Origin: an uncultured Alphaproteobacteria bacterium
Lineage (GTDB): Bacteria; Pseudomonadota; Alphaproteobacteria; Rhodobacterales; Rhodobacteraceae
Direction: 5' to 3'
Assembly: GCA_902599445.1 (NCBI GenBank)
Contig: CACKFK010000007.1
Span: forward strand, 1-64,000
DNA: 64,000 nucleotides
Positions 1-64,000 of the stretch are shown here, one piece after another (position 1 is the first letter of the stretch; every line of letters starts with the position of its first letter). Under the pieces are notes generated by a model, which saw only the letters and a program-made list of their open reading frames with translations, did not search any database and had not been told where the DNA came from. Position numbers and translations under genes: made by a program.

Positions 1-213
1 GTACATCCTGCTATATTAGTATGGAGTAAACCTCCTGGAAGCCACCTCATCCATGGAGCAAGTCCCTTAAACATGTCTTCAGATAATCTGGTACGGTAAA
101 GAATTTCCCCCATCCAGATAAATAATGGAAGAGCCGTAAGTGTCCAACTAGAAGCTCCTGTCCAAATAGTTGTGATCATAGCATCTCCGGCAGGTCTGGA
201 GGTAAGAAAATGG
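1..213 (-). pseudogene. TRAP transporter large permease (DctM) fragment, 5'-truncated
   Basis: Reading leftward to the window edge, the frame encodes a conserved internal block of TRAP large permeases (WTLTALPLFIWMGEILYRT, then LSEDMFKGLAPWM and LLHTN). The gene would continue beyond base 1. On the upstream side the family match stops near FLTSRPAGDAM. The frame stays open only to about base 287, with no ATG/GTG/TTG start and no hydrophobic N-terminal segment in any frame. The usual first 40-60 residues of DctM are therefore missing, which suggests a 5'-deleted remnant or a rearrangement. I cannot tell whether the part outside the window is intact. Confidence 0.6.
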
Positions 214-344
214 GTCGGTCTACAGCCAAAAGAAGTTGGAAAAGAATGTGAACCACTTTCTGTAATACAAACAAAAAAAGATGAAAGTTATATTTGGATA
301 AAAAAATAAGAAGGAAAATTAGGTCTCATCTTTTCAGAGCGTTA

Positions 345-605
345 CTAATAGTCCGTAACATTGTCACTATTATCCCATTTCACCTGAGCACCATCCAAAT
401 TTTGATCTTTAACTCTTAGATACTCCATTTGGATTTCCTTCAGAGAAATACTTGTTATATTTCCTTGATGTAAACAAAGCAATGAAATTAACCTCTGTTC
501 CAGCTGCAGGGATGACTGGTAGGATAGTGCTCTGAGTTTGCGCGAACCTAGCGCAATCACTATTTTATCACAGAATTGATCCATTTGTTCTTCTTTTTTT
601 TGCAT
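345..605 (-). CDS. hypothetical protein, 86 aa
   Basis: A small open frame with no family I recognise. The product is charged and mostly helical in character (MQKKEEQMDQF at the start), with no signal peptide or membrane segment. No clear ribosome binding site precedes the ATG. It lies between the DctM remnant and a membrane-protein gene transcribed the other way. The amino-acid composition looks protein-like, but conservation would be needed to call it real. Confidence 0.35.
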   Translation of the reverse strand: MQKKEEQMDQFCDKIVIALGSRKLRALSYQSSLQLEQRLISLLCLHQGNITSISLKEIQMEYLRVKDQNLDGAQVKWDNSDNVTDY

Positions 606-710
606 TACATCATCAATACTTTTTAACTTTATACTCTAACCTACTGTAAAAAAGCCTTAATTACTTTAAAATTAATCAACAAAATCTAATCAAGATATTC
701 TTGTCATTTT

Positions 711-1049
711 ATGCTGAGACAACTATTTTCTAAATCAATCTCAAGGATGATTTCATTGAAATATAAATTAGGAACTTTTCTATTCATAGCAGGGATTGTG
801 TTCTCATTCTTTGATAGTGTCTATTATCTCATGGTCACAAAAGAGTACAAGTTCACGATGGTTGGTGAAGTCTGGTTTTATATACACCCTTATAGCTTGC
901 AGATAATTCAACCAGTAGTGGAACGATATATTTGGGTTATTCTTTGGGATCCCATATTACTTAACATACTGCAATTACCTTTTGGACTATTCCTATTAAT
1001 CATTGGTTTAATTCTACTATTAAGCCATTTTTTATTTAAAAAAAAGTAA
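711..1049 (+). CDS. conserved small membrane protein, 112 aa
   Basis: The product has two clear hydrophobic segments, one near residues 22-42 and one near 85-108, and ends in a basic FKKK tail. Between them lies a soluble stretch with GEVWFYIHPYSLQ and RYIWVILWDPIL. That layout (a 'G-E-W' block, then 'Q..I.RY.W..LWDP', then a C-terminal helix) resembles short inner-membrane proteins of unknown function that I recall from other Alphaproteobacteria. The likely location is the cytoplasmic membrane. No function is suggested by the neighbours. An internal Met (residue 13) is an alternative start. Confidence 0.6.
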   Translation: MLRQLFSKSISRMISLKYKLGTFLFIAGIVFSFFDSVYYLMVTKEYKFTMVGEVWFYIHPYSLQIIQPVVERYIWVILWDPILLNILQLPFGLFLLIIGLILLLSHFLFKKK

Positions 1050-1393
1050 TGAACTCGTATAAATCTTTAACTAAAATCAAAATTTTAAATTATTGAGTTA
1101 CGATGTACATCGCTATATTTATCCTCAGACTTTTCTTAAAATTCTGGCTGTATTTGTCTATTATTTTTCGATTCCTTCCTTCTAGCATCAGGATTCTCAT
1201 TTATATCCTCATTTTTGGGAGCCTTTATTTATTTTTAACGCACGACTGATTAGCAAATACGTTTTTATGACTTATGGCATAAGTAGAGCATACATTTATC
1301 TGATTATTCATTACTAAAGTTTGACAAGATCTAGTTCTCAATTTAAACAGTACAATCTTTTTTGAAATGAATTAAATTTAAAGAAATCAAATA
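1050..1393. other. intergenic, 344 bp, no supported gene
   Basis: AT-rich spacer upstream of the AlkB gene. It holds one hydrophobic mini-ORF (+, about 1103-1249, 48 codons, rich in Leu/Ile/Phe) without a convincing ribosome binding site, which I do not call. The promoter of the downstream hydroxylase gene presumably lies here. Confidence 0.5.
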
Positions 1394-2500
1394 ATGAATA
1401 ATACAGGCAAAAAAAAGTCCATAGCAGAATCCCCGATTTCGTTTTCGCTACCTTTGTTATTCTGCCCATTGTTAGTTATTTCGTGGATTTATGGTGGCTT
1501 AACAATATTGTTAACACCTATTTTTGGATATGTGATCATTACAATTTTTGATTTTTTAACAAAAGAAAACAAGAATGAAGATGCCCTTATCAAAGGAAAT
1601 ATTTTTGATTACAAAATCATTTTATATCTATGGCCTTTTGTACAAATATTTCTCCTATTTGGGACTCTGACAGCCATATTCTTTTTTGACCATTTGAATT
1701 TGATTGAGTCAGTTGGGTTGATGTTAGTGTTAGGGATGATCACAGGTGCAGTAGGAATCACCTTTGCTCATGAGCTCATGCATCAGAAGACAAAAAGGGA
1801 GCGGTTCTTAGCGGACATACTAATGGGCATGGCAATTTATGGACATTTTAGAACAGAACATATTCTTGTACACCATAGATACGTTGGAACCAAAAGAGAT
1901 GCTGTGACTGCAAGATTTAATGAAGGTTTTTATTCATTTTTTCTTAGGGTTATTCCGAATAGCTTCATATCTGCGTGGAATGTAGAGAAGGAAAGGCTTC
2001 TTATTAAGAAAAAATCAATTTTTCATTTGTCAAATCCATTTTATAACTATTTTCTCATACCATTATTCTTTCTAACTTGTGCTTTTTTGATTGGTGGGGT
2101 AATGGCCATATGCCTCTTCTTACTTCAAGCAATTATTGCAGTCCTGCATTTAGAGGTAGTGAACTACATCGAGCATTATGGCTTGTCGAGAAAGAAGCTC
2201 GCTGAGAACAAATATGAACCAACTAAATCCTTTCATAGCTGGAATGCTAATCATAAGATGAGTAATTTACTTTTAATTAATTTACAAAAGCATTCAGATC
2301 ATCATGCACGTCCAGACAAACTCTACCCTACTCTTAATGCATTCGACGAAAATTCCGCCCCACAATTACCCTTTGGCTATCCATTAATGGTTGTATTAAG
2401 CCTGTTCCCAATCTTCTGGCGGAAAATTATGAATCCAAAGGTTTTGGCTTGGCGTGAACAATTTTATCCTGAAATATATGACTGGACTACATTAAACTAA
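1394..2500 (+). CDS. alkB: AlkB-family non-heme diiron membrane hydroxylase (alkane 1-monooxygenase type)
   Basis: The 368-aa product has pairs of hydrophobic helices and the full set of AlkB histidine boxes: HELMHQ, EHILVHHR, NYIEHYGL and LQKHSDHHA. These ligate the two irons that hydroxylate terminal carbons of alkanes or similar chains, in the cytoplasmic membrane, with electrons from rubredoxin. The second box reads EHILVHHR rather than the EHNKGHHR of classical AlkB. It is therefore a divergent AlkB relative whose substrate may not be a plain n-alkane. No rubredoxin gene lies next to it. It is transcribed alone ahead of the PQQ-type dehydrogenase gene 185 bp downstream. Confidence 0.85.
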   Translation: MNNTGKKKSIAESPISFSLPLLFCPLLVISWIYGGLTILLTPIFGYVIITIFDFLTKENKNEDALIKGNIFDYKIILYLWPFVQIFLLFGTLTAIFFFDHLNLIESVGLMLVLGMITGAVGITFAHELMHQKTKRERFLADILMGMAIYGHFRTEHILVHHRYVGTKRDAVTARFNEGFYSFFLRVIPNSFISAWNVEKERLLIKKKSIFHLSNPFYNYFLIPLFFLTCAFLIGGVMAICLFLLQAIIAVLHLEVVNYIEHYGLSRKKLAENKYEPTKSFHSWNANHKMSNLLLINLQKHSDHHARPDKLYPTLNAFDENSAPQLPFGYPLMVVLSLFPIFWRKIMNPKVLAWREQFYPEIYDWTTLN

Positions 2501-2684
2501 AAAAACTCGATTGAGTTAAAGGGTACTTTGTAGTTTTATCTTATGCCTTGAATCAGTTAATATTATAAATGAGGTTAGGCCTGATTGGGTGCTGATAATT
2601 ATTTTTTATGTGCAACAAGAATTGTATTCAGTTTAGAGTAGAACATTAATTACGAATGACTAATGGGGAGTATATCACCTTAAT

Positions 2685-3767
2685 ATGAGCGATCTTAAAT
2701 CCTTTATTAGTATTATATTTATTTTCATATTTTTTATTAATGCACCGTATCTCTACGCCAAGGTTCTTTTAGAACGTGTTGGAGAGCCTCTACAATATCC
2801 ATGGGGAATGGATTTCTTAAATCATGATGAAGTCTTGATCACAGAGAGACCAGGAAGAATTGTAAAGGTCGTGATTAGCACTGGTAAAACAACATTAGTC
2901 ACAGGTGTACCTAAGGTTTTTGCAGGAGGGCAAGGGGGCTTATTAGATGTCGTGGTCGATACAAATGGTAAAGAAAAAGAAGCAAATGTCTATTTCTGTT
3001 ACTCCTTTAGAAGCCCGAAAGGAATTGGGACGGCCATCGATAAAGGAATCCTTAAAGAGAATAAAATCATTAATATCAAATCAATATTCATATCTAATCA
3101 TATTTTGAATAGTCGTAAACATTTTGGCTGCCGTCTACTCTTAATAAAAGAAACGCTCTTTGCCACGCTAGGGGACAGAGGCAAAAGAGGTAGTGCACAA
3201 GATAAGCAAAATCATTCCGGATCCGTGATTAAGATTCATTTAAACAAGGATGAAAAATTGGAATTAATTAGAGAGAAGACTATTTTTTCTATTGGTCATA
3301 GGAATCCACAAGGTTTGGCACTGAATCCTAATACTAGTCAAATATGGAGCCATGAGCATGGACCAAAGGGAGGAGACGAAATAAACATTCTCCAGAAAGG
3401 AAAGAATTATGGTTGGCCGATTATTACCTCAGGTGAGGAATATTTTGGCGGTCAAATTGGAATTGGATCTTCATCTCCCACTCATGTTTCACCAATATGG
3501 ACCTGGACACCTTCTATAGCACCCTCTGGCATGTCATTTTATGATAAAACGATGTTTAATGAATTCAAAGGACATTTGTTAGTTGGCTCTCTGAAGTTTA
3601 GAGCCTTGTATCTAATCAAGATTCAAAATGACCGTCCTATTTCAGAAAATATAGTTTTTAAAAATAAAATTGGACGGATCCGTGATGTGGCTGTTGGTAA
3701 GGATGGAAGCATTCTTTTGTTGACTGATGAAAGAGAAGGTGGTCTTTACAGATTATTCAGAGAATAA
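2685..3767 (+). CDS. PQQ-dependent aldose sugar dehydrogenase family protein, secreted
   Basis: The 360-aa product starts with a hydrophobic signal peptide ending near YLYAK. It then has the six-bladed beta-propeller signature of soluble glucose/aldose sugar dehydrogenases: an early YPWGMDFL and ITERPGR block, GDRGKRG, GHRNPQGLALNP, EHGPKGGDEIN and NYGWPIITSGE. Members bind PQQ and calcium in the periplasm and oxidise sugar hemiacetals to lactones (E. coli YliI is the model). Length is normal for the family. It is followed after 19 bp by a drug-efflux-type MFS gene, with which it may be co-transcribed. Confidence 0.85.
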   Translation: MSDLKSFISIIFIFIFFINAPYLYAKVLLERVGEPLQYPWGMDFLNHDEVLITERPGRIVKVVISTGKTTLVTGVPKVFAGGQGGLLDVVVDTNGKEKEANVYFCYSFRSPKGIGTAIDKGILKENKIINIKSIFISNHILNSRKHFGCRLLLIKETLFATLGDRGKRGSAQDKQNHSGSVIKIHLNKDEKLELIREKTIFSIGHRNPQGLALNPNTSQIWSHEHGPKGGDEINILQKGKNYGWPIITSGEEYFGGQIGIGSSSPTHVSPIWTWTPSIAPSGMSFYDKTMFNEFKGHLLVGSLKFRALYLIKIQNDRPISENIVFKNKIGRIRDVAVGKDGSILLLTDEREGGLYRLFRE

Positions 3768-3786
3768 CCTTTAAGATATTTACTTC

Positions 3787-4992
3787 ATGCAAAACCAAAA
3801 ATCAGTCTTCCTAGACAGGAAGTCACCTCCGCATATGGTTTCCCTTATTTTCCTTTCGGGAATAGGGGCACTCAGCATGAGTATTTTTCTACCTGCAATG
3901 TTGGAAATGTCTAGAAACTTTAACACTAGTTATACTTTGATCCAGCTCTCCATATCTCTTTATCTTGTTTTTACCGCACTAATTCAATTGGTCGCCGGTC
4001 CTCTATCGGATCGGTTTGGAAGAAGGTCGGTAACTTTATTTTCATTAGTAATATTTGTATTTGCATCACTAGGTTGCTACTACGCACAATCCTTAGAAAT
4101 GTTTCTTTTTTTCCGGTTACTGCAAGGTACAGTTGCTGCAGGTTTTCTCATGAGTCGAGCTGTTATCAGAGATATTTCGACAGATGAGCATGAATCTGCA
4201 TCGCTCATTGGTTATGTTGCTATGGGAATGGCCTTAATACCCTTATTTGCTCCTGGGATAGGTGGAATAATTGATACAGCCTTTGGTTGGCGTTTTATTT
4301 TTGTTTTCATGGCTATTATAGGATTTACTCTACTAACAATTTTATTTTTCGATCAGGGGGAAACTAAAAGATTTAATGAATCTGAACCCTCTATCTCTTT
4401 AAAGGCACATCTTGACTTATTTAAATCAAGAAAGTTCTGGGGTTATTCAATGACTTTGGCTTTTTCTTCCGGCTGTTTCTTTTCTTTTTTGGGAGGTGCT
4501 TCCTACGTAGCATCAGAAGTTCATAGCCTTAGTAGCGTTGTTGCCGGCCTATTCATCGGTTTTCCGGCAATAGGCTATTTTACAGGTAATTATATATCTG
4601 GAAAATATTCAAAACAAAAAGGAACTTCGTTTATGATACAGTTCGGTTGTTTTAATATTATTTTTGGCATGTCACTATCTTTTATCCTTGGATTAATTTT
4701 CTCCCCCAACCCATATATATTTTTCGGATTATGCACTTTTATTGGCTCAGGCTGTGGCCTAATAATTCCAAATGCAAGTGCAGGGATATTATCGGTTAAT
4801 GTTAATTTATCGGGAACTGCTGGTGGTGTTGGCAATGCTATTATGATTGGTGTTGGTGCAGCGTTAGCGACTATTTCCAGTGCAGTTTTAGAAGGTGGAG
4901 ACAGTTCGGCTCCATTACAACTGGTAATGCTTATTTCAAGCATTTTAGCCATTATTTCTTTTCAGCTTTTTTTAAATCGCAAAGATAGTTAG
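3787..4992 (+). CDS. MFS transporter, Bcr/CflA-type multidrug exporter
   Basis: The 401-aa protein has about 12 hydrophobic segments and the MFS motif A after TM2 (GPLSDRFGRR). An arginine-bearing segment, LLQGTVAAGFLMSRAVIRDI, is characteristic of the Bcr/CflA drug:H+ antiporter group. It should act in the inner membrane as a proton-driven exporter of small molecules; the substrate cannot be read from sequence. It begins 19 bp after the sugar dehydrogenase gene and ends facing the enolase-family gene on the other strand. Confidence 0.8.
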   Translation: MQNQKSVFLDRKSPPHMVSLIFLSGIGALSMSIFLPAMLEMSRNFNTSYTLIQLSISLYLVFTALIQLVAGPLSDRFGRRSVTLFSLVIFVFASLGCYYAQSLEMFLFFRLLQGTVAAGFLMSRAVIRDISTDEHESASLIGYVAMGMALIPLFAPGIGGIIDTAFGWRFIFVFMAIIGFTLLTILFFDQGETKRFNESEPSISLKAHLDLFKSRKFWGYSMTLAFSSGCFFSFLGGASYVASEVHSLSSVVAGLFIGFPAIGYFTGNYISGKYSKQKGTSFMIQFGCFNIIFGMSLSFILGLIFSPNPYIFFGLCTFIGSGCGLIIPNASAGILSVNVNLSGTAGGVGNAIMIGVGAALATISSAVLEGGDSSAPLQLVMLISSILAIISFQLFLNRKDS

Positions 4993-5085
4993 GCAATTTT
5001 GATGTATTTTACTGCTTGGTTACAGGATTTATTGGATGTATTAGATTTGCTATTTATTCTTAAACCATAAAAATGAGGGGAATTG

Positions 5086-6198
5086 TTAAGAAAAAGTACT
5101 TAATGGATCACCTAAGACATCAAAATTTGGTCTAATACCTAATCCTGGGGCCTGTGAGCAGAACATATAACCATTATCAATGGTAGGCTGGCCTACTGCG
5201 GTTAAAACTTGCGTGTATTCATGAAAGGCAGAAGACTGAAAATGAAATTCTCTTGGGGTTGAATGGGCTAGGTGAGCTATGGCTGCATCCACTATTTGAC
5301 TCCCCCAGGTATCTTCTATGGTTAAGGAAATACCTAAAGAAACACAAACATCTCTAATTAATTTTGCTTTAGACAACCCCCCAAGCCTTCCAATTTTTAA
5401 ATTAATCACGTCAACAGATTGATCATTCCAGGCCTTTAGAACTGCTTGAAGATCAGTCATGCACTCATCAAGAATAAAAGGAAGATTAGACTTATGTCGC
5501 ACAACACTGCACTCTTCATAGGTAGGGCAGGGTTGTTCAATATAAATGTCTAAATCCGAAACAGCATTAACGACTCTAATTGCATCATGTTGTCGCCATC
5601 CACAATTGGCATCTGCACCTAAAATATTACCTGTTCTAAGATTCTCTGCAACAGACCTAATTCGTCTTATATCTACGGATGGCTCTGCTCCTACTTTCAT
5701 TTGAAATTGGGTGAAACCTTGTTCCTGATAGTCAATAACTTTTTGTTGCATTATTTCAGGAATATCCCTTGAGACAACTTTAAATAGTTTAATTTTTTTC
5801 TGCAACATACCACCTAACAAAGAAAATATTGGTTGGTTGGTCACTTTACCTAGTATATCCCAGCATGCGATATCTATTGCTGATTTAACATATGGATGTC
5901 CTTTTAGGGTATTATCCATTATAGAATTAATTTCATTGATATTTTCGGGGTTTCTACCAAGCAAGACCCCTGCAATTTTTGCGATGCCAACCCTTGCACC
6001 CTCAGCATACGCCGGTAAATATGCTGGACCTAAGGGGCAAACTTCTCCATAACCATTAATACCTTTTGAAGTCTCTATCTCAACGATTGTACTATCAAAA
6101 GATCTAAAGCTCTGATTTGACCAAGAATAATGACCTTCCTTCATAGTCAGTTCTACTTGATAAATTTTTATACGCGTAATCTTATTTAGTTTTTCCAT
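5086..6198 (-). CDS. enolase-superfamily protein, cis-3-hydroxy-L-proline dehydratase-like
   Basis: The 370-aa product belongs to the mandelate racemase/muconate-lactonizing group. An N-terminal capping domain (YGEVCPLGPAYLPAY) is followed by the barrel with KMKVG (catalytic Lys side), metal ligands in ADANCGW, YIEQP and ILDE, and a second Lys in INLKIGRLGG. The LGPAYLPAY, GHPYVKSAIDIACWDILGK and IEDTWGSQIV blocks match, from memory, the subgroup that dehydrates cis-3-hydroxy-L-proline rather than muconate or dipeptides. This would feed hydroxyproline or its betaines into catabolism. Substrate assignment is an inference. It is a single-gene unit, convergent with the MFS gene. Confidence 0.7.
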   Translation of the reverse strand: MEKLNKITRIKIYQVELTMKEGHYSWSNQSFRSFDSTIVEIETSKGINGYGEVCPLGPAYLPAYAEGARVGIAKIAGVLLGRNPENINEINSIMDNTLKGHPYVKSAIDIACWDILGKVTNQPIFSLLGGMLQKKIKLFKVVSRDIPEIMQQKVIDYQEQGFTQFQMKVGAEPSVDIRRIRSVAENLRTGNILGADANCGWRQHDAIRVVNAVSDLDIYIEQPCPTYEECSVVRHKSNLPFILDECMTDLQAVLKAWNDQSVDVINLKIGRLGGLSKAKLIRDVCVSLGISLTIEDTWGSQIVDAAIAHLAHSTPREFHFQSSAFHEYTQVLTAVGQPTIDNGYMFCSQAPGLGIRPNFDVLGDPLSTFS

Positions 6199-6412
6199 AT
6201 ATAAATCTCAGAAAGTTATAAGTGATGAACCGATGAACCAACACTAACTCGATTTTAGTTAGAATAAAATGAATTTGATACTCTCGGAGTTAGGATGCGT
6301 GACCATCTTATTTAGTACTAGCAAAAATATTGATTAATTCTTTAATGAGACCCATAATTAAAGCCATATATGTATAATGCTACCAATTCTTTAAGAGAGG
6401 TTAGTTTGGGGT

Positions 6413-7174
6413 TTGAATTTTTCAGTTAACTTTAAGTATGTACTTGTAATTCAGTTTGTGTTGCTTTTTCTCCTAACGCCAACGTCATATGGGGAAATTT
6501 TTCACTCCACCATTCTTATTGACGAGCTTCATGAAGAAGATGGCATATATTATAATTTAAAAGGTGGAGTTCCTTTTTCTGGGATAATTGAGAATTATTA
6601 CAAAAACAATGAAATTAAGCACAAAGGGTTTCTCAAGGCTGGAAAACTTCATGGTGAATGGATGCATTTTGAGGAAAATGGGCAACTTAGATTAATTGAG
6701 AATTTTCAAGATGGTAAAAAACATGGTGAGTGGGTTAAGTACCATATTAATGGCATTAAATGGAGGTCAGGGAACTATGTTAAGAACAAAAAGAATGGAT
6801 TTTGGAAGATCTTTTCAATTGATGGAACACTCATGGAAAAAGGTCATTTTTTATATGGTAAAAAGAATGGCATTTGGGAAAGATTCCATGATTCGGGGAA
6901 AATATGGGTACAAGAATCTTTTAAAAATAATATTAAGCATGGTAACTTTAAATTTTATTATCCGGATGGCATTTTAGGAAACTTTGAAAATTGGAACAAT
7001 GGTAAAGAAGAGGGCAACTGGAAAATGTTTTATCCAAACGGAAACATTAGAAAAGAAGGCACTTACAGCAATGGTAAAAAAATTGGGTCGTGGAAGACAT
7101 TTTCTCAATCAGGGGAACTATACTTAACAGAGATATGGGATGATGGTTTTTTACTTGCAACTGAAGAACCTTAA
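6413..7174 (+). CDS. secreted MORN-repeat (YwqK-like) protein
   Basis: The frame opens with TTG preceded by an AGAGAGG-like site, and the product (253 aa) has an N-terminal signal peptide (about residues 9-27). The rest is a series of roughly 22-residue MORN_2-type repeats with the pattern 'G-x-x-HGEW...NG' (KLHGEWMHFEENG, KKHGEWVKYHING, KKNGFWKIFSIDG and so on, about seven copies). Such repeats form beta-hairpin ladders and often mediate surface or membrane association. They also occur in proteins annotated as YwqK-like antitoxins, but no toxin lies next to it. Likely exported; the function is unknown. Confidence 0.75.
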   Translation: MNFSVNFKYVLVIQFVLLFLLTPTSYGEIFHSTILIDELHEEDGIYYNLKGGVPFSGIIENYYKNNEIKHKGFLKAGKLHGEWMHFEENGQLRLIENFQDGKKHGEWVKYHINGIKWRSGNYVKNKKNGFWKIFSIDGTLMEKGHFLYGKKNGIWERFHDSGKIWVQESFKNNIKHGNFKFYYPDGILGNFENWNNGKEEGNWKMFYPNGNIRKEGTYSNGKKIGSWKTFSQSGELYLTEIWDDGFLLATEEP

Positions 7175-7228
7175 TAGATTTATTATTTCAAGGAATTTGA
7201 TTTAAAGAATCAAACTGCAAAATAAGAA

Positions 7229-8140
7229 ATGAATCATAATAGAAAAAACTTCAGGAACCCACTGTTTATAGTTAATTCTAAAGCTGGAAAACTAACCACT
7301 AAAGAGAAATTAAATCAAATTAATTATTGTTGTTCGGATCAACAATTTGATGTCTGCTTTCCCAAAAGTCCCACTGAAACGGAAAACCTTAGTCAGATTG
7401 CATTCAAAGAAAACCGTTTGGTAATAGCCTGCGGTGGCGATGGGGTAGTAAATTTGATTGCCAACCAAGCAATAAAATATAATGGCACCATGTCTATTTT
7501 ACCCCTAGGTAGAGGTAATGACTTTGCAAAATCAATTGGCATTCTACTCCCAGAAGATCTTAAAAGAGTATTAGAGGAACCTAAGGTGATGAAAAGTCGT
7601 TATCTAGTTCTTGCTTTTAAGGATTTTGATAAAATATGTTTAACATCAGCAGGAGTAGGGCTGCTTAGTGAAGCGGCTTTTAGAGCATCAAAAATACCAC
7701 TCTTACAAGGTGGTTTATTATATGCTGTCTCTGCTTTAGCATGTTTTACAAACCTTAAAACTCATCACTATGAGATAAAATTATCGGGAAAAAAAGTACT
7801 TCATGAACCTTTAGTTATAATCGTCGCTGCCTCCACACCGTTTGCTGGTGGTGGTATGTTTATCGCACCAGAAGCTGGCAAGGAAAAAGGTAAATTAAAC
7901 CTTCTTTATGCGGGTAAGGTCTCAAGAATAGAAGCAATAGGTTTATTGAAAAAGGTGTTTTCTGGAAACCATCTTAATCATAAAAAAGTAACTAACTTAC
8001 ATTTAAATGATATTTATATTAATACAAAAGAGAAAACATTTTGGGCGCCACTTGTTTACGGTGATGGAGAGTACCTAGGAAATTTACCTGTAAAAATTTC
8101 TGTTGGGGAAAAACCCTTAAATATATTAATACCAAAGTAA
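7229..8140 (+). CDS. diacylglycerol kinase catalytic-domain lipid kinase (YegS-like)
   Basis: The 303-aa protein opens with the DAGK catalytic-domain start (FIVNSKAGK). The ATP-binding/catalytic motif follows at about residues 70-95 (ACGGDGVVNLIANQ and ILPLGRGNDFAKS). A beta-sandwich C-terminal half ends in a YGDGEYLGNLPVKI block, typical of soluble YegS/DgkB-type enzymes. It should phosphorylate diacylglycerol or a related lipid at the membrane. It follows the MORN gene by 54 bp and converges on the GMC oxidoreductase gene with only 9 bp between them. Confidence 0.85.
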   Translation: MNHNRKNFRNPLFIVNSKAGKLTTKEKLNQINYCCSDQQFDVCFPKSPTETENLSQIAFKENRLVIACGGDGVVNLIANQAIKYNGTMSILPLGRGNDFAKSIGILLPEDLKRVLEEPKVMKSRYLVLAFKDFDKICLTSAGVGLLSEAAFRASKIPLLQGGLLYAVSALACFTNLKTHHYEIKLSGKKVLHEPLVIIVAASTPFAGGGMFIAPEAGKEKGKLNLLYAGKVSRIEAIGLLKKVFSGNHLNHKKVTNLHLNDIYINTKEKTFWAPLVYGDGEYLGNLPVKISVGEKPLNILIPK

Positions 8141-8149
8141 GAAAAGAAT

Positions 8150-9796
8150 TCAGCTCTTTTCGAATGAAAATTGGGCTTTGATTGGGCTCAATTGAGGTTT
8201 ATCAAGAATATAATCAGCTGCTCTGTGTGCAATCATTTGTATAGGGGCATTTAGATTAGCACTTATTATTCTAGGAATGATCGAACCATCAATGACACGT
8301 AAATTTTCAATTCCGTGTACTTGTAGCTTTTCATTAACCACACCCTCGTTGGAATTATCCATTTTGCAGGTCCCACAAGGGTGATAATCTGTTTCTGTCA
8401 AACCTGTGATCAATTCATTCATATTATTTTTATCAATACCTTCAGCTATCCCAGTTGTTTCATCACCTCTGAACTCATCAAATGATTTCTGTCTCACAAT
8501 ATCTCTTGCTTTTTCAATACCTTCAGACATTTCTTTGATGTCATTTATATCTGTCATGTAATTAAAAAATAGTTTTGGCTTTCCAAAAATATTTTCTTTA
8601 TTTAGCTTTAGATAGCCTCTACTTTTTGGTCTCAATTGATCGATATGAAGGACAAAACCTTGCTTTACTCTAATTGATTTATTAATGATCTCAAAACCAA
8701 CAGGGCCAAAATGATATTGTATATTTGGATAGTTAACTTCTTCATTACTCTTAATTAGGCCACCAGCCTCCCATACATTTGTGCATGCAAGACCTGTTTG
8801 ACTTGTCAACCATTGCACACCAGTAGCCAGTTTTTTTAAGTTATTATTCATCCCGTGTATTGGTAGGTATTTCTTACAATCATACTGGAGTATAATGGTA
8901 GCATGGTCTTGTAAATTTTTTCCCACCCCAGGCAGGTTAACTATTGGAACAATATCATTTTCTTTCAAGTGGTTAGCAGGTCCTATACCCGATAACATCA
9001 AAAGCTTGGGGGTATTAATGGCTCCACATGATAAGATAATTTCTTTAGATGAATATAATGTTTCAAAACTATTTTGATACAACACATTTATTGACCGGGC
9101 TTTATTTAAATGAAGGTTTATCTTCATGACAGTTGCTCCTGTCACTATATCTAAATTCTCCCTATTTTTTGTCTTTGAAAGATGTGCATCCGCTGCACTA
9201 CATCTTCTGCCTTTATACCGTGTAGCATCTAACCTCGAAACACCATTTGGATTGTAACCATTTAAATCATCTGATCTACCCTGACCAGATGTTTCTCCTG
9301 CTTCAAGAAAAGCATCAAATAACGGAGATTGGAGAGATCCACTGCTGACATGCAAGGGGCCGCTTCCCCCCCTCCAGGGATCCTCTCCCTCAGAATAAGT
9401 TTCTCCAGCTTTGAAGTAAGGCAAACACTTTTCATAGGACCAAGTTGGCAAATTTAACTCACTTGCCCAACCATCATAATCTAATGGATGACCTCGCATG
9501 TAAACCATCGAATTGATGGATGACGATCCACCCAAAACTTTACCTCTAGGGGTAAAGACTTGCCTTCCTTGTAAGCCAGGTTCAGTCGAGCTATCATAGT
9601 TCCAATTGAGTGCAGGATTTAAGTAAGCTTTATATACCCCAGCAGGAATATGGATCATCAAATTATTATTTGCAGGACCAGATTCTAGTAGTAAAACCCG
9701 ATTGCAACGGTCTTTACTTAATTTGCTAGCTAAAACACATCCTGCGGAACCAGCCCCAACAATTATATAGTCATATTCTTTTCTAGAAAATCCCAT
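8150..9796 (-). CDS. GMC-family FAD oxidoreductase (choline/alcohol dehydrogenase type)
   Basis: The 548-aa protein has an N-terminal FAD dinucleotide-binding motif (IIVGAGSAGCVLASKL), the GMC signature 1 (GKVLGGSSSINSMVYMRG) and signature 2 (GAINTPKLLMLSGIGP). A C-terminal active-site region carries DYHPCGTCKM and RVIDGSIIPRIISANLNAP. It resembles choline dehydrogenase and related alcohol dehydrogenases that deliver electrons to the respiratory chain. Substrate is unknown: choline is possible, but no betaine aldehyde dehydrogenase gene or BCCT transporter lies near. It is transcribed alone; the divergent SGNH hydrolase gene starts 188 bp away. Confidence 0.85.
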   Translation of the reverse strand: MGFSRKEYDYIIVGAGSAGCVLASKLSKDRCNRVLLLESGPANNNLMIHIPAGVYKAYLNPALNWNYDSSTEPGLQGRQVFTPRGKVLGGSSSINSMVYMRGHPLDYDGWASELNLPTWSYEKCLPYFKAGETYSEGEDPWRGGSGPLHVSSGSLQSPLFDAFLEAGETSGQGRSDDLNGYNPNGVSRLDATRYKGRRCSAADAHLSKTKNRENLDIVTGATVMKINLHLNKARSINVLYQNSFETLYSSKEIILSCGAINTPKLLMLSGIGPANHLKENDIVPIVNLPGVGKNLQDHATIILQYDCKKYLPIHGMNNNLKKLATGVQWLTSQTGLACTNVWEAGGLIKSNEEVNYPNIQYHFGPVGFEIINKSIRVKQGFVLHIDQLRPKSRGYLKLNKENIFGKPKLFFNYMTDINDIKEMSEGIEKARDIVRQKSFDEFRGDETTGIAEGIDKNNMNELITGLTETDYHPCGTCKMDNSNEGVVNEKLQVHGIENLRVIDGSIIPRIISANLNAPIQMIAHRAADYILDKPQLSPIKAQFSFEKS

Positions 9797-9984
9797 TAGG
9801 CTTCGACAATATCTGCATTTTTATTTGCTGTACTAGTTAAAAGTAATTAAATTGTTCAATAGTTCATTTTTATAGCCAGGAAAAGGTATTTCAGCAAAAT
9901 CATTTTGATTAAAAAATATCAAACATCTAATTCATAGCTAATCTATAAGAGCAATAACTGACCAGATTTGTTGTAAATAGTAAT

Positions 9985-10701
9985 ATGAGATTTTATTCAT
10001 TATTCTTCGAAATAATACAAACAGTTTTGTTGCCAATTTTGAAATGGCAAGGAAAGAAATTAAGAAAAAATATTGTAGAACTCCCAGAGGCTCAGGGTCC
10101 AAGATCTGGCAGCATGGGGGTCGGACAAAAATTAAGTATTTTAATAATTGGAGATTCGTCAGCATGTGGCGTCGGGGTCAAATCAATGTCTAAATCTCTG
10201 GCAGGTTATTTAATTAAAGCTTTAAGTAGAAACTATGAATGCAACTGGAAAATAATTGCAAAATCTGGGTTAAAAACTTCGGATCTAATTAGGTTAATTG
10301 AAGAGGAGCCTGTTTCTTTATTTAATTTGGTAATTATTTCAATAGGGATGAATGATATAACATCGGGTGTATCAAGAGAACGGTGGTTAAAAGAATTAAA
10401 CACACTAAAAATATTGGTGCAAAATAAATTCAAGACAACACGTTTTATATTCTGCCCAATGCCACCAGTAGGAAAATTTAAAATTATTCCTAATCCTTTA
10501 AAGCGAATACTGGCACTTAAAGTTAATTTATTTAATGTGAGCTTAAGTGAAATTTGCAATAAAGATCCCAATAGTACCTATCTGTTAATCAACTTAACTT
10601 TTGGGGAGGAAATGTTGGCTTCTGATGGGTTTCACCCTAGCGAGAAATTTTATAAACTGTGGGGACTAGCCATTCACGATATCATCGAAAATGAAGTCTA
10701 A
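9985..10701 (+). CDS. SGNH/GDSL-type esterase or hydrolase
   Basis: The 238-aa product shows the SGNH blocks in order: block I IIGDSSACGVGV (nucleophile Ser), block III SIGMNDITSG (oxyanion Asn), and block V SDGFHPSEKFYKLWG (Asp/His). Catalysis on ester bonds of lipids or acylated glycans is expected; substrate unknown. The N-terminus contains a short hydrophobic stretch but no clear cleavable signal. The stop codon overlaps the start of the DUF3108 gene by one base (TAATG), so the two are translationally coupled. Confidence 0.8.
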   Translation: MRFYSLFFEIIQTVLLPILKWQGKKLRKNIVELPEAQGPRSGSMGVGQKLSILIIGDSSACGVGVKSMSKSLAGYLIKALSRNYECNWKIIAKSGLKTSDLIRLIEEEPVSLFNLVIISIGMNDITSGVSRERWLKELNTLKILVQNKFKTTRFIFCPMPPVGKFKIIPNPLKRILALKVNLFNVSLSEICNKDPNSTYLLINLTFGEEMLASDGFHPSEKFYKLWGLAIHDIIENEV

Positions 10702-11465
10702 TGTGTCGATATATTAAACTCAGACTATTAATTAGTGATATATTAAAAGTATATTTTCAAGCAGGACTTCTCTATTTCCTCTCCAGTGGGGCTTTTTTAG
10801 CAGAGGAATTTTCATTTAAATTATCAACCAAAGGAATAACTTTTGCGTCCTTTCAAATGACAGCAAAAAACGACCCACGAACGTATAGAATTTCCTCTGT
10901 ATTTGAAAGTAGTGGAATTTTAGGAGCATTTACAAGAATTCGAATTGTCAGTGGAGCTCATGGTAAAATTGGAACAAACGATAATTTAGACTTTAGGCCG
11001 TTAGAAGTTTTATCTAAATGGCAAAGTCTAATTAATAAAAAACAGTCAAAGATACGGTATAAAGATAATAAAATTATCTATTATGAAGTTTTGCCCAAAG
11101 CAAGAAAGAATCTTTATGCAATTGATCCTTTTACGCTAAAGGGAGTAATAGACCCTTTAACAGTTACTTTTTGGATGTTGAAAAACAGAACATTCAATCA
11201 ACTTTGCAGAGGAAAAAAACTAGTTTCCGAAGGGCAATCTGTAATCTCAGTTCATTTCCAAAATAAGAAGGAAACAGATGATCTGATTCATTGCCAAGGC
11301 CAATTCAAATTCTTAAAAGGTTTTGATCCAAATAAATATAAAAAAACTAATTATTCTTTCAATCTGACTTATGAAAAGTCAAAACAAAACCTAAATATTT
11401 GGACCGTAAAATCGATGTCTTTTGATACTAGGATTGGGTTGGTAAAAGCTTTAAGAAATAGATAA
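10701..11465 (+). CDS. DUF3108 domain-containing exported protein
   Basis: The 254-aa product has an N-terminal hydrophobic export signal (about residues 12-35). It then shows the alphaproteobacterial DUF3108 pattern: FKLSTKGITFASFQM, an SSGILGAFTRIRI block, IDPFTLKGVIDPLTVTFWML with the conserved 'DPLT' segment, and a Cys pair (QLCRGK and IHCQGQF). The family forms a periplasmic beta-structure of unknown function, possibly in envelope lipid or polysaccharide handling. It overlaps the SGNH hydrolase gene and is followed 8 bp later by an alpha/beta hydrolase gene, so the three likely form one operon. Confidence 0.75.
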   Translation: MCRYIKLRLLISDILKVYFQAGLLYFLSSGAFLAEEFSFKLSTKGITFASFQMTAKNDPRTYRISSVFESSGILGAFTRIRIVSGAHGKIGTNDNLDFRPLEVLSKWQSLINKKQSKIRYKDNKIIYYEVLPKARKNLYAIDPFTLKGVIDPLTVTFWMLKNRTFNQLCRGKKLVSEGQSVISVHFQNKKETDDLIHCQGQFKFLKGFDPNKYKKTNYSFNLTYEKSKQNLNIWTVKSMSFDTRIGLVKALRNR

Positions 11466-11473
11466 GGAAAAAT

Positions 11474-12292
11474 ATGATACTATCTTCTGGAAAAAAAACC
11501 TTGGAATACGAAAATATAGGGTCCGGACCACCAATTGTCCTAATACATTCGACGGCAAGTTCACTAAAACAATGGAAGTTTCTGATTGAAGCGCTGAAGG
11601 ATCAGTATACCCTTTTAGCTGTCAATTTGTTTGGATATGGTCAGTCCTCTAAATGGGCAGCAAACGATGGTCCTCAATCCCTTCTAGATCAGGTCAACTT
11701 ATTCAAGCCTTTACTTGATAGGTTTACTGAACCTATTTCTTTTATTGGTCACTCATTTGGAGGATCGGTAGCTATGCGAGCTGCTCTCAAATATCATGAT
11801 CAACTGAAAACCCTTATACTACTTGAACCAAATCCTTTTTTTTTGTTCAGCCAATTAAAGCAACCCATAGCATATAGTGAATCTAGAAAATTTGGTGATT
11901 TGTTGAAATTACATAAAGAAAAAGAAGATTGGGAAGGTTTTTCAAAAATATTCTTAAGTTTCTGGATTGGAGATCATGCCTGGCAAGCCATGAGTATAAA
12001 ACAGCAAAAGGCATTTTTAGGTGTGATTCCAAATATCTACCACGAAGCAGAGGCTATTTTTTCTGAACAAATGAAAATTGAAGATTTTTTTAATATTCAA
12101 GAAAAAATATTATTAATTTCGACAAAGGATACCAATCTAGTATCTAAAGAAATTGCAAGGCTTCTGGCGACGGAACTACCCGAATTAACAGAAGTACAAT
12201 TGCCTAAAGGAGGCCATATGGCCCCCGTCAATTCTCCAGAAGTAGTTAATCCAATCATTTGTGATTATTTGTCACAAATAGCTTTAAACTAA
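11474..12292 (+). CDS. alpha/beta-fold hydrolase
   Basis: The 272-aa product has the oxyanion-region motif IHSTASS after strand 3, the nucleophile elbow GHSFGG (about residue 94) and a C-terminal catalytic His in KGGHMAPVNSPE. The acid is probably the Asp in the STKDTNLV turn. It is a cytoplasmic single-domain hydrolase of the epoxide hydrolase/haloperoxidase-like superfamily. Substrate cannot be predicted. AAGGAAAAAT precedes the ATG. Genes on both sides (DUF3108, sirtuin) lie within 16 bp, which suggests co-transcription. Confidence 0.8.
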   Translation: MILSSGKKTLEYENIGSGPPIVLIHSTASSLKQWKFLIEALKDQYTLLAVNLFGYGQSSKWAANDGPQSLLDQVNLFKPLLDRFTEPISFIGHSFGGSVAMRAALKYHDQLKTLILLEPNPFFLFSQLKQPIAYSESRKFGDLLKLHKEKEDWEGFSKIFLSFWIGDHAWQAMSIKQQKAFLGVIPNIYHEAEAIFSEQMKIEDFFNIQEKILLISTKDTNLVSKEIARLLATELPELTEVQLPKGGHMAPVNSPEVVNPIICDYLSQIALN

Positions 12293-12307
12293 CAGAAGGG
12301 TAGGAGA

Positions 12308-13072
12308 ATGAAGAAAGAATTATTTATTACAGGAGCTGGTGTAAGTGCAGAAAGTGGTATTCCTACCTTTAGAGGCGATGATGGGTTGTGGACTGTAGGG
12401 AGCAGAAATTACACGCCCCAGGAAATGGCTACTAGATCAATGTACAAGAATAATCCTGCTGAATTTCTTTCATGGTACTTTAAAAGGTTTGCAAGTTTAC
12501 TAGAGGTGAAACCCAACCGTGCTCATTTCTGGCTGTCTGATAAACTCTTGATCACTCAAAATATAGATGGGTTAGATGGTAGAGCCGGTAATCCCAACTA
12601 TATCCCAATACATGGCAGGTTAGATAAATTAGTAGTTTATGATAACCAAGACAGAATTCAAAAACCCTTTGATGCATCATGGAAGGATATAATAGAACAC
12701 CCAGGAAATGTTGATGAACCTTCCCTCAGAAAGGCTCTTTTAAAAAAGTGTAATATTTCAAAAAATGCCAGCGATGGTGCATTCACACCAAAAAAAGGTG
12801 TATCATTAAAACCTTTCGTGCTGCTCTTTGATGAATATTACAATGACAACTACCGTATAAATGAAGCAATGCATTGGATGGAAGTTGCTAAAAAAATGGT
12901 TTTTATTGGAACATCATTTAGTGTCAATATAACAAATATAGCCTTAGAAATTGCTATGACTAATCGAATTCCTATTGAAATCGTTGATCCAAAACCGATT
13001 AAGATTAACTATCCAAACGTAAAGTACCATGAATTAACGGCTGTAGAATACAGCCAATACAGGTCTAATTAG
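12308..13072 (+). CDS. Sir2-family NAD-dependent protein deacylase, zinc site lost
   Basis: The 254-aa product contains the sirtuin NAD-binding motifs: GAGVSAESGIPTFRG at the N-terminus, TQNIDGLDGRAG, the catalytic His in IHGRL, and a C-terminal FIGTSFSVN segment that matches 'GTS...' of the family. Standard sirtuins carry four zinc-binding cysteines between the catalytic His and the LFDE block. Here only a single Cys (KKCNIS) is present in that region, so the structural zinc site appears absent. NAD-dependent deacylation is likely but unproven. It ends the 9985-13072 run of tightly spaced + strand genes. Confidence 0.75.
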   Translation: MKKELFITGAGVSAESGIPTFRGDDGLWTVGSRNYTPQEMATRSMYKNNPAEFLSWYFKRFASLLEVKPNRAHFWLSDKLLITQNIDGLDGRAGNPNYIPIHGRLDKLVVYDNQDRIQKPFDASWKDIIEHPGNVDEPSLRKALLKKCNISKNASDGAFTPKKGVSLKPFVLLFDEYYNDNYRINEAMHWMEVAKKMVFIGTSFSVNITNIALEIAMTNRIPIEIVDPKPIKINYPNVKYHELTAVEYSQYRSN

Positions 13073-13083
13073 GTAAAATGACA

Positions 13084-13413
13084 TTATAGAACTACATCAT
13101 AGAGGATTATTCCACGATTTGAGAAGTTCTTAACTGTAATCTTTGCTTTTTGATCAAATTTCATTTCAGCTTCTCTAAATAATTTCTGACACTCTATAAA
13201 TGCTTTTTCATCTTTATATTCCCACATATTACCTAACCTAAAAACGCCTTCTTTATTCCAAATTTGGCTGACAGTTTGTCTGATGGCACCAGCTTTTTTA
13301 AATCTAGGTAACATTTCTTGAATAATGGATTGCCATTCTTCTGCCCCAACTTTCATATCACTATTAGTCGTAAAATCTGAAGTAATATAACTCATCAATT
13401 TCGATTCATTCAT
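13084..13413 (-). CDS. small alpha/beta-barrel-like protein (ABM/NIPSNAP-like), unknown
   Basis: The open frame gives up to 127 aa, but the first 18 residues are basic and atypical, so I place the start at the internal Met (MNESKLMSYI). No strong ribosome binding site decides this. The product (109 aa) alternates strands and helices (EEWQSIIQEMLPRFKKAGA, RLGNMWEYKDEKAFIEC) as in dimeric ferredoxin-like proteins such as antibiotic-biosynthesis monooxygenases. No catalytic residue can be named. It converges with the sirtuin gene. Confidence 0.5.
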   Translation of the reverse strand: MNESKLMSYITSDFTTNSDMKVGAEEWQSIIQEMLPRFKKAGAIRQTVSQIWNKEGVFRLGNMWEYKDEKAFIECQKLFREAEMKFDQKAKITVKNFSNRGIILYDVVL

Positions 13414-13495
13414 ATAATTTAACTTTCTTGTCAAAACTCTTCTGGTAATAGATCTTAACATAAACAATTAGAAAAACATTCAAAATTTTTTGACC

Positions 13496-14419
13496 TCAAT
13501 CTTGAGTTCCTTTTGCAATAATAATATTTATACCTGCTAAAACGATAGCAATTATTCCGCAAAAGCTTGCAAAGGTAGGAACTGAACCCCAAAAAAGCCA
13601 ACTGAAAAAACCTGCTGAAATTAGATAGGTATATTCATAGATTGCGGCGTAACTTGGTCTTGAAATCTGATATGCCTTGATCATTAAATAAATCGCTAGA
13701 GAGGAGGTGAAACCCAGAAAAATCATTACTGCCCAGAAAAAATAACCTGGATTACTCCAAGGGCTAAAAATGAATGGAGCTTCGATTAGATAAGTTTTTT
13801 CCACTGGATATACGGTGAAGAAAACTGTCAGAAGTAACCCTACGACTCCTATAGAAAATAAAAAAGACAATAAGATAGCTACAGGATCTTCATCTTTTAG
13901 ATATTTGTTGGTGACAATGGCTCCCATAGCGTAACTTGCCCCTGCTAAAACTGGAAAAATATGATAGATTGAGATCTTTGTGTAATCGTTTCCCAAAATT
14001 AGGGACACTCCCAATAATCCCAGAAGAAATGAAAATATCTGTCTTTTGCTAATATTCTCTCTAAAAAGAATGTAAGAAAAAAGAAGTATGAACACCGGCG
14101 AGGTAAAAAGTCCAGCTCCAGCTTCTGCAATTGGCATCATAGGAATTACACCAAAATATAACAGCATAGCTACAACATTAAAAAAAGCTCGAGCAAAAAC
14201 TGCCTTCCAGTTTTTGGGGAAAATCTTAGCTCCACTAAATAAAGCAAAAACTAAAACAATAAAAATAGCACAAAGTGAGCGGGAAAAATGAAATTGCCCC
14301 ACACTCACTTGATCGGAAACGAGTATTGTTAAGTTGTCTGCAAAACCGAAAATTGATAATCCTGAAGTTAACAGAATACCACTTTGTTGTAAGGGAGATA
14401 AGGAGCGAAATAATGTCAT
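13496..14419 (-). CDS. EamA/DMT-superfamily transporter
   Basis: The 307-aa protein has ten hydrophobic helices in two repeated EamA halves. The first contains ALFSGAKIFPKNWKAVFARA and the second a conserved EYTYLISAGFFSWLFWG block. Members export amino acids, nucleosides or other metabolites from the cytoplasm. This one cannot be assigned a substrate. It is one of four EamA genes in this window (see also 17910, 20799 and 39212); they are not close paralogues by eye. Confidence 0.8.
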   Translation of the reverse strand: MTLFRSLSPLQQSGILLTSGLSIFGFADNLTILVSDQVSVGQFHFSRSLCAIFIVLVFALFSGAKIFPKNWKAVFARAFFNVVAMLLYFGVIPMMPIAEAGAGLFTSPVFILLFSYILFRENISKRQIFSFLLGLLGVSLILGNDYTKISIYHIFPVLAGASYAMGAIVTNKYLKDEDPVAILLSFLFSIGVVGLLLTVFFTVYPVEKTYLIEAPFIFSPWSNPGYFFWAVMIFLGFTSSLAIYLMIKAYQISRPSYAAIYEYTYLISAGFFSWLFWGSVPTFASFCGIIAIVLAGINIIIAKGTQD

Positions 14420-14632
14420 ATGATTAAGTAGGTTTCTACTGAAAGGTTTTTTTTCATAAGTCTGGATTATCTCGAATGTCGCTCGTTACAGTAAATTGTA
14501 TTATTGCATAATTTAAGTGAGTACATAAAAATCCTTGTAAAGCCAAGAATTGACATCTTTTTCTAGACATTGAGCTTTTTTTATTAAAAAATGTTAAAGA
14601 AGGCTCTCTTCTAGATTTAAGTTTCAAAGTCC

Positions 14633-16648
14633 TTATGTAAAAGCTTCTAAGTTCCTACTTTTAATTAAAGCTTTAATTGATGGGAGCTTCCCCCTGAATG
14701 CTTTGTATAGCCTTTCAGGCTCTTCAGAACCTCCCCGAGCTAGGATGTTCTTCTCAAACCTCTCCGCAACTATTGGGTTAAAAATATTTCCCGATTCTTC
14801 GAATGCCAAAAAAGCATCTTCGTCCATCATTTCAGACCAGATATAACTATAATAGGCAGAGGCATACCCGTCTCCACTAAAAATGTGAGCAAAATGCTCT
14901 ACATTGTGTCTTGGTAAAATGGCATGGTGTAAGCCAATTTTTTTTAGAACTTCTTTTTGTTTTTTTAACGGATCAACACACAAGTTGTCAGAATGCATTT
15001 CAATATCAACTAAAGCAGAAGACAAATATTCTGCGGTATCAAAGCCAGAATTAAATGATTTACTAGACACCAAGTTATTTATTAACTCTTTTGGAATGGG
15101 GCTTTCATTGTCTACGTTGATAGCATAGTTACTTAAAATCTCTTCGCTATCTAACCAATGTTCAAACCACTGACTTGGTAATTCTACAAAATCTCTAGAA
15201 ACAGAAGTGCCAGATATCATCTCAAATTCTACATTTGATAATAGCTGATGAAGAGCATGACCAAATTCATGAAATAATGTTTTGGCTTCATCATATGATA
15301 AAAGACAAGGAAAACCTTGCCGGGGTTTGGTAAAATTGCAAACATTAACGACTATTGGACTTACTCTAAGGCCATTTATCATGCTTTGATTTCTTAGAGT
15401 AGAGCACCAGGCTCCAGATCTCTTGCCATTCCTTGCAAAATAATCCCCAATGAACAAACCCAAATGAGTACCATTCCTTTCAATTGAAAAAATCTTGCAA
15501 TCTGGATGATAAGAATGCAGTAATTTGGGTTTAGCCTCCAAACCAAATAAACGAGCGACAGTATGGAACATTGCATTCATCAAGTTATCTAATTGAAAAA
15601 ATCCCTTGAGGTCCTCTTCACTAAATTTAAATTTTTGGGAGCGTTTTATTTCTGCATAATATCTCCAATCCCACGGTTCTAATTGTCCTTTAAAGCCTTC
15701 TTCATTCAATAACTTAGTTAGCTCTTGTGCCTCATAAGAAATTTTTTTCTGAGTGGCAGTCCATATATTCATTAATAGATCTTTTACTGCTTTAGAATTT
15801 TTAGCCATTTCTGTTTCTAAACGATAATCAGCGTATGTTTCAAAACCCAGCAACTTAGCCATCTCCAATCTAAGCTTGATAGTTTTCACCATAATAGTTG
15901 AGTTATTAGTTTCTTTGCCTGAAAGACCACGGCTTTTCCATGCCCTCAAAACAATTTTTCGTAACCGCCTATTTGATGAAAACTTAAGAAAAGGTATAAT
16001 TAGTGACTCAGTTAAATTCATGCAATAGCCTTTTAATCCCAGTTCAATAGCTTTCCCCTCCAGATCTGAAATGAGAAACTTAGGAAGATCAAAAACGTCT
16101 TCCTCATTTAACTGTAAGAACCATTTCTTTTCATCCTTAAGGATGTTTTGAGAAAATTGAGTTCCTAGGGATGCTAATTCTTTGATTATATTGTGAAATC
16201 TATTTTTTTGATCAATTTTTAAATCAACACCCGATCTTAAAAATAATCGTCTCAAAAGAAATAATACCCGAACCTCTTCAGTGGATAGTCCAAGATCCTG
16301 TCTAATTTTCCAAATGGTTGAAATACGTTGGAACATTTTTTTATTTTGGTATATTTTGGAATAATGGGAAGCGGTTTTAGGAGCTACTTTTATGCGTATT
16401 TTTTCTCTTACATCATTAGAATCTGTAGCGCAAAGCAAATAGAAAATTGAAAGAATTTCCCTCAGTTTATTTCCTGAGTTTAGAAGAGGAATGACAGTAT
16501 TAGAAAAAGTTGCTGAAGTAGTTTGATTACAGATCTCGTTGATTTTTAAATTTTGAATAGACATGGCTGTATTAATGGCCCCTTCAAAATGAAGGTCTTT
16601 TATGTCTTTGTATGGTGGTAAAGTTATTCCTTTGTTCCACTCGCTCAA
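14633..16648 (-). CDS. M3-family zinc metallopeptidase (oligopeptidase A/thimet type)
   Basis: The 671-aa protein has a long helical N-terminal domain and the zinc-binding HEFGHALH motif near residue 457, with downstream Glu in the usual GTSVSRDFVELPSQWFEHW block. The latter is the M3 'substrate-gating' segment, and SGDGYASAYYSYIWSEM follows near the C-terminus. Length and motif order match oligopeptidase A and dipeptidyl carboxypeptidase. It should cleave short peptides in the cytoplasm, for example signal-peptide debris. It is transcribed alone. Confidence 0.9.
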   Translation of the reverse strand: MSEWNKGITLPPYKDIKDLHFEGAINTAMSIQNLKINEICNQTTSATFSNTVIPLLNSGNKLREILSIFYLLCATDSNDVREKIRIKVAPKTASHYSKIYQNKKMFQRISTIWKIRQDLGLSTEEVRVLFLLRRLFLRSGVDLKIDQKNRFHNIIKELASLGTQFSQNILKDEKKWFLQLNEEDVFDLPKFLISDLEGKAIELGLKGYCMNLTESLIIPFLKFSSNRRLRKIVLRAWKSRGLSGKETNNSTIMVKTIKLRLEMAKLLGFETYADYRLETEMAKNSKAVKDLLMNIWTATQKKISYEAQELTKLLNEEGFKGQLEPWDWRYYAEIKRSQKFKFSEEDLKGFFQLDNLMNAMFHTVARLFGLEAKPKLLHSYHPDCKIFSIERNGTHLGLFIGDYFARNGKRSGAWCSTLRNQSMINGLRVSPIVVNVCNFTKPRQGFPCLLSYDEAKTLFHEFGHALHQLLSNVEFEMISGTSVSRDFVELPSQWFEHWLDSEEILSNYAINVDNESPIPKELINNLVSSKSFNSGFDTAEYLSSALVDIEMHSDNLCVDPLKKQKEVLKKIGLHHAILPRHNVEHFAHIFSGDGYASAYYSYIWSEMMDEDAFLAFEESGNIFNPIVAERFEKNILARGGSEEPERLYKAFRGKLPSIKALIKSRNLEAFT

Positions 16649-17072
16649 TAGAGGGTTGTTAATGCTAATCTCCCCGTTAGTTTTTGTTGCAATTTACCTA
16701 AATTAAACCATTTAAGGCAATATTTCATTACCATAATAATCCAAAAAATTTTCATTATGACCAACTCCTAGTCTGTCAACTAACCTTTTAAATTAGGAAG
16801 ATAGATAATAACTGGAGGATTTTCTCTTTAAAATATGCTTTGAAATGGCTTTGAAAGCTTGCTCATTATCGTTATACTATATTTCTCAATATTTGATTTC
16901 GTTCTACAACAAACTAGGTACGTATCACTACTAACTATATTTAGAAATAAATATAGGTGCCTAACAAAAGAAATGATAGGGTTGTATTATGTTGAAACAA
17001 ATGAGAGTCACAACAAATATAATAATAAATATATGATGAATCTTAATAATACATAAAGTCAAGGTAACGCCG
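16649..17072. other. intergenic, 424 bp, no supported gene
   Basis: A divergent spacer between the M3 peptidase gene and the phhB gene, so it should hold both promoters. The only open frame (+, 16859-17056, 65 codons) is Asn/Tyr-rich, lacks a ribosome binding site and looks like chance AT-rich translation. Nothing else is evident. Confidence 0.5.
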
Positions 17073-17420
17073 ATGGTTAATTACGCCTCCAAAATATGTC
17101 AAGCATGCTCGGCAGACGCTACAGCTGCTACCACTCGAGAGATCGAAGAGTTCTTGCGGACTCACCAAGATTGGAATCTATCAACTGAGGTTGATTTCCC
17201 ACAATTGAAACGGGAATATACATTTAGAAACTTTGCAGATGCCCAAAAATTTGCCAATCTAATTGGAGATTTAGCCGAAAAGGAAGGACATCATCCTAGC
17301 ATTTTGTTAGAGTACGGTAAGGTTACAGTACTATGGTGGAGTCATAAAATTAAATCTCTTCATATAAACGACTTTATACTCTCCTCAAAAACTGAAGAAA
17401 TTTATAAATTTAACAACTGA
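17073..17420 (+). CDS. phhB: pterin-4a-carbinolamine dehydratase
   Basis: The 115-aa product has the family motif EGHHPSILLEYGKVTV, with the catalytic His pair, after the HQDWNLS and FRNFADAQKFANLIGDLAE helix regions. It recycles 4a-hydroxytetrahydrobiopterin produced by phenylalanine hydroxylase and can also act in molybdopterin-related roles. No phenylalanine hydroxylase gene is adjacent. Residues 1-20 carry an extra Cys-rich start (KICQACSADAT) typical of many bacterial members. A DUF2237 gene follows after 19 bp, probably co-transcribed. Confidence 0.9.
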   Translation: MVNYASKICQACSADATAATTREIEEFLRTHQDWNLSTEVDFPQLKREYTFRNFADAQKFANLIGDLAEKEGHHPSILLEYGKVTVLWWSHKIKSLHINDFILSSKTEEIYKFNN

Positions 17421-17439
17421 TGCTGAAACAAGGGCAAAA

Positions 17440-17808
17440 ATGAAACAACAAAATGTTCTCGGGACTGATCTCGAAAGTTGCAGTTTAAATCCAAAAACCG
17501 GTTTTTTTAGAGATGGATGCTGTAATACAAATGATTCTGATATCGGCAGTCACACCGTTTGTGTTCAAGTCACTGAATCGTTCCTAGATTTTTCTAAAGA
17601 AAAAGGAAATGATTTGAGTACTCCCAGACCAGAATATCATTTTGAAGGATTAAAACCAGGTGATAGCTGGTGTTTGTGTGCTGCAAGGTGGCTGGAAGCT
17701 GAATTAGCTGGCTGTGCTCCAAAGGTTAAATTACTTTCTACAAACATAAAAGCTTTGGATATAATAGAACTTCGAAAACTAAAAGCCTATCAAATAGATC
17801 TAAATTAA
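17440..17808 (+). CDS. DUF2237 family protein
   Basis: The 122-aa product matches the DUF2237 pattern: NVLGTDLESCSLNPKTGFFRDGCC, HTVCVQVTESFLDFSKEKGNDLSTPRPEYHF and LKPGDSWCLCAARWLEA. The conserved cysteines (SCS, GCC, LCAARW) are all present. Function is not established; the protein is soluble and cytoplasmic. It follows phhB closely (19 bp), but nothing links the two biochemically. Confidence 0.85.
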   Translation: MKQQNVLGTDLESCSLNPKTGFFRDGCCNTNDSDIGSHTVCVQVTESFLDFSKEKGNDLSTPRPEYHFEGLKPGDSWCLCAARWLEAELAGCAPKVKLLSTNIKALDIIELRKLKAYQIDLN

Positions 17809-17909
17809 TAATAACTTGTAATTTTTCCTACCATCAAACCAGAATGATCTGTATCGTGGCTAATTTTATTTGGTAATAGCTTGTTATAAATTACGTAGAT
17901 AATTCTTGT

Positions 17910-18791
17910 ATGTCATCTAATTCCACAAAAGATAAGGTACCTTTAGGAGTTGCAACCTGCATCCTAGAAATATTAACTTTAACGGCCATTGCAACTATCG
18001 TTAGGTACGTTTCTCCAGAGATTAGTGTGACAACCATTCTCTTCTTTAGATACGTTTTTTCCATGCCATTATTGATTGTTATTGGTGTAATTAAGCGTGG
18101 GAAAAGTCTCTTTCAAGTAAATAAAAAGGTAACCCTTGCCGCAAGAACAGTTGTAGGCATAACAGGGCTTTCTTCGTATTTTATTGCTATAGCATTGATT
18201 GGAATAGGGAAGACCATAGCTCTTGGTCAATTAGTAACAATATTTATTACTATGCTTGCTCCGATGATGCTTTCTGAAAAAGTAGGTTTAAGGCGTTGGA
18301 TAGCTGTCACGGCAGGTTTAATTGGCACAATCATTATAATTAACCCTAGTCACAATGGTTGGTTTAACTTTGGAATATTCTGGGGATTAAATTCGGCTTT
18401 TTTTTCAGCACTCTTAAACATTTTCTTACGAAAATTAGGTGATACTGACGAGCCGATAAGTACGGCACTTTGGTATAACACTGCTGGAACAATATTTTTT
18501 TCTAGCCTATTTCTAGTCATGAATGACCCATTGCCAGATCATATCAATGTTTGGTTAATCTTGATATCATGTGGCATATTATCAAGTTTTCAACAATTTT
18601 TGCTAGCATTCAGTCGCTCATTAGCTCCTGCAATTGTGCTAGCACCACTACAATACCTTGCAATACCCATTTCGTTTTCAATAGCCATATACTTTTTTAA
18701 TGAAAGCCTTGGTTGGAATTTTATGCTAGGAACTATTATTGTAATATCTTCAACGTTTTATATAAGCATTAGATCAAGATTTAACTTTTAA
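17910..18791 (+). CDS. EamA/DMT-superfamily transporter
   Basis: The 293-aa protein has ten predicted helices in two EamA repeats. RYVFSMPLLIVIGVIKRGKSL closes helix 2, and a C-terminal LQYLAIPISFSIAIYFFNESLGW block is typical of the family. It is an inner-membrane exporter or importer of small metabolites; the substrate is unknown. It is followed on the same strand by the LysE gene, so two exporters sit side by side. Confidence 0.8.
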   Translation: MSSNSTKDKVPLGVATCILEILTLTAIATIVRYVSPEISVTTILFFRYVFSMPLLIVIGVIKRGKSLFQVNKKVTLAARTVVGITGLSSYFIAIALIGIGKTIALGQLVTIFITMLAPMMLSEKVGLRRWIAVTAGLIGTIIIINPSHNGWFNFGIFWGLNSAFFSALLNIFLRKLGDTDEPISTALWYNTAGTIFFSSLFLVMNDPLPDHINVWLILISCGILSSFQQFLLAFSRSLAPAIVLAPLQYLAIPISFSIAIYFFNESLGWNFMLGTIIVISSTFYISIRSRFNF

Positions 18792-18928
18792 ATCCTGCTA
18801 GGTTAATGAGTTTAAAAAGAATTATAATGGCTCTTGCCGTTCTCAATAAGGTAAATAATTTAAGACTATATTCATTGTTGAAACATTAAATTTATAACAA
18901 CTATTCATTTTACATATGGAGCAGATTA

Positions 18929-19564
18929 CTGGCTAATTTCTTAATCTATATTGAGGGACTGTTTCTAGGTTTTTCATTAATAATCGCTATAGGAGCACAA
19001 AATCTATTTGTTTTTCACCAAGGTTTAATTGGAAGACATGTATTTTTAGTTTGTCTGTTTTGTTCATTATCAGATGCTCTTTTAATTTTCCTTGGTTATT
19101 CAGGAATGTTTCTAATCTTAAATGAAAATGAGCATTTGCGGACAATTTTGCTTTTTGCTGGATCTCTGTGGATTTCTATTTATGGAATCATGAAAATTCG
19201 AGAAGGAATTCGGCCCAAAAGTTCTACTTCGTTAAACATGATGGAAAAAACCAGTATGGAGAGAGGGCTATCGAAAACTTTAATTACTGTTGCAGGGATA
19301 ACCTGGTTAAATCCGCACGTATACCTAGATACGGTTTTTCTAATTGGGAGTATCGCCAATACCATTGAGGTAAAAAGACAAATCTTCTTTGTAGTAGGTG
19401 CAATGAGCGCCAGCTTCCTCTTCTTTTTCCTCCTTGGTTATATCGGAAATAAAATTGGAAAGAAGCTAAAGAGTCCTTTAATATGGAAAAAAGTAAATAT
19501 TTTTTTAGGTATCGTTATGTTACTCATTGGCATTCATTTGGGTTTTTCTGGATTAAATACTTAA
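18929..19564 (+). CDS. LysE-family amino-acid exporter, probable CTG start
   Basis: The ORF track shows only the part from an internal ATG at 19106. The frame is open further upstream and encodes the conserved LysE N-terminus (LFLGFSLIIAIGAQNLFVFHQG), so the gene must start earlier. The only candidate at the expected position is CTG at 18929, preceded at 7 bp by GGAG; no in-frame ATG, GTG or TTG fits. This gives 211 aa with about six helices, the normal LysE length. Members export lysine, arginine or other amino acids. The unusual start should be checked against homologues. Confidence 0.75.
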   Translation: MANFLIYIEGLFLGFSLIIAIGAQNLFVFHQGLIGRHVFLVCLFCSLSDALLIFLGYSGMFLILNENEHLRTILLFAGSLWISIYGIMKIREGIRPKSSTSLNMMEKTSMERGLSKTLITVAGITWLNPHVYLDTVFLIGSIANTIEVKRQIFFVVGAMSASFLFFFLLGYIGNKIGKKLKSPLIWKKVNIFLGIVMLLIGIHLGFSGLNT

Positions 19565-19616
19565 TCATACGGAGTTCGTTTTAGATATGTAAGATGGGTT
19601 TACAATTTAAAATTAA

Positions 19617-20270
19617 CTAAATTTCCAAATTAGGGTCAGATAATCGATAAAAACTCCATACTAATAAGCTGAGTAAAATCCCATTCATAATGTGCCAGAT
19701 AAAATGAGTTCCAATGGGAATAATGTTGCAAAAAGCCTGATCTATTGACCTAAAAATGATAGAAATTAGTAAAAAAAGAGTAGAATAAATCAGTACACGA
19801 CTAAATTGAAAAGATATTTCTCTCAGTAAAAAGGCATAGATTAAGAATAGGATAACAAATGAAATATACCAAGAAGATCCATTTAAATCACCAAAAACCG
19901 CCACCGTTAGAAAGGAAACTACAAAGCTAAATGGCACTAAAAGGATGGCTATAAAAAAAGACAAAAAATATCCCGCATTCAAAAAACATAAATTCACAGC
20001 AAAAATGTATGTGGTGCCAAAAACAATTATGGATAAGACATCTAATAAAGCTCCCAAACTGTTGGCAAAAGTATGGAAAATCAAGGAGGCTATTCCAATA
20101 AAAATTATTTGCATGGAAAGATAAAAACAAAATTTATTCGTTTTTGTTTTGAGCGCAAGCGCCATTCCCAAAATAATAAATGTTAAATTTGTTAACGCAT
20201 TAACTGGTTCGCCCCAAAAACCAGCAAACTGTCTTTCACAGTAATTGTTTAAAGGTTGAAACCAATCCAT
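19617..20270 (-). CDS. alkaline ceramidase-domain membrane protein
   Basis: The 217-aa protein has about seven membrane helices and the ceramidase-family landmarks: NNYCERQFAGFWGEPVNALTN at the N-terminus, GIASLIFHTFAN (metal-binding His), a following LLDVLSI segment, and a C-terminal GTHFIWHIMNG with two more His. These form the zinc site of alkaline ceramidases. In bacteria the substrate may be ceramide-like or another amide-linked lipid. The neighbouring small secreted gene upstream (20290) is separated by 19 bp and may belong to the same transcript. Confidence 0.75.
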   Translation of the reverse strand: MDWFQPLNNYCERQFAGFWGEPVNALTNLTFIILGMALALKTKTNKFCFYLSMQIIFIGIASLIFHTFANSLGALLDVLSIIVFGTTYIFAVNLCFLNAGYFLSFFIAILLVPFSFVVSFLTVAVFGDLNGSSWYISFVILFLIYAFLLREISFQFSRVLIYSTLFLLISIIFRSIDQAFCNIIPIGTHFIWHIMNGILLSLLVWSFYRLSDPNLEI

Positions 20271-20289
20271 TCACAATTGCTCTATTCAA

Positions 20290-20709
20290 CTATTCAAATT
20301 TCTTCTCTGTGCAAAAGGCACTTATTGCTTTCACTCCCACCCCGTCTAGCCTTGAAATATATAAATACCTGCCTTCCTTTTTAAGCCTGGTTTGATTATC
20401 TGTCGCTACCCAATTATAATCATCAGTCTTCTCTAAAAATTCTAAATTTGATGAGCCATAAGCAAAACGATCAGTTAAAATAACAGTTTCTTTTTTTACT
20501 ATGACCTCAAAATTAAATTGATCAAATGAAGTAGTCACAGTTCGCAATACTTGCAAATGCCTCAGGGTGTCACAGGAAAAAGTAGTAGATTTAATTGACT
20601 GTTCTTCTGCGGCAACCAAATTCACTACAAAGAAAAATAGGCATAAAGCAAAAACCTTAATATAAGTCATATGTTCAAATCGATTATTTAATTTTATTTT
20701 CTTGGTCAT
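20290..20709 (-). CDS. small secreted protein, unknown
   Basis: The 139-aa open frame begins with a basic stretch; an internal Met (residue 14) would give a clean signal peptide (MTYIKVFALCLFFFVV, cleavage near VAAEE). The mature part, about 100 aa, has two cysteines (FSCDTLRH near the N-terminus, AFCTEKKF at the end) that could form a disulfide, and looks beta-rich. I recognise no family. It lies just upstream of the ceramidase gene on the same strand. Confidence 0.6.
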   Translation of the reverse strand: MTKKIKLNNRFEHMTYIKVFALCLFFFVVNLVAAEEQSIKSTTFSCDTLRHLQVLRTVTTSFDQFNFEVIVKKETVILTDRFAYGSSNLEFLEKTDDYNWVATDNQTRLKKEGRYLYISRLDGVGVKAISAFCTEKKFE

Positions 20710-20798
20710 TCATTGCAATATTTAACGACATAAAGATTAATTTTCATAGCCTAAACTGTTAAAACAAATAGCTTCATTTTACAGGATTTATTTAAACC

Positions 20799-21692
20799 AT
20801 GAATAAAAAAACCCGTATCGATTTATTTGGGGCATGTGCTTTAATTTTATTTTCCGTACTTTTAGCTATAAACCATATAGTAATTAAAGTTGTAAATACT
20901 GGTTTAAATCCAGTGTTCTTTGCAGGTGCGAGATCAGTAATTGCATTCTTTTTCTTAATAATATGGATGAGATTATTCAATAAAACTATTGTTTTTAAAA
21001 AGAATTTAATTCTCATCTCATGTTTGGCAGGCTTGGTGTTCGCTCTAGAGTTTCTCTTTTTATTCTTAGCGTTGGACTTTACCAGCGTCTCTCGAAATTC
21101 AATTATTTTTTATTCCATGCCGGTGTGGTTGGCCATCCTAGCTCATTTTTTTGTTCCGAATGAGCGACTAACCATTCTGAAATTATTTGGTTTAATTTGT
21201 GCGTTTACTGGTGTCACACTGTCGTTATCGGTTAGTATGACTGACTTCTCATTTGAGAATGATCTTTTTTTAGGGGATTTTTTTGCTATTTTAGCTGCAT
21301 TCACTTGGGCATTATTAATACTTTTGGCTAAAGGAACTAAGTTTAACCAAGTGAATCCGGAAATGCAGTTAATTTGGATGGTAATGGTTTCAGGTCCAGT
21401 TTTGATCTTGTTCTCCCTAATATTGGGGGATCCAATTCGAGATTTTGAAATGATACATTTTTTGGGACTACTATTTCAATCCGTCATTGTTGTAGCAGGG
21501 GGGTTTTTATTTTGGTTATGGCTTTTGAGCATTTACCCAGCTTCTGGTGTCGCTAGTTTTTCCTTTTTAACGCCTATCTTCACGATTTTTTTCGGCTGGC
21601 TTATTTTGGACGATACTCTAAATACTGTCTTTCTTTTAGCAGCATCTATGGTAGTTTTAGGTTTAATTTTTATTAACAAAACTGATCGCTGA
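20799..21692 (+). CDS. EamA/DMT-superfamily transporter
   Basis: The 297-aa protein has ten hydrophobic helices in two EamA halves. NTGLNPVFFAGARSVIAFFFLI lies in the first half, and a characteristic 'LTP...F..L...E/D' region appears as FSFLTPIFTIFFGWLILDDTL in the second. It is an inner-membrane carrier of small metabolites, substrate unknown. The gene is a single unit, diverging from the small secreted protein gene. Confidence 0.8.
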   Translation: MNKKTRIDLFGACALILFSVLLAINHIVIKVVNTGLNPVFFAGARSVIAFFFLIIWMRLFNKTIVFKKNLILISCLAGLVFALEFLFLFLALDFTSVSRNSIIFYSMPVWLAILAHFFVPNERLTILKLFGLICAFTGVTLSLSVSMTDFSFENDLFLGDFFAILAAFTWALLILLAKGTKFNQVNPEMQLIWMVMVSGPVLILFSLILGDPIRDFEMIHFLGLLFQSVIVVAGGFLFWLWLLSIYPASGVASFSFLTPIFTIFFGWLILDDTLNTVFLLAASMVVLGLIFINKTDR

Positions 21693-21710
21693 GCGATCCT
21701 TACGTATCAT

Positions 21711-21857
21711 TCAATAGTTTTCAGATACGGTTTCAGTGCAAAAATTGGGATTAGTTTCTAAGCTAGTGCAAAGCATCATTGAGGCATCATTTTTTATCTT
21801 ACTACAACCCTGAGTAATGCTTAAACCAATTATAAGTATAATTAAAATTATTCTCAT
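21711..21857 (-). CDS. small lipoprotein-like peptide, 48 aa (missed by ORF track)
   Basis: ATG at 21857 opens a short frame with a hydrophobic start (MRIILIILIIGLSI) running into a lipobox-like TQGC, then a polar tail containing three further Cys residues counting the last segment (MLCTSLETNPNFCTETV). The pattern of signal, Cys at the cleavage point and short soluble tail fits a minor lipoprotein of the entericidin type in layout only. No strong ribosome binding site is visible. It converges with the EamA gene. Confidence 0.55.
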   Translation of the reverse strand: MRIILIILIIGLSITQGCSKIKNDASMMLCTSLETNPNFCTETVSENY

Positions 21858-21972
21858 ACTTAATATAACTTTTTAAAAAAATAAATGATAACAGGAATTT
21901 TTTTCAAGGGAAGAAAAAAATCTTTCTGTAGCAATTAAAACCACAACATTTAAAGGATTTCCGCGGCAAATA

Positions 21973-22932
21973 TTATTTATTGGGCCAGTCGCCAGAACAT
22001 TTAAACCTCTGAAACCTACGAATAGTCTTTGGTTTTTTCAAATTTCCAAAAACCTGTTTCCAATCAGTTTCCACTACATCCCCTACATATACATTCCCTT
22101 GAGAGTCATATGCAATAGAGTGCGGTGAAACGAATTGACCAGGCAGAAGTCCTGGTTGCTCTTTATCTCCAAGGCGGAATAAGACTTCATTCTGGCAATT
22201 AATAATACTAAGAAAGGGGCCTAAATTGGGGAAGTGTTTATTCACCTCCAAGTAGGAAAGCAGTTCCCCTACGATCAAATCTGGATTACTTCCAGGAGTT
22301 ATAGCAAGCCCACTTGGTCTATGAATATTGCCTAATTGTTTCTCATAATTGCCTTTGCGGTCAAATATTTGTATTCTTGAGTTCTCTCTATCGGCCACAT
22401 AAATCCAGCCATCTGGGTCGCAACAAATATTGTGGGGAAGGTTAAATTGACCTGAACCTGTGCCTGGTTCTCCCCAAGATTTGATGTATTTCCCATTTGG
22501 ATCAAACTCATGAATGGCTGCATTCCCATACCCATCAGAAACAACAATATTGCCATCAGGAGAAAGAGTAGAGTGCGTGCAATGACAAAAGGGTAAACCA
22601 CTCATGAAGCCTGATGATCGACCAGGAATACCAATTTCCAATAATAACCTACCATCTAGGGTAAATTTTCTTAGGGTATGATCCCCATTGTCTGTTAGAT
22701 AAATACAATCATCAGACCCAATATGAGCTCCGTGAGGATTTTTGAATAAACCATGCCCCCAAGTGCGTAATAAATCCCCACTCGCGTCCAACACCATTAC
22801 AGGGTTATCACTTCTATTAAATAGATACACATTGTCACTCTTATCAATTGCAATCCCTGCTACATCCCCTAAGTAGATTGAATCCGGTAGGTTGGGGGAA
22901 TAATTGTCAGGTACGAACTTGTAATTGAGCAA
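21973..22932 (-). CDS. NHL-repeat beta-propeller protein (peptidyl-hydroxyglycine lyase-like)
   Basis: The 319-aa product is built of about six NHL blades, each with a 'G.I.V.D..N.RI..F...G' pattern (NIVVSDGYGNAAIHEFDPNG, WIYVADRENSRIQIFDRKG, NVYVGDVVETDW). Conserved HGAH and LPHNICCDPDGWIYVADREN segments resemble bacterial relatives of peptidyl-alpha-hydroxyglycine alpha-amidating lyase. No signal peptide is seen, so it may be cytoplasmic. It diverges from the DapA/TRAP cassette, 233 bp away, and may act in the same pathway, for example as a lactonase-like or lyase step. That link is positional only. Confidence 0.75.
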   Translation of the reverse strand: MLNYKFVPDNYSPNLPDSIYLGDVAGIAIDKSDNVYLFNRSDNPVMVLDASGDLLRTWGHGLFKNPHGAHIGSDDCIYLTDNGDHTLRKFTLDGRLLLEIGIPGRSSGFMSGLPFCHCTHSTLSPDGNIVVSDGYGNAAIHEFDPNGKYIKSWGEPGTGSGQFNLPHNICCDPDGWIYVADRENSRIQIFDRKGNYEKQLGNIHRPSGLAITPGSNPDLIVGELLSYLEVNKHFPNLGPFLSIINCQNEVLFRLGDKEQPGLLPGQFVSPHSIAYDSQGNVYVGDVVETDWKQVFGNLKKPKTIRRFQRFKCSGDWPNK

Positions 22933-23165
22933 TATTTATTATCCTCTCGTTGATCATAAAAGCAAAAGCGACAGTTTTTTCACTCCAAACTCATGTATAG
23001 AAATCTAGTTTCTTGTAAAAACATTTATCATTCAAGGCAGAACTAACAATCTAATCAAAGAATTCTCTTTTATTTATATATTGACTAAGAATCGGTTGAC
23101 TGGATTGCTTAGAAAGCATTCAATTACACTTAGATCTGAATAATAATCTTCTAAGGAGTACTCAA

Positions 23166-24026
23166 TTGTTTGGCTTATCAGTTGCCACCACAACTCCATT
23201 CACTAGGCTAGGTGAAATTGATTTAGAAACTTTCAGACAGCATGTCGTTACATTAATCGATAATGCCATTAACTCCATTACCTTCTTTGGCACTACAGGG
23301 GAGGGACCATCAATTGGGTTGGACGAAAAACTTAAAGTCTTGTCTTATTTATGCCCAAAGTACCTTAATCCTGATGACGCAATTGTAACTATCATACGTT
23401 CAAATACTACAGATGTAAAAATTGAGATCTCAGCGTACAACGATCTAGGCATTAGTAAATTTTTGTTAGCTCCACCATATTTCTTTGGAACCCCCTGTAG
23501 TTTGGGTCTAAAAGAATGGTTCTCAGATATCTTCTCTACCCAGTTAGAGGCTAATAACCAGTTTATTCTTTATAATATTCCCCAAATGACCGGAGTCACA
23601 ATAGAAAATGATTTAATCTCTGAACTCCGACAAAAGTTTGATAGCGAACTTATATACGGAATTAAGGACAGTTCAGGCGATATGGAAAGAGCAAAAATTT
23701 ATCTAGAGAATAAAGGATTGATGGTAGCAATAGGTGACGAAAGATTGATAGCTGATTCTATGTCCCTAGGAGCTTCTGGATCAATTTGTGGATTATCAAA
23801 TATTTTTCCTCAAAAAATTGTCAAAATGATAGAAGACCGTCTCAAAGATACAGAAATCAATACCTTAATTGAAGAAATATTGAAGTTCCCTGTGACACCA
23901 GGGGTAAAAGCGATTTTAGCTTTAAAAACTAAAAATGATATATGGTTTAACGTTAGACCACCACTAATTCAGGCCTCTAAGCGGCAAATTGCTGGCTTAA
24001 AGCAGGTCATGAAAATAGATGCCTAA
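23166..24026 (+). CDS. DapA-family aldolase/lyase (first of two)
   Basis: The start is TTG, supported by AAGGAG 8 bp upstream. The 286-aa barrel has the class I aldolase signature of the DHDPS/NAL group: FFGTTGEGPSI (Thr-Thr-Gly-Glu), the catalytic Tyr in ILYNIPQMTG and the Schiff-base Lys in YGIKDSSGD. It should cleave or dehydrate a keto-acid; a lysine-biosynthesis role is unlikely given the context. It opens a cassette with TRAP dctPQM, a PfkB kinase and a second DapA-like gene, so a catabolic role on the imported sugar acid is inferred. Confidence 0.85.
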   Translation: MFGLSVATTTPFTRLGEIDLETFRQHVVTLIDNAINSITFFGTTGEGPSIGLDEKLKVLSYLCPKYLNPDDAIVTIIRSNTTDVKIEISAYNDLGISKFLLAPPYFFGTPCSLGLKEWFSDIFSTQLEANNQFILYNIPQMTGVTIENDLISELRQKFDSELIYGIKDSSGDMERAKIYLENKGLMVAIGDERLIADSMSLGASGSICGLSNIFPQKIVKMIEDRLKDTEINTLIEEILKFPVTPGVKAILALKTKNDIWFNVRPPLIQASKRQIAGLKQVMKIDA

Positions 24027-24180
24027 GCAAAACTATTATAATATTACTCTCTTAATTAAGTCAGACATCCCGCTTCTTCTTGAAAAAAAATTCTATAAAC
24101 CTGAGTATGTTGGAAAGTTATGAGGAGTCATTGAACTTCTTGACTAAATCTGCAATTCTTAAATCATAAAGGAGAAAATC

Positions 24181-25185
24181 ATGTATAAAAAAATATTAAA
24201 TAGTTCGCTTAAGGCGATATTAACTGGGTTGCTAATAGTGACTTGTGGCCTCCTAAGTATGGGACATGCCGTTACGCTCAGAATGTCCACACCAGCATCA
24301 GCAACAGATCAGAGAAGTATTGCTCTAGAAAAGATCTTTGCTCCTGCAGTAGCAGGCTTTGCCAAATATGAAGCTCATTACAATGGTTCATTAATTAAAC
24401 AAGGCTCTGAACTTGAAGCTATAGCTTCCGGTGACCTGGAAATGTCTATTACATCAGCACAGGAGTTAGCTCAATTCTTTCCTGAGTTTTCTATCTTGGC
24501 AACCGGATACGTTCATCAAGATGCTGCACACCAAGTTAGGGTTTTCAATGATTCATTGATGGATCCATTTAAAGCAAAAGCAGAAAGTGAATTAGGTGTT
24601 AAACTCTTAAGCATTATGTATCTTGGGAGACGGCATGTTAATCTTCGTCAGTGTCGGGATGAAGTTAATGTCCAGACTCCTGCAGATTTAGCAGGTATTA
24701 ATCTTAGAATGCCCGGAACTGATGCGTGGCAATTTTTAGGAAAAGCACTTGGAGCCAATCCAACGCCCATGGCTTTTACAGAGGTTTACACCGCCCTATC
24801 TACAAAATCAGTAGATGGACAAGATAATCCACTACCTACAGTAGTAGATGCTAAATTTTATGAGGTAACCTGTCAAATCGCGCTAACGGCACATTTAGTA
24901 GATTTGAACTATGTTGCCTTTTCAAAATCTGTATGGGACAAACTTTCTTCAGCTCAACAAGCAACAGTTCAGAAAGCCGCTGTCGATGCAGCCGAAAGTG
25001 CTCGTCAAATACAACTACAAAAGGAAGAAGATTTAGTGTCATTCTTGAAAGAAAAAGGTTTGGAAATTTATGAACCAAATCTAGCAGCTTTCCGTAGTCA
25101 TGTACAAAAAATGTATCTTGAAACAGATGCTTCTGACCCATGGCCAGACGGGGTGTTGGACAAAATTAATTCATTAGGTAATTAA
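24181..25185 (+). CDS. dctP: TRAP transporter solute-binding protein
   Basis: A strong AAAGGAG site precedes the ATG. The 334-aa product has a signal peptide (cleavage near MGHAVTLR) and the DctP fold. The hallmark carboxylate-binding Arg lies in GINLRMPGTDAWQFLGKALGANPTPMAF, followed by VYTALSTKSVDGQDNPL. It works in the periplasm, handing a carboxylate-bearing solute (sugar acid, keto acid or similar) to the DctQM permease encoded directly downstream. Confidence 0.9.
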   Translation: MYKKILNSSLKAILTGLLIVTCGLLSMGHAVTLRMSTPASATDQRSIALEKIFAPAVAGFAKYEAHYNGSLIKQGSELEAIASGDLEMSITSAQELAQFFPEFSILATGYVHQDAAHQVRVFNDSLMDPFKAKAESELGVKLLSIMYLGRRHVNLRQCRDEVNVQTPADLAGINLRMPGTDAWQFLGKALGANPTPMAFTEVYTALSTKSVDGQDNPLPTVVDAKFYEVTCQIALTAHLVDLNYVAFSKSVWDKLSSAQQATVQKAAVDAAESARQIQLQKEEDLVSFLKEKGLEIYEPNLAAFRSHVQKMYLETDASDPWPDGVLDKINSLGN

Positions 25186-25208
25186 TTTTAAAGATAGCGT
25201 GAAATCCG

Positions 25209-25799
25209 ATGAAACCTATTCTCAGAGGACTTAATCACGCTTTTGAATTTGTGGCGGCCACAATGATGGCCGCCATGTTCGCCATCTTCATTCTTCAGGT
25301 TACTATTCGCTATTCAGCAAGAGCTGAATGGATAGCCGATGCTATACCTTTACTTGAGCCTACACTTTATGGTTGGACCTTGGACTTTTGCCTTCTTATG
25401 TGGATCTGGATAGTATTTTGGGGTAACGGACTCATTGTTCGTCATCGTGACCATGTTATTTTTGATATTATATATACAAATGCCTCTGCCCGGATGCGAA
25501 AGTGGTTTGCTATATTTAGTGCTATTATAATATCTATTTGTTTGTTGCTGATAATTGAACCAACGTGGAGCAAATTTTATATCCTCAGGCTAAAAAAAAC
25601 AGCAACACTTTCAAATGTTTTTGGAGATTGGATTAGAGTAAGAGATATATATCTAGTATTCTTTATTTTTACGACAGCAGTTGCATTACGATATTTGTGG
25701 AGAGCCCACTATATCTTTAAAAATGGAGCCGAAGAGGATTTATTTTTACCAGCTGAAGACAACTTAAGATTACCTGAACGGAACACGAATGACTTATGA
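25209..25799 (+). CDS. dctQ: TRAP transporter small permease
   Basis: The 196-aa protein has four hydrophobic helices and the DctQ pattern (FAIFILQVTIRYS in helix 1, LLMWIWIVFWGNGLIVRHRDHVIFDI across helices 2-3). It forms the inner-membrane complex with DctM and is driven by sodium. It starts 23 bp after dctP and overlaps dctM by 11 bases. The coding sequence contains a 9-bp GC-rich hairpin near its 5' end (separate entry). Confidence 0.88.
   Translation: MKPILRGLNHAFEFVAATMMAAMFAIFILQVTIRYSARAEWIADAIPLLEPTLYGWTLDFCLLMWIWIVFWGNGLIVRHRDHVIFDIIYTNASARMRKWFAIFSAIIISICLLLIIEPTWSKFYILRLKKTATLSNVFGDWIRVRDIYLVFFIFTTAVALRYLWRAHYIFKNGAEEDLFLPAEDNLRLPERNTNDL
25252..25275 (+). repeat. 9-bp perfect inverted repeat inside dctQ
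   Basis: TGGCGGCCA, a six-base loop, then TGGCCGCCA: a perfect GC-rich stem about 45 bases into the dctQ frame, striking against the AT-rich surroundings. In mRNA it could slow ribosomes or protect the upstream dctP message from 3' decay, which would fit the usual excess of binding protein over permease. It may equally be codon coincidence, since it encodes an Ala/Met/Thr-rich helix segment. Confidence 0.5.
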
Positions 25800-27084
25800 A
25801 TTCCTAGTGTGTCTCATAATTCTCTTTGGTTTGTCGGCAATAGGCACTCCTATAGCGTACGCTATTTTAGTCAGCTCTTGTGCCTATCTTTGGGTAGGAG
25901 GCCAGGGAATTGGTCTGGCTGGGAAAATTGTACTGGATGGGATGTATAGCAGTTTTATATTGTTGGCCGTTCCTTTGTTTATTGTAGCAGCAAACATAAT
26001 GAATGCAGGAACAATAAGCGATCGTCTATTAAGGTTTTGTATTGCAGTAGTAGGTCGATTTAGAGGTGGACTGGGACATGTTAATGTAGTCGCAAGCCTG
26101 ATATTTTCAGGAATGTCAGGTTCGGCTGTAGCAGATGCTGCTGGTATTGGAAAAATTATTATTGATATGATGGTAAGATCAGGTCATTACACTCGAGGCT
26201 ATGCAGCTGCCATAACAGCTGCTTCCGCTACAATCGGACCAATAATACCTCCTTCAATTCCCATGGTCTTATATGCATTAGTTTCAAATAGCTCGATTGG
26301 TTATCTTTTCTTGGGCGGGATAATACCGGGACTAATGATGGGCTTGGTCTTAATGGCAATGAATAGTGTTATAGCGCATAAGAGGGGTTATCAGCCAGAG
26401 GAGTCAATTCCCATTAATAAGTTGCCTGGTATAACAATTAATGCTTTTCCAGCTTTACTAATGCCAGCTATTCTACTCTATGGTATTTATGGAGGTGTTA
26501 CAACTCCCACTGAAGCGGCTGCTGTGGCCGCGTTTTATGCTCTTATTTTAGCTTCAATATTTTATAGGGCTTTATCTTTTTCGGCTTTTTATAGAATCTT
26601 AGTTGAGTCAGCCCGCTCATCTGCAGCAGTGGGTTTAGTAATAGGAGGGGCCTTACTCTTAAATTATATAGTGGCTTCTGAAAACATTCCAAACATGATA
26701 GCTGGTTATCTGGTTGGTCTGGACGTATCACCACTCCTATTCTTAATAGGCGTAAATATCTTAATACTGGTACTCGGATGTTTACTGGATGCAACTACCC
26801 TTATACTAGTTATTATTCCACTTTTCTTACCTGCATGTCGGGAATTAGGTATTGATTTTGTGCATTTTGGCGTAGTAGCAGTTGTTAACTGCATGATTGG
26901 TTTGATTACTCCGCCTTATGGAGTCCTTCTTTTTGTAATAAATGCTGTATCGAGAATACCATTAGGTGAAATAATAAAAGAAGTAATTCCATTTCTACTG
27001 GTACTCATAGCTGCTCTTTTCATTATGGTTATATTTCCCGAATTAGTTCTTTGGCTTCCTAGGCAATTTGGATATGAAGGTTAA
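25789..27084 (+). CDS. dctM: TRAP transporter large permease
   Basis: The 431-aa protein has about 12 helices and DctM landmarks (AVPLFIVAANIMNAG, FSGMSGSAVADAAGIGKI, GPIIPPSIPMVLYALVS, GVTTPTEAAAVAAFYAL, LITPPYGVLLFVIN). It is complete, unlike the DctM fragment at the left edge, and belongs to a visibly different subgroup. It overlaps the end of dctQ, so the genes are translationally coupled, and completes a sodium-driven importer with the upstream binding protein. Confidence 0.92.
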   Translation: MTYEFLVCLIILFGLSAIGTPIAYAILVSSCAYLWVGGQGIGLAGKIVLDGMYSSFILLAVPLFIVAANIMNAGTISDRLLRFCIAVVGRFRGGLGHVNVVASLIFSGMSGSAVADAAGIGKIIIDMMVRSGHYTRGYAAAITAASATIGPIIPPSIPMVLYALVSNSSIGYLFLGGIIPGLMMGLVLMAMNSVIAHKRGYQPEESIPINKLPGITINAFPALLMPAILLYGIYGGVTTPTEAAAVAAFYALILASIFYRALSFSAFYRILVESARSSAAVGLVIGGALLLNYIVASENIPNMIAGYLVGLDVSPLLFLIGVNILILVLGCLLDATTLILVIIPLFLPACRELGIDFVHFGVVAVVNCMIGLITPPYGVLLFVINAVSRIPLGEIIKEVIPFLLVLIAALFIMVIFPELVLWLPRQFGYEG

Positions 27085-27147
27085 TTTTATACATACCTCT
27101 TATAAAGCTTGTTTGAGCGGTGTTAATTGGCCTATCTCGGAGTATTC

Positions 27148-28056
27148 ATGAAGCAGATTCTAGTATCTGGTTTAGCAACGATAGATCTCATTCATTATTT
27201 AGATGAATTTCCCGTCGATGGCAGAAAATATAAAGCTAAAGATTCATTAATAACCGGGGGAGGAAATGCATTGAATAGTGCTATTGCCATCTCACGGCTA
27301 GGAGGAAGTGCTACATTGCTCACAACAATCGGACAAGATACTTTTGGAGATCTCATCTTAGAAGAACTTCAGACAGAAAAAGTCAAAACTCATGCGATTT
27401 GTAAAAAATCAAAACTTAAAACTTCCTATTCCTCAATTGCCATCAATAAAATGGGCGATAGACAAATTATAAATTATAGATCTCCAGATTTAGACTGTTC
27501 TACAAATCTGATAATGAAAGAAAAAAGCTTCCATGCTTACTTAACCGATGGCAGATTGCCGAATACAACTTTATTAACACTAAAAGAAGCTCGAAAGAGA
27601 AAAAAACCAGGCGTTTTGGATGGTGAAAATCCCGTCTGTCCTACTGCCTTAAAGTTAGCATCCCACATCGCTTTTTCACGGCAAGGCTTATCGAGTTTCA
27701 GCAATAGCTCTTCCATATTACAAGGTTTAAAAATAGCTCAAAACTATTCAAATAACTGGTTTTGTGTAACAGACGGTGAGAAGGGAGTTTTCTTTTTACA
27801 TGGGAAAGAGCTAATTCAATTAAAACCTCCAAAAGTCACTGCGGTAGATACACTAGGTGCTGGTGATGTTTGGCACGGGGCATTTACCTTAGCACTAGCT
27901 CACAATCAATCTCCAAGTCAAGCTTGTATATTTGCAAATAATATTGCATCAAAAAAATGTACGAAATATGGTGGAAAAAATGGATCTCCATATAAAGGTG
28001 AAGTAAAGCTAATTGAAGAAACACCTAAAGTATCATTTAATCAATTATATAGTTAG
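27148..28056 (+). CDS. PfkB-family sugar kinase, sulfofructose-kinase (YihV)-like
   Basis: The ORF track opens at a TTG at 27127, but the ATG at 27148 has GGAG 5 bp before it and gives the usual N-terminus MKQILVSGLATIDL. PfkB motifs are clear: TGGGNALNSAIAISRLGG (signature 1) and DTLGAGDVWHGAF (signature 2, with catalytic Asp). The IINYRSPDL, LDGENP, HIAFSRQGL and CTKYGGKNGSP blocks recall E. coli YihV more than KdgK or ribokinase. It should phosphorylate a ketose or keto-sugar acid made from the TRAP substrate, ahead of aldol cleavage; the real substrate is open. Confidence 0.8.
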   Translation: MKQILVSGLATIDLIHYLDEFPVDGRKYKAKDSLITGGGNALNSAIAISRLGGSATLLTTIGQDTFGDLILEELQTEKVKTHAICKKSKLKTSYSSIAINKMGDRQIINYRSPDLDCSTNLIMKEKSFHAYLTDGRLPNTTLLTLKEARKRKKPGVLDGENPVCPTALKLASHIAFSRQGLSSFSNSSSILQGLKIAQNYSNNWFCVTDGEKGVFFLHGKELIQLKPPKVTAVDTLGAGDVWHGAFTLALAHNQSPSQACIFANNIASKKCTKYGGKNGSPYKGEVKLIEETPKVSFNQLYS

Positions 28057-28085
28057 TTAAATAATTCACCTATTGTAAGATTTAA

Positions 28086-29003
28086 TTGAAACATAAATCA
28101 TGGGAGACTGAGGCCATCAAGGGCATTATACCAAGCTTAAATACTCCGTTCACTCAAGACGGTGCGCTAGACATTCCTTCACTTCGAAAATTAGTACAGC
28201 ATACAATCGATAGCGGATGTGCCGGAATGCTTGGGTTAGCAGTAGCTGGAGAGTACGAAACTCTGAGTTACAAAGAAAAACGTACTTTTATCGAGGTAGT
28301 ATCTAACGAGAATAACGGTACACTGCCTTTAATTATTAGCGTTACGAGCACTAATGCGGAATCTACTTTGGAGCTTAGTAAACTGGCAAAAGCACATGGA
28401 GCTACTGGGATATGCGTTCAAATTTACAGCGATACAAAACTATCAGATAATATCGCATTCTTGAAAGATTTATCTCAACATTCTCCAAAAATAATTATGG
28501 TACAGGACTTAGATTGGTCTGGTGATGGACTCGATTTGGATTCTATTTTAACAATGTTTAATAGGGTCAAGAAATTAACTTGGCTCAAAATAGAAACAAA
28601 AAAAGCTGGACCGAAATATTCAGCTGTTAAGAGCATGACTAACAATCATTTAAAAGTATGTGGAGGCTGGGCCGTTACTCAACTTTTAGACGCGTTAGAT
28701 AGACAAGTAGATGCATTTATTCCAACTGGAATGGAACATTTATACACTAAAATTTATAAGCAATACCATATGGGAAACCATGATTTAGCCAGAGACTTAT
28801 TTCATAAGTTGCTCCCGGTATTAAATTTTGCAAATCAACATATTGACATAAGCATTAGATTTTTAAAGGAATTACGGGTTAGAGAAGGGGTTTTTTCCAG
28901 TAGTTTCTGCCGAAATAAAAGGGCGGTATTCGATGATACACAAGCTAAGGAAGCAAAATTTTTATCAAAACTAGCCCATGACTTATCTAAAGAATATGCG
29001 TAG
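28086..29003 (+). CDS. DapA-family protein, atypical active site (second of two)
   Basis: The 305-aa product keeps the DHDPS-family barrel and opening (GIIPSLNTPFTQDGALD) and a Lys at the Schiff-base position (WLKIETKKAGPK). It differs in two catalytic spots: the GTTGE loop reads GLAVAGEYETL and the YNxP tyrosine is replaced in MVQDLDWSG. Related 'VQD' proteins form a separate subgroup of unknown or keto-acid dehydratase/aldolase function. A TTG start is used in the track (no strong SD). It ends the cassette 12 bp before the convergent ABC ATPase gene. Confidence 0.78.
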   Translation: MKHKSWETEAIKGIIPSLNTPFTQDGALDIPSLRKLVQHTIDSGCAGMLGLAVAGEYETLSYKEKRTFIEVVSNENNGTLPLIISVTSTNAESTLELSKLAKAHGATGICVQIYSDTKLSDNIAFLKDLSQHSPKIIMVQDLDWSGDGLDLDSILTMFNRVKKLTWLKIETKKAGPKYSAVKSMTNNHLKVCGGWAVTQLLDALDRQVDAFIPTGMEHLYTKIYKQYHMGNHDLARDLFHKLLPVLNFANQHIDISIRFLKELRVREGVFSSSFCRNKRAVFDDTQAKEAKFLSKLAHDLSKEYA

Positions 29004-29015
29004 ATTCATGAGTAG

Positions 29016-30077
29016 CTATGTGATCCTTTCTCCTGATTTATTGTCAAAAACATATATGTCTTTTTCTTTAACAGAAATTCCTACCATATCTTGACTTGCA
29101 AAGGCTAGCTTGGTGCCGCTTTCAACAATGAAATTGCTATTATCTGCTAACTTGAGATGACAAAATGAAATATTTCCTAAATTTTCAACAAATTCTATTT
29201 TATGTTCTTTGGTAGACTTCTTTAGATTTATATCATGCGGCCTTACACCAACCGTGATTTCTGAAATATTTTTGTCCACCCCAAAATTTTTCTTAACGAT
29301 CAAATCTCCTAAAGCAGGTATGACAAGATTATTCTCAATTATTCTTGCTTTGAGAAAATTCATGCTTGGCGATCCCAGGAATCCGGCAACAAATTTATTA
29401 GCGGGATTGTCATAGAGCTCTAATGGTCTGCCTTTTTGTTCTACATGGCCATCTCGTAACACAACTATTTTGTCTGCCATTGTCATGGCTTCGGTCTGAT
29501 CATGCGTAACATAAATAATAGTAGCACCTAATTCCTTATGTAATCTGGTGATTTCAATCCTCATTTCGACTCTTAATTCAGCATCAAGGTTCGATAAAGG
29601 TTCATCAAAAAGAAAAACCTTAGCACCTTTTACCAGGGCTCTCCCAATTGCTACCCTTTGTCTTTGACCGCCAGATAAAGAAGCTGGTTTTCTTTTTCTT
29701 AATTCACTTAATCTTAGCATTTTCGCTGCTCTAGAAACCTTTCTTTCAATTTCAGGTTTGGGTGCATTATTCATTCTCAGTCCAAAACTCATATTCTCTT
29801 CAACGGTCATATGGGGATACAAAGCATAATTTTGGAATACCATGCCCACACCTCTGGCTGCGGGATCAACAAAAGTGACATCTTTACCATCTATTGTTAT
29901 TCCACCATTTGTAGGCTCTTCTAAACCAGCTATTAGACGTAAAAGAGTGGACTTGCCGCAACCAGAAGGCCCCACAAATACACAAAACTCACCCTGATTA
30001 ACATCAATGGATACATCTTTGATTACCTTTGCTTGATTAAAATTCTTGCTTACTTTATGAAGGTTTACTGCAACCAT
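29016..30077 (-). CDS. sugar ABC transporter ATP-binding protein (UgpC/MsmK/MalK type)
   Basis: The track extends to 30152, but the first 25 residues do not fit the family; the internal Met (MVAVNLHKVSKNF) matches the standard start. The 353-aa ATPase has Walker A GPSGCGKST, Q-loop FQNYALYPHMTVEENM, signature LSGGQRQR, Walker B VFLFDEPLSNLD and a C-terminal TOBE-like domain (VGVRPHDINL). This ATPase type serves CUT1 sugar importers. It diverges from the binding protein and permease genes, leaving 156 bp that must hold both promoters and probably a regulator site. Confidence 0.9.
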   Translation of the reverse strand: MVAVNLHKVSKNFNQAKVIKDVSIDVNQGEFCVFVGPSGCGKSTLLRLIAGLEEPTNGGITIDGKDVTFVDPAARGVGMVFQNYALYPHMTVEENMSFGLRMNNAPKPEIERKVSRAAKMLRLSELRKRKPASLSGGQRQRVAIGRALVKGAKVFLFDEPLSNLDAELRVEMRIEITRLHKELGATIIYVTHDQTEAMTMADKIVVLRDGHVEQKGRPLELYDNPANKFVAGFLGSPSMNFLKARIIENNLVIPALGDLIVKKNFGVDKNISEITVGVRPHDINLKKSTKEHKIEFVENLGNISFCHLKLADNSNFIVESGTKLAFASQDMVGISVKEKDIYVFDNKSGERIT

Positions 30078-30233
30078 TAAACTCTTACTTTCTAGACAAC
30101 ATTGAGAAGCGAGGTTTATTTCTCGAAAAAACCTTGCTCCAGTTGTTGACAATACTTAATTAGTTAATAACATCTGTCAACATTAGTAAAAATGTTGTTT
30201 TCGTAATAACTGCAATCAAAAATTGGAGATAAA

Positions 30234-31469
30234 ATGTATAACTATATTAAAGTAACCGTACTGGGATTTCTATCAGTACTGTTTCTCAGTACAGCATCTT
30301 TTTCAGCTGACCTCGTGATTACCTTTGATGATCTAAATCCGGGGCCAAAAGCTGCATTTGAAAATGCAATAGCACAATTTCAAAAAGAAAACCCTGATAT
30401 CAATGTCATTGCCAATAATGGTGACAGAGAAGAGCATAAAGCCGCTATAAGGAACTTTCTTATAGCAGATGCTCCGGATGTAACATCTTGGTATCCGGGC
30501 AACAGAATGCGGCCCTTTGTCAAAGCTGGGCTTTTTGAGGATGTTTCAGATGTTTGGGACGCAAATGGTTTTCATGAGGATCTAGCGGCCGTAAAACCAA
30601 CTATGACGATAGCTGGCAGACAGTGGGGTGTTCCTTATTCATATTACCAATGGGGAGTTTACTACAGGAAAGATATTTTTGATAAACTAGGTCTGTTTGA
30701 ACCAAATACTTGGGTCCAATTTAAATATATTTGTGATACACTCAAAAAAAATGACATCACTCCTATAACAATAGGGACTAAATATCTTTGGACTGCCGCA
30801 GGTGTTTTTGACTATATAAATCTTAGAACAAACGGCTATAAAGTTCATAATGACCTTACCGCTGGGAAGATAAAATACACTGATCCAAGGATTAAGAAAA
30901 CATTTGAATATTGGGCTGAATTGGTAAATGCTGGGTACTTCTTGGAAAACCATGCAAGCATGTCATGGCAAGATGCAGTTGTTCCCTTTGCCAATGGAGA
31001 GGCCGCAATGTATGTTATGGGTAATTTTTCTGTTGATGCTTATAAAAATGCAGGACTAACCTATGATCAAATTGATTTTTTTCCATTTCCTGAAATCACA
31101 AAAGGTGTGCCTCGTGCTGAGGAAGCCCCAGCAGATGCCTTTTTCATTCCAACGAATGCAAAGAATAAATCTGATGCAAAGAAGTGGTTAGCTTTTGTTG
31201 CTCGAGCAGACGTTCAAACGGAGTGGAATAAGACTATCGGGCAACTTCCGATAAACTCTAAAGCATCTGTGTCAGACGACAAATTCATTCAGCAGGGTTT
31301 TGAAACCTTAAACACAGCTGCCGGTCTTGCTCAGTTTTATGATCGAGATGCCGTCGCTGAAATGGCCGCTGCAGGAATGGAAGGCTTTCAAGAATTCATG
31401 ATGAAACCTGATAGACTTGATAAAATTCTAAAAAGATTAGATAAAATCCAAGCTAAGGTTTATAAATGA
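30234..31469 (+). CDS. sugar ABC transporter substrate-binding protein
   Basis: The 411-aa product has a signal peptide (cleavage near SFSADLVI) and the fold of family-1 extracellular solute-binding proteins (ITFDDLNPGPKAAFENAIAQF, GVPYSYYQWGVYYRKDIFDKLG, PFANGEAAMYVMGNF). GGAG precedes the ATG. It captures an oligosaccharide or glycoside in the periplasm. With melA at the end of the operon, an alpha-galactoside is the inferred ligand. A strong hairpin follows the stop codon. Confidence 0.9.
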   Translation: MYNYIKVTVLGFLSVLFLSTASFSADLVITFDDLNPGPKAAFENAIAQFQKENPDINVIANNGDREEHKAAIRNFLIADAPDVTSWYPGNRMRPFVKAGLFEDVSDVWDANGFHEDLAAVKPTMTIAGRQWGVPYSYYQWGVYYRKDIFDKLGLFEPNTWVQFKYICDTLKKNDITPITIGTKYLWTAAGVFDYINLRTNGYKVHNDLTAGKIKYTDPRIKKTFEYWAELVNAGYFLENHASMSWQDAVVPFANGEAAMYVMGNFSVDAYKNAGLTYDQIDFFPFPEITKGVPRAEEAPADAFFIPTNAKNKSDAKKWLAFVARADVQTEWNKTIGQLPINSKASVSDDKFIQQGFETLNTAAGLAQFYDRDAVAEMAAAGMEGFQEFMMKPDRLDKILKRLDKIQAKVYK

Positions 31470-31475
31470 TAAGAG

Positions 31476-31503
31476 TATGGGTGGGGGATACCCCACCCCA
31501 TAT
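31476..31503 (+). terminator. strong intercistronic hairpin after the binding-protein gene
   Basis: GGGTGGGG, a four-base loop, then CCCCACCC forms an 8-bp GC stem, extended by TAT/ATA across one bulged base and followed by TTTTAT. It lies 7 bp after the binding-protein stop and before the permease genes. A leaky terminator or mRNA-stabilising stem at this place is a common way to make more binding protein than permease. Termination strength cannot be judged by eye. Confidence 0.65.
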
Positions 31504-31542
31504 TTTATAATTATACTTTTTATAATTGAGTGAATTTTTGCC

Positions 31543-32457
31543 TTGAGAAGAAGTAATCATCCTAATTACTCAACCCACATTTTCGGAAAAAATAAGCTAG
31601 TTATTTCGCCATGGCTGTTTTTAATACCAGGTATAATATTCTTTCTTATTTATGTAATTGTTCCTATTTTTCAGTCGATTTGGGTATCATTTTATGAGTG
31701 GGATGGTCTTGGGCAGGCCGAATGGGTAGGATTGGCTAATTACGTAGAACTTTTAGACGACGAATATTTTTATACATCGCTAAAGAATAATTTTATTTGG
31801 CTAGTTCTTTACTTATTAGCGGTCCCTCTGGGACTTTTTATAGCATTGTTCTTAAATCAAGTCGTCTTTGGAATAAGATTTTATAAATCCTTATTCTTTT
31901 TTCCCTTTGTGATTTCACAGGTAGTAGTTGGTTTAATTTTTTCTTGGTTTTATAACCCAAACTTTGGATTATTATCTCAAATCTTTACTTCGTTAGGTTT
32001 AGAACCCATAGCAATTTTATCTGATGAAAATTTAGTTACTTATGGAATTATCTTTGCAGGACTCTGGCCGCAAGTTGCTTACTGCATGATATTGTATCTT
32101 ACTGGGCTAAGTAATGTATCACAAGATTTAATGGAAGCTGCACGGTTGGACGGAGCAAAAGGTTGGAGGATGTTATGGTACGTAGTCCTGCCTCAATTGA
32201 GGCCGGCTACTTTCATTTCTGTGGTAGTTACAATAATTGGCGCTCTGCGATCTTTCGACATGGTTGCCATAATGACTGAAGGTGGACCATATGGATCCTC
32301 AAACGTGCTTGCTTATTATATGTTTGAAACTGCATTATCTGAATACGGCTTCAGACTTGGCTACGGATCAGCAATCGCTACAGTCCTATTTTTTATAATG
32401 TTAATTTATATAACTTATTTTCTTTGGCGGTTATATAAAAATGAAAAGGAGGCATAG
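31543..32457 (+). CDS. sugar ABC transporter permease 1 (MalF/UgpA type)
   Basis: The start is TTG in the track. The 304-aa protein has six helices and the EAA loop (EAARLDGAKGWRMLWYVVLPQLRP) that contacts the ATPase. The N-terminal SPWLFLIPGIIFFLIYVIVPIFQSI helix is typical of the first CUT1 permease. It overlaps the next permease gene by 17 bases, indicating coupled translation. Confidence 0.9.
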   Translation: MRRSNHPNYSTHIFGKNKLVISPWLFLIPGIIFFLIYVIVPIFQSIWVSFYEWDGLGQAEWVGLANYVELLDDEYFYTSLKNNFIWLVLYLLAVPLGLFIALFLNQVVFGIRFYKSLFFFPFVISQVVVGLIFSWFYNPNFGLLSQIFTSLGLEPIAILSDENLVTYGIIFAGLWPQVAYCMILYLTGLSNVSQDLMEAARLDGAKGWRMLWYVVLPQLRPATFISVVVTIIGALRSFDMVAIMTEGGPYGSSNVLAYYMFETALSEYGFRLGYGSAIATVLFFIMLIYITYFLWRLYKNEKEA

Positions 32458-33313
32458 TAAGTTGTTTCCTAAACCAATAGCTGCTAGATCTAGAACTTAT
32501 CAACGTTTGTATAAAATAGCTTTGCCAATAGCTTTACTCATCTGGCTTTTACCATTGTTAGCAATTTTCATGACCTCCATAAGGTCTTCAGTAGATATCA
32601 ATACTGGAAATGTTTTTGGCTGGCCTTCTCAATTTTTATTAATCGAAAACTACACAGAGGTTTTCAACAGATCCCAAGCTATTCTATATTTAAAGAACTC
32701 TTTTATGATAACTATTCCTACTGTTTTGCTATCAGTTTCTTTGGCATGTTTGGCTGGTTATGCTCTCGCAATTTACCGTTTTAGATGGTCGCTTCCAATT
32801 TTTTTTCTATTTGTAGCCGGAAATTTTGTTCCATTTCAAATACTAATGATACCTGTTAGAGACATGTCGGTATCAACCGGGTTGTATAATACAATCTTAG
32901 GCCAAGTACTATTTCATGCCGCATTTCAAACGGGGTTTTGCACCTTTTTCATGAGGAATTTTATTAGGGCACTCCCTTTTGAACTAATTGAAAGTGGCCG
33001 TATAGAGGGAGTAGGGGAGATCAAAATATTCTTATTTATTGTAGTTCCTTTAGTAAGACCGGCACTAGCTGCTTTATCTGTCCTGATCTTTACTTTCGTA
33101 TGGAATGACTTTTTCTGGGCAACTGTATTAACACAAGGTGAAAGTGTTAAACCTATTACTGCAGGTGTTAGATCTTTGAATGGACAATATGTTAATAATT
33201 GGCATTTAGTATCTGCGGCGTCTTTAATAGCAGCTATCCCACCAGTAGCTATGTTCTTTCTAATGCAAAAGCACTTCATAGCTGGCCTTACTCTTGGTTC
33301 CGTAAAGCAATAA
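32441..33313 (+). CDS. sugar ABC transporter permease 2 (MalG/UgpE type)
   Basis: The 290-aa protein has six helices and the EAA loop in the form LIESGRIEGVGEIKIFLFIVVPLVRP, followed by the typical C-terminal FVWNDFFWATVLTQGE. It pairs with the preceding permease in the inner membrane. Its start lies inside the end of that gene, near an AAAAGGAGG site. melA begins 12 bp downstream. Confidence 0.9.
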   Translation: MKRRHSKLFPKPIAARSRTYQRLYKIALPIALLIWLLPLLAIFMTSIRSSVDINTGNVFGWPSQFLLIENYTEVFNRSQAILYLKNSFMITIPTVLLSVSLACLAGYALAIYRFRWSLPIFFLFVAGNFVPFQILMIPVRDMSVSTGLYNTILGQVLFHAAFQTGFCTFFMRNFIRALPFELIESGRIEGVGEIKIFLFIVVPLVRPALAALSVLIFTFVWNDFFWATVLTQGESVKPITAGVRSLNGQYVNNWHLVSAASLIAAIPPVAMFFLMQKHFIAGLTLGSVKQ

Positions 33314-33325
33314 TAATATGGTAAA

Positions 33326-34669
33326 ATGAGCAAAAAAATAGTTTTTATAGGGGCAGGATCTACCATTTTCATGAAAAACATCATTGGGGATATTTTAAAG
33401 TTTCCTGCGATTAGCAGCTCTTCTTTTGCGCTCATGGACATTGATGAAAAGCGGCTCTCAGAGTCAGAAGCTGTGGCCAAGGAGTTAATAGCTCAATCAA
33501 AGAGTAGTGCAACCGTTCAAACATTTAAAGATCAAAAAAATGCCTTACAAAATGCTGATTTCGTAGTTGTAGCTTTTCAAATTGGTGGTTATCAGCCATG
33601 TACTGTAACTGATTTTGAAATTCCCAAGAAGTATAACTTACAGCAAACCATCGGTGATACCTTAGGAATTGGTGGAATAATGCGTGGTTTGCGAACTGTT
33701 CCCTATCTGTGGGCCTTGTGTGAGGACATGCTATCCGTCTGCCCTGATGCTATTCTTCTCCAATATGTTAATCCGATGGCAATCAATACCTGGGCGATAG
33801 GAGCCAAGTATCCTGCAATTAAACAGATCGGACTTTGTCATTCTGTGCAAGGCACACTAAATGAGTTAGCTAGAGACCTTGGCACAGATATTACAAAAAT
33901 ACACTACCAAGTAGCCGGAATAAACCATCTCGCTTTCTTTTTGGAATTAAAGGAATTGCAATCTGATGGAACATATAAAGATCTTTATCCTATTTTAAAG
34001 ATCTTAGGCAAGAAAGGAAATACTTCTGCTAATACCGGTGCAAACGAGAGATGCCCCAATTTTGTTAGATATAAATTTTTAGAGCATTTTGGGTATTTTG
34101 TGACTGAGTCTTCCGAACACTTTGCAGAGTACGTGCCTTGGTTCATTAAATCACATAAACCTGACTTAATTGATCACTTTAAGATCCCTTTAGACGAATA
34201 TCCAAAACGTTGCCAAGAACAAATTGCTGAATGGAAGAATCTAACGACGGGTATAATCAATAATGTTCCTCCTGAACATACTAAAAGTCACGAATATGCC
34301 GCTGATATTATTAATTCAGTTTCTTCAGGAGTCCCATGTACCATTTATGGGAATGTTATCAACAACGGTTACATTGAAGGATTGCCATATAATGCAGCTG
34401 TTGAAGTACCATGCCTCATCGATGGGGCAGGGGTTCATCCGCAAAGAACATTAAATATTCCACCGCATCTACTAGCACTAATTCGTACTAACATTAATGT
34501 ACAGGAACTTACTGTACTCTCGTTGCTAAATGAGGACATAGAAAGCGTCTACCATGCTGCAATGTTGGACCCTCATACTGGGGCAGAGTTAGATTTAGAT
34601 CAAATTAAAAGTTTGGTAAATGAATTAATCCGTGAGCATGGAGAATGGATGCCCTCTTGGCTCCAATGA
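33326..34669 (+). CDS. melA: alpha-galactosidase, glycoside hydrolase family 4
   Basis: The 447-aa product matches E. coli MelA nearly end to end: the NAD-binding start IVFIGAGSTIF, then FVVVAFQIGGYQPCTVTDFE, DTLGIGGIMRGLRTVP, the metal-binding GLCHSVQGT and AGINHLAFFLEL, and the SSEHFAEYVPWFIK segment. GH4 enzymes use NAD and a divalent metal to cleave alpha-galactosides by an oxidation-elimination route in the cytoplasm. It follows the ABC permeases in one operon, so it presumably hydrolyses the imported glycoside, for example melibiose-type sugars or an algal galactosylglycerol. The natural substrate is inferred only. Confidence 0.92.
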   Translation: MSKKIVFIGAGSTIFMKNIIGDILKFPAISSSSFALMDIDEKRLSESEAVAKELIAQSKSSATVQTFKDQKNALQNADFVVVAFQIGGYQPCTVTDFEIPKKYNLQQTIGDTLGIGGIMRGLRTVPYLWALCEDMLSVCPDAILLQYVNPMAINTWAIGAKYPAIKQIGLCHSVQGTLNELARDLGTDITKIHYQVAGINHLAFFLELKELQSDGTYKDLYPILKILGKKGNTSANTGANERCPNFVRYKFLEHFGYFVTESSEHFAEYVPWFIKSHKPDLIDHFKIPLDEYPKRCQEQIAEWKNLTTGIINNVPPEHTKSHEYAADIINSVSSGVPCTIYGNVINNGYIEGLPYNAAVEVPCLIDGAGVHPQRTLNIPPHLLALIRTNINVQELTVLSLLNEDIESVYHAAMLDPHTGAELDLDQIKSLVNELIREHGEWMPSWLQ

Positions 34670-34714
34670 ATAGTTAATAGTTTCTATTGAAAGTCAAATT
34701 TCCTTATTGTTCAC

Positions 34715-35167
34715 TTATACTTCTTCCATGCTTTTTAACAATGCCATTAGTCTTTCTGTAATTGCATTTCCTTCAAAGCTCTCAACTATAGAATCTGATT
34801 TTTTAAGAAATGGGAGCTTTTCCGTGGTCTACATTTCCACCTTTGGGGCTAATTTGTCCACGGTATCAAAGCCTCCCAGAGGGAGGCTAACAATACCATC
34901 CATAACCTCTGGAGCTGGTTTATTATAAACTCTTACGTGACACTTCTTACAGGTATGCGCAACAGATTCATAGCCACTGCCACCTTTAAAAAGATACGAG
35001 TCTGTATCTCCTGACAAATTAACTTCTGTTTCACCGTATGGACAGTGCAATGCATAAGTTCCAGTGATCCTTCTGCAGTTGGTACAGTTACACTGAATTA
35101 TAAACATTGGATCCAAATCTGTATCAAACTTGAATTGACCACAATGACAACCACCATGATGCTTCAT
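34715..35167 (-). pseudogene. GFA-family protein gene interrupted by an in-frame TAG
   Basis: The first 112 residues are a standard GFA (glutathione-dependent formaldehyde-activating enzyme-like) zinc protein: HGGCHCGQFKF, IIQCNCTNCRRITG and HTCKKCHVRVYN. The track stops at TAG (34829-34831), yet the same frame runs on for 37 more codons to TAA at 34715 with a family-like tail (TTEKLPFLKKSD...). GFA proteins commonly have an aromatic residue exactly there ('...HIWT..KLPW'), so TGG to TAG is the simplest explanation. The result is a recent nonsense mutation, a sequencing error, or a truncated but folded product. Confidence 0.7.
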
Positions 35168-35414
35168 TTTTACCCTCCAGACAGGTTATACGGTTCTAAC
35201 TAAAGAACGTAATGGAGCTAAATTAAAAAAAAAATCATCTAAATATGATAACACAGAGTCTAAAAGGTCAACATTAAAAACATTCACTTCTTAAAACTAG
35301 AAAAAGGTGTGAGAAATCTATGTTAGAAAAGTTTACTATATTCTTGATATAAAATAATAATTTTATTTAAATACTATTACATTTTCGTCTTTGTATCCGT
35401 TAAAAAAAAGGGTG

Positions 35415-37025
35415 TTATTTTCCTAAGATTCCTACCCGTATATCATAATCGACAGCTAAGGCGTATTCTGGATCGTCATCACTATCAATCATAAGTTGAC
35501 CAGTGCGAGTGAGTAGGTGATGGCAATCTCTGCTAAGATGGCGAAGTTTAATTTTTCTACCAGATTTTTCGTACCTTTCTGCAATATCTTCTATAGCTTT
35601 TAAGGCTGATTGATCTACTACCTTGGAGTTGGCAAAATCTAAAATTACTGTCTCTGGATCTAGCATTGGGTCAAATAGTTCTAAAAAACTCTCAACAGAT
35701 CCAAAGAATAACGGGCCGTCAATCTCGTACACTTTGGCTCCCTTTTCTGTTGTAGACTCACGACCTACAGCGTGAATACGGCTTGCTGAATTCCATGCAA
35801 ATACCAAAGCTGATACAATGACACCGACTACAACAGCAACCGCAAGGTCCTCAGCCACAGTTACGACTGTTACTAGAATAATTACTAAAGCGTCTGATTT
35901 AGGCACTTTAGTAAGCAGCCTAAGCGAATTCCAAGCAAAGGTTCCTATTACTACCATGAACATTACACCTACTAGAGCAGCTACGGGAATCATTTCAATT
36001 AATGATGAACCATAAAGAATAAAAAATAAGAGAGCTAAAGCGCCGATAATAGCTGAAATTCTTGTTCTGCCTCCTGATTTTACATTAATCATGGATTGAC
36101 CAATCATAGCACATCCTCCCATGCCTCCAAAAAAACCAGTTACTGTGTTTGCAGCTCCTTGAGCAAGACACTCCTGACTTGCTCCACCTCTTTTGCCAGT
36201 TATTTCACCGACAAGATTTAGTGTTAACAAACTTTCTATTAGGCCTATCATAGCTAGAATTAATGCATAAGGCGCTATAATCAGCAGAGTATCGAGTTCA
36301 TAAGGTATTATGGGAATATGAAAGTCTGGAAGGTCTCCTGAAATGCTAGCAAGATCTCCAACAACTGGAACTCCAACATCAAAGTAAATAACAAATGCCG
36401 TTACTAATATGATCGCTGTTAACGGCCCTGGAATTATCTTGGTGACCTGGGGGGTGCCCCATATTATGACCATTGTTATTCCTACAAGGAGTATGGAGAA
36501 GGCCATCATATCGCCGGTCATCCAGTGCAACTCACCCATTTGATCCATTGTTTGAAATTGTCTTACTTGAGCTAAACCAATAACTATTGCTAGTCCATTT
36601 ACAAAACCCAGCATGACGGGCTGCGGAACTATGCGAATGAACTTTCCTAATTTAAATAAACCGGCCAAAAGTTGTAAAATACCCATAAGTATTACGGTAG
36701 CAAAAAGATACTCGACTCCGTAATCTTCAACTAAAGAAATCATTACAACAGCCAATGCACCCGTTGCTCCAGAAATCATACCAGGTCGACCTCCAAATAC
36801 TGCTGTTATCAGACCAACGATAAATGCAGCATAGAGCCCAAATAGCGGCGGAACTCCTGCAACAAAGGCGAATGCAACTGCTTCTGGGACCAAAGCTATT
36901 GCAACTGTTACACCAGCAAGAACCTCCGTCTTAAACAAGGAGGCCGAATAACCTTTATTTTCAGGTGAATTAGAAGTTCCAAGATTAAAGGTTTTTGCAA
37001 ACCCTGAGATAGTTGTTTTTAACAA
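35415..37025 (-). CDS. SulP-family anion transporter with STAS domain
   Basis: The start is TTG, supported by AAGGA 8 bp upstream. The 536-aa protein has 10-12 helices with SulP landmarks (VAIALVPEAVAFAFVAGVPPLFGLYAAF near the N-terminus, FGGMGGCAMIGQSMINVKSGGRTR in the middle). A cytoplasmic STAS domain from about residue 430 (VILDFANSKVVDQSALKAIEDIAERY) completes it. Members move sulfate, bicarbonate or dicarboxylates. This subgroup (short, GGMGG...NVKSGG) is often found as a putative bicarbonate or sulfate importer; I cannot choose. It is transcribed alone. Confidence 0.85.
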   Translation of the reverse strand: MLKTTISGFAKTFNLGTSNSPENKGYSASLFKTEVLAGVTVAIALVPEAVAFAFVAGVPPLFGLYAAFIVGLITAVFGGRPGMISGATGALAVVMISLVEDYGVEYLFATVILMGILQLLAGLFKLGKFIRIVPQPVMLGFVNGLAIVIGLAQVRQFQTMDQMGELHWMTGDMMAFSILLVGITMVIIWGTPQVTKIIPGPLTAIILVTAFVIYFDVGVPVVGDLASISGDLPDFHIPIIPYELDTLLIIAPYALILAMIGLIESLLTLNLVGEITGKRGGASQECLAQGAANTVTGFFGGMGGCAMIGQSMINVKSGGRTRISAIIGALALLFFILYGSSLIEMIPVAALVGVMFMVVIGTFAWNSLRLLTKVPKSDALVIILVTVVTVAEDLAVAVVVGVIVSALVFAWNSASRIHAVGRESTTEKGAKVYEIDGPLFFGSVESFLELFDPMLDPETVILDFANSKVVDQSALKAIEDIAERYEKSGRKIKLRHLSRDCHHLLTRTGQLMIDSDDDPEYALAVDYDIRVGILGK

Positions 37026-37297
37026 ATGATTTCCTTATAGTTGGGGTTCCTGAAGTCCGTCCGGATATATATATACAGAGTCATAGATTGCGCAATGACC
37101 CAAACACATTTTAAACAAGAGATGATTATAAATTCATTTAAAGTTTATGGAATCAATGGTTTTTTAGTGCCCACTTGCCAGTTGAGCTATGTAGCACCGA
37201 TCCCAATTTTTAGTTAACAACTTTCACTTGAGAAACCAAACTATATTAGTTACCCTTTTTTTAAAAGCTTTTGCAATAAAAGACTAAGAATAATAAA

Positions 37298-38305
37298 ATG
37301 GAAAAACCTGAACCTCAAAAAAAAATCCAACATGAACAGATACGAGGATGGGGATATATTCCCAAAGTTCCAATACTTGTATCTCCTTTTTTTTCTTGGC
37401 CTCCAAATATCTACAGAATGTACTCATGGCTTTTTAAACGTTGGCTAACCATCACTGAAAATTTGATTATCTTATTAATTTCTTTCGCTTCATGGACTTG
37501 GTTTCATCCATCCATCAGTAGCATGAAGAACTTTTCATTAGACTGGATAGTTGTAATTTGGTTTCACAACTTGGTTTTATTATCCTTAATAGCAGGCCTT
37601 TTACATTGGTTTTTCTATATCCATAAAGGTCAGGGAAACAAATTAAAATATGATCCAAGAATATTACAATACAAAGGTAGGCAATTTACCTTTGGAGGAC
37701 AGGTGCGTGACAATATGTTTTGGTCATTAAGCAGCGGGGTATTTTTTTGGACAGGATATCAAGTTTTAATATTTTGGGCTATGAGCAACGGTTATGTCCC
37801 AATTTTAAACTCAACGAAAAACCCCTTAATATTTGTGCTTTGGTTTTTATTTACACCACTTTGGATTTCATTTCATTTTTATTGGGTGCATAGATTGCTT
37901 CACTGGCCTCCTATATATAAATGGGTTCATTCAGTACATCATCGTAATATTAATGTTGGCCCATGGTCTGGTTTATCAATGCATCCAGTCGAGCACTTGA
38001 TTTTCTTTAGCTCTATGTTAATACATTTCATCATTCCCACTCATCCACTACATGTTGTGTTTCATGTACAGCACCAGGCCTTGCAAGCAGCGTCCAGTCA
38101 TACAGGTTACGAGAGTTTATTGGTGAAGAACAAGAAAACATTAGATCTAGGCACTTTTCATCATCAGATGCACCATCGGTACTTCGAGGTAAATTATGGG
38201 ACACTAGAAATCCCCTGGGATAAGTGGTTTGGGACATTTCACGATGGGACAATTCATGCACATGAAAAGTTCAAACATCGTCGCGGAAACAAAAATATAA
38301 ATTAA
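37298..38305 (+). CDS. sterol desaturase/fatty-acid hydroxylase-superfamily protein
   Basis: The 335-aa membrane protein has the three histidine boxes of the ERG3/SCS7-type superfamily: HFYWVHRLLH, HSVHHRN and HHQMHHRY, with HPVEH between boxes. It ends with WDKWFGTFHDG. These bind a diiron centre that hydroxylates or desaturates a lipid chain or ring. Bacterial substrates include carotenoids, sterols and ornithine lipids; which applies here is unknown. A fragment of a paralogous gene lies at 53780. The next gene downstream is the DddQ-like cupin, with 116 bp between them. Confidence 0.82.
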   Translation: MEKPEPQKKIQHEQIRGWGYIPKVPILVSPFFSWPPNIYRMYSWLFKRWLTITENLIILLISFASWTWFHPSISSMKNFSLDWIVVIWFHNLVLLSLIAGLLHWFFYIHKGQGNKLKYDPRILQYKGRQFTFGGQVRDNMFWSLSSGVFFWTGYQVLIFWAMSNGYVPILNSTKNPLIFVLWFLFTPLWISFHFYWVHRLLHWPPIYKWVHSVHHRNINVGPWSGLSMHPVEHLIFFSSMLIHFIIPTHPLHVVFHVQHQALQAASSHTGYESLLVKNKKTLDLGTFHHQMHHRYFEVNYGTLEIPWDKWFGTFHDGTIHAHEKFKHRRGNKNIN

Positions 38306-38421
38306 GAGTTAAGTTCTTATCTACAAATTGAGGAAAACAGTAATCAACAAATGCCATCATAATTATTCTAATCTTATAAATTTCCAGAAAATTTATATAT
38401 GAGGAAAGAGGGAGAGGTGTG

Positions 38422-39069
38422 ATGAGCTTGGCTCATGAAAATAAAACAAAGATGATAAAAGAACTTGTTCTGAAAATCATAATCTTTCTTAAGCAAAACT
38501 CAAGTTCCTTAGAGAAAAAAAAGATTTTAGATTTAATTACTCTTATTAATCTGGATCAACAAAATACCAACTATCAAAAATCAAACAAGCCACCTAAATC
38601 TGAATCTATTAAAGACGCATTGTCATCAATACATTGTGATAAGCTACTCCCCATTAAGAACGCAATTGCCTTGACCTTAAACCAACTGCAGTGGAATATT
38701 GACGATGGAGAATTTTATAGAAAAAATTCTAACATTGGGCATAATTACTTGAACGGTAATATGAATACAGAGTTAATAGGGCCGAAAAAGGGTTTTTTTA
38801 AGTCTAAAGAATTACGATTGGGTTTATTTCTTTTACAATCAAATATTTTTTATAAAGATCATTACCATGCATCTCCTGAACTTTATTTAAACTTAACAAA
38901 CGGTACAAAATGGAGGTTTAAAGGTTCAGCTTGGAGGCTAAAAAAAGCTGGGAGTATAGTTTTTAATCCTCCTTTTAGGTCTCACGCTATGTTAGTGGCT
39001 GACATACCTTTCCTATCAGTTTGGTGCTGGCCACATAGTTCTAGTGGCAAGTGCGTCTTAACATATTGA
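38422..39069 (+). CDS. DddQ-like cupin, putative dimethylsulfoniopropionate (DMSP) lyase
   Basis: I use the ATG just after GGGAGAGG; a GTG three bases earlier is the track start. The 215-aa product has a helical N-terminal half and a C-terminal cupin. From memory of DddQ structures, the metal ligands are H-x3-E-x-Y plus a His about 32 residues later, with a catalytic Tyr five residues before the first His. Here Y145, H150, E154, Y156 and H189 (track numbering) fit that spacing, inside YKDHYHASPELY and FRSHAM. GPKKGFFKSKELRLGLFLLQ before the cupin is also family-like. It would split DMSP into acrylate and dimethyl sulfide. No acrylate-utilisation genes are adjacent, so activity is inferred. 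Confidence 0.62.
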   Translation: MSLAHENKTKMIKELVLKIIIFLKQNSSSLEKKKILDLITLINLDQQNTNYQKSNKPPKSESIKDALSSIHCDKLLPIKNAIALTLNQLQWNIDDGEFYRKNSNIGHNYLNGNMNTELIGPKKGFFKSKELRLGLFLLQSNIFYKDHYHASPELYLNLTNGTKWRFKGSAWRLKKAGSIVFNPPFRSHAMLVADIPFLSVWCWPHSSSGKCVLTY

Positions 39070-39211
39070 AGACACAGTACGTAATTACTCTATCTTTGAT
39101 GAGTTTTACCAGTAGCCTCGTGAGTTGTTCCGTAACAACAGTTTTTTATGAAGTTTAAATTAGAAAATGCTGAAATTAATCAACTTTCACTCATTGATCT
39201 TCAGATTAAAA

Positions 39212-40090
39212 TTAGCTTTTGATTACATTATTTTGCAGCATATTCCTTCTGCCTAAGAGGCCCAAACTAACACCTCCCAGGATAAGTATAGAAGCACTTA
39301 TCGAAAGCCAAGTAATTAACTCGTCAAGGAGTACAACACCCATTACTAAAGCTATTACTGGCACGGTTAATTGCACAAGTGACGCTACGGTATTATCAAT
39401 AGACGGTAACAAGGCATACCATAATGCGTACCCTAAGGCCGTCATCACAGCACCTGAACAAATAGCCAGAAATATACCTCTGGATGTTACTGGAATAGTA
39501 TCGGGAAAAAACATGTAAACAGTTGTCACTAATGGTAAGGTGAAAACAAAATTAGACATAGTTCTTGCTATGGGATCAATGGTAGTTTTCCCGCTTAGCG
39601 AATAAATTCCCCATCCAAAGGCTGCAAGTAACATCAAAAACATACCAGAGATCGGTTGAGTTCCGGGTAACTTAGAAGGGAAAAATAATATTCCTAAGCC
39701 AAACATTGCTAAGAACATGCCTAACCAACGTAAAATTGGTAAGCTCTCTTTTTTTATAATTGATGCAGAAAACATCACTAGTTGAACACCGCCGAATAAA
39801 ATGAGTGCTCCTAATCCTGCATCCAAGGTTGAATAAGCATAATGAAAACCAATCATATAGGCCGATAGGCCAAGTACAGAATTAAAATTTGGCTGAGTTT
39901 TTAATACTGTTTTCACTCCAGATCTAATAAGAATAATTGCAATTAACACAAATGCGCCACTTAACAATCGAATGAAAGCAAAGCTAGATGCACCTAATTC
40001 TTGATTAGAAATAGCCATTCTTGTCAACAAGGAATTGGCTGCAAAAGCAACCATTGTAATACTTATCAAAACTATCAATCGTAACATCAA
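39212..40090 (-). CDS. EamA/DMT-superfamily transporter
   Basis: The 292-aa protein has ten helices in two EamA repeats. The opening LLTRMAISNQELGASSFAFIRLLSGAFVL and the GALILFGGVQLVMFSASII block are typical, and the second half has VASLVQLTVPVIALVMGVVLLDELI. It is a metabolite exporter of unknown specificity. It converges with the DddQ-like gene, 142 bp apart. Confidence 0.82.
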   Translation of the reverse strand: MMLRLIVLISITMVAFAANSLLTRMAISNQELGASSFAFIRLLSGAFVLIAIILIRSGVKTVLKTQPNFNSVLGLSAYMIGFHYAYSTLDAGLGALILFGGVQLVMFSASIIKKESLPILRWLGMFLAMFGLGILFFPSKLPGTQPISGMFLMLLAAFGWGIYSLSGKTTIDPIARTMSNFVFTLPLVTTVYMFFPDTIPVTSRGIFLAICSGAVMTALGYALWYALLPSIDNTVASLVQLTVPVIALVMGVVLLDELITWLSISASILILGGVSLGLLGRRNMLQNNVIKS

Positions 40091-40548
40091 CTTACAATAT
40101 TGGTATAGGTGGTAAAGGACGATTCTAGACTGTTTGATTTAATATGTCGGCTGACAAGCCATTGAAAACAACCCACCCGCGTAACTCTTAACTAGTGAGT
40201 CTTAACTTTGCTACCTGTAAGGTCAATACTACAAATTTCATAAAAATACTTTCTTTGAGAAATTGAGCCCAAACCCAGATGTTTTGATTAAGTGGGAGTT
40301 TAATGTCGATTTAATTGACTAAACTATACAGAATCAAAACCAATTTTAACCTCGTTAACTAGCAAATTTTAAGATCAAAACTAATCTCTAGGTGGCAATA
40401 TCATTAAAAAGAGGGAGAAGCGTTGGGAAAACTAAATAATCCTAGTTAATTAAACTAATTATTAATGCAGTCCGAGATATTATCTGCCATAATATTACAT
40501 TGAATTTGGATCAACTGAATGATCTTTACATAGCCTATGGAGGGTAAT
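40091..40548. other. intergenic, 458 bp, no supported gene
   Basis: A divergent spacer between the EamA gene and the intact GFA gene. I see no coding-like frame, no strong hairpin and no repeat copy. Promoters for both flanking genes should lie here, but no convincing -35/-10 pair can be singled out in such AT-rich sequence. Confidence 0.5.
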
Positions 40549-40956
40549 ATGTTAGTTTTTTCTGGGAAATGTTTGTGTGGCAAGGTGACTTATGAATCTC
40601 ATGCTGAACCCATAACTATATTCAACTGTCACTGTGAAGACTGTCGCCGTGCTACGGGATCAGTCTTTGGTACAAACTTATTTGTTCCAGAAGATAAAGT
40701 TGAAATTCTTGGCGAAGTTTCCTCTTACTCTCATTTTTCTGATAGCGGAAGCACCATGACAAAGAAATTTTGTAATAACTGTGGGTCTTTACTATTTGGC
40801 AAGAACAGTGCAAAAATTAATGTTATATCAATTAGGGCTGGTACAGTAGACCAGATAGAGTTGATAAAACCAGTGATAAACCTGTTTATGGATAGCAGGG
40901 TTCCTACCACAAGTATAAACAAAGACCTAAAGCAAGCATCTCGGATGCCATCATAA
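40549..40956 (+). CDS. GFA-family zinc protein
   Basis: The track starts at an ATG that is really part of the ribosome binding site (ATGGAGGGTAAT then ATG). The true start is the second ATG at 40549, with GGAGG 5-6 bp before it. The 135-aa product has the GFA zinc-binding cysteines in CLCGKVTY, NCHCEDCRRATG and KFCNNCGSLLFG. The family is named after a formaldehyde-glutathione adduct enzyme, but most members have unproven roles. It is not the same as the interrupted GFA gene at 34715; similarity between them is modest. Confidence 0.8.
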   Translation: MLVFSGKCLCGKVTYESHAEPITIFNCHCEDCRRATGSVFGTNLFVPEDKVEILGEVSSYSHFSDSGSTMTKKFCNNCGSLLFGKNSAKINVISIRAGTVDQIELIKPVINLFMDSRVPTTSINKDLKQASRMPS

Positions 40957-41266
40957 AAACCGGAATTGCCATGGCAGTACCTTAGCGATACTTTCACAGA
41001 TGCTATATCAGTCAATTTGTTTTTTTCCAAGTACTGGGGCATGCTCTAAATAGTTTTGCTATCTATTGCAAAACCAAGGAACAGTGCACAACGTAATTAG
41101 ATTTTTTTATGATGAAAGTAGTTAATTCTTTTATAAATGAGAGGATTATATTAATGCACTCACTTGGATTAAAGTATGATTCGAAGGCGTTTGGAAAAAG
41201 ATAGTAGGTATACGAATTTACGATAAAATTTCTGGTTCATGTACACACAGTCAAAACTGTAAATTA
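40957..41266. other. intergenic, 310 bp, no supported gene
   Basis: Spacer between convergent GFA and TPR-sulfotransferase genes. A 16-codon frame after GAGAGGATTATATTA (+, near 41155) is the only translated-looking item and is too short to call. No clear terminator is seen. Confidence 0.45.
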
Positions 41267-42565
41267 CTAATAGCTTAAAATATCAAAATCCTTTTTAAAA
41301 ATACGCTCAATCTTTTGCATCTCACTTTTTGTGATTTGATAATCAGAGCTTCCGGTTTCGACAAATTTTGGTGTTTTGGAATAGTCTAACATACCCTTCA
41401 ATTTCAAAAATTTAGTAATAGAGTCCTTGTCTTCAAATCGCAGCACCTGTTCTACGAGCATCTTTTCGTTTGCATCCAATAAATAGTCAGTCTGTCGATA
41501 ACTACTTGGAAAAATCCAACGCTTTGTAAAATCACCTTTAAGCTTTTCCTCAAAGGAACCTAAAAACTGGTCAAAAGTATTAGTTTTTAGTCCTAAAGCA
41601 TTATATTTTAAAGCATAATGCCACATCGACGAACACCAGCTATAAGGGTCTCTCACGATAGCAAACGTATCTATTACCTTCCAAAGCTCATCGCCTATAA
41701 AACGTTTAGCCATGAATGCAGGGGTATGATCGGGTAGGAGTACGCTTCTTACAATCCCTGGATTATCCCCTTCATTATCTTGAAAACCATTTTGCCCAAA
41801 TGGCCAACCAAATTTGTTGCCCAGTAGTACTTTAATAGCTGTTGAAGACGTACTCGGAATATCCACAAACCACAGAGAAGATTTCTTTATTTTTATTTTT
41901 AGTTTCTGTTTCTCTAATTCAATCAAATTATCAATCTTTTTAAGATTTTTAGATGTTCCATTATTGTGCTCCCAAATATAATGCCGAAGGCATCCGCCAA
42001 TCCCTTCATAGGCCGGAATATTTTCAGAATTTAAATTTAAGGCGTGTCTATAACAGTCTATGGAGACCTCTAAATCACCCTTAAAAAACAAAGAATCACC
42101 CAAATTATGATAAGCTTCAGTAAAGTCAGGTTTGAGTTTGACGGCCTGTGTGGAGTTATCTATCGCACCATCTAAATCACCCTTTTTCATTAAAGCAATA
42201 CTCATATTGAGATAGGCTTCAGCATAGCCAGGTTGAATTTTTATAGCCTTCTTACAGCTGTCTATCGCCGCCTCAAGGTTTCCCTGATTAGTCATGGCAG
42301 CACCTAAATTGAGATAGGCATCAGCAAAGTCAGGCTCGATCTTTATTGCCTGTTTATAGCTATTTATCGCCCCCTCTAAATCACCCTTATTTTTCAGCGC
42401 AATGCCCTTTATGTTAAAAAGGACTGCTGCTTTGGGATACAAGGCTATCAAAGTTTCAACCTTTGATAAGATAACTTCAAACTGGCCATGGTTATGATGG
42501 TTGATTAACTCTTGAACCTGCTCTTCAAGAGATCCAGAATTTGATGAGGCATTGGGGGAAACCAT
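41267..42565 (-). CDS. TPR-repeat sulfotransferase
   Basis: The 432-aa protein has about five tandem 34-residue TPR units in its first half (NKGDLEGAINSYKQAIKIEPD, QGNLEAAIDSCKKAIKIQPG, KKGDLDGAIDNSTQAVKLKPD, and so on). From about residue 230 a sulfotransferase-like domain follows: a PAPS 5'-phosphosulfate loop variant (IPSTSSTAIK) and the 3'-phosphate motif (FAIVRDPYSWCSSMW). It should transfer sulfate from PAPS to a glycan or protein, with the TPR part recruiting the substrate. No glycosyltransferase cluster is nearby. The P-loop lacks the usual Lys at its start, so activity needs checking. Confidence 0.75.
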   Translation of the reverse strand: MVSPNASSNSGSLEEQVQELINHHNHGQFEVILSKVETLIALYPKAAVLFNIKGIALKNKGDLEGAINSYKQAIKIEPDFADAYLNLGAAMTNQGNLEAAIDSCKKAIKIQPGYAEAYLNMSIALMKKGDLDGAIDNSTQAVKLKPDFTEAYHNLGDSLFFKGDLEVSIDCYRHALNLNSENIPAYEGIGGCLRHYIWEHNNGTSKNLKKIDNLIELEKQKLKIKIKKSSLWFVDIPSTSSTAIKVLLGNKFGWPFGQNGFQDNEGDNPGIVRSVLLPDHTPAFMAKRFIGDELWKVIDTFAIVRDPYSWCSSMWHYALKYNALGLKTNTFDQFLGSFEEKLKGDFTKRWIFPSSYRQTDYLLDANEKMLVEQVLRFEDKDSITKFLKLKGMLDYSKTPKFVETGSSDYQITKSEMQKIERIFKKDFDILSY

Positions 42566-42714
42566 TGATCACGCATGAAAATTTATATTTTATATAATAT
42601 AACCATCAATAATTTGTCTAAAAATGTAAAGAAATTTTCGCTGATTTTTTAAGTGAACACACTATCCGCCATGCAATAGAGGGGCTAACTAATAACTCAT
42701 TTCATGTAGTAATT

Positions 42715-43002
42715 TTACTCAGTGCCTTCAATAAGCATTAAATCAGTTTCAGAACACTCATCCCTGATTGCTTTTGCAGCTTGATACTCTTCACTTAAAT
42801 AGAATTTTCTAGCAGTTTCAAGACTTTCGAACTCAATCATCATCACAGTACCTTTTAGCTGACCTTCATGCCGCTCAGCATTAGGACCTCGTGCCAATAC
42901 TTTGCCTCCATGAGCTTCAATTATTGGTGTAGCCATGCCTGAAAATGCAGCAAATTTTTCATTATCCTGAATACGTATGTTGGCGACTAAATAACCTTTA
43001 GG
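42715..43002 (-). CDS. DUF1330 family protein
   Basis: The track extends to 43068, but the Met at 43002 has GGAAGGAAG just upstream and gives the standard DUF1330 start (MPKGYLVANIRI). The 95-aa product is a dimeric ferredoxin-like barrel with GGKVLARGPNAERHEG and VMMIEFESLETARKFYLSEEYQ, the conserved parts of the family. Function unknown. It joins several other small alpha/beta-barrel proteins in this part of the window. Confidence 0.85.
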   Translation of the reverse strand, partial: PKGYLVANIRIQDNEKFAAFSGMATPIIEAHGGKVLARGPNAERHEGQLKGTVMMIEFESLETARKFYLSEEYQAAKAIRDECSETDLMLIEGTE

Positions 43003-43068
43003 CATTTTGATCTTCCTTCCCTGAATATGAGCAAGCTTGTTCTGAATTTGATTATGCTCAACTATCAT

Positions 43069-43404
43069 CTTATTCTAAAGCACTTTAAAGCAAAATTTTG
43101 ATTCTGCTAGTTTCTATCCAACCGAGTAGCAATTGCGCTATTTTCTTCCATATACATTTGCACTACTGGCTTACTTTAGTTTTGCTCCAAATGTTCCCAG
43201 GTGTTATCAAGCTCTTCCTTGATAGTGCACGATAAAATTTGTAGGTAATATCTATACGTAGGTGATCAAGCTTAATCTCAAGTTAATTTGACTCTTCTCC
43301 CCTAAAAAGAATGCAGATACAGCGAGAGAGAATTTTACGAATTCGAAAAAACCGAAAATAATTTTTTTAAATAACCAAATTAATCTATGACACTGGGAGA
43401 AAGA
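43069..43404. other. intergenic, 336 bp, possible coding remnant
   Basis: On the minus strand a short frame ending near 43180 reads like a protein C-terminus (TIKEELDNTWEHLEQN then stop) but is preceded within about 30 codons by a stop and has no start codon. It may be the tail of a lost gene. I cannot assign a family. No terminator or repeat copy is apparent. Confidence 0.35.
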
Positions 43405-44715
43405 TTAGCCCAATTTGAAGTCATTTTCCATATTCTTACGAATTTTAAAAATCTCTAAAGAATTATCAAATTCAATGTCACTCCATAAAATAGGACTACC
43501 CGCGCCTATGGTTCTCTTAAGTTTTAATCCACTAGTAACCCCTATGGGAAGCCCTCCTATCGCTAATGATTTTTTTGCAGAAACTAATTTACCCCAAACT
43601 GTGTATCCCCCTTCTCCATCTAGGACCTCTCCAGAGGTTAGTTTCCTTTTTGCGGTGGCTATAACATCAGCTTGAAAAGCTTGAGTTGAGCCAGTTGGTT
43701 TTTTAAGTAGCGCAGCAGAAAAAATTGATACATTAAGTTCAAGGCCTATTAAATGAAATGGTTTATACATGGCTGAAAAACGGCCAGACTCATCAGTGTT
43801 CATGCCATATTGCTTAAAGCATCCAGCTGTGTACTCATTAGTGGCCTCAATTACAACATATACTCCCCAACGCAAGTCTCTAAAAACTGGACTACCGTCT
43901 CGTTTGAGAGAAGATACCACTTCAACTTGACCTTTTGTTTCAAGGGACCCGCCCATTGACTTCGGTTTAAGGACATTGGCTAGTTCATCTACGCCAGCTG
44001 GTGGGAAAAGTAAGCCGTCTTCGGGTGCTTGAAGATTTGTTGCATTGGCTATTGCAGCCATTTCCAAACCAGACTTTGTTCCATCAAGGAAAGAGTTGAA
44101 CATTTGACTATTCATGCCGGCATTTGCTGCTTCAGTAGGGCTTAAACCATAATAATTCCATACCGTATCAGGAGTTGATGAGTGATATTCTGGTAAAAAC
44201 TTTGTACCTTTTCCGGCCGCAACAATCTTAAATCCAATACTCCTAGACCACTCAACTAACTCACATGTCAGTGCCGGTTGATCCCCGTATGCCATTGAAT
44301 ATACCAAACCGGCGGATTGTGCTAATTTTGACAAATGTGCACCAGCTAAAACATCTGCTTCTACATTGACCATTATGGTGTGCCAACCATTCTTAATTGA
44401 AAATAAAGCATGATAAACTCCCACCACGGGGTTACCTGTTGCCTCAACCATGACATCAATCGGCTGCTTTAAACTTATTTCACTGATATCATCACTAAAA
44501 GTAGTTCGTGCTATCAAATCGGCTGACCACCCAACGTGCAAACATGTTCTTTTTGCCCGATCAGGCTCTAGATCAATAATGGCAACAACCTCCAAACCTG
44601 GGGTTGTTGGAACCTGAGACAAAAACATGGCTCCAAACTTACCTGCACCAATAAGGCAAACCAAGACTGGATTATTCGCGTCTGCCCGCTCTAAAATAGC
44701 ATTATAAAGAAACAT
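43405..44715 (-). CDS. NAD(P)-dependent dehydrogenase with C-terminal SAF domain (COG4091-type)
   Basis: The 436-aa product has an N-terminal Rossmann domain (CLIGAGKFGAMFLSQ and a DLEPDRAKR loop), a homoserine-dehydrogenase-like middle (MVEATGNPVVGVYHALFS, GDQPALTCELVEW) and a C-terminal SAF domain (about residue 350 on, GLKLKRTIGAGSPILWSD). This architecture is annotated as 'predicted homoserine dehydrogenase', but many members sit in sugar-acid catabolic operons and act on other substrates. Gene context (a SABATH-like methyltransferase gene upstream on the same strand, 286 bp away) gives no clear substrate. Confidence 0.75.
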   Translation of the reverse strand: MFLYNAILERADANNPVLVCLIGAGKFGAMFLSQVPTTPGLEVVAIIDLEPDRAKRTCLHVGWSADLIARTTFSDDISEISLKQPIDVMVEATGNPVVGVYHALFSIKNGWHTIMVNVEADVLAGAHLSKLAQSAGLVYSMAYGDQPALTCELVEWSRSIGFKIVAAGKGTKFLPEYHSSTPDTVWNYYGLSPTEAANAGMNSQMFNSFLDGTKSGLEMAAIANATNLQAPEDGLLFPPAGVDELANVLKPKSMGGSLETKGQVEVVSSLKRDGSPVFRDLRWGVYVVIEATNEYTAGCFKQYGMNTDESGRFSAMYKPFHLIGLELNVSIFSAALLKKPTGSTQAFQADVIATAKRKLTSGEVLDGEGGYTVWGKLVSAKKSLAIGGLPIGVTSGLKLKRTIGAGSPILWSDIEFDNSLEIFKIRKNMENDFKLG

Positions 44716-45001
44716 TCAGTATCCTAATTCTTAAATGAACCAATAAAAAAATATTCACAAACAATCATACTAAAAGAAGTTTTAAAGTTAAATGCACTAT
44801 TAAGCAAACTATGTGAGTCAGGCAATTCGATCGGATGAGGATATATATATATTTTTTTGTTGAGATAATTTTCCACTCTCATAGATCCTAAGTATACCTG
44901 AATATACAATTGACTCAAAGATTTGAATCACTGGGCTACACTCTACTAACCAGATCCTGACTGGAAGGAATATCACTTTATCTTTTCGCTATCGCTCAAT
45001 C

Positions 45002-46123
45002 TTAAATACGTTCAATTTCCATTACGATGTGCACATAATCCATTGAATGAACACTAGGATTGCGAGCAACCTCATTTTCATAGTTTTGGTAAAAAGATTC
45101 TATGATGTGGTCAGTTTGTTGGCGTGTACGGCCTTTTATAGCACTTCGGAAAACAGTTTCTGACCAACTTCTAATTGTTGGTATAAATTCTTTTGCAAAC
45201 TCAGTTGGAGTTAAGGTGTTTTTGTTTTCCTCAAATTGCTGTTGGTAAGGACATTTTGTTAACATTGTAAAGCATTTGTTAAGCTTAAGTCCTATTTGGT
45301 TTGCAAGACAATCATGTCCAAGAAATGGCCTGCTAAACTCCTCAATAGTTCGATAATGCTGAGGGAAGGTAGCAGAGATAAACTCCTCTTTCGTAATCAT
45401 GCCATTGTCCAAATGATCTCTCCAATGCCTATGAAAACTTTCAAACATTGAATTACCACCGGTATTACCGAGATATCTTCCATTTTCATCAATTCCAAAG
45501 TTCACACAGATAAACCGACCACCAGGTTTTAGTTCGTTCGCTCTAGCACATAAAATAGCCTCCCAATCCTTGAGAGCCTGCCTTTTGAACTTCTCCTTCT
45601 CCAGTTTGGAAGCTCCAACCATATGGACATGATCCAATATTTGACAGGGCTTCTCGGAGACATAATGCATCGCCGTAGCCGAAAAACCTAGCGAAAGTGT
45701 TCCACTCGTTACTAGTTGACGATGGAACCCTGTTCCGCAAGCATGAACATATACATTCTCAAACTCTTCTTGATAGGCTAAATTAACATTTTCACCCATA
45801 CCTTGCATAGTTCTAAAAAGAGTTGAAAAATCATTCGATGCTAAATCTGTATAAATTATCTCTACAGGACGTTGGTCTCCTCCTGCTCTAATGGATTTAA
45901 TTAAGTTATACCAAAGTTCCTGACTGGTGCCGCCATCGGCAGAACCAAAATCAGCAAAGCGCAAAAAATTAGACTTACTGATCTTACTGAACGCATCTGT
46001 GATTAGGTGCTGCAAACTGTCGATTGCAATTTTTGCACCAATAGTTTTTTTGGAGTAATACCCGGCTCCTTTCATTGATAATTCAGACTGAGTGTTTAAA
46101 TAACTCTTCTTTATATCAACCAT
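45002..46123 (-). CDS. SABATH-like SAM-dependent carboxyl methyltransferase
   Basis: The track opens at a TTG; the ATG at 46123, with AAGGAA 5 bp upstream, is the better start and gives MVDIKKSYLN. The 373-aa protein resembles plant-type SABATH methyltransferases: an N-terminal MKGAGYYSKK, the SAM site FADFGSADGGTSQELW, YTDLASNDFSTLFRTM, GTGFHRQLVTSGTLSLGFSATAMHYVSE and a C-terminal helical cap. Known members methylate carboxyl groups of small acids such as salicylate, jasmonate or gibberellins. A bacterial substrate is unknown. It is soluble and likely cytoplasmic. Confidence 0.72.
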   Translation of the reverse strand: MVDIKKSYLNTQSELSMKGAGYYSKKTIGAKIAIDSLQHLITDAFSKISKSNFLRFADFGSADGGTSQELWYNLIKSIRAGGDQRPVEIIYTDLASNDFSTLFRTMQGMGENVNLAYQEEFENVYVHACGTGFHRQLVTSGTLSLGFSATAMHYVSEKPCQILDHVHMVGASKLEKEKFKRQALKDWEAILCARANELKPGGRFICVNFGIDENGRYLGNTGGNSMFESFHRHWRDHLDNGMITKEEFISATFPQHYRTIEEFSRPFLGHDCLANQIGLKLNKCFTMLTKCPYQQQFEENKNTLTPTEFAKEFIPTIRSWSETVFRSAIKGRTRQQTDHIIESFYQNYENEVARNPSVHSMDYVHIVMEIERI

Positions 46124-46369
46124 TTTATTTCCTTCAAACAATCAACAACATTTCAATCATGTTCTCTTTACATGATATATCAAAAAAGAGAAGCGAGACT
46201 TATAAAAATGAAATGTTTTTCAACCCCTCTTTTGCAGTGATACCAGGCTAGATTTTGATTATCAGGCATGAAGCCTATATTTATAATCAGGGGTCGTTTC
46301 AACCTATTTTATTTCAGCCCGAAGGCTACGAATTACAGTGGCGATATGACCTTTTGTAGTAAGTTTTCC

Positions 46370-46483
46370 TTAGTGTTCATGGCCATGTTCTGTACTACCG
46401 TTAACATCTGTTACTGAAGGTTTTACTGAAGATAACTGACACCCGGCCAGCATAATTATAAATAGAATTGTAATATGTTTCAT
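46370..46483 (-). CDS. small lipoprotein-like peptide, 37 aa (missed by ORF track)
   Basis: ATG at 46483 opens MKHITILFIIMLAGCQLSS: a basic start, a hydrophobic core and a textbook lipobox LAGC. The mature tail is short and polar and ends in a His-rich HGHEH. The sequence is too short for the track threshold, but the lipobox makes a coincidental frame unlikely. The His tail could bind a metal ion; this is speculation. TAAGGATT lies a few bases upstream as a possible ribosome binding site. Confidence 0.6.
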   Translation of the reverse strand: MKHITILFIIMLAGCQLSSVKPSVTDVNGSTEHGHEH

Positions 46484-46533
46484 AAAATAAATCCTTAATT
46501 ATAATAAGGTTGTAAAAAATAAATTTAGTGTCA

Positions 46534-46698
46534 TTAGGCTGAGATCCCAGCTTCTACTAGTTTTGCCTTTAGTTCTTCTATAAAAGTCTTAACCATTATC
46601 ATAAATGTTTTCATGGTTCCCCATAATGAGTTGAACTATATCCTATGATCTAGTTCTAGTATTATTTCTACAAATTTTCTAGCCTCATTTGTTGACAT
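46534..46698 (-). pseudogene. possible small broken gene with one in-frame stop
   Basis: On the minus strand a frame starting MSTNEARKFVEIILELDH meets TAG after 20 codons, then continues in the same frame to KTFIEELKAKLVEAGISA and a TAA. Both parts look helical and protein-like. It may be a small gene with a nonsense mutation, or two chance frames. I recognise no family and no ribosome binding site is obvious. Confidence 0.25.
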
Positions 46699-46951
46699 TT
46701 TTCCAATGCAATAAATATTTCACTCCATAATCTAATTAAATTCCATTCAGAGCAGCGGATAGGACACTCCTGAGGCTATCCAAGGTATTTGCAGCCCCAT
46801 CACCTTATATGCAACAGCTCATTTTTTTGTATGCTCACGGCTCTTTAAACTCTATAATGCCAGAGTGTTCTACGGGCCAAATATACCCAATGAGTAACAA
46901 GGGATACTTGGCAAAAGGAATACATAAAAAACACTCACAAAGGAGATTCTT

Positions 46952-47236
46952 ATGAAGATGCTAGTAACTGTTAATATATCCAAAGGTTTCGCACGTTGGA
47001 AGGAAATGGCTGAAAGCTTAAATCCTGAAATGGAAAAAGTTGGTGTGAAAATGATTTGGGCAGGAACTAATCCAGAAGAAAGCAAAATTTTCATGGTTGT
47101 CCATATGCAAGATGCATCTCAAATGAAAACTTTTGGGGAAAGACCAGACATTATCAAAGCTCGGACTGAAGCTGGCGCTGACGTTGCAAGTACTACTGTA
47201 ATTTCTCCCATAGGAGAAGATTGGTTGCCTAACTAA
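46952..47236 (+). CDS. DUF3764-like small alpha/beta-barrel protein
   Basis: AAAGGAG precedes the ATG. The 94-aa product (ISKGFARWKEMAE, MIWAGTNPEESKIFMVVHM, SPIGEDWL) has the ferredoxin-like beta-alpha-beta pattern and fits DUF3764, known mainly from marine cyanobacteria, from memory. Function unknown. It begins a run of three intact small proteins of similar fold (46952, 47279, 47955) followed by a decayed DUF3764 copy at 48315. Confidence 0.65.
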   Translation: MKMLVTVNISKGFARWKEMAESLNPEMEKVGVKMIWAGTNPEESKIFMVVHMQDASQMKTFGERPDIIKARTEAGADVASTTVISPIGEDWLPN

Positions 47237-47278
47237 GGGAACTGATAAAAAAAAACTTAAGAAAAAGGAGAAAAACCA

Positions 47279-47560
47279 GTGTATATGGTAACCACAACAT
47301 GGCGACATGATAAGCCTATAGACAAAGTAAATATGCGTAAACTTCTATCTGGATTAAAAGATAGAAATAATAGTGATGATGTAATTGATGTAATATGGTT
47401 TGAAATTGATGAAGTCACGCATGGCTCGGTATTAATATATGCCTCTAAAGAGGCTTGTGAAAAGGATATGCAAGCAAGAAATAATAATCGTGAGGATAGT
47501 GGTCTAAAAATGCTTAGAGAAGAAAAGGGAGAAACTTTTGCTATAATGAGTGAACTTTAA
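47279..47560 (+). CDS. small alpha/beta-barrel-like protein, unknown
   Basis: A GTG start is favoured by AAAAAGGAG at 8 bp; an ATG two codons later is the alternative. The 93-aa product begins with a strand (YMVTTTWRHD) and has a central VIWFEIDEVTHGSVLIYASKEACEKDM typical of dimeric ABM-like folds. I cannot name its family. It lies 42 bp after the DUF3764-like gene and probably shares its transcript. Copy E of the dispersed repeat lies 80 bp downstream. Confidence 0.6.
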   Translation: MYMVTTTWRHDKPIDKVNMRKLLSGLKDRNNSDDVIDVIWFEIDEVTHGSVLIYASKEACEKDMQARNNNREDSGLKMLREEKGETFAIMSEL

Positions 47561-47640
47561 AAAAACCTTTAAATTCTAGGCTTTAATTCTGGGGCTTTAT
47601 AGAGAATATACCAAGGTTGATATAAATTCTTGCGAACCAC

Positions 47641-47690
47641 GTTATGGAACAGTCGTATTTGCTTGGATTGGAGTGCCGTCACCCCTTCAA
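47641..47690 (+). repeat. dispersed intergenic repeat, copy E (partial)
   Basis: Contains GGAACAGTCGTATTTGCTTGG followed by ATTGG, matching the left half of copies A-D (consensus roughly GAACAGTATCACTTCCTTGG then ATTAGG). The T- and G-rich right half (TTTTTGGGGTTGGG) is absent or replaced by GTGCCGTCACCCC. It lies in the gap after the 47279 gene. Confidence 0.5.
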
Positions 47691-47954
47691 GGATAAGTCT
47701 CAGGGATTGTGTTTGGTTATGATCTATCCCACCTTCCAAACCAGTACATTGGAGTAACCTCATAAATCAGCTTTCTTCCCATCTTTCAACTGATTAACGT
47801 CTTGCCACGCTACAGAATAAATAAAAAGATGCAAAGTACAGAGCTTTACGCTGGGTAATAATTGATTAATTTTGAATTTAATCTTTAAATTCTCATACAG
47901 CCTTTTGTTCTGTTTGAATTGTAAAACCACTGATTAATCTTAAGGAGAAATATA

Positions 47955-48290
47955 ATGACGTTACGCTGTACTTACATTAATTATACTGATGATGCATTGC
48001 TCAACATCATTAAAAACAAAGAAAATAGAGCCGTTGCAATGGAAAAAACACTGAAAAGTGTTGGGGGTGAGTTAATTGGTTACTATGGATTAATAGGACA
48101 AGATTATGATGTAATGATGATAACTAAGGTTGAAAATCTGAGAGATTATTTGAGTTTAGTTGCGAAGGCTATGCTTGGAGGAGCAGTTAAAGATATAAAA
48201 ACTGTCCATCTTTATACTGGAGAAGACGTAGAACATGCTGCTGCCAAGGCATTAGGAGAAAGTATAAACTATACCCCAGCAGGTTCCTGA
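47955..48290 (+). CDS. GYD-domain protein
   Basis: AAGGAGAAATATA precedes the ATG. The 111-aa product carries the GYD-domain core: a GYYGLIGQDYDVMMITKVENL segment (the family's 'G.YD.V.I.E.P') and helix LVAKAMLGGAVKDIKTVHLYT. The fold is again a small dimeric alpha/beta barrel. Function unknown. It is 14-25 bases from the decayed DUF3764 copy, with which it was probably once co-transcribed. Confidence 0.8.
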   Translation: MTLRCTYINYTDDALLNIIKNKENRAVAMEKTLKSVGGELIGYYGLIGQDYDVMMITKVENLRDYLSLVAKAMLGGAVKDIKTVHLYTGEDVEHAAAKALGESINYTPAGS

Positions 48291-48314
48291 TAAAAAGAAA
48301 AGGAGAAATAAACG

Positions 48315-48628
48315 ATAGTAATTTTAACACAAGATTTTTCTAGAGGGTTTGCGTCATGGAAAGAAACGCATTTGGAAAATCAAGCTGAGTTAAATGCTCT
48401 CGGGCAAAATTAGTTTTTGCTGGCCCATATAAAGATGATGATTTTGATTGGCTTTGAATCTCCAGAAGCCATGAATGCTTTTGCTGGTCACGAGGGATCA
48501 AAGGCAAAACGGGTGTAGCTACAGGAGCAATCTTAGAATCTAGTGTTATAAGAATTATGGGAGATGAATCCTTCATAGGATGGAAACAAGTATGTTTACA
48601 TGAAAAGTTAATCCATCAAAATGTATGA
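48315..48628 (+). pseudogene. decayed DUF3764-like gene (start codon lost, several frameshifts)
   Basis: AGGAG is followed 9 bp later by ATA where an ATG is expected, then IVILTQDFSRGFASWKE, which aligns with ISKGFARWKE of the intact copy at 46952. The frame stops at 48411; one base over it continues AKLVFAGPYKDDD, after another shift IGFESPEAMNAFAGHEGSKAK, and after a third TGVATGAILESSVIRIMGDESF, matching ADVASTTVISPIGEDW. At least three frameshifts plus start loss make it a pseudogene. The track shows only a minus-strand shadow here. Confidence 0.7.
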
Positions 48629-48692
48629 ACGGTATCACTTCCTTTAATTAGGGTGTTGTTTTTGGGGTAGGGCTTTATCCCGCCCCCAATCG
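48621..48692 (+). repeat. dispersed intergenic repeat, copy A
   Basis: Reads GAACGGTATCACTTCCTTT, AATTAGGGTGTTG, TTTTTGGGGTAGGG, then TTTATCCCGCCCCCAA. The right part can fold (GGGGTAGGG with CCCGCCCC, two mismatches) into a hairpin. It sits between the decayed DUF3764 gene and the 3' end of the amine oxidase gene. Confidence 0.6.
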
Positions 48693-48725
48693 TGCTCACT
48701 AAATATTTATATACATAGTCAAAAT

Positions 48726-50087
48726 TTATTTCTTACTTGCTTTTATTACTTCTTTGGCAGCTCTAATTCCTGAAAAAAGAGCGCCATGTGTAGTGGCAAG
48801 ATATTTAAGGTTAGTATGCTCTCCACAAAAAAATAATTTATTATCTAATGGTTCAGCAAGGTTTTTAAAATCCTCTTCAGAATTATTAACTTTCGGAAAA
48901 GAATATGCCCCTTTTGTAAATGGATCATTAAGCCAGCTAGTTCTTAATACTTGTTCAACCACTCCAACATTATCCTCCCAAACATTTTTTAAAACTTCTA
49001 AGCCATCTTCTGTTAATTCTTTTTTAGACATTGAATCTGCCTTTCTGGCATAATCACCCATGCATAAGCCCATCAAAATTTTCACTTTTGAAAAAGTTCT
49101 ATAATTTAACCAGACAGGCCATCTTCCTGTTTCCTTTGTTACTGTATAATAATATTGAATATCACTGTCCCAAAACTGGTCTTTAAATTTTAAAGCAAGT
49201 TTTGTAACAGTTCCGAATCCTACTCTTTCTATGCTGTCCAATAGATATTTGGGTAATACTGGATTAAACTCGATAGAATTTGACTTAAGCACCCCTAAAG
49301 GTACTGCGCAAATTAGATAGTCACATTCATAATTTTTTGATGGAGTGGAAACTGTTATATTTTTATGAGTACTATAGTTAACAGATTTTACAATTGTATT
49401 AGTTTGAATTTGAAGATTATTGGCAATTACATTTATTATTTTGTCATATCCATTTTCAAAGATTACATCAGCTGTTGAAAAACCTCTCATCTGATTAATA
49501 AGACCTGCAGAAATTTCTTGTACAGGGCCTCCATAATCAAATTCCGTATAAGCAGAAAAAACCCACCTAATATTGGGATCTCTCCAAATATTTGGGTCAT
49601 ATGCATTAATAGCATCTAGAATACTTCCCTCGGTATCACTATCGATATCTTTATACATTATTTCTTGCCATATTTCGTCAATCTCATCCCAAATGTCTTT
49701 ATCAATATCATCACCGGAAAGATTAAAAAGTTCCGCGCTATCGTCATCTGTAACGAATAAAGATGAGCTAGAATGATCTGCCAAATTCCTTATAGGGTTT
49801 TCTTTTGAAGGCCCGTGAATCCAGCCTGCACCATATTCAAAACTGGCGCCAAGGCTTCGGTCGGTTTTAATTCTCCCTCCAATATAATTCTTTGCTTCTA
49901 ATATAATTACATTAGCCCCTTGCTGGACCAAGGTTGAGGCCGCCGCTAATCCTGAGATACCCGCCCCTACAACTATAACATTTTTTCCAGCTAAATTTTG
50001 ATTATTCCCTAGAGAACCCTTTGATAGGGATAAATAGCTAATTAGAGATAGAATTGATTTAAAGACAGATCTACGAGAAAAAAACAT
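48726..50087 (-). CDS. flavin monoamine oxidase-family protein, probably exported
   Basis: The 453-aa protein starts with a twin-arginine-like segment (SRRSVFKSILSLISYLSLSKG). It then has the FAD-binding motif VIVVGAGISGLAAASTL, the typical EAKNYIGGRIKTDRSLG, and a C-terminal LFFCGEHTNLKYLATTHGALFSGIRAA that closes the FAD site. GWIHGPSKENPI is shared with polyamine-oxidase-type members. It oxidises an amine, perhaps a polyamine, and would act after Tat export. The substrate is unknown. It is transcribed alone. Confidence 0.82.
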   Translation of the reverse strand: MFFSRRSVFKSILSLISYLSLSKGSLGNNQNLAGKNVIVVGAGISGLAAASTLVQQGANVIILEAKNYIGGRIKTDRSLGASFEYGAGWIHGPSKENPIRNLADHSSSSLFVTDDDSAELFNLSGDDIDKDIWDEIDEIWQEIMYKDIDSDTEGSILDAINAYDPNIWRDPNIRWVFSAYTEFDYGGPVQEISAGLINQMRGFSTADVIFENGYDKIINVIANNLQIQTNTIVKSVNYSTHKNITVSTPSKNYECDYLICAVPLGVLKSNSIEFNPVLPKYLLDSIERVGFGTVTKLALKFKDQFWDSDIQYYYTVTKETGRWPVWLNYRTFSKVKILMGLCMGDYARKADSMSKKELTEDGLEVLKNVWEDNVGVVEQVLRTSWLNDPFTKGAYSFPKVNNSEEDFKNLAEPLDNKLFFCGEHTNLKYLATTHGALFSGIRAAKEVIKASKK

Positions 50088-50557
50088 AATAAATATTTGG
50101 ATTATTTCACTTTATTGTCAAATTTTGGATTTGATCATAAATAATAAATAATCTTACACCATCAGAATCTATTAAAAATTACTTCGTCACAGCAGTCGAC
50201 AACGCTTTGGATTAAGGTTATCCCAGCCTCCGGAGCGACCTATCTTTAAATAAATTAAATGATGAAGGGTCTATCTTCATCTTTGGATGAATAAATCCTA
50301 CTTGCAAAGCATCAAGCTATAACTCAAAAAATTCTTTGAAGACTAGGCAGTACTGGAACGACTAACTTTCTGTTATTTTTATCAAAATTAATAGATTAAC
50401 AGTTATGAGATATAAAATAAATCCTGGACTAATTTCAGTTAATTGGGAACTAATAGAGTGGGTTGATTTTTCGTATTTGGTACCCAAGTAGCAGTAGAAA
50501 ATTTTCTTATCGGGGCGCCAATTTTAATAGTTGGTTTAAAAAAAGGTGTTACACCAA
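50088..50557. other. intergenic, 470 bp, coding-like scraps only
   Basis: A divergent spacer. Near 50195-50225 a stretch (AGCAGTCGACAAC, TTTGGATTAAGGTTATCCC) weakly resembles the dispersed repeat but I do not count it. A 28-codon frame (+, about 50405-50491, ending YLVPK) and the following open stretch (VENFLIGAPILIVGLKKG) look protein-like and could be remnants of a lost membrane-protein gene. Confidence 0.35.
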
Positions 50558-51466
50558 ATGAAACTTATAAACTGGGTTACACATCCAAGCTACGATATAC
50601 CACTGCCGCAAAGGCATCGTTTCACCTCAAGCAAGTTCTCAGATCTTTTTACAGAGTTGCAATGCTCAAGCTTGATTAAGTCTGCAAAAGTCAATTCACC
50701 CAGTAAGGCTAGGGAGGATGACTTGTTAGTGGCGCATTGTGCAACTTATATTTCAAAAATAAAATTCGGATCAATTCTTGAAAAAGAAGAAAGAAAACTT
50801 GGATTAACTTGGTCGCCCGAATTATCAAATCGATCTTTTCTTGCTGTGAATGGAACACTGTTAACTGCGAAACTCGCTATTGAAAACGGTGTCGCTTGTC
50901 ACCTGGCTGGTGGCACACACCATGCTCATTATGATTTTGGTTCTGGTTTCTGCGTGTTTAATGACCTGGCATATACTTCAATCCACCTTGTCAGAGGGAA
51001 AGTAGTGAAAAAGATATTAATTTTTGATTGTGATGTGCATCAAGGAGATGGCACTGCCAACATTTTATCCAATAATTCTAATATATTTACCTGTTCAATC
51101 CATTCTCGAAAAAATTTTCCAGCAATTAAGGCTAAGAGTGACCTCGATATCGAATTAGAAGACGAAATGGAAGATCAACAATACCAGGGTATTATTGAGA
51201 GTACACTTATATGGTGTGTGAATTTTTTCAGACCAGATTTAGTTTTATATGATGCGGGCATTGATGTTCACAAGAATGATGCATTGGGGAGGTTAAATAT
51301 AAGTAATGAAGGTTGTTTAGGTAGAGATCTATTCGTTCTCAGTTATTTAAAAAAACATAGCATACCTGTGGCTACAGTGATAGGTGGGGGATACTCAAAG
51401 GATAGAATAGAATTAGCAAATAGACATAGCATAATCTTTAAGGCTGCTCATGAAGTCTATAGTTAG
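50558..51466 (+). CDS. histone deacetylase-family (class II/AcuC/HdaH-like) zinc amidohydrolase
   Basis: The track opens at GTG; the ATG at 50558 gives the usual start (MKLINWVTHPSYDIPLPQRHRF). The 302-aa product has the catalytic His pair in GGTHHAHYDFGSGFCVFND, the zinc ligands in FDCDVHQGDGTANIL and YDAGIDVHKNDALG, and a late GGGYSKD turn. In bacteria such enzymes deacetylate polyamines, acetoin-related compounds or small-molecule amides. This one resembles the short proteobacterial HDAC-like group. An ABC exporter gene follows after 180 bp. Confidence 0.88.
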   Translation: MKLINWVTHPSYDIPLPQRHRFTSSKFSDLFTELQCSSLIKSAKVNSPSKAREDDLLVAHCATYISKIKFGSILEKEERKLGLTWSPELSNRSFLAVNGTLLTAKLAIENGVACHLAGGTHHAHYDFGSGFCVFNDLAYTSIHLVRGKVVKKILIFDCDVHQGDGTANILSNNSNIFTCSIHSRKNFPAIKAKSDLDIELEDEMEDQQYQGIIESTLIWCVNFFRPDLVLYDAGIDVHKNDALGRLNISNEGCLGRDLFVLSYLKKHSIPVATVIGGGYSKDRIELANRHSIIFKAAHEVYS

Positions 51467-51646
51467 ATACTTCTTGTAAAATTAGCTGACTCGTTTAGCA
51501 AATGAAAAATAGCTTAGGCTCTCTAATACTGCATTAATCATAAATATCGTTTGTAAAAAGCCTATTGAAATAATATGTAATTAGGAAATTTATGTGGTCA
51601 AGAAACTGCATTTGTATAGCTACTTTAGTGTATTCTTAATCAGAAA

Positions 51647-53500
51647 ATGAGAAATAAATCAAAATACCGGCTAAATTTTTTTGAGAGACTAACTGACCCA
51701 ATGCGATTTGGGCAGACTACTAGCCCACCCGGTACAATTCTTACATTTATCTGGCATTATTGTGCCCAAATAAAAATGACTCTTTTTTCAGTGTTTGCAC
51801 TTAAGTTTATTGAGGTAATACTAGATCTTTCAGTTCCATTAGTATTTGGTTATATCATCAATAGGATTATAGTTGATGGAGATATTGGCTTAATCTTAGA
51901 GCAAGATCTTGTCTTTCTTGTAGGTTTTGGGGCGTTCTTTTTAATTTTAAGGCCCGCACTTCATTCCTTGAGTCAAGCCTTTATGAATATGTCCATAATG
52001 ACCGGTTTCGCAAATATAGTTAGGTGGCAAAGCCATTTGAATGTTTTGGGATTAGACATTGATTATTTTTCCAATGAGTTATCAGGAAGATTAGCTAATA
52101 GAGTAATAGAAACTGGTCAGGCCGTTCGGGGCGTCGCCATGAAATTTTTAGAGGCAATTTTATATATAACTTTATACTTTGGGGGCACGATCTCTGTACT
52201 TGGTTATTCTAGTTTGCTTATGATGTTACCTAGCTTATTATGGCTTTTAATATTCCTGGTTATACTATTGATTTTAATGCCAAAAGTAAGATTTCTGAGT
52301 CATGAACACTCACTTTTGAGAAGCAAAATGACTGGTCGGATTGTGGACACCTACGCCAATATTAATCTTGTTAAATTGTTTGCTAGAAAAAATTATGAAC
52401 AATTAGGAGCTGCTGACGCTATCGATGATTTTAACTACGGCTGGGCAAAGGTAATGAGAATTTCATTTGTGATGGATGTTTTGATGTCGCTTGCAAATGC
52501 TATTCTTATTATTGGGACAGTTGGTTTTGGTTTGTATCTACTTAGCATTGGTAGCGTCAGTGCGGGTATCGTCGCTGCCTCCTTACCTCTTACCTTACGA
52601 ATTTCAGAGATGTCCTGGTGGATAATGTGGGAAGTAAGCTATTTGTTTGAAAATATTGGAACTATAGATGAAGGTCGACTCACAATTTCAAAAAAACCAA
52701 CCATTTTGGATATCCCAAAAGCTAAAGATTTACAAATTTCTGGTGGGGAAATTCACTTTAAGAAGGTGAAGTTTAATTATGGTAAGCCAGGAGGACTGTT
52801 CGAGGAGTTATCCATAAACATAAGTCCTGGCGAAAAGGTTGGTTTGGTTGGTAGATCCGGGGCAGGCAAAAGTTCCATTCTGAACCTATTATTGAGGTTT
52901 TATGACGTAGACTCTGGGCAAATTTTAATAGACGATCAGGACATTTCAAAAATTAAGCAGGAATCTCTTAGATCTCAAATAGGAGTTGTGACTCAAGAGA
53001 CCGCTCTACTTAATCGTTCAATATTCGAAAACATATCATATGGTTTCCCAGCTGCAGATAAAAAAAGCGTTTATGAAGCTGCAAAAAAAGCGGAGGCATA
53101 TGATTTTATTTTAGATTTGGAAGATAAAGACGGTCGGAAGGGTTTTCAAGCCTACGTAGGAGAAAGAGGAGTAAGACTGTCTGGCGGGCAGAGACAACGT
53201 ATAGCCATAGCAAGAGTGCTTTTAAAAGATGCCCCGATCTTAATACTTGACGAAGCCACTAGTGCATTGGACAGTGAGGTAGAAGCTGCAATCCAAAATC
53301 AATTAAATAATATACTTCAGAATAGGACGGCTTTAGTAATAGCCCACCGGCTTTCTACGATCAACAAACTAGATCGCTTGATCGTAATGGATGGAGGTAA
53401 AGTTATTGAAATGGGAACTCATGATAATTTATTACGGAAATCGGGTCATTATTCTAAACTTTGGTCTCTACAGTCTGGTGGGTTTCTCCCTACACTATAA
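51647..53500 (+). CDS. ABC exporter, fused transmembrane and ATPase domains
   Basis: The 617-aa protein has six membrane helices (about residues 40-340), then a nucleotide-binding domain with Walker A GRSGAGKSS, Q-loop VVTQETALLNRS, signature RLSGGQRQR, Walker B ILILDEATSALD and H-loop IAHRLST. It is a half-size exporter of the MsbA/ATM1 type that works as a homodimer. The cargo (lipid, peptide or drug) is unknown. It is 180 bp downstream of the deacetylase gene and may be independent. Confidence 0.9.
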   Translation: MRNKSKYRLNFFERLTDPMRFGQTTSPPGTILTFIWHYCAQIKMTLFSVFALKFIEVILDLSVPLVFGYIINRIIVDGDIGLILEQDLVFLVGFGAFFLILRPALHSLSQAFMNMSIMTGFANIVRWQSHLNVLGLDIDYFSNELSGRLANRVIETGQAVRGVAMKFLEAILYITLYFGGTISVLGYSSLLMMLPSLLWLLIFLVILLILMPKVRFLSHEHSLLRSKMTGRIVDTYANINLVKLFARKNYEQLGAADAIDDFNYGWAKVMRISFVMDVLMSLANAILIIGTVGFGLYLLSIGSVSAGIVAASLPLTLRISEMSWWIMWEVSYLFENIGTIDEGRLTISKKPTILDIPKAKDLQISGGEIHFKKVKFNYGKPGGLFEELSINISPGEKVGLVGRSGAGKSSILNLLLRFYDVDSGQILIDDQDISKIKQESLRSQIGVVTQETALLNRSIFENISYGFPAADKKSVYEAAKKAEAYDFILDLEDKDGRKGFQAYVGERGVRLSGGQRQRIAIARVLLKDAPILILDEATSALDSEVEAAIQNQLNNILQNRTALVIAHRLSTINKLDRLIVMDGGKVIEMGTHDNLLRKSGHYSKLWSLQSGGFLPTL

Positions 53501-53555
53501 GAAAACCAAAAAGATAGTTCCATGAAATTTTGACTTGCATACCTTCACAACCCCA

Positions 53556-53632
53556 AATGTGTTAGTAGTGGTACTTGCTTGGATTAGGTATGTTTTTTTT
53601 TGGGTTAGGGCTATCCCAAACCTTTCCCAAAA
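53556..53632 (+). repeat. dispersed intergenic repeat, copy B
   Basis: Reads GTTAGTAGTGGTACTTGCTTGG, ATTAGGTATG, a run of T, then TGGGTTAGGG, CTATCCC and AAACC. The last part can pair (GGTTAGGG with CCCAAACC, one mismatch). It lies downstream of the ABC exporter gene and could serve as its terminator region. Confidence 0.6.
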
Positions 53633-53779
53633 TTTTTCCTTGAAATTTTATGAACCTCCATCATCGTAAGCAGTTGGCAGTTCTACTTTTCGTTATGGTA
53701 AAAGATTTGCGTACCTATTGACCATGCTTAAGTCACTAATTACATTTAAGGCGCCTAGGTATAAAGAAATACTTAATAG

Positions 53780-53869
53780 ATGACTCAGGTTTTGCCATTC
53801 GATCGTTTTTTTGGGACATATCATGATGGTTCAAAAGAAGCTGATAAACGCATGAAAAATAATGCGTAA
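53780..53869 (+). pseudogene. C-terminal fragment of a sterol desaturase-like gene
   Basis: A 29-codon frame reads PFDRFFGTYHDGSKEADKRMKNN and stop. The block matches the C-terminal signature of the sterol desaturase/hydroxylase superfamily; the intact gene at 37298 ends WDKWFGTFHDGTIHAHEKF. No upstream histidine boxes are found in any frame, so it is a 5'-deleted remnant. It is not a copy of the 37298 gene, as the tail differs. Confidence 0.65.
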
Positions 53870-53922
53870 TTATGCTACAAAACTACTTCTTTAATTATAA
53901 TAATAAAGATGAAATTGTATTT

Positions 53923-54318
53923 TTACGAGGCACTATTTTCTTGCTTAGTACCAAAAATTTCTGAAATTGATCTGTGCCTTATAACTAAACACGCGATAGC
54001 AAGCATCAAAATTGCACCTGCTTCATAGAGAAGGTTTTCAGGATCTGATCCCTTGCCTTGTAGAATAATCATTCGACTGAGAGCCGTTATGGCAATAAAT
54101 AATGGAAGAGTGATTGGAATTTTTCTACTTCTATAAAAAACTCCGACCATGCCTAGGACTTCAGTATAGATAAAAAGTAAAAGTAAGTCAGCCAACTCCA
54201 CTTTTCTTTCAAGAATCAACCCATAAATTTCTTGACCCGTAGCAAAAACAGTAGCTATCCCAATAGTGACCAAAAGGATACGCTCGACAGCTTTAATTAC
54301 CAATTCAAAATCCACCAT
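53923..54318 (-). CDS. psiE: PsiE-like membrane protein
   Basis: The 131-aa protein has four hydrophobic helices, and the family landmarks are visible: LILERKVELADLLLLFIYTEVLGMVGVFYRSRKIPITLPLFIAITALSRMII. PsiE (phosphate-starvation-inducible E) proteins are inner-membrane proteins of unknown mechanism induced by phosphate limitation. An AAAGGAG site lies 4-6 bp before the ATG. No Pho box can be picked out by eye. Confidence 0.85.
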   Translation of the reverse strand: MVDFELVIKAVERILLVTIGIATVFATGQEIYGLILERKVELADLLLLFIYTEVLGMVGVFYRSRKIPITLPLFIAITALSRMIILQGKGSDPENLLYEAGAILMLAIACLVIRHRSISEIFGTKQENSAS

Positions 54319-54576
54319 GCTTAACTCCTTTCGCTACCGAACAATGTAAGCACTATACAAATGAAACAAGAGTAGATCAAAAAGAATATACTGTTAAGAA
54401 TGTTCGTTCTCAAGAGATAAGATTTCCTGGGACTCATTACAAATTCTACTTGAAGCCTTAACCATTTCTTCAGCAAATGATTTCCTAGTAGAATGTAACA
54501 CATTGGCTTAGGAACAGAATTATTCTCACAGACCTATATGTAGGACACACCGTCACATAAAGTCTCGAACAGTAAA

Positions 54577-54640
54577 AATATGTGAACAGTAGCGTTTCCT
54601 TCGGTTAGGGTATAGCTTTTTGGGGTGGGAGTTAAAAGTT
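54577..54640 (+). repeat. dispersed intergenic repeat, copy C
   Basis: Reads GTGAACAGTAGCGTTTCCTT, CGGTTAGGG, TATAGC, TTTTTGGGGTGGG. It matches copy D best in the right half and copy A in the left. The 3' side lacks the C-rich hairpin arm. It lies between the psiE and pssA genes. Confidence 0.6.
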
Positions 54641-54754
54641 ATTTCAAGAGTTGACTGTAGTTGCACGAAAACATGCCCCCTAAGTGCCACTTTTAACCCT
54701 TTTTCAGTCAGTTGATGTAAGTTAGTGCCTTAGAATTTAATGATTTAATTACAT

Positions 54755-55498
54755 TCATCTATGGCGTTGCGCCTTTCCGGTGATAATCGAAGTTAGTACT
54801 AGTAGGATATAGCTAATGCATAAACCGATCAAGGTTATCCAGACATAGTTTAAAACTGCTGCGCCAATAACAGCGAAGCCAATCAGAAAATATTTAGAAT
54901 TTTTTGGGGAAGTGGTTACAACTTTAAATGACCAGGTTGGAATATTGCTAACCATCAAAAACCCTATGAGTATCAAATGGCCACAGATAGCAAGAGATGG
55001 TAACAAATTAACCATCTCGAACGCAAATGAAAAATACATAGGAAGCATTACTAAAAGGGCTGCTGCTGGGGCTGGAACGCCAGTGAGATAACCACCGGAA
55101 TTAACTTCTTCATCAGACTTACTAGCCACATTAAAACGTGCCAGACGAACTACACAACATACCACATAGATCTGTACTGAAAACCAGCCTATGCCTTGCA
55201 GATCTTGCAACGCCCAGAAGTATAAAACAAAAGGCGGGGCAACGCCAAAATTCAAGACATCAGCCAACGAATCTAGTTCTGCACCTAACTTACTATCGCT
55301 CCTTAACAACCGAGCCACACGACCATCTAATCCATCAAGAATACTTGCCAACAAGATTAGTTGGACAGCACTTTGGAATCTACTTTCAAAGCCGTGTTTG
55401 ATGGCTGTTACCCCAAGACAAATAGCCGCAATAGTCATCATGTTAGGCAATAATTGGTTAAGTGAAAGCTCAAATTTTTGATTTTTTATTTTGCCCAT
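54755..55498 (-). CDS. pssA: CDP-diacylglycerol-serine O-phosphatidyltransferase
   Basis: The 247-aa membrane protein has the CDP-alcohol phosphatidyltransferase motif (DGLDGRVARLL, then GAELDSLADVLNFG) between helices. LPNMMTIAAICLGVTAI at the start and the length are typical of type II PssA. It makes phosphatidylserine from CDP-diacylglycerol and serine. The psd gene ends 3 bp upstream of its start, so the two consecutive steps of phosphatidylethanolamine synthesis form an operon. Confidence 0.92.
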   Translation of the reverse strand: MGKIKNQKFELSLNQLLPNMMTIAAICLGVTAIKHGFESRFQSAVQLILLASILDGLDGRVARLLRSDSKLGAELDSLADVLNFGVAPPFVLYFWALQDLQGIGWFSVQIYVVCCVVRLARFNVASKSDEEVNSGGYLTGVPAPAAALLVMLPMYFSFAFEMVNLLPSLAICGHLILIGFLMVSNIPTWSFKVVTTSPKNSKYFLIGFAVIGAAVLNYVWITLIGLCISYILLVLTSIITGKAQRHR

Positions 55499-55501
55499 TA
55501 T

Positions 55502-56194
55502 TCATTCCTTCCGGCCAGCACGTGCTAGTTCTGTGCTAGTTAAATCTGCTATTACCGTCTCGCCTGAAACCATAGTTTGCCCAAGGCACACAAGCGGTTG
55601 TACTCCATGTGGTAAATATATATCGACGCGCGATCCAAATCGGATCAAACCAAACCTTTGTCCAGTACGCAATGTCTGCTTAGGTTGTACAAATGATACT
55701 ATACGCCGAGCAACCAGACCAGCGATCTGTACCAGCACTATTTGCCGCCCGTCAGGGATTTGAAGCACCAAACTGTTGCGTTCGTTATCAACGCTAGCTT
55801 TATCTAATGAGGCGTTGAAAAACTTGCCTGGACGATAATTAATCTCAATCACCTCTCCAGCTATAGGTGAGCGGTTCACATGACAATCAAATACATTCAT
55901 AAACACGCTAACCCTCGTCAGAGGCTCTCTCTTTGTCCTGAGTTCTGGTGGAGGCATAGTTTTTTCAATCAATGAAATCACCCCATCTGCTGGACTCACT
56001 AATAGGCCGTCGCGCACTGGCGTTGTACGTTTCGGATCTCGAAAAAAATAATAGCACCAGACGGTAAGAGCAATTCCGACCCACCCTAACGGAAGATAAA
56101 TAAGGAATAAAATCACTGAAGCAGCAAAAAAAATTAGCACAAATTTTATACCCTCAGGATGCACAGGTTTAATAAATGTGTTTAGCATATTCAT
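55502..56194 (-). CDS. psd: phosphatidylserine decarboxylase (short form)
   Basis: The track starts at 56242, but family members begin at the equivalent of [15 protein letters not shown], so I place the start at 56194. The 230-aa proenzyme has two N-terminal helices and the conserved [42 protein letters not shown] and [12 protein letters not shown]. Cleavage at the Gly-Ser in the last block creates the pyruvoyl group. It makes phosphatidylethanolamine. The same short form, with pssA directly downstream, is common in Alphaproteobacteria. Confidence 0.92.
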
Positions 56195-56242
56195 TTTAAC
56201 ATTATATTCTCTTAGTTTATTCAACAGTAAGCCAATTAACAA

Positions 56243-56718
56243 AAAGCATGTAAAAAGCGGATATAATAACCCTGCAGCTTACTATCTTCAAAAAAATAAA
56301 TTTATAGTTATCTCTTTTGTTTTAGGGGATAATTAATAAAATATGTTGTAATTATATCATCTGATGAAGATATTGTTAATGCTACTTGTCACAAGATTTA
56401 ATTCAATAGCACTTCCACACTTAAGATAGCAGGGACTGCTACCTCTATATTTACACCTAAAAAGAGAAGAAACGCTTCCAAAAGTCTACCATTTTTAGAA
56501 CTAAGAAACCGTAAGAAGGTACGGTCAGTAATTTTGAAAAGTCTCCCTTGCACGTTAGTGTTGGTATAAACTGATCAACTCATAATTTTATGTTGAAATT
56601 TCTAGAATTTCTATATCATCAGTTATTCCCTTAAGGGTATGAAGTCCTAAACTTCTCGTATTAATTTTAGAACCTGCAATTTTTTTCAAGAAGTGCAAGT
56701 TGTATTTTTTTTATTTTT
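56243..56718. other. intergenic, 476 bp, possible coding remnant
   Basis: A divergent spacer holding the psd promoter. On the minus strand a frame ending near 56399 reads RLLEAFLLFLGVNIEVAVPAIL and looks protein-like, but it has no start and no family I know. No ORF above 60 codons and no repeat copy is present. Confidence 0.35.
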
Positions 56719-56727
56719 TTGCATTAT

Positions 56728-57390
56728 ATGAATATGAGTCGCCGCCTAAATCTTCCTGAGACAGCCAGCGTCGCAACTTATGAGAGCGACGGTCGTCTTA
56801 ATGCACCGTCTGCAGTTAGAAATGCTGAACCTATTGTCACATTAGTACGAAAGACAGCAATCAAATCAGGCAACGCACTGGAGATAGCCAGCGGTACTGG
56901 CCAGCATATTGTAAAACTTGCCTCTGCTTTGCCACTTCTAAATTGGCAGCCCTCAGACGTGGATGAAGCCCGTATTAAAAGTATTTGTTGTTGGAGTGAT
57001 GACCAGCATTTAACAAACCTAAAACCTCCATGCCTGTTAGATGCAACTGCGGAAGGTTGGTCTGCAGAGCATCATGGTCAAGACCTTATTCTCTTGGTGA
57101 ACTTACTACATTTGATTAGCACTAAAGAAACAAAAATTTTGGTTGAAGAAATGTCCAAGGCGCTGGCTTCAAATGGACTTTCAATTATTTACGGACCTTT
57201 TATGCGTAGCGGAAAGCTAATTAGTAAGAACGACATGGAGTTTCATCATAGCTTAATTAATACTGACCCTGATTTGGGATACAAAAATGACGTCGACATG
57301 TTGAATTTGTTTAGTGAGGCAGGATTAGTCCATTTGAGTACTGAGAAAATGCCTGCAAATAACTTGGCTTTTATACTTCAAAAACCCTGA
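56728..57390 (+). CDS. DUF938 family, SAM-dependent methyltransferase-like
   Basis: The track opens at TTG; ATG at 56728 is equally possible and gives MNMSRRLNLPETASVATYESDGRL. The 220-aa product has the DUF938 features: an N-terminal PSAVRNAEPIVTLV, the SAM-binding LEIASGTGQHIVKLA, a WQPSDVDE loop and LVNLLHLIS. It resembles a small-molecule methyltransferase, but no substrate is known for the family. Its neighbours (psd, photolyases) give no hint. Confidence 0.8.
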   Translation: MNMSRRLNLPETASVATYESDGRLNAPSAVRNAEPIVTLVRKTAIKSGNALEIASGTGQHIVKLASALPLLNWQPSDVDEARIKSICCWSDDQHLTNLKPPCLLDATAEGWSAEHHGQDLILLVNLLHLISTKETKILVEEMSKALASNGLSIIYGPFMRSGKLISKNDMEFHHSLINTDPDLGYKNDVDMLNLFSEAGLVHLSTEKMPANNLAFILQKP

Positions 57391-57738
57391 ATAGGTCTTT
57401 CCATCCAATAACATTACTAATTAATACCATTTTTGAGGGTAGGGTGTGTATATTCTAGCAACATGTATCGGCTAACTTCAGTCTGCTATAGTTTCGTACT
57501 GACAGAATCATGGCCTTTCGGGATGGAAGTACGATTGTATCGGTAATTAGTGTCAGCACTGGAATGGTCAAGCCTATGTAGCACTTTATCTAGAGTTTCT
57601 CCCTTATACAGTAGTGTTTCACATAAGTTACCTCATCCCGTACCTCACACATCTAAATAATATCTGTATGCGAATTATAGCCTTTGAGGCATGAGAGAGA
57701 CTCTGAGAGCTGAACAGCTAAAATAAGCCTTATACTAC
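57391..57738. other. intergenic, 348 bp, no supported gene
   Basis: Spacer between convergent DUF938 and photolyase genes. A minus-strand frame of about 38 codons (GETLDKVLHRLDHSSAD) weakly recalls the C-terminal part of tyrosine recombinases but lacks any catalytic residue I can point to. I see no att-like repeat and no terminator. Confidence 0.35.
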
Positions 57739-59163
57739 TCATGTTTCCCCGCGTTTTAAGGATTGAAATGCCTGAAGCGCGGACTCACGTGATTGTTTGA
57801 GATCAACTACGGGGTATGGGTAGGTTGATCCCATCTTGATACATGATTCTCTTAAAACAAGCTCTGGAGCCTCCCATGGGTTAAAGAGGTATTTATTTGG
57901 TAGGGAGGAAATTTCGGGTATGTATTGGCGAACATATTTGCCATCGGGATCAAATTTTTGCCCTTGGGTTACTGGATTGAAAATGCGAAAATAAGGTGCG
58001 GCATCAGCCCCACATCCCGAAATCCATTGCCAACTAGCGCTATTATTAGCCAGATCAGCATCAACGAGGGTTTCCCAGAACCAGCGCTCTCCATAATTCC
58101 AGTGTAATAGTAGATTTTTCACTAGGAATGAGCCGACAATCATTCGTACCCGATTATGCATATAACCTGTCTGCCATAGTTCACGCATGCCAGCATCCAC
58201 CATGGGTATACCAGTCTTTCCTGTTTGCCATGCATGTAAGTGATCTGCATTTTCCACCCATGGAAAAGAATCAAACTTCGATTGTAGGTTTTTACGTGGT
58301 AATTCCGGGTTATGATAAAGCTGACTATACGAAAACTCACGCCAACCTAACTCGCTACAAAAGTGCTCAATATGCTTATCATCACCAATACTTCTAACTG
58401 CATGCCATAGCTGGTTAGGCGATATTTCTCCAAAATGGAGATAGGGTGATAAGCGCGATACATAAGACTTTGCTGGGAGGTTTCGGCCATCTTTATAAAA
58501 AGAAAGTCCTTCATCAGCAAAAGCTTCAAATCTCTTGCGAGCACCTTCCTCACCAATATCCCAATGAGGCTCAAGCTTTTTATCCCATGGTATTTTTTTT
58601 GGTAGAAGACCCAACGCACCAATTCCAGAATGATCAAGGTCCCCAACATAGTTGGCATTCTCCGGTGCTGATAAAGGCGAACGAGGTTCTACAGAATTTA
58701 AGCAGCCTTTGCGGTAAAATGGTGTAAAGACTTTATAGGGCGTTCCAACGTCTTTTTTAATAGTCCAAGGCTCCCACAATAATGAGCCACTGAATGTATG
58801 AGCCTCTATTCCACGTGTTTTAAGATTTACTTTAATCAGTGCATCACGATGCATGCGCCATGGTTCATAACATCGGTTCCAATACACTGCTTCAACGTCA
58901 AAACACGTTAGAATATTATCAAGAACCACTTGCGGATTTCCTTGATACACTGAGAGCATGCCACCCAAGGACAGATTTAATGCTTCCAGAGAATGATGCA
59001 GCCACCAACGACTCGCACCACCCATGACATGGTCTCCCGCATTTTCATCGTCTAAAATATAGATTGGTAAAACGGCCTCATGCTCTGCCGCTTTTGTTAA
59101 TGCTGGATTATCAGATAACCTTAAGTCTTGACGAAACCAGTGGATTGAGATTTTTTTTTTCAT
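57739..59163 (-). CDS. phrB: class I CPD photolyase/cryptochrome-family protein
   Basis: The 474-aa protein has an N-terminal antenna-binding Rossmann domain (IHWFRQDLRLSDNPAL) and a C-terminal FAD domain. The canonical photolyase core is present: GMRELWQTGYMHNRVRMIVGSFLVKNLL, WQWISGCGADAAPYFRIFNP and FDPDGKYVRQYIPE. The Trp residues in the FAD domain fit the electron-transfer chain. It repairs cyclobutane pyrimidine dimers using blue light. It overlaps the upstream photolyase-like gene by four bases and is probably co-expressed with it. Confidence 0.9.
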   Translation of the reverse strand: MKKKISIHWFRQDLRLSDNPALTKAAEHEAVLPIYILDDENAGDHVMGGASRWWLHHSLEALNLSLGGMLSVYQGNPQVVLDNILTCFDVEAVYWNRCYEPWRMHRDALIKVNLKTRGIEAHTFSGSLLWEPWTIKKDVGTPYKVFTPFYRKGCLNSVEPRSPLSAPENANYVGDLDHSGIGALGLLPKKIPWDKKLEPHWDIGEEGARKRFEAFADEGLSFYKDGRNLPAKSYVSRLSPYLHFGEISPNQLWHAVRSIGDDKHIEHFCSELGWREFSYSQLYHNPELPRKNLQSKFDSFPWVENADHLHAWQTGKTGIPMVDAGMRELWQTGYMHNRVRMIVGSFLVKNLLLHWNYGERWFWETLVDADLANNSASWQWISGCGADAAPYFRIFNPVTQGQKFDPDGKYVRQYIPEISSLPNKYLFNPWEAPELVLRESCIKMGSTYPYPVVDLKQSRESALQAFQSLKRGET

Positions 59164-60662
59164 AGTGGTAATACTCCTTGAGCCTGATTTTTCTTCTTCC
59201 CCACTTTTCTGGACAGGCCAGACTTACGGCTGCCATGTTTACTCACAATTTTTTGAGCCTTTTCTTTATGGACGGTATTATTTTTTCTCAAACCATAGAG
59301 TTTGTCAGCTGCAGATTTTCGTGCTGTTTTTTCATCAACAATGGGCATAGGGTACCCATTTAATTGTGAAGCAGCTTGCCATGGCATATGGATAAATTCC
59401 TGATCCATCGCTCGTAGTTCTGGAATCCAGCGACGAATAAAAATACCTTCTGGGTCGTGATCAATTCCCTGTTTAATTGGATTATAAATGCGAATGGCAT
59501 TTATCCCTGTTGTGCCTGACTGCATTTGGACTTGGCTGTAATGAATACCCGGCTCATAGTCAGTAAACAAATTTGCCAAGTGCAACGCTGGTTTTCGCCA
59601 GTGGAGCCAAAGATGATGACTTGCAAAGCTCATCACCATGGCACGCATGCGAAAATTCAACCAACCCGTCGCTGTCAAAGCTCGCATACAGGCATCCAAC
59701 ATCGGATAGCCTGTCATGCCAGATTTCCATGATTCAAAATAATCGTCGTTGAAATGACCTGCTCTCAAAGCGTTATAGGCAGGGTGCATATTTTCAAACT
59801 CAATGCTTGGCTCATCTTCGAGTTTTTGAATGAAATGGCAGTGCCAGCGCAAACGCTCAGAGAAAGACCTGATGGCGCTTGCCCATTTCCCTTTTTCACT
59901 ATTGGGAATGTTTTTTATGTCTTGATCACGCTTCTCACAAGCTTGGAACACTTCGCGCATCGATAATGTACCAAATGCTAGGTGGGTCGAGAGCCTTGAA
60001 CAGCTCTCAAAGGCTGTTAAAGGCGATGACATCTTTTTCGTATAACCTTCACCGCGCCCATAGAGAAAGCTATTCAATAATTTAAGCCCCTCATTACGGC
60101 CACCTTTCTGCAAACCACTCAACCCATCCTCACGAAGTCCCAATTTTGTATAACTTGGCAATGCATCGATTGGCTCATCTATTGTTTGGAGGTTTAAAGG
60201 CTTATCTATAAGAGGTTGTTTCATCTGATGATTCCAACGTTTTGCCCATCCATCACGATCATCCAAACAGCGTATTACACCATTCTGGACCGGCTCATGC
60301 CATGGAATATTGTGTGATTTGCACCAGAGTTTCACCGCCTTATCACGTTCATATGTCCAGCCATTCCATGTTTCCTTATGTGACCATAAACCGTCAATAG
60401 GATGACGTGTACGGAGATCATCTAAAACATCCACCGCATTTCCAGTTTTTATAATCAACTTTAGAAAAAGTTGCTCTAAAGCTTGTTTAAGCTCACACAA
60501 GCAGTCTTGCAAAAACACGTAATGCCGATAGCTCATGTCAGGCTGAAGCCATAGCTCTGGTTCAAGAATATAGAGTGGTAGAACAGGCCCATGTTTGGCA
60601 GCTTGCGCCAAAGCTTCATTATCCACTATGCGTAAATCTCTTTTGAACCAAATAATTTTCAC
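59160..60662 (-). CDS. second photolyase/cryptochrome-family protein, divergent FAD pocket
   Basis: The 500-aa protein has the photolyase N-terminal domain (IIWFKRDLRIVDNEAL) and the FAD domain start (RLSTHLAFGTLSMREVFQA). The pocket segment that is usually WQW...GTDAAPYFRIFNP reads QVQMQSGTTGINAIRIYNP here, so it belongs to a separate subgroup. The tail from about residue 455 is Lys/Arg-rich (KHGSRKSGLSRKVGKKKNQ), which may bind DNA. Function could be repair, signalling or both. The four-base overlap with the CPD photolyase gene implies one operon. Confidence 0.85.
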   Translation of the reverse strand: MKIIWFKRDLRIVDNEALAQAAKHGPVLPLYILEPELWLQPDMSYRHYVFLQDCLCELKQALEQLFLKLIIKTGNAVDVLDDLRTRHPIDGLWSHKETWNGWTYERDKAVKLWCKSHNIPWHEPVQNGVIRCLDDRDGWAKRWNHQMKQPLIDKPLNLQTIDEPIDALPSYTKLGLREDGLSGLQKGGRNEGLKLLNSFLYGRGEGYTKKMSSPLTAFESCSRLSTHLAFGTLSMREVFQACEKRDQDIKNIPNSEKGKWASAIRSFSERLRWHCHFIQKLEDEPSIEFENMHPAYNALRAGHFNDDYFESWKSGMTGYPMLDACMRALTATGWLNFRMRAMVMSFASHHLWLHWRKPALHLANLFTDYEPGIHYSQVQMQSGTTGINAIRIYNPIKQGIDHDPEGIFIRRWIPELRAMDQEFIHMPWQAASQLNGYPMPIVDEKTARKSAADKLYGLRKNNTVHKEKAQKIVSKHGSRKSGLSRKVGKKKNQAQGVLPL

Positions 60663-60859
60663 TCAACTACGCCAATTTTTTTATCTTTTCTTCCAGAAAA
60701 ACGTTTGTACTGTAAGCGAAAACTGCATGACTTAAGGTTGGGTCTCATCAGCATAATTGTTTCAGATTCTAACAAACATGTGAGTTCCTGAATATCATCA
60801 AATGATTTTTTATCATACCAAGCCATTTCAATAATTTCGCTGCACTATGCTATTTTCAG

Positions 60860-61561
60860 TCATGAACAGATCTCCTTACCGTCCCACGCAAAACATTTTC
60901 CTGTCTGCTCGACGCTCAGATTTTCTAGAACAGCTAACAACTTCTCAGCGGAGTATTCAGGCGTAAAAAGTTGCCCATCAGCGACATTTCCTTGAAATGG
61001 TTTCGATAAATCACTGTCGACTGTACCAGGATGAAGACCAACGATAATTGCGTGCTTGTTTCGTCGGCCAACTTCAATAGCCGCATTTTTAATAATCATA
61101 TTCAGTGCTGCTTTTGAAGCACGATATGCATACCAACCGCCAAGCTGATTATCTGATATACTTCCTACTCGAGCTGATAAAGCCGAGAAGATGGATAGCT
61201 TCTCTTTATTTAGCTTTGGCAGAAAATATTTAGCGATAAGTGCAGGTGTAATGGTATTTACTTCGAAAACACGATGAAATTTTTCGGCGGACAAGTCTCG
61301 CAAAGATTTTTCGGGTATCAACTTCTCTTCATGCAGAATGCCGTTAGCCACAATTACCAAATCTAAAGACTTTTCTTTTGCCGCTAATTCGGCGGCTTCG
61401 GCAATAGAATCCTCGCTACTGTAATCAATGTTGTGCTCACCATTTCTCGAGAATGCAAACAAACTAGCGTTTGGATATTTTTGTAACAAGAGGTTTGTAA
61501 ACGCGTTGCCAATAGCACCAGCTGCACCAATAATAACAATATTTTGTGGATCAAAAATCAC
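60860..61561 (-). CDS. short-chain dehydrogenase/reductase
   Basis: The 233-aa product has the SDR cofactor loop (IIGAAGAIGNAFTNLL), a weak NANGIL-type strand (VIVANGILHEE), and the catalytic Ser and YxxxK (FSALSARVGSISDN, YAYRASKAALN). It resembles the C-factor/CsgA-like SDR group. Genes of this kind often lie beside photolyase genes in marine Proteobacteria. It overlaps the FAD oxidoreductase gene by four bases, and transcription runs toward the photolyases' upstream end with 197 bp between. Confidence 0.85.
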   Translation of the reverse strand: MIFDPQNIVIIGAAGAIGNAFTNLLLQKYPNASLFAFSRNGEHNIDYSSEDSIAEAAELAAKEKSLDLVIVANGILHEEKLIPEKSLRDLSAEKFHRVFEVNTITPALIAKYFLPKLNKEKLSIFSALSARVGSISDNQLGGWYAYRASKAALNMIIKNAAIEVGRRNKHAIIVGLHPGTVDSDLSKPFQGNVADGQLFTPEYSAEKLLAVLENLSVEQTGKCFAWDGKEICS

Positions 61562-62544
61562 AAAGCGCTCTCTTTCATTTTTGAAGCCAAATTGAAGGCA
61601 GAGTTGAATGCCCCCTCAACGCGGCCACCAAGACACCAATCACCACAGGCTGCTAGCTTGTGTTCATGATCTAGCAATATAGGTTTGATTTGGTCCCTTT
61701 TGGCATTATTCGCATATCTCCACCCGTGAATGGTTTTATAAGCTGCGATACCAACATCACACCCTATAATACGGCTCGTCTCTGCAATTAAATGCAGCAT
61801 TACTTGCTCATGGTCATCCTCGATATGCGCTTCAGCATATTCCTGAGATGAATGAACCATTAAGGTGAAAAAATCTGAGCGTTTTGGTTTATGGCTATTA
61901 ACTGAAATCCAACTTATGCCTGATTCAGTAACATGAGCTGCCTCAAATTCGAGAGGAATATTTTGTTCGAATCCAAGCATCAATGAAAAGCAGGCTCGCA
62001 TCTCTGTAGCATTGACATCAGCATGATATGTGAATGACTTAGGAAGCAACTTTACTGCTTGTGGTGAGGGTGTGGTACATATAACCCAATCAAATCCAGA
62101 ATATTGTTGATAATTCTCATCTATTAATTGCCATGTACCTTGATGATTTAAAGTAACAATCTTTGTATTGATATGCACATCAAGGTCTTTGGCTAAGAAT
62201 TTGGCCACATGGTTCATTCCAGGAATACCAACATACCTGGGCTCTTCGTCACCCCAATTTTCTCTCTCAATAATCTGATTGCCTTTAAATTTCACGTAGC
62301 GAGCATTCCATCGCTCAATGATACCCTGATCTAGCAAAGGCTGAATAAAATCTTGAAATGGTTTTTTCCTTACCGTGAAATATTGTGCACCATGATCAAA
62401 GAAATAGGGATCCGCGTACCGAGTTGACATCCGGCCACTAACACTACGGGCTTTCTCAAAAAGCGTAATGTCAGCGCAATTTTTTAATAAATGAGCAGCT
62501 GAAAGACCAGATAGCCCAGCTCCAACGATGGCAATTTTTGTCAT
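61558..62544 (-). CDS. FAD/NAD(P)-binding oxidoreductase, renalase-like
   Basis: The 328-aa product has the FAD motif (IAIVGAGLSGLSAAHLL, then FEKARSVSGRMSTRYADPYFFDHGAQYFT) that defines bacterial renalase-like amine oxidase-family proteins. The end (LAACGDWCLGGRVEGAFNSAFNLA) closes the FAD site. Known bacterial renalases oxidise misreduced NAD(P)H isomers; this one's substrate is unknown. It is coupled to the SDR gene by a four-base overlap. Both are regularly associated with photolyases, from memory, but a shared function is not shown. Confidence 0.82.
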   Translation of the reverse strand: MTKIAIVGAGLSGLSAAHLLKNCADITLFEKARSVSGRMSTRYADPYFFDHGAQYFTVRKKPFQDFIQPLLDQGIIERWNARYVKFKGNQIIERENWGDEEPRYVGIPGMNHVAKFLAKDLDVHINTKIVTLNHQGTWQLIDENYQQYSGFDWVICTTPSPQAVKLLPKSFTYHADVNATEMRACFSLMLGFEQNIPLEFEAAHVTESGISWISVNSHKPKRSDFFTLMVHSSQEYAEAHIEDDHEQVMLHLIAETSRIIGCDVGIAAYKTIHGWRYANNAKRDQIKPILLDHEHKLAACGDWCLGGRVEGAFNSAFNLASKMKESAL

Positions 62545-62687
62545 GATACAAGTTCTGAAATACTCATGACCTACCCCCTATCGATCCAATTTGAATTTAA
62601 CAAGGATGATTTTTGTGACATTTTATCGCATTTAAAATTCAAATTTTATAAATACCTCAAGCTAATTAGTTTTATGAGGAGTTTATT

Positions 62688-62939
62688 ATGAAAATTTTAT
62701 CAACCTTAATTCTTGCAACTAGTCTCGTGGGATCACAAGCTTTAGCATCTGGTTGCTCTGATATGGCAGCTTTTAAAACCAAAGTGACTAATTTCTTGGA
62801 AACCGCAAATCTCACCAGTGACACCAAAGCTAAAATTAATACCTTATCAACAGAGTGCAAAAATATGCATGATTTGGGTATGGAAGTAAAAGAGATTGAC
62901 TCATGCAAAGAAGTCCTGAATTTGGTTAAAGTTTATTAA
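62688..62939 (+). CDS. small secreted protein, 83 aa, Cys-rich
   Basis: A good GAGGAG site precedes the ATG. A signal peptide (MKILSTLILATSLVGSQALA, cleavage after ALA) leads to a mature part of about 63 residues, helical, with three Cys (SGCSD, STECKNM, DSCKEV) and no family I recognise. It diverges from the renalase-like gene and is followed by a Rho-independent terminator, so it is a one-gene unit that looks highly expressed. Confidence 0.7.
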   Translation: MKILSTLILATSLVGSQALASGCSDMAAFKTKVTNFLETANLTSDTKAKINTLSTECKNMHDLGMEVKEIDSCKEVLNLVKVY

Positions 62940-63004
62940 ATACATTGAGATAAGACCATATATCCTATGGCTTAAAACATATATTAATAGGAATATACCT
63001 ATGA

Positions 63005-63039
63005 GGAGTTCGGAATTTTTTTTGAGCTCCTTTTTTTTT
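63005..63039 (+). terminator. Rho-independent terminator after the small secreted protein gene
   Basis: GGAGTTC and GAGCTCC form a 7-bp stem (one G-U pair) around a T-rich loop, followed by nine T. It lies 65 bp after the stop codon at 62939. This is the clearest terminator in the window. Confidence 0.75.
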
Positions 63040-63202
63040 ATTGATCTAGTGGTAGCATCTTCTTACAACAGAAAATATCTTGTGTCTCATATTCCTGATC
63101 TTGCTCTTCTTGTCTAAAACGCAACGATCTGTGTGCTAATCATGAATTAAACCCAATATAACTAATTTATAATATGATCTGCATAAACTCTTTTGAAAGA
63201 AA

Positions 63203-63266
63203 AATTCGTGAGCAGCATCACTTGCCTGGATTAGGCTTAGCTTTTTGGGGTTGGGGTGATCCTGTC
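63203..63266 (+). repeat. dispersed intergenic repeat, copy D
   Basis: Reads GTGAGCAGCATCACTTGCCTGG, ATTAGGCTTAGC, TTTTTGGGGTTGGGG. It matches the left and right halves of the family most fully. It sits in the spacer between the small secreted protein's terminator and the DUF2256 gene. Confidence 0.6.
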
Positions 63267-63302
63267 TTCACAACTGTAGGGGCAGTATATCCTAGACTTT
63301 AT

Positions 63303-63530
63303 TCAACTATAAATATCCTTTAATATCATTTTTCTACAAGGTTTTTCTAAAATGTTTAATACTTTTATGAATTGCTCTATAGTCCCTATAATTCTAAATT
63401 CCTTGGAAAAATTATCAAATGTTTCTATATCCATGTCGTAACGAGAAAAATATTTTCTAGATAGTCCTTTATTTTTTGATTGTTCAAAATATATCTCAAC
63501 TGTATCAAATGAAAAAGAAATCTGATTTAC
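63303..63530 (-). pseudogene. coding-like minus-strand frame without start, unknown
   Basis: The frame is open for 75 codons and reads like a real protein (TVEIYFEQSKNKGLSRKYF, FSKEFRIIGTIEQFIKVLNIL), but the first ATG leaves only 44 codons (63434 to 63303) and a stop precedes the open stretch at 63531. It overlaps the start of DUF2256 on the other strand. I suspect a 5'-deleted gene remnant. The FRIIGT block faintly recalls choline-kinase-like phosphotransferases; I would not assign it. Confidence 0.35.
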
Positions 63531-63658
63531 CTACTAAAATATGTCCTGTGTGCAGCCGCCCATTTAGTTGGCGCAAAAAGTGGGAATGGGTCTGGAATGA
63601 AGTCAAGTACTGCTCTAAAGTCTGCGCAAGCAAAAGAAGGAATGTTCAGCTAAGTTAG
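63509..63658 (+). CDS. DUF2256 zinc-ribbon protein
   Basis: The ATG at 63509 gives the usual 49-aa product; the track start at 63476 adds residues not typical of the family. The core CPVCSRPFSWRKKW and EVKYCSKVCASKRR provide four Cys for a zinc site and are the hallmark of DUF2256. From memory, these genes often neighbour photolyase/cryptochrome genes, as here (3 kb away, across the SDR and FAD-oxidoreductase pair). Function unknown. Confidence 0.88.
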   Translation: MKKKSDLPTKICPVCSRPFSWRKKWEWVWNEVKYCSKVCASKRRNVQLS

Positions 63659-63695
63659 GAGAGTTAGCACCCTTAACCTCCTATTGTTAATTTAG

Positions 63696-63739
63696 CATGA
63701 TGAAAGTCAGTATTAATCATGATGAAAGTCAGTATTAAT
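63696..63739. repeat. 22-bp direct tandem duplication
   Basis: CATGATGAAAGTCAGTATTA plus AT occurs twice back to back without interruption. It lies just after the DUF2256 stop, in the leader of metZ. Such a perfect duplication suggests recent replication slippage. Confidence 0.85.
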
Positions 63740-63931
63740 ATTGTATGATGATTTTTAACTGCCAAATTCTTTAGTAAAATTAACTTAGAATTTTGTGCAT
63801 ACTAGGTTATGATTGAATATAAGCAGAAATGGCTTCAGAAATTCACGAACATCAGCATTAGCTTAAAAACATAAAAGTTTAGGATTGGGTTTAGAAGAGT
63901 AGAATAGCATGAAAACTGTAGGAGTCGTAAT

Positions 63932-64000
63932 ATGTCACCTAAGGAATCAAATAAAGAATGGCGTCCACAAACTAATTTAGTGCGGGGTGGGACAATTCGG
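63932..64000 (+). CDS. metZ: O-succinylhomoserine sulfhydrylase, N-terminal part (runs off window)
   Basis: Only 23 codons are visible: MSPKESNKEWRP then QTNLVRGGTIR. The '(W)RP.T.LV.GGT.R' opening is typical of alphaproteobacterial MetZ, a PLP enzyme that makes homocysteine from O-succinylhomoserine and sulfide. GGAG lies 7 bp before the ATG. The rest, including the PLP lysine, is outside the window, so this is an N-terminal match only. The 190-bp leader could hold a regulatory RNA, but none is evident. Confidence 0.65.
   Translation, partial: MSPKESNKEWRPQTNLVRGGTIR

Follow-up and report, generated by a model that had tools for sequence, protein, structure and literature searches.

The window, a stretch of 64,000 nucleotides from a Rhodobacteraceae-group MAG of 1.7 Mb that is 60% complete, contains a cupin gene which the initial annotation described as a putative DddQ-type lyase converting DMSP to acrylate and DMS, and for which it proposed a family HMM search and a phylogeny with DddQ, DddL, DddW and DddK. 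The locus raises the question of whether a cupin carrying the active-site residues of DddQ is thereby a DMSP lyase, or a relative with the same chemistry and a different or wider substrate range. The cupins of PF16867, the DMSP-lyase or lyase-like family, are termed DLLs below.

The gene and its orthologues

The reading frame starts with ATG and is free of internal stops, and GAGGAAAGAGGGAGAGG, which precedes the start codon, is a plausible ribosome-binding site (Table 1). A scan of the locus for promoters and terminators gave results no better than shuffled sequence. Orthologues, 48-57% identical, were found in five of the 11 other genomes of the genus (G002, G003, G006, G008 and G010) and in two more MAGs, L004 and L005, the locus of G318 being one and the same as that of L005 and counted once. 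The presence of the cupin is not judgeable in G001, G004 and G011, where the contig stops at the hydroxylase or the adjoining transporter. In every orthologue pair with estimable dS, dN was lower than dS, and this purifying selection rules out a pseudogene; the frame is a real gene.

The HMM search placed the protein in PF16867 with E=2.3e-22 and 79.9 bits against a gathering cut-off of 27 bits, residues 46-198 covering profile positions 16-161 of 162, and a chance occurrence of the motif is excluded by this E value. The NCBIfam profiles returned no named family for the cupin. The closest solved structures by sequence were all DddQ (E about 1e-5, and 4e-8 with the orthologue profile).

Table 1. 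Features of the cupin locus in the window
Feature	Position	Strand	Description	Basis
PF16867 (DMSP_lyase) cupin	38422..39069	+	215 aa; N-terminal helices, C-terminal cupin barrel	Pfam, model, orthologues
Cupin motif 1	38851..38886	+	Tyr144...His147-x-His149-x3-Glu153-x-Tyr155 (YKDHYHASPELY); 'PELY'-type	Alignments
His188, cupin motif 2	38983..38985	+	Predicted metal ligand (DddQ His163 position)	Alignments; DddQ residue from PMC4437653
FA_hydroxylase (sterol desaturase superfamily, PF04116)	37298..38305	+	Membrane di-iron, 335 aa	Pfam E=1.9e-20; His boxes; synteny
SulP-type anion permease with STAS domain	35415..37025	-	Divergent from hydroxylase	PF00916, PF01740

Active-site residues

The residues essential in R. 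lacuscaerulensis DddQ are Tyr120, His123, His125, Glu129, Tyr131 and His163 (PMC4437653), and all six positions are occupied in the cupin by Tyr144, His147, His149, Glu153, Tyr155 and His188. The arrangement on which the initial annotation relied, Tyr144-x4-His149-x3-Glu153-x-Tyr155 with His188 33 residues past Tyr155, is exact in the translation; His147, at the position of DddQ His123, was absent from its list and completes the set. The six residues are invariant across the seven-sequence orthologue alignment.

The same six were complete in 53 of the 59 PF16867 proteins compared, including those of Rhizobium, Shinella, Mesorhizobium and Burkholderia, soil rhizobia among them; the motif thus marks the family and not the substrate. 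The six incomplete sets have Arg at the His123 position in five cases (four group-B paralogues and L011) and Lys in place of Glu in L019. The window's own genome carries a second PF16867 paralogue, L002 (G000:C14:15451-15738), in which Arg replaces His123, so that its active site is changed; relatives of L002 in G003, G004 and G005 share this Arg.

Predicted structure

The AlphaFold2 model of the cupin, computed from a three-sequence alignment, had a pTM of 0.70 and a mean pLDDT of 67, the region 92-128 being weak. The best six Foldseek matches in the PDB were all DddQ, with 207-212 columns aligned and TM 0.58-0.72. The model consists of a helical N-terminal part and a cupin barrel as in DddQ, matched over the full length, in agreement with the family-like N-terminal half that had been claimed. 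Other cupins matched mostly over the barrel only; DddK (5tfz, 6a55) was limited to this part, and phosphoglucose isomerases were also returned over it.

Phylogeny

A maximum-likelihood tree of PF16867 proteins was built from 128 columns, with DddW, DddK, DddY and DddU left out. The cupin and seven orthologues formed a clade, A (support 96/93), which joined clades Aext and R at 97/89 and then clade H at 95/82, all of them apart from DddQ. One partner clade of A comprises Phaeobacter, Leisingera and G614, the other DLLs located beside Rieske oxygenases, and the signature YxDHxHxxPExY ('PELY'-type) is common to A, Aext and R. The DddQ structures grouped with five proteins of the genus (87/89), one of the genus proteins of this clade matching 4b29 at 6e-26. 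The DddL clade, named through an annotated relative, was separate at 100/100 and did not include the cupin.

Membership of the cupin in DddQ is ruled out by the tree and by the AU test, which rejected a joint clade of A and DddQ (p=0.009); a joint clade of A and DddL was unsupported by the tree yet not rejected (p=0.12). The proposed phylogeny was obtained for DddQ and DddL, and the suggestion of a divergent, perhaps new branch holds insofar as clade A lies outside DddQ and is not grouped with DddL.

The cupin shares with DddQ (4la2, 4b29, 5cu1) the Pfam family, the six residues and the helical N-terminal and cupin fold, but identity in the structural alignment is 16-19%, and 'PELY' and 'NGNMNAELIGP' stand in the cupin where DddQ has 'EExY' and 'RYGWFDLIGP'. 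DddL has the same family and residue set, but has one additional residue in the stretch that separates the second His from Glu. The nearest annotated full-length relatives, at about 28-31% identity, are the Phaeobacter and Leisingera plasmid DLLs (WP_058277181.1, WP_264214079.1), which share the signature 'APELYLNL' with the cupin.

DddQ and AcuI in the genus

Genuine DddQ relatives were found as a separate gene in the same genus, so that DMSP cleavage need not be the job of the cupin. G003 carries a group-A cupin, a DddQ and a third paralogue, the cupin and DddQ lying 8 kb apart on one contig.

The genus was also searched with TIGR02823, which we take to be the family of AcuI, acryloyl-CoA reductase. 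None of the 12 genus genomes had a match above the cut-off, compared with 56 of 61 genomes in the family; this family-wide search served as the control since the 1.5 kb flanks of the DddL loci were unusable for the purpose. In the small genome G068 AcuI was likewise below the cut-off, and in G086 a DddL-type gene lies directly beside AcuI. The absence of AcuI weighs against the usual acrylate route in the genus of the cupin but is not decisive, since genus species bearing DddQ are also without AcuI, and its lack does not exclude acrylate formation.

Gene contexts of the related clades

In Phaeobacter the DLL lies in an operon of acyl-CoA ligase, DLL, 3-hydroxyacyl-CoA dehydrogenase and thiolase, close to which a betaine/choline-type ABC transporter is encoded, and the same four genes were found in Leisingera; unlike the cupin, these DLLs have no hydroxylase. 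The Phaeobacter inhibens plasmid operon (L117:6367-11994), of which G078 and G107 have near-identical copies, resembles a beta-oxidation of an onium acid with elimination as the last step. The Fuscovulum DLL has a polyamine-type ABC transporter and two Rieske oxygenases as its neighbours. In clade H, the rhizobial and Burkholderia members occur with ABC transporters for betaine and proline and with demethylase-type enzymes of the flavin or Rieske kind; the DLLs of Rhizobium, Shinella and Burkholderia adjoin glycine-betaine transporters, flavin/Rieske demethylase-type enzymes or electron-transfer flavoproteins.

The Rieske-linked clade (Fuscovulum; a Mesorhizobium plasmid) is a sister of the cupin's clade and has, like it, an adjoining oxygenase. 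Rieske oxygenases usually accompany these DLLs, as does a polyamine-type ABC transporter, whereas the cupin locus has neither. The Mesorhizobium oxygenase is itself an FA_hydroxylase, 56% identical to that of the window and located upstream of a Rieske-clade DLL, with a ferredoxin-type protein, annotated as a 2Fe-2S protein, and a reductase. The plasmid region, L119:3033-7498, contains the FA_hydroxylase, a PanB-like protein, the 2Fe-2S protein, a ferredoxin-reductase-type enzyme and the DLL cupin. Judged from these neighbourhoods, the relatives of the cupin appear to sit in betaine-breakdown clusters, and the gene should not yet be labelled a DMS-producing lyase.

The neighbouring hydroxylase

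The FA_hydroxylase gene lies 113 bp upstream of the cupin on the same strand. At all orthologous (group-A) loci the cupin has a member of this superfamily no more than a few genes away: directly upstream in the window's genome (G000) and G003, and separated by one to three genes in G002, G006, G008, L004 and L005. The hydroxylase of G006 is frame-broken, and those of L004 and L005 are on the opposite strand. In G010 (L077:5905-6075) a 57-residue remnant, 86% identical, remains beside an intact cupin, so that the two genes are not strictly dependent on each other. The group-A hydroxylases fall into two divergent subfamilies, 33-40% alike; those of the window and G003 are 80% alike, and those of G002, G008, L004 and L005, in the other subfamily, are only 32-37% like that of the window. 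FA_hydroxylases are common elsewhere in Rhodobacteraceae, and a general link with the cupins was not seen, the others lying far from PF16867 genes among the matches listed, as judged by eye. Since hydroxylases of this type are widespread in the family away from DLL genes, a functional link is what we infer from the conserved proximity.

Among the other genes, the SulP permease is shared with the G003 locus and absent at the other orthologous loci; an AEC-type transporter lies near the cupin at all of them except G000 and G003. A forward-strand region at window 30234-34669, conserved beside the locus in G003, comprises genes of a sugar-type ABC transporter and, after them, a family 4 glycosyl hydrolase. 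A SABATH-type carboxyl methyltransferase (PF03492) is encoded at window 45002-46141 on the reverse strand, and its homologue in G003 adjoins dddQ.

Discussion

The initial annotation had the right family and probably the right chemistry, while its DddQ membership fails. The fold and the residue set of the cupin are established, and by homology it would be a lyase. We give an even chance to the reading that it is a lyase of DddQ chemistry acting on an onium zwitterion and not confined to DMSP. His147, His149, Glu153 and His188 would bind a divalent metal, which in turn would bind the substrate carboxylate; Tyr155, aided by Tyr144, would remove the alpha proton, and the onium group at the beta position would depart, leaving an acrylate-type product. 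The substrate is probably a DMSP-related onium carboxylate, such as DMSOP, beta-alanine betaine or another betaine, and not DMSP alone. DMSP lyases accept close analogues of DMSP, so that the cupin may cleave DMSP even if its principal function is another. To our knowledge, clades A, Aext and R have no member of known substrate, which counts against this reading.

That the cupin has as its main job the cleavage of DMSP to acrylate and DMS, or of DMSOP to acrylate and DMSO, is possible but doubtful. The six residues, invariant in the orthologues, the full-length DddQ fold match, the many DMSP users in the Rhodobacteraceae and the high divergence of cupin DMSP lyases among themselves would all suit it, and all tested cupin DMSP lyases also cleave DMSOP (PMC10686828), which is counted in its favour. 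The DMSP lyase function originally claimed is nevertheless not supported: the residues are shared across PF16867, soil bacteria included, and do not discriminate within it; the protein is outside DddQ and not grouped with DddL; G003 has a real DddQ alongside the cupin; AcuI is missing genus-wide; and the nearest clades occur among betaine, Rieske and acyl-CoA genes, sister clades being in betaine-type contexts.

A non-lyase cupin that kept the metal site for other chemistry, as an isomerase, sensor or binding protein, is quite unlikely. Similar cupin motifs serve many reactions, phosphoglucose isomerases match the barrel, and many PF16867 proteins lack an experimentally tested function; however, both Tyr residues are kept, and these are highly conserved in cupin DMSP lyases and not in other cupins (PMC5395565). 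The structural matches beyond DddQ are, moreover, mostly confined to the barrel. A most improbable assignment is DddU, a DMSP lyase of the cupin type that was reportedly described in 2023 in relatives belonging to the Rhodobacterales and is said to be less than 15% identical to DddQ, whereas the present cupin is detectably similar to DddQ.

Returning to the onium zwitterion lyase, the membrane hydroxylase probably belongs to the same pathway, preparing the substrate or processing the product, as its conserved proximity suggests. It is tempting to speculate, although we consider it unlikely, that the cupin and the di-iron hydroxylase work together as a two-enzyme module, oxygenase and lyase, for an onium zwitterion; such a module would be analogous to the pairing with Rieske oxygenases in the sister clade, and it may have arisen repeatedly, from different hydroxylases. 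In a special form of this module DMSP would be oxidised to DMSOP and then cleaved to DMSO and acrylate. The literature gave nothing relevant on a hydroxylase together with DddQ, on DLL cupins, or on stachydrine or beta-alanine betaine.

Surveys of DMS production may score matches to PF16867 or to the cupin motif as DMSP lyases, and in the present case the motif fails to separate DddQ from betaine-linked relatives. The results point to a clade in small-genome Rhodobacteraceae of which one purified protein could reveal the substrate. If the link with the hydroxylase is true, it would suggest a hitherto unrecognised route for onium compounds.
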